In this document: positions 1-12,384 of the stretch, piece by piece
How the letters are laid out: each line of letters begins with the position of its first letter
How positions within the stretch are numbered: the first letter of the stretch is position 1
Origin: Actinomycetes bacterium
GTDB taxonomy: Bacteria > Actinomycetota > Acidimicrobiia > Acidimicrobiales > RAAP-2
Assembly: GCA_025352305.1 (NCBI GenBank)
Contig: JANXTQ010000061.1
Location: 1-12,384, forward strand
Direction: 5' to 3'
DNA length: 12,384 nt
Notes under the pieces: generated by a model
The model's database searches: none
Told to the model about the DNA's origin: nothing
Seen by the model: the letters and a program-made list of their open reading frames with translations, nothing else
Made by a program: the position numbers and the translations under genes

Positions 1-143
1 GTCACCTTCTGATGAACTTTGCGCGCGTCGGGCTGTGCCGTGTAGCCCACCTTTAACGCAATGCGTCGCGCGGGTCGAGTGCTCAACATCGTTGCTACGA
101 GCGCGATAATTAATACGGCCGCGTAGCTGGCGATATTTCCCAC
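1..143 (-). CDS. WecA/MraY-type UDP-GlcNAc:undecaprenyl-phosphate transferase, N-terminal fragment
   Basis: Only the first 47 codons are in the window; the gene runs off the left edge. The frame opens directly after the glyA stop codon, and the first usable start is a GTG at 143-141, 6 nt beyond that stop. The visible protein has one hydrophobic helix (about residues 5-20, ASYAAVLIIALVATML) followed by a basic turn and then GYTAQPDARKVHQK. That helix plus a D-x-R-K-V-H segment is the usual N-terminus of the WecA/TagO/MraY glycosyltransferase family 4, integral membrane enzymes that load a GlcNAc-1-phosphate onto undecaprenyl phosphate to start envelope glycan synthesis. A wecA/rfe homologue near glyA or tsaC and before the atp operon is typical of actinobacteria, which supports the call. 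No Shine-Dalgarno is evident, so translation is probably coupled to glyA. The catalytic aspartates lie outside the window, so the exact substrate cannot be judged. Confidence 0.72.
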   Translation of the reverse strand, partial: MGNIASYAAVLIIALVATMLSTRPARRIALKVGYTAQPDARKVHQKV

Positions 144-149
144 GAAGAT

Positions 150-1436
150 TTAGGCGAAACTCGCATAGGGATTGAAATCAGCGCACAGCGCCGCCACTTC
201 TCCGCGAACCTTGGCAACGGCGGTGTCGTCGTCTCGGTAACGCAGTGCGTGTGCCATGAGTCCAGCAATTTGCACGAACTGATCTGGCATCATTCCGGCA
301 GTCGTTTGGGCCGCGGAACCCACGCGCAGTCCCGACGTAACAAACGGACTGCGCGAGTCGTCGGGAATCTGATTTCGATTTGTTGTGATGCCGGCGCGGT
401 CCAGAACTTCTTGGGCCGCCTTGCCGGTCAACTGATCATCAAAGGTTCCAAGATCGACCAGTAACAAGTGGTTGTCAGTTCCCCCCGAGACAATACGAAA
501 GCCGTGCTCAGCGAGCGCACCCGCGAACGCGCGCGCATTGGTAATCACCTGATCGGTGTAGATCGAAAAAGACGGGTGCGCCGCTTCTTTGAACGCAACG
601 GCTTTTGCTGCGATGGCGTGCTCCAACGGTCCGCCTTGCTGTCCGGGAAAGACCGCCGAATCAATCTTCTTGGCGTGCTCTTCGCGACAGAGGATTGCTC
701 CCCCGCGCGGTCCGCGCAGGGTCTTGTGGGTGGTAAAGCTCACCACGTCGGCGTAGGGCACGGGGTTGGGATTAGAGCCACCGGCGATAAGTCCCGCGGG
801 GTGCGCAACGTCAAACATCAACAACGCTCCGACTTCGTCGGCAACTTCGCGAAACACCTCTGGTTCAATTCGCCGCGAATAGGCCGTGGCACCGGCCACG
901 ATCAACTTCGGTTTCTCACGGTGCGCGAGTTCTCTCAGATTCTCTACGTCAATAATTTCTCCGATGACGTCCGGATTGTCCGATCGTGGCGTCACCCCGT
1001 AGCCCACGAAGCGCCAAATCTTGGAGGTCATCGAGGCGGGAGATCCGTGCGTGAGGTGGCCACCTTGGTCGAGGCGCATCGCGAGCACGGTGTCGCCAGG
1101 TTCTAACAACGCTTGGTAGATCGCGACGTTGGCGTTAGCTCCGCTGTGTGGCTGCACGTTGGCGTGATCGGCCCCAAAAAGTGCGGTGAGTCGCCGGCGC
1201 GCAAGATCTTCAATCTCGTCGACTACTTGGTTTCCTCCGTAGTAACGACGACCGGGGTAGCCCTCGGAGTATTTGTTCGTGAGGATCGAGCCCGTCGCCG
1301 CCATGACGGCCGGCGAGGCGAAGTTCTCACTGGCAATGAGTTGCAGTGTGTTGGTTTGACGTTGCCACTCTCGTGAGAGCAACTCGCTTACTTCGTCGTC
1401 TCCCGATATCCATGAATCAAAAGGTGATGATCCCAC
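150..1436 (-). CDS. glyA: Serine hydroxymethyltransferase
   Basis: GlyA is a cytosolic PLP enzyme that interconverts serine and glycine while making 5,10-methylene-tetrahydrofolate, the main entry of one-carbon units. The 428-residue product has the usual family length. Visible signatures are LQLIASENFAS (31-41), NKYSEGYPGRRYYGG (54-68), QPHSGANAN (95-103), FDVAHPAGLIAGG (208-220) and the PLP-lysine motif SFTTHKTLRGPRGG (233-246) with K238 as the Schiff-base lysine; the C-terminal TSGLRVGSAA substrate-carboxylate segment is present. The start is GTG at 1436, 6 nt after the rpiB TAG, with a purine-rich GGAAAGGG inside the end of rpiB as a plausible ribosome binding site. It therefore looks cotranscribed with rpiB, with the wecA-like gene following 6 nt downstream. 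It ends with TAA. Nothing in it looks damaged. Confidence 0.97.
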   Translation of the reverse strand: MGSSPFDSWISGDDEVSELLSREWQRQTNTLQLIASENFASPAVMAATGSILTNKYSEGYPGRRYYGGNQVVDEIEDLARRRLTALFGADHANVQPHSGANANVAIYQALLEPGDTVLAMRLDQGGHLTHGSPASMTSKIWRFVGYGVTPRSDNPDVIGEIIDVENLRELAHREKPKLIVAGATAYSRRIEPEVFREVADEVGALLMFDVAHPAGLIAGGSNPNPVPYADVVSFTTHKTLRGPRGGAILCREEHAKKIDSAVFPGQQGGPLEHAIAAKAVAFKEAAHPSFSIYTDQVITNARAFAGALAEHGFRIVSGGTDNHLLLVDLGTFDDQLTGKAAQEVLDRAGITTNRNQIPDDSRSPFVTSGLRVGSAAQTTAGMMPDQFVQIAGLMAHALRYRDDDTAVAKVRGEVAALCADFNPYASFA

Positions 1437-1442
1437 TGTGCT

Positions 1443-1907
1443 CTAGCCCTTTCCGGTGGTGAAACTGTCAGTGTCAAGCTCGTCAATTTTGGCGAGTCGA
1501 AGAAGGTGTCGGCCTTGGCCGAGTGGTGCGTCGAGCCACGCGTTCAGCGCGTCGATCGCCACTTGAGTGCCCGTTATGCGGGCTCCGAAGCAGAGAACGT
1601 TGGCGTGATTGTGCTCGCGCGCAAGGCGCGCTGTGCTGACGTCGTGAACGTGAGCCGCACGTGCGCCGGGAATTTTGTTCGCGGCGATGGAGATGCCAAT
1701 GCCGGTTCCGCAGATGGCGACGCCCAGATCCGCTCGTCCGTCGACGACAGCTCGCGCCACCGCCGCTCCAAAATCGGGGTAGTCGACCGAGGTGGTCGCA
1801 TCGTTGGTACCTAAGTCAAGTACGTCGATACCGCGCGCATCTAACGCTTCGATCAGGACCGGCTTCAGTGGGTACCCGGCATGATCGGAGCCCACGGCAA
1901 TACGCAC
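1443..1907 (-). CDS. rpiB: Ribose-5-phosphate isomerase B
   Basis: RpiB interconverts ribose 5-phosphate and ribulose 5-phosphate in the non-oxidative pentose phosphate pathway; it is a small cytosolic dimer of the RpiB/LacAB family. The 154-residue product opens with MRIAVGSDHAGYPLK (the S7-D8-H9 substrate loop), has the VDYPDFG segment (41-47), the active-site loop ICGTGIGISIAANK with the catalytic base C66, and the REHNHANVLCFGAR segment. Cys at position 66 is the E. coli-type arrangement; mycobacterial RpiB has a different active-site base. The start is GTG at 1907, since the conserved N-terminus begins exactly there. It is the first gene of the rpiB-glyA-wecA-like unit and is divergent from the thiolase-like gene, with 56 bp between the two starts. 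TAGGGT lies 6 nt upstream of the GTG and may be a leaderless -10 or, through AGGG, a weak ribosome binding site. Stop is TAG. Confidence 0.96.
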   Translation of the reverse strand: MRIAVGSDHAGYPLKPVLIEALDARGIDVLDLGTNDATTSVDYPDFGAAVARAVVDGRADLGVAICGTGIGISIAANKIPGARAAHVHDVSTARLAREHNHANVLCFGARITGTQVAIDALNAWLDAPLGQGRHLLRLAKIDELDTDSFTTGKG

Positions 1908-1913
1908 GCAACA

Positions 1914-1919
1914 ACCCTA
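1914..1919 (-). promoter_or_regulatory. Candidate -10 element (TAGGGT) of rpiB, leaderless spacing
   Basis: On the minus strand TAGGGT ends 6 nt before the rpiB GTG, which would place transcription start at or next to the start codon. This fits the TANNNT core of actinobacterial promoters and the same 6-nt spacing at hom and the membrane-protein gene. No recognisable -35 box was found. The AGGG inside it could instead be a weak Shine-Dalgarno. Confidence 0.35.
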
Positions 1920-1963
1920 CCGGTCAAATAATTCGCTGGGGTGTTGCAGGCCATACTCATGAG

Positions 1964-3445
1964 ATGGCTCTAGACCCTCGAACACCGGTAATCGTTGGAG
2001 TGGGACAGTTCGTGCAGCGCCCCGGAATCAAACCCAGCTTCGCGTCTCGAGCCACGCCACTTTCGCTCATGAGCAGTGCACTGCAGCGCGCCCTGAACGA
2101 CGGCGCTGAGGATTCCTCGGGGGGACTCGACGAACTCATTGCGGTCAATTCGATTGGTTGGGACACGCCCAATCCCGCGCGTTTGGTTGCGCAGCAGTTG
2201 GGTATTGACGTTCGCCGCACGCGAAAAACGAATGTCGGCGGCGACGTGCCCCAAAAGTTGGTGAACGAGTTGTCGCGTCGAATCATGGCGGGTGAACTGG
2301 AGTCGGCGGGCGTTGTGGGAGCCGAAGCCATCTATTCAGCGAACCTCGCTCGTCACGAGGGCGTCGACACCGGTTGGGTGAATCAAGAGATTGACGACTG
2401 TGACGTCTCACCTGATGAGGAACGTCGACCCTTCAACGACGATGAATTTTCTATTGGCCTCGCGTGGCCGACCGAGATGTATCCGTTATTTGAAAATGCT
2501 CGCCGTGCTCGTTTGGGTTGGAGTTTGGAACTCCAACGTGAACGACTCGGACAACTATGGTCACGATTTGCTGAGGTGGCTGCGACGAATCCTTACGCGT
2601 GGATTCAAGATGCGCCGAGTGCAACGGAGATCTCCACCCCCTCCATCAAGAACCGCATGGTGGGATTTCCCTATACCAAGTTGCTCAACGCGAACCTGCC
2701 GGTCGACATGGGTGCCGCGTTCATCATGATGAGCGCGAGCGAGGCAACTCGACGAAACATCCATCGCGACCAGTGGATTTTTCCTCACTGTGGGGCCGAG
2801 GCGTACGACCACTGGTTCGTATCGCAGCGCCCACGCTTGGACGACTCTCCCGCGATGCGAGCAATCTGGTCAGCGATCAACGGATTCGGTGTGAGCTCGC
2901 AGGATCTTTCGCTGCTTGATCTCTACAGCTGTTTTCCCACGGTGGTGCAGTGCGCCGCAGAGATAATGGGAATCGATCCGTTCACGGAGAGCCGAGCTCT
3001 TACGGTTACGGGAGGCTTGACCTTTGCGGGTGGCCCCGGCAACAACTACGTGACCCACTCCATTGCGACAATGGTCGAGCGCTTACGAGGCACTCAGTCA
3101 CAACGCGGCTTGGTCACCGGACTCGGCTGGTATTCGACCAAACACGCCTGGGGGGTCTACGGCAGCGAGCCGCCAGAAAACTTTCAGTTCCTCAATGTTC
3201 AAAGCGACGTTGATCGAGGCGACACGGTCATGCTGAGCCAACACGACGGCCCCGTCACCATTGAGAGTTACGTCGTCAGCCACCGAAAAGACGGATCACG
3301 CAAGAAACTGGTCGTGGCCACTCGTCAGCGAGACGGATCGCGCACGTGGGCTCGCAGTGAAAATGAGCAGTCCATGGCCGCCTTTGAGGAGTCGGAGTTG
3401 ATTGGCACCACGGCCCTCGTAGAAAACGGCGTCATTTTCTTATAG
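1964..3445 (+). CDS. Thiolase-like protein (acetyl-CoA acetyltransferase-like, TLP1 type)
   Basis: The 493-residue protein starts at MALDPRTPVIVGVGQ, the usual N-terminus of the family; the frame stays open upstream to 1661, but that part is antisense to rpiB and is not protein-like. Residues 1-400 have the two-half thiolase architecture and the last 90 or so (from about 405, with a GDTVMLSQHDG turn and VTIESYVV) resemble the extra C-terminal domain of thiolase-like protein type 1. The usual thiolase catalytic residues are altered: the nucleophile loop reads KTNVGGDVPQ (88-97) with no Cys, the last glycine-rich His motif reads AGGPGN (355-360), and the NEAF/HDCF position reads DLYSCFP (319-325). 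YSTKHAWGVYG (390-400) replaces the terminal Cys loop. The family is often annotated as acetyl-CoA acetyltransferase, but the substrate is unknown and ordinary thiolysis looks unlikely. It may bind an acyl-CoA. The plus-strand membrane-protein gene follows 36 bp downstream. Stop is TAG. Family call is firm; function is not. Confidence 0.85.
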   Translation: MALDPRTPVIVGVGQFVQRPGIKPSFASRATPLSLMSSALQRALNDGAEDSSGGLDELIAVNSIGWDTPNPARLVAQQLGIDVRRTRKTNVGGDVPQKLVNELSRRIMAGELESAGVVGAEAIYSANLARHEGVDTGWVNQEIDDCDVSPDEERRPFNDDEFSIGLAWPTEMYPLFENARRARLGWSLELQRERLGQLWSRFAEVAATNPYAWIQDAPSATEISTPSIKNRMVGFPYTKLLNANLPVDMGAAFIMMSASEATRRNIHRDQWIFPHCGAEAYDHWFVSQRPRLDDSPAMRAIWSAINGFGVSSQDLSLLDLYSCFPTVVQCAAEIMGIDPFTESRALTVTGGLTFAGGPGNNYVTHSIATMVERLRGTQSQRGLVTGLGWYSTKHAWGVYGSEPPENFQFLNVQSDVDRGDTVMLSQHDGPVTIESYVVSHRKDGSRKKLVVATRQRDGSRTWARSENEQSMAAFEESELIGTTALVENGVIFL

Positions 3446-3458
3446 CGAACATTGTTCG
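3446..3458. promoter_or_regulatory. Perfect 13-bp palindrome, candidate operator
   Basis: CGAACATTGTTCG has 6-bp perfect arms around one central T. It begins directly after the thiolase-like gene's stop codon and covers about -36 to -24 relative to the predicted leaderless start of the membrane-protein gene, where a bound regulator could block or assist RNA polymerase. It resembles the actinobacterial LexA box (CGAAC-N4-GTTCG), but the spacer between the CGAAC and GTTCG halves is 3 nt, not 4, so LexA binding is doubtful. No regulator is named. Confidence 0.35.
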
Positions 3459-3469
3459 TGTGCAAGGTC

Positions 3470-3475
3470 TACCAT
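3470..3475 (+). promoter_or_regulatory. Candidate -10 element (TACCAT) of the membrane-protein gene, leaderless spacing
   Basis: TACCAT matches TANNNT and ends 6 nt before the ATG at 3482. There is an AAGG at 3464-3467, but it is 14 nt from the ATG, too far for a good ribosome binding site, which makes a leaderless message the simpler reading. No clear -35 box; the palindrome at 3446-3458 occupies that region. Confidence 0.35.
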
Positions 3476-3481
3476 CGCGCC

Positions 3482-4990
3482 ATGGTTCGTACTCAGCTGC
3501 GAGTGCTGTTAGCGGGATTCTTCATCGCGGCCGCAGTGGCGATGCTCGCGAGTATGGCAATGAACATGCAACGCGCAAGTGCAAGTTCGAACGCCCTCGA
3601 CGGCACGTGGACGTGCTGTTCTGCAGGCGGTGCCAGTCCTCAACTCTGGGTAATTGGCGGTAACGGCGGGGTTCTCGAGGACTTGTCCGGCCAACCTTTT
3701 GGTACGTTCACAATTTCGTTAACCGGTTCAACGGTAACGATGCATCAGGTGTACAACTCAACGTTTGGTGGTTACACCGCCGATTTCCACGGAACCCTCA
3801 GTGCCAATGGTCGAAGAATGGTCGGTTCGTGGTCCGACAGCAATGGCCAAAACGGATCGTTGACCGCCACGCTCAATGGACCGGCGCATCCGCTGAACTT
3901 ATCTACCGGCAACGTCGAACCACTCGCGGCTTCGATTGGAACTCCGGGTCAAATTTTTCACTCCATGAGTCACAACATTCAAAACGCCGCGATCGCCGTC
4001 GTTTTGATGTTGGGTTTGACGTTTCCTTCAACAATTTTCAATCAAACCTTCAGCGCGCACTACGACGAGATTATGGCCATCATTGAGCGCCGTCGTGCTC
4101 GCCTGGCACGCCTCATCGGACTAAAGGCCCGCCCCGAACCCGAAGGCACTGTTGAGCAATCGGACTCTGGCGCCGTCGTCGCGAGCAGTGATGAACCCGA
4201 CGCCGCGTCAACGCCATGGTTCATTGGTGTGCTCATGATCGGAGCCGTGCTGGGTGCGATGTTGAGTCCACACTTTGGCGTCAATACGGCCACCGCAGTT
4301 GGTTTTATCTCCACCATTGCCGCCTTCGCGTTAGGGGCACTGATCTCTTGGTACGTCACGAGAACTTTTCGCCGCCTTCGCGGATACCGCCTCGTGAGCT
4401 ATCGAAAGGCGCTACCTCTCGGTCTCGCCATTGCGGCGCTCTGCGTTCTCATATCGAGAGTGTCGAGTTTTGAACCGGGCTACCTCTACGGAATTGTCGT
4501 TGGGGTGGCGTTCGCTGAGACCATGAATGAACGACATAACGCACATCTAACAGCGATTGCCTCAGTGTCAACCATGAGCGTCGCATTGATTTCGTGGATT
4601 CTGTGGATCCCGGTCAATCACCTCGCGCTCGAGCACTCCGGATTTATTCCGCTCGCGGTTGTCGACAACGTGCTCGGATCGCTCTTCATCGGTGGACTCG
4701 TCGGAACCACCATCGGACTGCTTCCTCTCGTACTACTGCCGGGAAAAACGTTGATGACGTGGCGCAAAGATGCCTGGGCGGTGCTGTTCTTCATCGCGCT
4801 GTTCTTACTTATTGAAGTGGAACTTCGACCCGAGTCGGGACCAACCTCTTCCTCCAAGGCCCCGTGGGTAACAGCAATATTTCTCTTCATTTTCTTTGGT
4901 GGCGGCACGCTCGCCATGCGCCGGTACTTTTCTACGAAGAGTCCGACCAGCGCTGTCGAGTCTGACGTATCGACCAGCGACGTCGTTTAA
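3482..4990 (+). CDS. Polytopic membrane protein with GLLP motif and secreted beta-rich N-terminal domain
   Basis: The 502-residue product resembles the actinobacterial group named for an FGLLP motif; here it reads TTIGLLPLVLLPGKTLMTW (409-427). A signal-anchor helix (about 7-27) is followed by a small domain rich in Gly, Ser and Thr (38-135) with LDGTWTCCSAGG, GTFTISLTGSTVTMH and MVGSWSDSNGQNGSL, which looks like a beta-sheet sequence outside the membrane. Then come a hydrophobic segment (169-186), a basic cytoplasmic stretch IERRRARLARLIG (201-213), an acidic linker (220-242) and about seven more hydrophobic segments (247-265, 270-292, 309-325, 333-347, 356-377, 390-420, 431-447, 462-478). 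The start chosen is ATG at 3482, which gives a clean signal segment; TTG 3452 and GTG 3458 are in frame but have no support. No enzymatic motif is visible and I cannot assign a function. Its TAA interlocks with that of tsaC. Confidence 0.85.
   Translation: MVRTQLRVLLAGFFIAAAVAMLASMAMNMQRASASSNALDGTWTCCSAGGASPQLWVIGGNGGVLEDLSGQPFGTFTISLTGSTVTMHQVYNSTFGGYTADFHGTLSANGRRMVGSWSDSNGQNGSLTATLNGPAHPLNLSTGNVEPLAASIGTPGQIFHSMSHNIQNAAIAVVLMLGLTFPSTIFNQTFSAHYDEIMAIIERRRARLARLIGLKARPEPEGTVEQSDSGAVVASSDEPDAASTPWFIGVLMIGAVLGAMLSPHFGVNTATAVGFISTIAAFALGALISWYVTRTFRRLRGYRLVSYRKALPLGLAIAALCVLISRVSSFEPGYLYGIVVGVAFAETMNERHNAHLTAIASVSTMSVALISWILWIPVNHLALEHSGFIPLAVVDNVLGSLFIGGLVGTTIGLLPLVLLPGKTLMTWRKDAWAVLFFIALFLLIEVELRPESGPTSSSKAPWVTAIFLFIFFGGGTLAMRRYFSTKSPTSAVESDVSTSDVV
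4987..4990. other. Interlocked stop codons of two convergent genes (TTAA)
   Basis: The plus-strand membrane-protein gene ends with TAA at 4988-4990 and minus-strand tsaC ends with TAA at 4989-4987, so the two genes overlap tail to tail by 4 bp. No intergenic space remains for conventional terminators, and each transcript must run into the other gene or stop inside it. Confidence 0.95.
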
Positions 4991-5604
4991 GCCTTTCGAA
5001 TTATTTCGAAGATTTGCTCGGAGTTGACGGAGCCTTCTCGAACTACCACGACGTCGCATCCGCTCACATCCAATACCGTCGACACGGGAGCGTTTCTCAC
5101 TCCGCCGTCGATAATTGCGGCGAGTTCACTACCGGAGGCAAACTCTCGTTTCACGTCATCGGCGCTGACGCACGGAGGCTGTCCGTGACGATTGGCACTC
5201 GTCACCGCGAGCGGTCCACTGAGAGTTAGAAGATTTCTTAGCATCGGGTCATTCGGCCATCGAACTCCGATCGTGCCGTTACTCGAACCCACTCGCTGCG
5301 CCAATATCTCATTCGCCTTCACAATCAAGGTGAGCGCTCCGGGCCAGAACGCATCCACGAGTCGCTGCGTTCGAGGATCAATTTCTATATCGAGCTGATC
5401 CAACTGTTCGAGCGATCCAATGAGCACAGGCAACGCCACGCTGAGTGGTCGTTGCTTGAGAGCGAAGAGCTTTGCGACGGCACTCTCGTTGTCGAGACAC
5501 GCGCCAACGCCGTAAACAGTGTCGGTGGGCAGTGCCACAATCGCGCCACTTCGCAGGACGTCGACCGCTTCACCGGGTCGATCAAGATCGATGAGACGAG
5601 TCAT
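4987..5604 (-). CDS. tsaC: Threonylcarbamoyl-AMP synthase
   Basis: TsaC (YwlC/Sua5 family) makes threonylcarbamoyl-AMP from threonine, bicarbonate and ATP, the first step of the t6A37 modification of tRNAs that read ANN codons. The 205-residue product is the short form, a single YrdC-type domain without the Sua5 C-terminal extension. Visible motifs are ALPTDTVYGVG (24-34), LKQRP (49-53), WPGALTLIV (87-95), the TSANRHG segment (135-141), STVLDVS (175-181) and VREGS (188-192). The start is ATG at 5604, which overlaps the prmC stop as ATGA; the frame stays open to 5661, but that extension lies inside prmC and the conserved N-terminus begins at 5604. It is the last gene of the rho-rpmE-prfA-prmC-tsaC run, and in related actinobacteria it is likewise next to prmC. 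Stop is TAA, interlocked with the convergent gene. It is intact. Confidence 0.95.
   Translation of the reverse strand: MTRLIDLDRPGEAVDVLRSGAIVALPTDTVYGVGACLDNESAVAKLFALKQRPLSVALPVLIGSLEQLDQLDIEIDPRTQRLVDAFWPGALTLIVKANEILAQRVGSSNGTIGVRWPNDPMLRNLLTLSGPLAVTSANRHGQPPCVSADDVKREFASGSELAAIIDGGVRNAPVSTVLDVSGCDVVVVREGSVNSEQIFEIIRKA
4995..5010 (+). terminator. Weak hairpin just past the membrane-protein gene stop
   Basis: TTCGAA-TTAT-TTCGAA forms a 6-bp stem (7 with a G-T wobble) with a 4-nt loop, 5 nt after the plus-strand stop codon, followed by GATTT. It lies within the last codons of tsaC. The stem is short and AT-rich and the T-run is poor, so it is at best a weak terminator; codon constraint in tsaC could also create it. 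Confidence 0.2.
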
Positions 5605-6434
5605 GGCTGATGTGCGCAGACAAGAAACCGCTCGCGACTGTTGAGATCCATCTCGGTACACACTGAACCAAAGCCGGCGTCGTGCGCGGCGCGGCGCGCT
5701 CGTTCTGCCTGGAGCTCACCGTGCTCAATAATCACCGTGCCCTGTGGCGATAACCAGCCCGGTGATTCAGCGATGATGTGAGCGACGTCGCTGAATCCGT
5801 CTCCGAGCTCTACGTCCGCGCTCACGAGAGCGCCGAGTGGCTCGTAGGAAAGAACCGGATCGAGCAGTTCGAAGTCACGCTCGCTGATATACGGAGGATT
5901 AGCAACGATCAGGTCAATTCGCCCTCGCAGGGACGAATCCACGTCATCGAACCAGGATGACTGAACAAAACTGACGGCGCTCACGTGGTTCTTGAGAGCG
6001 TTTCGACGCGCCACCACCAAAGCGTCGCTGGACAGATCCACCGCGAAGAGCGCCCCCTTGACGCCGCGCGCGTCCAGTTCACTCAGTAGCGCGAGACCAA
6101 TTGCGCCAGATCCACAGCCGAGATCGACAATCACCGGTGCGCGAACGCCACGGCGAGCTAGTTGAAGCAAAGCGATACTCACCAGTTCTTCGGTCTCGGG
6201 TCGAGGAATAAGCACCCGAGGATCAACGTCTAGATCCAGTGAACGAAAGGGCCAATGTCCGAGAATGTACTGGAGCGGCTCGCCATTTAAGCGACGAGTG
6301 GCCGCCTGCATCACGGCGTCGCTGCCGGCAATGTCGCCGCCGGGAGCAAATTCGTCAACGATCCAGCGAGCCTCGTGCGCCGCCACGCCCAACTCACGCA
6401 ACTGCGCAGTGAGCGCTGCGTTAGCGGCTGTCAC
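5601..6434 (-). CDS. prmC: Release factor glutamine methyltransferase
   Basis: PrmC (HemK) methylates the Gln of the GGQ motif in peptide release factors using S-adenosylmethionine. The 277-residue product has the small helical N-terminal domain (1-65, with GEPLQYILG at 51-59), the IPRPETEEL motif (76-84), the SAM-binding motif IVDLGCGSGAIG (102-113), AVDLSSDAL (131-139) and the catalytic ANPPYI (178-183) that binds the substrate Gln. I chose GTG at 6434, which overlaps the end of prfA by 14 bp and gives a family-like length; the frame is open further upstream (ATG at 6479), but that would add 15 residues translated from inside prfA. The coupling with prfA fits the function, because RF1 is its substrate. 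It ends in TGA overlapping the tsaC ATG. No abnormality apart from a less conserved N-terminal domain, which is usual for the family. Confidence 0.94.
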   Translation of the reverse strand: MTAANAALTAQLRELGVAAHEARWIVDEFAPGGDIAGSDAVMQAATRRLNGEPLQYILGHWPFRSLDLDVDPRVLIPRPETEELVSIALLQLARRGVRAPVIVDLGCGSGAIGLALLSELDARGVKGALFAVDLSSDALVVARRNALKNHVSAVSFVQSSWFDDVDSSLRGRIDLIVANPPYISERDFELLDPVLSYEPLGALVSADVELGDGFSDVAHIIAESPGWLSPQGTVIIEHGELQAERARRAAHDAGFGSVCTEMDLNSRERFLVCAHQP

Positions 6435-7500
6435 TGTCGGCGAGTTGGCGCGCTCGCTTATCGGCCAGCAGAGCATCAACGTAGGGATCTAGGTCGCCGG
6501 CCAACGTCGCTTCGAGGGCGTAGGTCGTGAGATTGACGCGATGATCGGTGACGCGATTCTCTTTGAAGTTGTACGTACGGATTTTCTCGCTGCGATCCCC
6601 CGCTCCGACTTGGGAACGCTTCAGTCCACCCTGCTCGGCGGCCTGAGCATCTTGCGCCGCCTTCAACAGTCGACTGCGAAGGACAATGAGGGCCTTGGCG
6701 CGGTTTTGGATCTGGCTCTTTTCGTCCTGCATGGCCACAACAATGCCCGTGGGCAGGTGAGTGATTCGAACGGCGGAGTCCGTGGTATTGACGCTCTGTC
6801 CTCCGGGTCCCGAACTTCGATAGACGTCAATCTTCAGATCGTTGACGTCAATCTCTACGTCAACCTCTTCAGCTTCGGGCAGCACCGACACCGTGGCCGT
6901 CGACGTGTGCACGCGGCCCTTGGTCTCAGTGACCGGCACGCGCTGGACGCGGTGCACGCCGCCTTCTTGTTCTAAACGAGTCCACGCATCAGCGCCCTTG
7001 ATCAAAAAGATAATTTCGTCCAGTCCGCCCTGCTCGGAGTCACGACGTTCAACGATCTGCAGTTTCCAGCCGCGAGCTGCGGCGTAACGCTGGTACATCT
7101 CAGCTAAGTCCGCGGCGAATAGATTCGCCTCTTCGCCCCCCGACGCTCCGTGAATCTCGACGATCACGTTTCTGCCGTCGTTGGGATCTCGTGGCAGCAG
7201 CAATGTCTCGAGTTCGGATTCGAGGCCTTCAATGCGACTTTCGGTGTCGCTAATCTCCTGGCGCCACATTTCGCGGTCGTCACCGGTGGCTTCGTTGAAC
7301 ATCTCTCGGGCACTAGCGGCGTCAGTGCGCAGCGAACTCAGTTCTTTCCATACCGATACCAACTCACTCAGTTCCTTATGGCGCTGAGAAAGCTCGCGAA
7401 GTCGCGTGAGGTCCGACGCCACGTCGGGTTGAGCCAGTTCGGCTTCAATGGAAATCAGTTCGTCGCTGAGCTTGCTCAGCGTGTCGTCGAGGGTGCTCAC
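6421..7500 (-). CDS. prfA: Peptide chain release factor 1
   Basis: RF1 recognises UAA and UAG in the ribosomal A site and triggers peptide release. The 359-residue protein is full length: a helical N-terminal region (1-100), the GASGGEEANLFAADL segment (118-132), the stop-codon recognition tripeptide P-V-T (189-191, in RVPVTETKGR; RF1 type, not the RF2 SPF type), and the catalytic RSSGPGGQSVNTTDSAV (228-244) with GGQ at 233-235, the PrmC target. C-terminal QVGAGDRSEKIRTYN and RVTDHR segments are present. The start is GTG at 7500, 24 nt beyond the rpmE stop, with no obvious Shine-Dalgarno. prmC overlaps its 3' end by 14 bp. Stop is TAA. RF1 does not read UGA, so it would not itself terminate at the TGA inside rho; that is a job for RF2, whose gene is not in the window. 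Confidence 0.97.
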   Translation of the reverse strand: MSTLDDTLSKLSDELISIEAELAQPDVASDLTRLRELSQRHKELSELVSVWKELSSLRTDAASAREMFNEATGDDREMWRQEISDTESRIEGLESELETLLLPRDPNDGRNVIVEIHGASGGEEANLFAADLAEMYQRYAAARGWKLQIVERRDSEQGGLDEIIFLIKGADAWTRLEQEGGVHRVQRVPVTETKGRVHTSTATVSVLPEAEEVDVEIDVNDLKIDVYRSSGPGGQSVNTTDSAVRITHLPTGIVVAMQDEKSQIQNRAKALIVLRSRLLKAAQDAQAAEQGGLKRSQVGAGDRSEKIRTYNFKENRVTDHRVNLTTYALEATLAGDLDPYVDALLADKRARQLADSDSR

Positions 7501-7524
7501 AACGATGCGTGAACGCCGTAGGGC

Positions 7525-7749
7525 CTAAGCCCGGGGCGTACGCGACTTGGTCTTTTGGGCGTAGCGACGCTGGAAGCGCTCCACGCGTCCTCCGGTGTCG
7601 ACCAACTTCTGCTTACCCGTGAAAAACGGGTGACATTCGTTGCACAGTTCGACCGTCATGGTCGACTTCGTCGACTGGGTGCTGAAGGTGTTGCCACATG
7701 AGCAGGTCACGGTGGCGTCGCCGTAGTTGGGGTGTATGTCGGGCTTCAT
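7525..7749 (-). CDS. rpmE: 50S ribosomal protein L31 (zinc-binding form)
   Basis: L31 is a small protein of the large ribosomal subunit that helps bridge to the 30S head. The 74-residue product begins [20 protein letters not shown] and carries two Cys pairs, CSC (16-18) and CNEC (37-40, in [14 protein letters not shown]), the four ligands of the zinc-binding (C+) paralogue; the C- form used in zinc starvation lacks them. The C-terminus is basic ([15 protein letters not shown]), consistent with rRNA contact. The ATG at 7749 is preceded by a strong ribosome binding site. It lies between rho (41 bp upstream) and prfA (24 bp downstream), the standard actinobacterial arrangement. Stop is TAG. Confidence 0.97.
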
Positions 7750-7753
7750 GGGT

Positions 7754-7759
7754 TCTCCT
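7754..7759 (-). promoter_or_regulatory. Strong Shine-Dalgarno of rpmE
   Basis: Minus-strand AAGGAG lies a few nucleotides before the ATG at 7749 (AAGGAGAACCCATG). It is the clearest ribosome binding site in the window and fixes the rpmE start. Confidence 0.85.
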
Positions 7760-7776
7760 TCAAGAAGCGGATAGAG

Positions 7777-7782
7777 AGTGTA
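7777..7782 (-). promoter_or_regulatory. Possible internal -10 element (TACACT) upstream of rpmE
   Basis: TACACT fits TANNNT and lies in the 41-bp gap between rho and rpmE; transcription from it would leave a leader of about 20 nt with the rpmE ribosome binding site. No -35 box was found. A promoter here would let rpmE-prfA-prmC-tsaC be expressed independently of rho. Confidence 0.25.
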
Positions 7783-7790
7783 GCGGAGGT

Positions 7791-9482
7791 TTAGCTAGTT
7801 GGACTCGGCCCCTTGCCGATTTCGGCAAGGAACTCGTCGTTTGAGCGAGTTTGGCGAAGTTTGTCAATCAACAGTTCGAGGCCGGCGGCGTCACGTCCTT
7901 CGGCCGACAGACCGTTTAACACGCGGCGTAACTTCCACACCTGAGTCAGTTGGTCACGGTCAAAGAGCAACTCTTCGTGACGAGTTGAGCTGCCGTTGAC
8001 GTCAATGGCGGGGTACAAACGACGCTCCGCGAGGCGACGGTCCAGCTTCAACTCCATATTGCCGGTGCCCTTGAACTCTTCAAAGATGACTTCGTCCATC
8101 TTGGAGCCGGTCTCTACGAGAGCGGTCGCCAGGATCGTGAGGGATCCACCTTCTTCAATGTTTCGCGCCGCACCGAAGAATCGCTTCGGCGGATAGAGCG
8201 CACCGGAGTCCACTCCACCGGACATGATGCGACCGGTCGCGGGCTGGGCGAGGTTGTAGGCGCGAGCGAGACGAGTAATTCCGTCCAAAATGATGACGAC
8301 ATCTCGTCCCAACTCCACGAGCCGCTTCGCGCGCTCGATGGTCAGTTCGGCCAAGTGCGTGTGCTCGTCGGCGGGACGGTCAAAGGTGGACGCGACGACT
8401 TCGCCACGAACGCTTCAACGCATGTCGGTGACCTCTTCGGGTCGCTCATCAACCAAGAGCACAATGAGGTGTACGTCAGGGTTGTTGACTTCAATCGACT
8501 GGGCGATCTGCTTCATGACGGTGGTTTTTCCGGCCTTCGGCGGTGACACGATCAGTCCGCGCTGACCCTTACCAATGGGGCTAATGAGGTCAACAATGCG
8601 CGGGGTGAGGTCCCCTTTTCCTTCGTTGGTCTCGAGGCGCAACTTTTCGTCCGGAAACAGCGGGGTCAGATCTTCAAATCGGGGACGCTGGCGCGCGAGC
8701 TCGGGGTCCATGGAGTGAACGGTGTCCACGCGCAGCAGGGCGGCGTACTTCTCGTTGCTCGCAGCCGGGCGGTACGCGCCTTCAATGGCGTCACCTTTTC
8801 GCAGGTGGTAACGGCGAACCTGCGAGATCGAGACGTACACGTCATTCGCGCTCGGCTGATAACCATTGGTGCGCAAGAAGCCGTAGCCGTCGTCACGCAG
8901 ATCCAACAGACCCTTGACCTCGACGAGCTCGCCGTTATACGGCTGGTCGGCGCCGCTTTGGGGCTCGCCGCGATCGAATCGGTCCCGACCGCGGTTACGG
9001 CGATTGCGGCGATTGTTTTGGGCGTTGCGGTCGTTGGAAGCGCCCGCGCCGTTGGCACCGTTGGCGTTGCCCGGACCACTGTTGTATTCACGTGGGGGGC
9101 GCTCGGTACGTGGTGACGGGTTTCTCGACGGTGCGCCGGAGGGCGAACCATCAACTTCAGTGTTCTCCGAACTAGCAGCAGGACTCTGCGACGTCGTGCT
9201 GGGCAATGCGGCGCTCGGCTCGGCGGCGGTGACCTCTTTGACGAAGTCGTCAAAATCCGTTTCGGGAGTGGCGACGGTGCGCCGTGAGCGCACCGGTCCG
9301 GGGCGAGCGGGTCGCTCAGCAACGGGGGCCGCGGCCTCGGGAGCGGAGTCCATAATCGCCGAGATCAGCGTGGCTTTGCTCGCTCGAGCGGAAGTTTTCA
9401 CGCCGATGGCGGAGGCAATTTGAACCAACTCCTCGCGTTCTTTAGTTTCGAGGACGGTCTTGTTCGTGGGCTCTTGAGCCAT
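7791..9482 (-). CDS. rho: Transcription termination factor Rho, interrupted by an in-frame TGA
   Basis: Rho is the hexameric RNA-dependent ATPase that terminates transcription. Reading through one TGA gives 563 codons. In order: a Rho_N helical region (about 12-45); a low-complexity insertion (46-180) ending in an Asn/Arg-rich stretch [18 protein letters not shown], typical of actinobacterial Rho; the cold-shock-like RNA-binding domain (191-240, [13 protein letters not shown]); and the ATPase core with P-loop [10 protein letters not shown] (312-321), [11 protein letters not shown] (344-354), Walker [15 protein letters not shown] (397-410), Q-loop [18 protein letters not shown] and R-loop [11 protein letters not shown]. 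The ATG at 9482 has a good ribosome binding site. At codon 356 (8417-8415) a TGA stands where homologues have Arg; the frame is unchanged and fully Rho-like on both sides. If translation ends there, a 355-residue product with Walker A but no Walker B or C-terminal motor loops results. The only early start after the TGA is a TTG at 8354 without a Shine-Dalgarno. Walker B has Gly401 where E. coli has Ser266. True stop is TAA. Confidence 0.93.
8415..8417 (-). other. Premature in-frame TGA in rho
   Basis: The minus strand reads ATG CGT TGA AGC GTT CGT, that is D-M-R-stop-S-V-R-G-E. Other Rho proteins read M-Q/R-R-S/L-V-K-G-E here, so the stop replaces a conserved Arg that by motif alignment is Arg221 in E. 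coli numbering (two residues after Met219). A CGA codon changed by one C-to-T transition explains it. The base after the stop is A, not the C that most favours UGA readthrough. Confidence 0.95.
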
Positions 9483-9486
9483 TGGG

Positions 9487-9492
9487 TCCTTT
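9487..9492 (-). promoter_or_regulatory. Shine-Dalgarno of rho
   Basis: Minus-strand AAAGGA lies a few nucleotides before the ATG at 9482 (AAAGGACCCAATG), which supports this start and shows that rho translation initiation is intact despite the internal stop. Confidence 0.7.
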
Positions 9493-9607
9493 CTCTCCGA
9501 GCCATAATTTTTTTCGGCACGGGGAAAAATCAGAAGGAATTTGTCACCCCGAGGGAGAGATCCGCACGTCGGCAGTAGAGCCGGTAGCAGGTGACAGGAT
9601 TCATAGT

Positions 9608-9624
9608 AGCCGCTCCCAGCGGCT
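9608..9624 (-). terminator. GC-rich hairpin after thrC, no U-tract
   Basis: AGCCGCT-GGG-AGCGGCT is a perfect 7-bp stem with a 3-nt loop starting 10 nt after the thrC stop codon. It is followed by ACTATGAATCC, so there is no U-tract. Hairpins without U-tracts are common at actinobacterial operon ends and may act as weak terminators or protect the 3' end, here closing lysA-hom-thrC before rho. Confidence 0.4.
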
Positions 9625-9633
9625 GCTCGAAAC

Positions 9634-10671
9634 TTATTGCAAATGTCGTAACAGGTCGTCCATGGTGGCTTCGATGACGACGGGGGTGACCGACTGACTC
9701 ACCGCCGTGTCGGGATCCTTCAGACCATTTCCGGTTAGTACGCACACGACCCGCGAGCCCGCTGGGACGCCAAACTTTATGAGCCCCGCCACACTCGCCG
9801 CGGACGCCGGTTCACAAAAAACCGACTCGTTTCGTGCCAGAAAGGAGTAAGCAGCGAGTAACTCGTCATCGGTGACGGCTCGAATGGCCCCGTGCGACTC
9901 GTCCACAGCTTCGAGCGCCGGTACCCAGCTCGCGGGATTCCCAATGCGAATCGCCGTGGCGATCGTTTCGGGTTCATCAACGCGGTGACCGAGCACAATG
10001 GGCGCCGCACCCGCCGCCTGAAAACCCCACATCTTGGGCAGGATGCTCGACACGCCGGCGAAGTGGTACTGGGTAAAGCCACGCCAGTAGGCCGAAATAT
10101 TTCCCGCGTTGCCCACGGGAATCGACAAGATATCCGGAGCGTCACCGAGAGCGTCCACCACTTCAAAGGCGCCCGTCTTTTGACCCTCGATCCGGTCGGG
10201 GTTAATGGAGTTCACGATCGTGATGGGCAGATGTTGAGTCAGTTCGCGCGCCATTGTGAGGGCCCGATCAAAGTTCCCGCGAATTTGAATCACTTCCGCG
10301 CCGTACACAATTGCCTGAGCCAATTTTCCGAGCGCTACTTTGCCCTGCGGAACGAGTACGACGCAGCTCATTCCGGCGCGAGCGGCGAAGGCCGCAGCGG
10401 CGGCGGATGTATTGCCGGTGGAGCCACAGACGACCGTGGTGGCTCCGGCCGATTTGGCCTTCGTAATCGCCATGGTCATTCCACGATCCTTGAAGGAACC
10501 AGTGGGATTGAGTCCTTCGAGTTTCAGCCAAACGTCGGCTTTGACGAGTTCACTCAGTCGAGGAGCGTGGATGAGCGGTGTATTTCCTTCCAGCAACGTA
10601 ACGACGTCAGTGACCCCTCGAAGATCGAGCCAATCCGCGTATTCGTGCAACAAACCGCGCCACGGCGTCAT
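9634..10671 (-). CDS. thrC: Threonine synthase
   Basis: ThrC converts O-phosphohomoserine to threonine, the last step of threonine synthesis, using PLP. The 345-residue product is the short, bacterial/actinobacterial form (about 350 residues) of the fold-type II family. Signatures: LEGNTPLI (27-34), [17 protein letters not shown] with the PLP lysine K61 (49-65), [13 protein letters not shown] (82-94) that stabilises the cofactor ring, [14 protein letters not shown] (154-167), the phosphate-binding loop PVGNAGN (186-192) and [10 protein letters not shown] (C-terminal). The ATG at 10671 overlaps the hom stop as ATGA, so translation is coupled to hom. In mycobacteria thrB follows thrC; here the next gene is rho, so homoserine kinase must be encoded elsewhere. 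Stop is TAA, followed by a GC-rich hairpin. It looks fully functional. Confidence 0.96.
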
Positions 10672-11969
10672 GACGGATCATCTTCCAAGACTCGAATACA
10701 CGAACCAACGCTGTCCACGACGTCTAGTTGGGCGAGATCTTCCAGGGTTGCTGAAATATCTGACTCGAACACCATGTGGGTTAAGAAAGTTAGGCGAGCC
10801 TCGTCACCGAAACCGGACTGTTCCATGGACTTGATGGACACCGAGTGCTCTCCAAAGACTCCCGCTACGGTCGCCAAGACCCCGGGGCGATCGAGAACGT
10901 CGACGGTGAGATAAAAGACACTTTGCAGTTCTCCGAGCGGGAATATCTGTAGTGACGGATCAATGGACAGTGGCGCGTCGCAGCGTCGCGTCACGCGATT
11001 TCGAGCGGCAGCGACGACGTCACCGAGTACCGCTGCGGCCGTGGGCTCCCCGCCCGCGCCCTGGCCCAGCCACATCAGCGGCCCGCTCGACGCACCTTCG
11101 ACAAAAACGGCGTTGAAGGCACCGTGGACCGACGCCAAGGGATGATCCATCGGCAACATCACGGGATGCACCCGTCGCGAAATTCCGTGTTCCCCAATTC
11201 GCTCGGCAATACCGAGCAACTTGATGACCAACGAGTGACGGTGTGCGTAGGCCACGTCACCGGCCGAGATTCGCGAGATTCCTTCGCGGTGAATCACTTC
11301 ACCACATAGCGCCGTGCCAAAGGCGAGCGACGAGAGAATTGTCACTTTCGCCGCCGCGTCAAAACCTTCGACGTCGGCCGTGGGATCGGACTCTGCGTAA
11401 CCGAGCGCCTGAGCCTCCGCGAGCACGGCTCCGTAGTCGCTCGCCTCAGCGGACATCTTGGACAGGATGAAGTTGGTCGTTCCATTCACGATTCCCATGA
11501 CACGATTAATGCGCTCGCCGGCCAGCGACGTGCGCAGCGCGCGCAGAATCGGGATTCCGCCAGCCACGGCACCCTCGTAGTAAAGATCGGCGCCGTGTTG
11601 ATGCGCCAGTGCAATGAGTTCACTGCCCGCGGCCGCCATGAGAGCTTTGTTGGCCGTCACGACCGTTGTGCCCCGTGACAGGGCCGCCTCGATTAGTTCG
11701 CGCGTTCCCTCTACGCCTCCGGCAACTTCAATTAAGACGTCAATATCGTCGCGGGTGGCAGTAGCCATGGAGTCAGTAACGATGAGTTGAGCAGGAACGC
11801 CCGGGCGCGACTTGGCGCCGTCGCGTACGCAAATCGCCACAAGCTCAATTCGTGCCGCCGCGGCATCGACCAACATGTCCACTCGATTGGAGTCCAGCAA
11901 CAGTCGGGCGAGCGGTTGGCCGACAGTGCCCGCGCCGATCATCGCCACTCGGACGTTCGACGTACTCAT
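10668..11969 (-). CDS. hom: Homoserine dehydrogenase
   Basis: Hom reduces aspartate semialdehyde to homoserine with NAD(P)H, the branch point to threonine and methionine. The 433-residue product is the monofunctional form with a C-terminal ACT domain. Visible: the nucleotide-binding motif [12 protein letters not shown] (10-21), TANKALMA (105-112), the substrate segment [10 protein letters not shown] (132-141), [14 protein letters not shown] (159-172), [18 protein letters not shown] (191-208) with D204 and K208, and the ACT domain (about 350-428, [15 protein letters not shown]). ACT domains of this type bind threonine or a related effector for feedback control, so threonine inhibition is likely. 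The ATG at 11969 has no Shine-Dalgarno but has TATCCT 6 nt upstream. It lies 35 bp after lysA and overlaps thrC by 4 bp. It ends in TGA, used here to make the ATGA junction. No other kinase domain is fused. Confidence 0.96.
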
Positions 11970-11975
11970 TAACTA

Positions 11976-11981
11976 AGGATA
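11976..11981 (-). promoter_or_regulatory. Candidate -10 element (TATCCT) of hom, leaderless spacing
   Basis: Minus-strand TATCCT fits TANNNT and ends 6 nt before the ATG at 11969. Since no Shine-Dalgarno precedes hom, a leaderless transcript of hom-thrC is a sensible reading, in addition to any read-through from lysA. No -35 box was found. Confidence 0.35.
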
Positions 11982-12004
11982 ACCGGCTTAAACGTCTGAT
12001 TTAT

Positions 12005-12384
12005 TTAGGATTCGAGCCGAAAAAGGTCGTCCATGGTTTCGCGACGAAGAACCACTCTCGCTTTTCCGTCGGCAACGAAGATCACGGCCGGACGCGGGAC
12101 GCGGTTGTAGTTAGAGGCCATGGAGTACCCGTACGCACCGGTGATGGGAGTAACTAACAAGTCGTCACTCTGTATCGACGAGGGCAGCCACGCCTCATCA
12201 ATGAGCACGTCGCCGCTTTCGCAGTGCTTACCAACAACACGAAAACAGTGATCTCGCTCGGCGCGGGGCTGGCGAAGTGAGAATGCTTCGTACCCTGATC
12301 CGTAGAGAACGGGACGTGGATTGTCACTCATTCCGCCATCGACTGCCAAGTACGTTCGCTCGGGGACGGATTTGATCGCGCCCA
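12005..12384 (-). CDS. lysA: Diaminopimelate decarboxylase, C-terminal part
   Basis: LysA decarboxylates meso-diaminopimelate to lysine with PLP; it is the last step of lysine synthesis. Only the last 125 residues are visible, as the 5' part runs off the right edge. The open frame begins beyond the window, so the TTG at 12349 is an internal Leu, not a start. Visible: IKSVPERTYLAVDGGMSDNP and LYGSGYEA, the conserved dimer-interface and substrate-contact region; the active-site segment GKHCESGDVLI (with the Cys contributed across the dimer) and TPITGAYGYSMASNYN near the end, where GAYGY contacts substrate and cofactor; and a short terminal RRETMDDLFRLE. It ends with TAA, 35 bp before hom, consistent with a lysA-hom-thrC operon. 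Family assignment is firm from these motifs; the PLP-binding barrel domain is out of view. Confidence 0.95.
   Translation of the reverse strand, partial: GAIKSVPERTYLAVDGGMSDNPRPVLYGSGYEAFSLRQPRAERDHCFRVVGKHCESGDVLIDEAWLPSSIQSDDLLVTPITGAYGYSMASNYNRVPRPAVIFVADGKARVVLRRETMDDLFRLES

Follow-up and report, generated by a model that had tools for sequence, protein, structure and literature searches.

The rho gene in a fragmented draft genome of an uncultured acidimicrobial actinobacterium is interrupted by an in-frame TGA at codon 356. This stop is probably a single-base consensus error and rho would then be intact in the living cells; the source reads would lack the TGA. The error reading was favoured because the assembly is in many pieces (1.79 Mb in 300 contigs), the relatives carry an intact gene with arginine at the site, and the frame is constrained as in a gene in use. 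The TGA is isolated in the sampled part of the genome, is missing from the relatives found and is accompanied by no sign of decay or recoding. The original prediction had proposed a consensus error, a recent nonsense mutation or low-level readthrough of UGA. That set was the right one, and the checks run here point to its dull members.

The interrupted rho frame and its surroundings

The window (the whole stretch of DNA that was analysed, 12,384 bases) is one contig, C86, among the 300 of a draft genome that totals 1,789,504 bases, with a completeness of 97.94% and a contamination of 3.56%. The nearest relatives of its Rho in the species-genome collection are labelled Actinomycetes, Acidimicrobiia, Acidimicrobiales, Acidimicrobiaceae and are mostly MAGs. 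GC content was 56.6% in 41 sampled contigs of the draft genome (G000) and 72.3% in stretches of G033, a genome given as belonging to the same genus; this spread is wide for a single genus.

The rho frame is encoded on the minus strand from an ATG at 9482 to a TAA at 7791 and has 563 residues. The TGA at codon 356 (8415..8417, minus strand; the plus strand reads tca) is its single internal stop, and translation with the TGA as X gave the single 563-residue Rho frame that had been expected from reading through. In HMMER alignments, residues 298-399 matched M. tuberculosis Rho (7oqh) free of gaps, and residue 356 was aligned with Arg221 of the E. coli Rho chain 1pv4, with no indel through the site. 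The stop was thus rightly described as a substitution rather than an indel, and its correspondence to E. coli Arg221 was also rightly given. On the opposite strand, a 185-residue frame crosses the rho stop. The observation goes beyond chance, as 32 same-genus genomes have an unbroken frame there.

The 5′ part of the gene (8415..9482, minus strand), from ATG to TGA, encodes 355 residues with the RNA-binding domain, Walker A (residues 314-320) and the DERPEEV motif (residues 345-351), in which the catalytic Glu and the Arg valve are residues 346 and 347. The 3′ part of the same frame (7791..8414, minus strand) consists of 207 undamaged codons and the TAA. It encodes Walker B (residues 395-401), two regions that we take to be the Q-loop (residues 413-422) and the R-loop (residues 457-465), and the Arg finger at residue 501, mapped from M. 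tuberculosis R541. These motif positions agree with the earlier placement of the stop between Walker A and Walker B. Pfam assigned Rho_RNA_bind and ATP-synt_ab profile positions 3-59 to the 355-residue piece, and ATP-synt_ab profile positions 74-211 to the 207-residue piece. The frame read with X contains the RNA-binding domain, both Walker motifs, the catalytic Glu and the Arg finger, but the chain as written ends before Walker B. Judged by the motifs that it lacks (Walker B and the Arg finger), the 355-residue product should be inactive and should not hydrolyse ATP.

The neighbouring genes, all on the minus strand, are intact. Downstream of rho are rpmE (ribosomal protein L31, 74 residues; 7525..7749) and prfA (release factor 1; 6421..7500), the latter scoring below the cut-off of the prfB model. 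Upstream is a PALP-fold enzyme (9634..10671), presumably threonine synthase-like (thrC-like). The thrC-like gene adjoins rho in the window and also on contig C3 of G012, a relative compared here. Elsewhere in the window, a 512-codon frame with hydrophobic stretches (3452-4990, plus strand) had no Pfam match at E 0.001.

A PF00006 search of this ~98%-complete genome gave rho as its sole match and no F1 ATP synthase alpha or beta subunit. In four relatives (G005, G019, G023 and G026), the contig that carries rho also has a putative ATP-synthase-like frame, about 9-19 kb downstream of it. The window contig stops about 8 kb past rho, so the missing subunits are likely to reflect an assembly gap.

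Codon 356 in related genomes

The Rho frame was matched in 33 of 36 same-genus genomes. Codon 356 was covered in 32 of these and was a stop in none, so that the comparison with sister genomes proposed earlier returned an intact gene, and a stop inherited in the genus is out. The codon was read in 31 of the 32 (G015 was left out) and was CGN (Arg) in all 31, CGA in seven. In the 33rd genome, G012, the contig ends inside the codon preceding 356. Rho had no match in the remaining three genomes (G006, G009 and G021), which likewise have no close copy of the thrC-like neighbour (best identity 36-37%). Since both genes are missing, a gap in the assembly is the likelier cause in these three, with a joint loss as the less likely one.

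In the species-genome collection, codon 356 was CGN in all of the best 80 of at least 589 matches (CGC 43, CGG 22, CGT 10, CGA 5). The closest protein among the matches listed, P0002, is intact and 88% identical; it and the next ten homologues (P0003-P0012) are unbroken at the site and have Arg there. Among the best 120 of 597 matches listed, the 355-residue product formed a one-sequence cluster from the window contig only, and the other proteins listed all had at least 527 residues. The stop is therefore missing from close relatives and other records alike; neither the protein nor the species-genome collection listed a record from the same species, whether with a broken or a whole gene.

Constraint on both sides of the stop

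Past the stop, 206 of 207 residues (codons 357-563) are identical to those of P0002, in agreement with the earlier claim that this part of the gene is undamaged. Before the stop, the conserved part (residues 182-355) is the same as P0002 at 171 of 174 residues and the variable N-terminal part at 146 of 181. In a comparison with 40 other aligned sequences, no residue was unique to the rho frame in the 174 + 207 conserved residues around the stop. When the post-stop codons were compared with 27 same-genus genes, 79-105 of 207 showed silent differences and 16-28 showed residue differences (197 codons for L127). These patterns suggest that rho was fully constrained until very recently, or still is. 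The stop is not old.

Survey for other interrupted genes

Other interruptions were sought in 60 contig stretches and the window, i.e. in 61 of the 300 contigs (418,034 bases), with frames of at least 80 residues from 1,199,101 bases of one same-genus genome as the reference. The contigs were a non-random set, 18 having been chosen for tRNA genes and C271 for prfB, and the matches span 194,808 bases. From 236 matches, 58 were dropped (identity below 40% or length below 60) and 16 were set aside for a longer frame in another reading. The 162 that were kept comprise 50,468 residues and 69 listed stops. Shadow frames of the GC-rich reference (72% vs 57%) had given many false stops before this filtering.

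The TGA in rho was the only stop in the 162 matches with at least 60% identity in both 25-residue flanks (0.84 and 0.76). Each of the other 68 stops had at least one 25-residue flank below 0.60, and these were put down, largely on visual inspection, to shadow frames or to sequence ahead of a start. When all 236 matches (107 stops) were considered, two more stops had both flanks at or above 0.60, L142:5660 and L241:3806. They were taken for shadows because longer frames on the opposite strand, of 1,353 and 262 residues, cross them. No frameshift pairs were present in the 162 matches from 61 of 300 contigs; in three cases, two matches to the same reference were in different frames, and a tRNA gene was involved in each.

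The assembly thus does not look broadly error-ridden, no other flanked in-frame stop being present in 50,468 residues, and this counts against an error. With rho as the sole case in 162 matches from 61 of 300 contigs, there is no excess of internal stops. By the rule of three, the lack of a further case in about 50,000 codons sets an upper bound (95%) of ~6 additional stops per 100,000 codons, which leaves room for tens genome-wide. The survey weighs against a badly corrupted assembly; a single error is still compatible with it.

The rho core in metagenome assemblies

Of the 33 same-genus genomes in which rho was matched, at least five have a contig that ends within the gene (loci L242-L247): at residue ~354 in G012, 362 in G036, 400 in G014, 216 in G017 and 302-308 in G023. 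Two of the five ends are within about seven codons of the TGA position. In the protein P0004 (561 aa, encoded on a contig of 2,285 bases), residues 181-470 share 97% identity with the window, whereas residues 471-561 share 75% with a Pseudomonas Rho and 48% with the window; by this mosaic P0004 is probably a chimeric assembly joined within the conserved core. On account of the five contig ends and the join in P0004, the conserved rho core was regarded as a site at which metagenome assemblies break or cross, which is circumstantial evidence as far as the window is concerned. Base errors account for many internal stops in bacterial assemblies and are tied to low coverage, read quality and the assembler, according to the accessible part of one study (PMC11017572).

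A young nonsense allele as the alternative

A consensus error and a young mutation are not separable with certainty, as no record of the same species was found. The TGA may be a real and very young nonsense allele, carried by a strain or a part of the population that lacks active Rho and has had no time to decay. This is the main rival reading, less likely than an error. A real mutation would leave the same trace, a single-base transition in an Arg codon. CGA is a common Arg codon (431 of 1,753 counted) and is found at the site in seven of the 31 same-genus genomes read, so one transition is enough. The surroundings of the gene are intact and no other conserved gene is interrupted in the sample. 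No intact copy from the same species was found among the matches listed; with the nearest protein at 88% identity, the intact state is known from other species only. Some Gram-positive bacteria need Rho and others do not, and in Streptomyces lividans, Bacillus subtilis and Staphylococcus aureus it can be lost in rich media, as stated in the accessible part of PMC5379054. A real loss of rho is therefore not absurd.

Against a real allele, however, the TGA is present in no other genome searched or protein listed, rho is kept across the genus, and the rho frame has not decayed at all. In addition, Rho is described as essential in two actinobacteria, M. tuberculosis and Micrococcus luteus, in the accessible parts of PMC5379054 and PMC8828861. 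A brief search of open-licence literature met no report of a natural rho nonsense allele in actinobacteria.

If the stop is an error, it is another caution against taking one stop in a draft assembly as evidence of gene loss. If it is real, this would be a naturally Rho-deficient actinobacterium and a test of what replaces Rho, in a group whose members differ in whether they need it.

Readthrough, restart and recoding

A second intact rho, which would have made the window copy a pseudogene in the original prediction, was not found: the contigs of the genome (1.79 Mb, 300 contigs) had no match besides the window copy. Nor was the suppressor tRNA suggested there detected, since none of the 31 tRNA genes in a genome scan with ARAGORN typing had the anticodon UCA, although such a gene could be located within an assembly gap. 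The RF2 gene, prfB, is present and unbroken, and loss of RF2 is thereby ruled out. Selenocysteine, already considered implausible, was rejected as well on the strength of tRNA-Sec, folding and Rfam results. Nine weak matches to tRNA-Sec (RF01852) were all on ordinary tRNA genes and none was over the cut-off, the RNA past the TGA folded no better than its shuffles (z -0.27) and the window has no Rfam match.

A real stop that has become established in the population could be tolerated if a near-cognate tRNA leakily read through the UGA, put an ordinary amino acid at the conserved Arg site and so kept up a trickle of full-length Rho. The full constraint on the 207 downstream codons would fit such readthrough, but it is explained equally well by youth or by error. 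The absence of a UCA tRNA among the 31 genes, the presence of prfB, the lack of a tRNA-Sec over the cut-off, of a downstream fold better than its shuffles and of an Rfam match, and the conserved Arg at a site where no relative found has a stop all make readthrough very improbable. Positive support for readthrough or tolerance was not found.

It is still harder to credit that the 355-residue protein and a restarted C-terminal piece form a working ring. In-frame start codons do occur downstream, the first ATG, GTG or TTG past the stop being a TTG 21 codons on (8352..8354, minus strand). However, a restart there costs 20 residues, no Shine-Dalgarno-like stretch was seen by eye before the TTG at 8354, and a stop at this site is missing from all 32 same-genus genomes in which it is covered.

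TGA terminates 28 of 81 homology-supported genes in the 41 sampled contigs, as well as prmC and hom in the window; given this usage, the presence of prfB and the absence of a UCA tRNA among those found, the genetic code is standard. Reassignment of UGA to Arg or another amino acid, for which this one codon is the sole support, is refuted by this stop usage, and the sampled conserved genes contain no other in-frame TGA.

Comparison with known systems

Throughout its length, the window frame resembles the Rho proteins of M. tuberculosis (7oqh) and E. coli (1pv4): it has the N-terminal part (as in 7oqh), the RNA-binding domain, Walker A and B, the Q- and R-loops and the Arg finger. It differs from them in having TGA in place of a conserved Arg, position 221 in E. 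coli. Genomes with a reassigned UGA are recognised by UGA unused as a stop, a suppressor tRNA and loss of RF2, none of which was found here. Damage or relaxed constraint past the stop, as in a true pseudogene, was likewise not seen (no genome-specific residue in 207), which leaves room for a very young loss. Young pseudogenes and nonsense alleles are a general concept in bacteria. The window is like them in that one transition gives the stop and the remainder is intact, but it differs in that no second isolate or record shows its allele in nature. The likeness to spurious pseudogenes that arise from assembly errors, as described in the accessible part of Cooley and Wright 2024 (PMC11017572), is qualified by the lack of an excess of internal stops in the sampled part of this genome. 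In other respects the window resembles them: a lone internal stop interrupts an otherwise perfect conserved gene in a fragmented draft, and the relatives do not have it.
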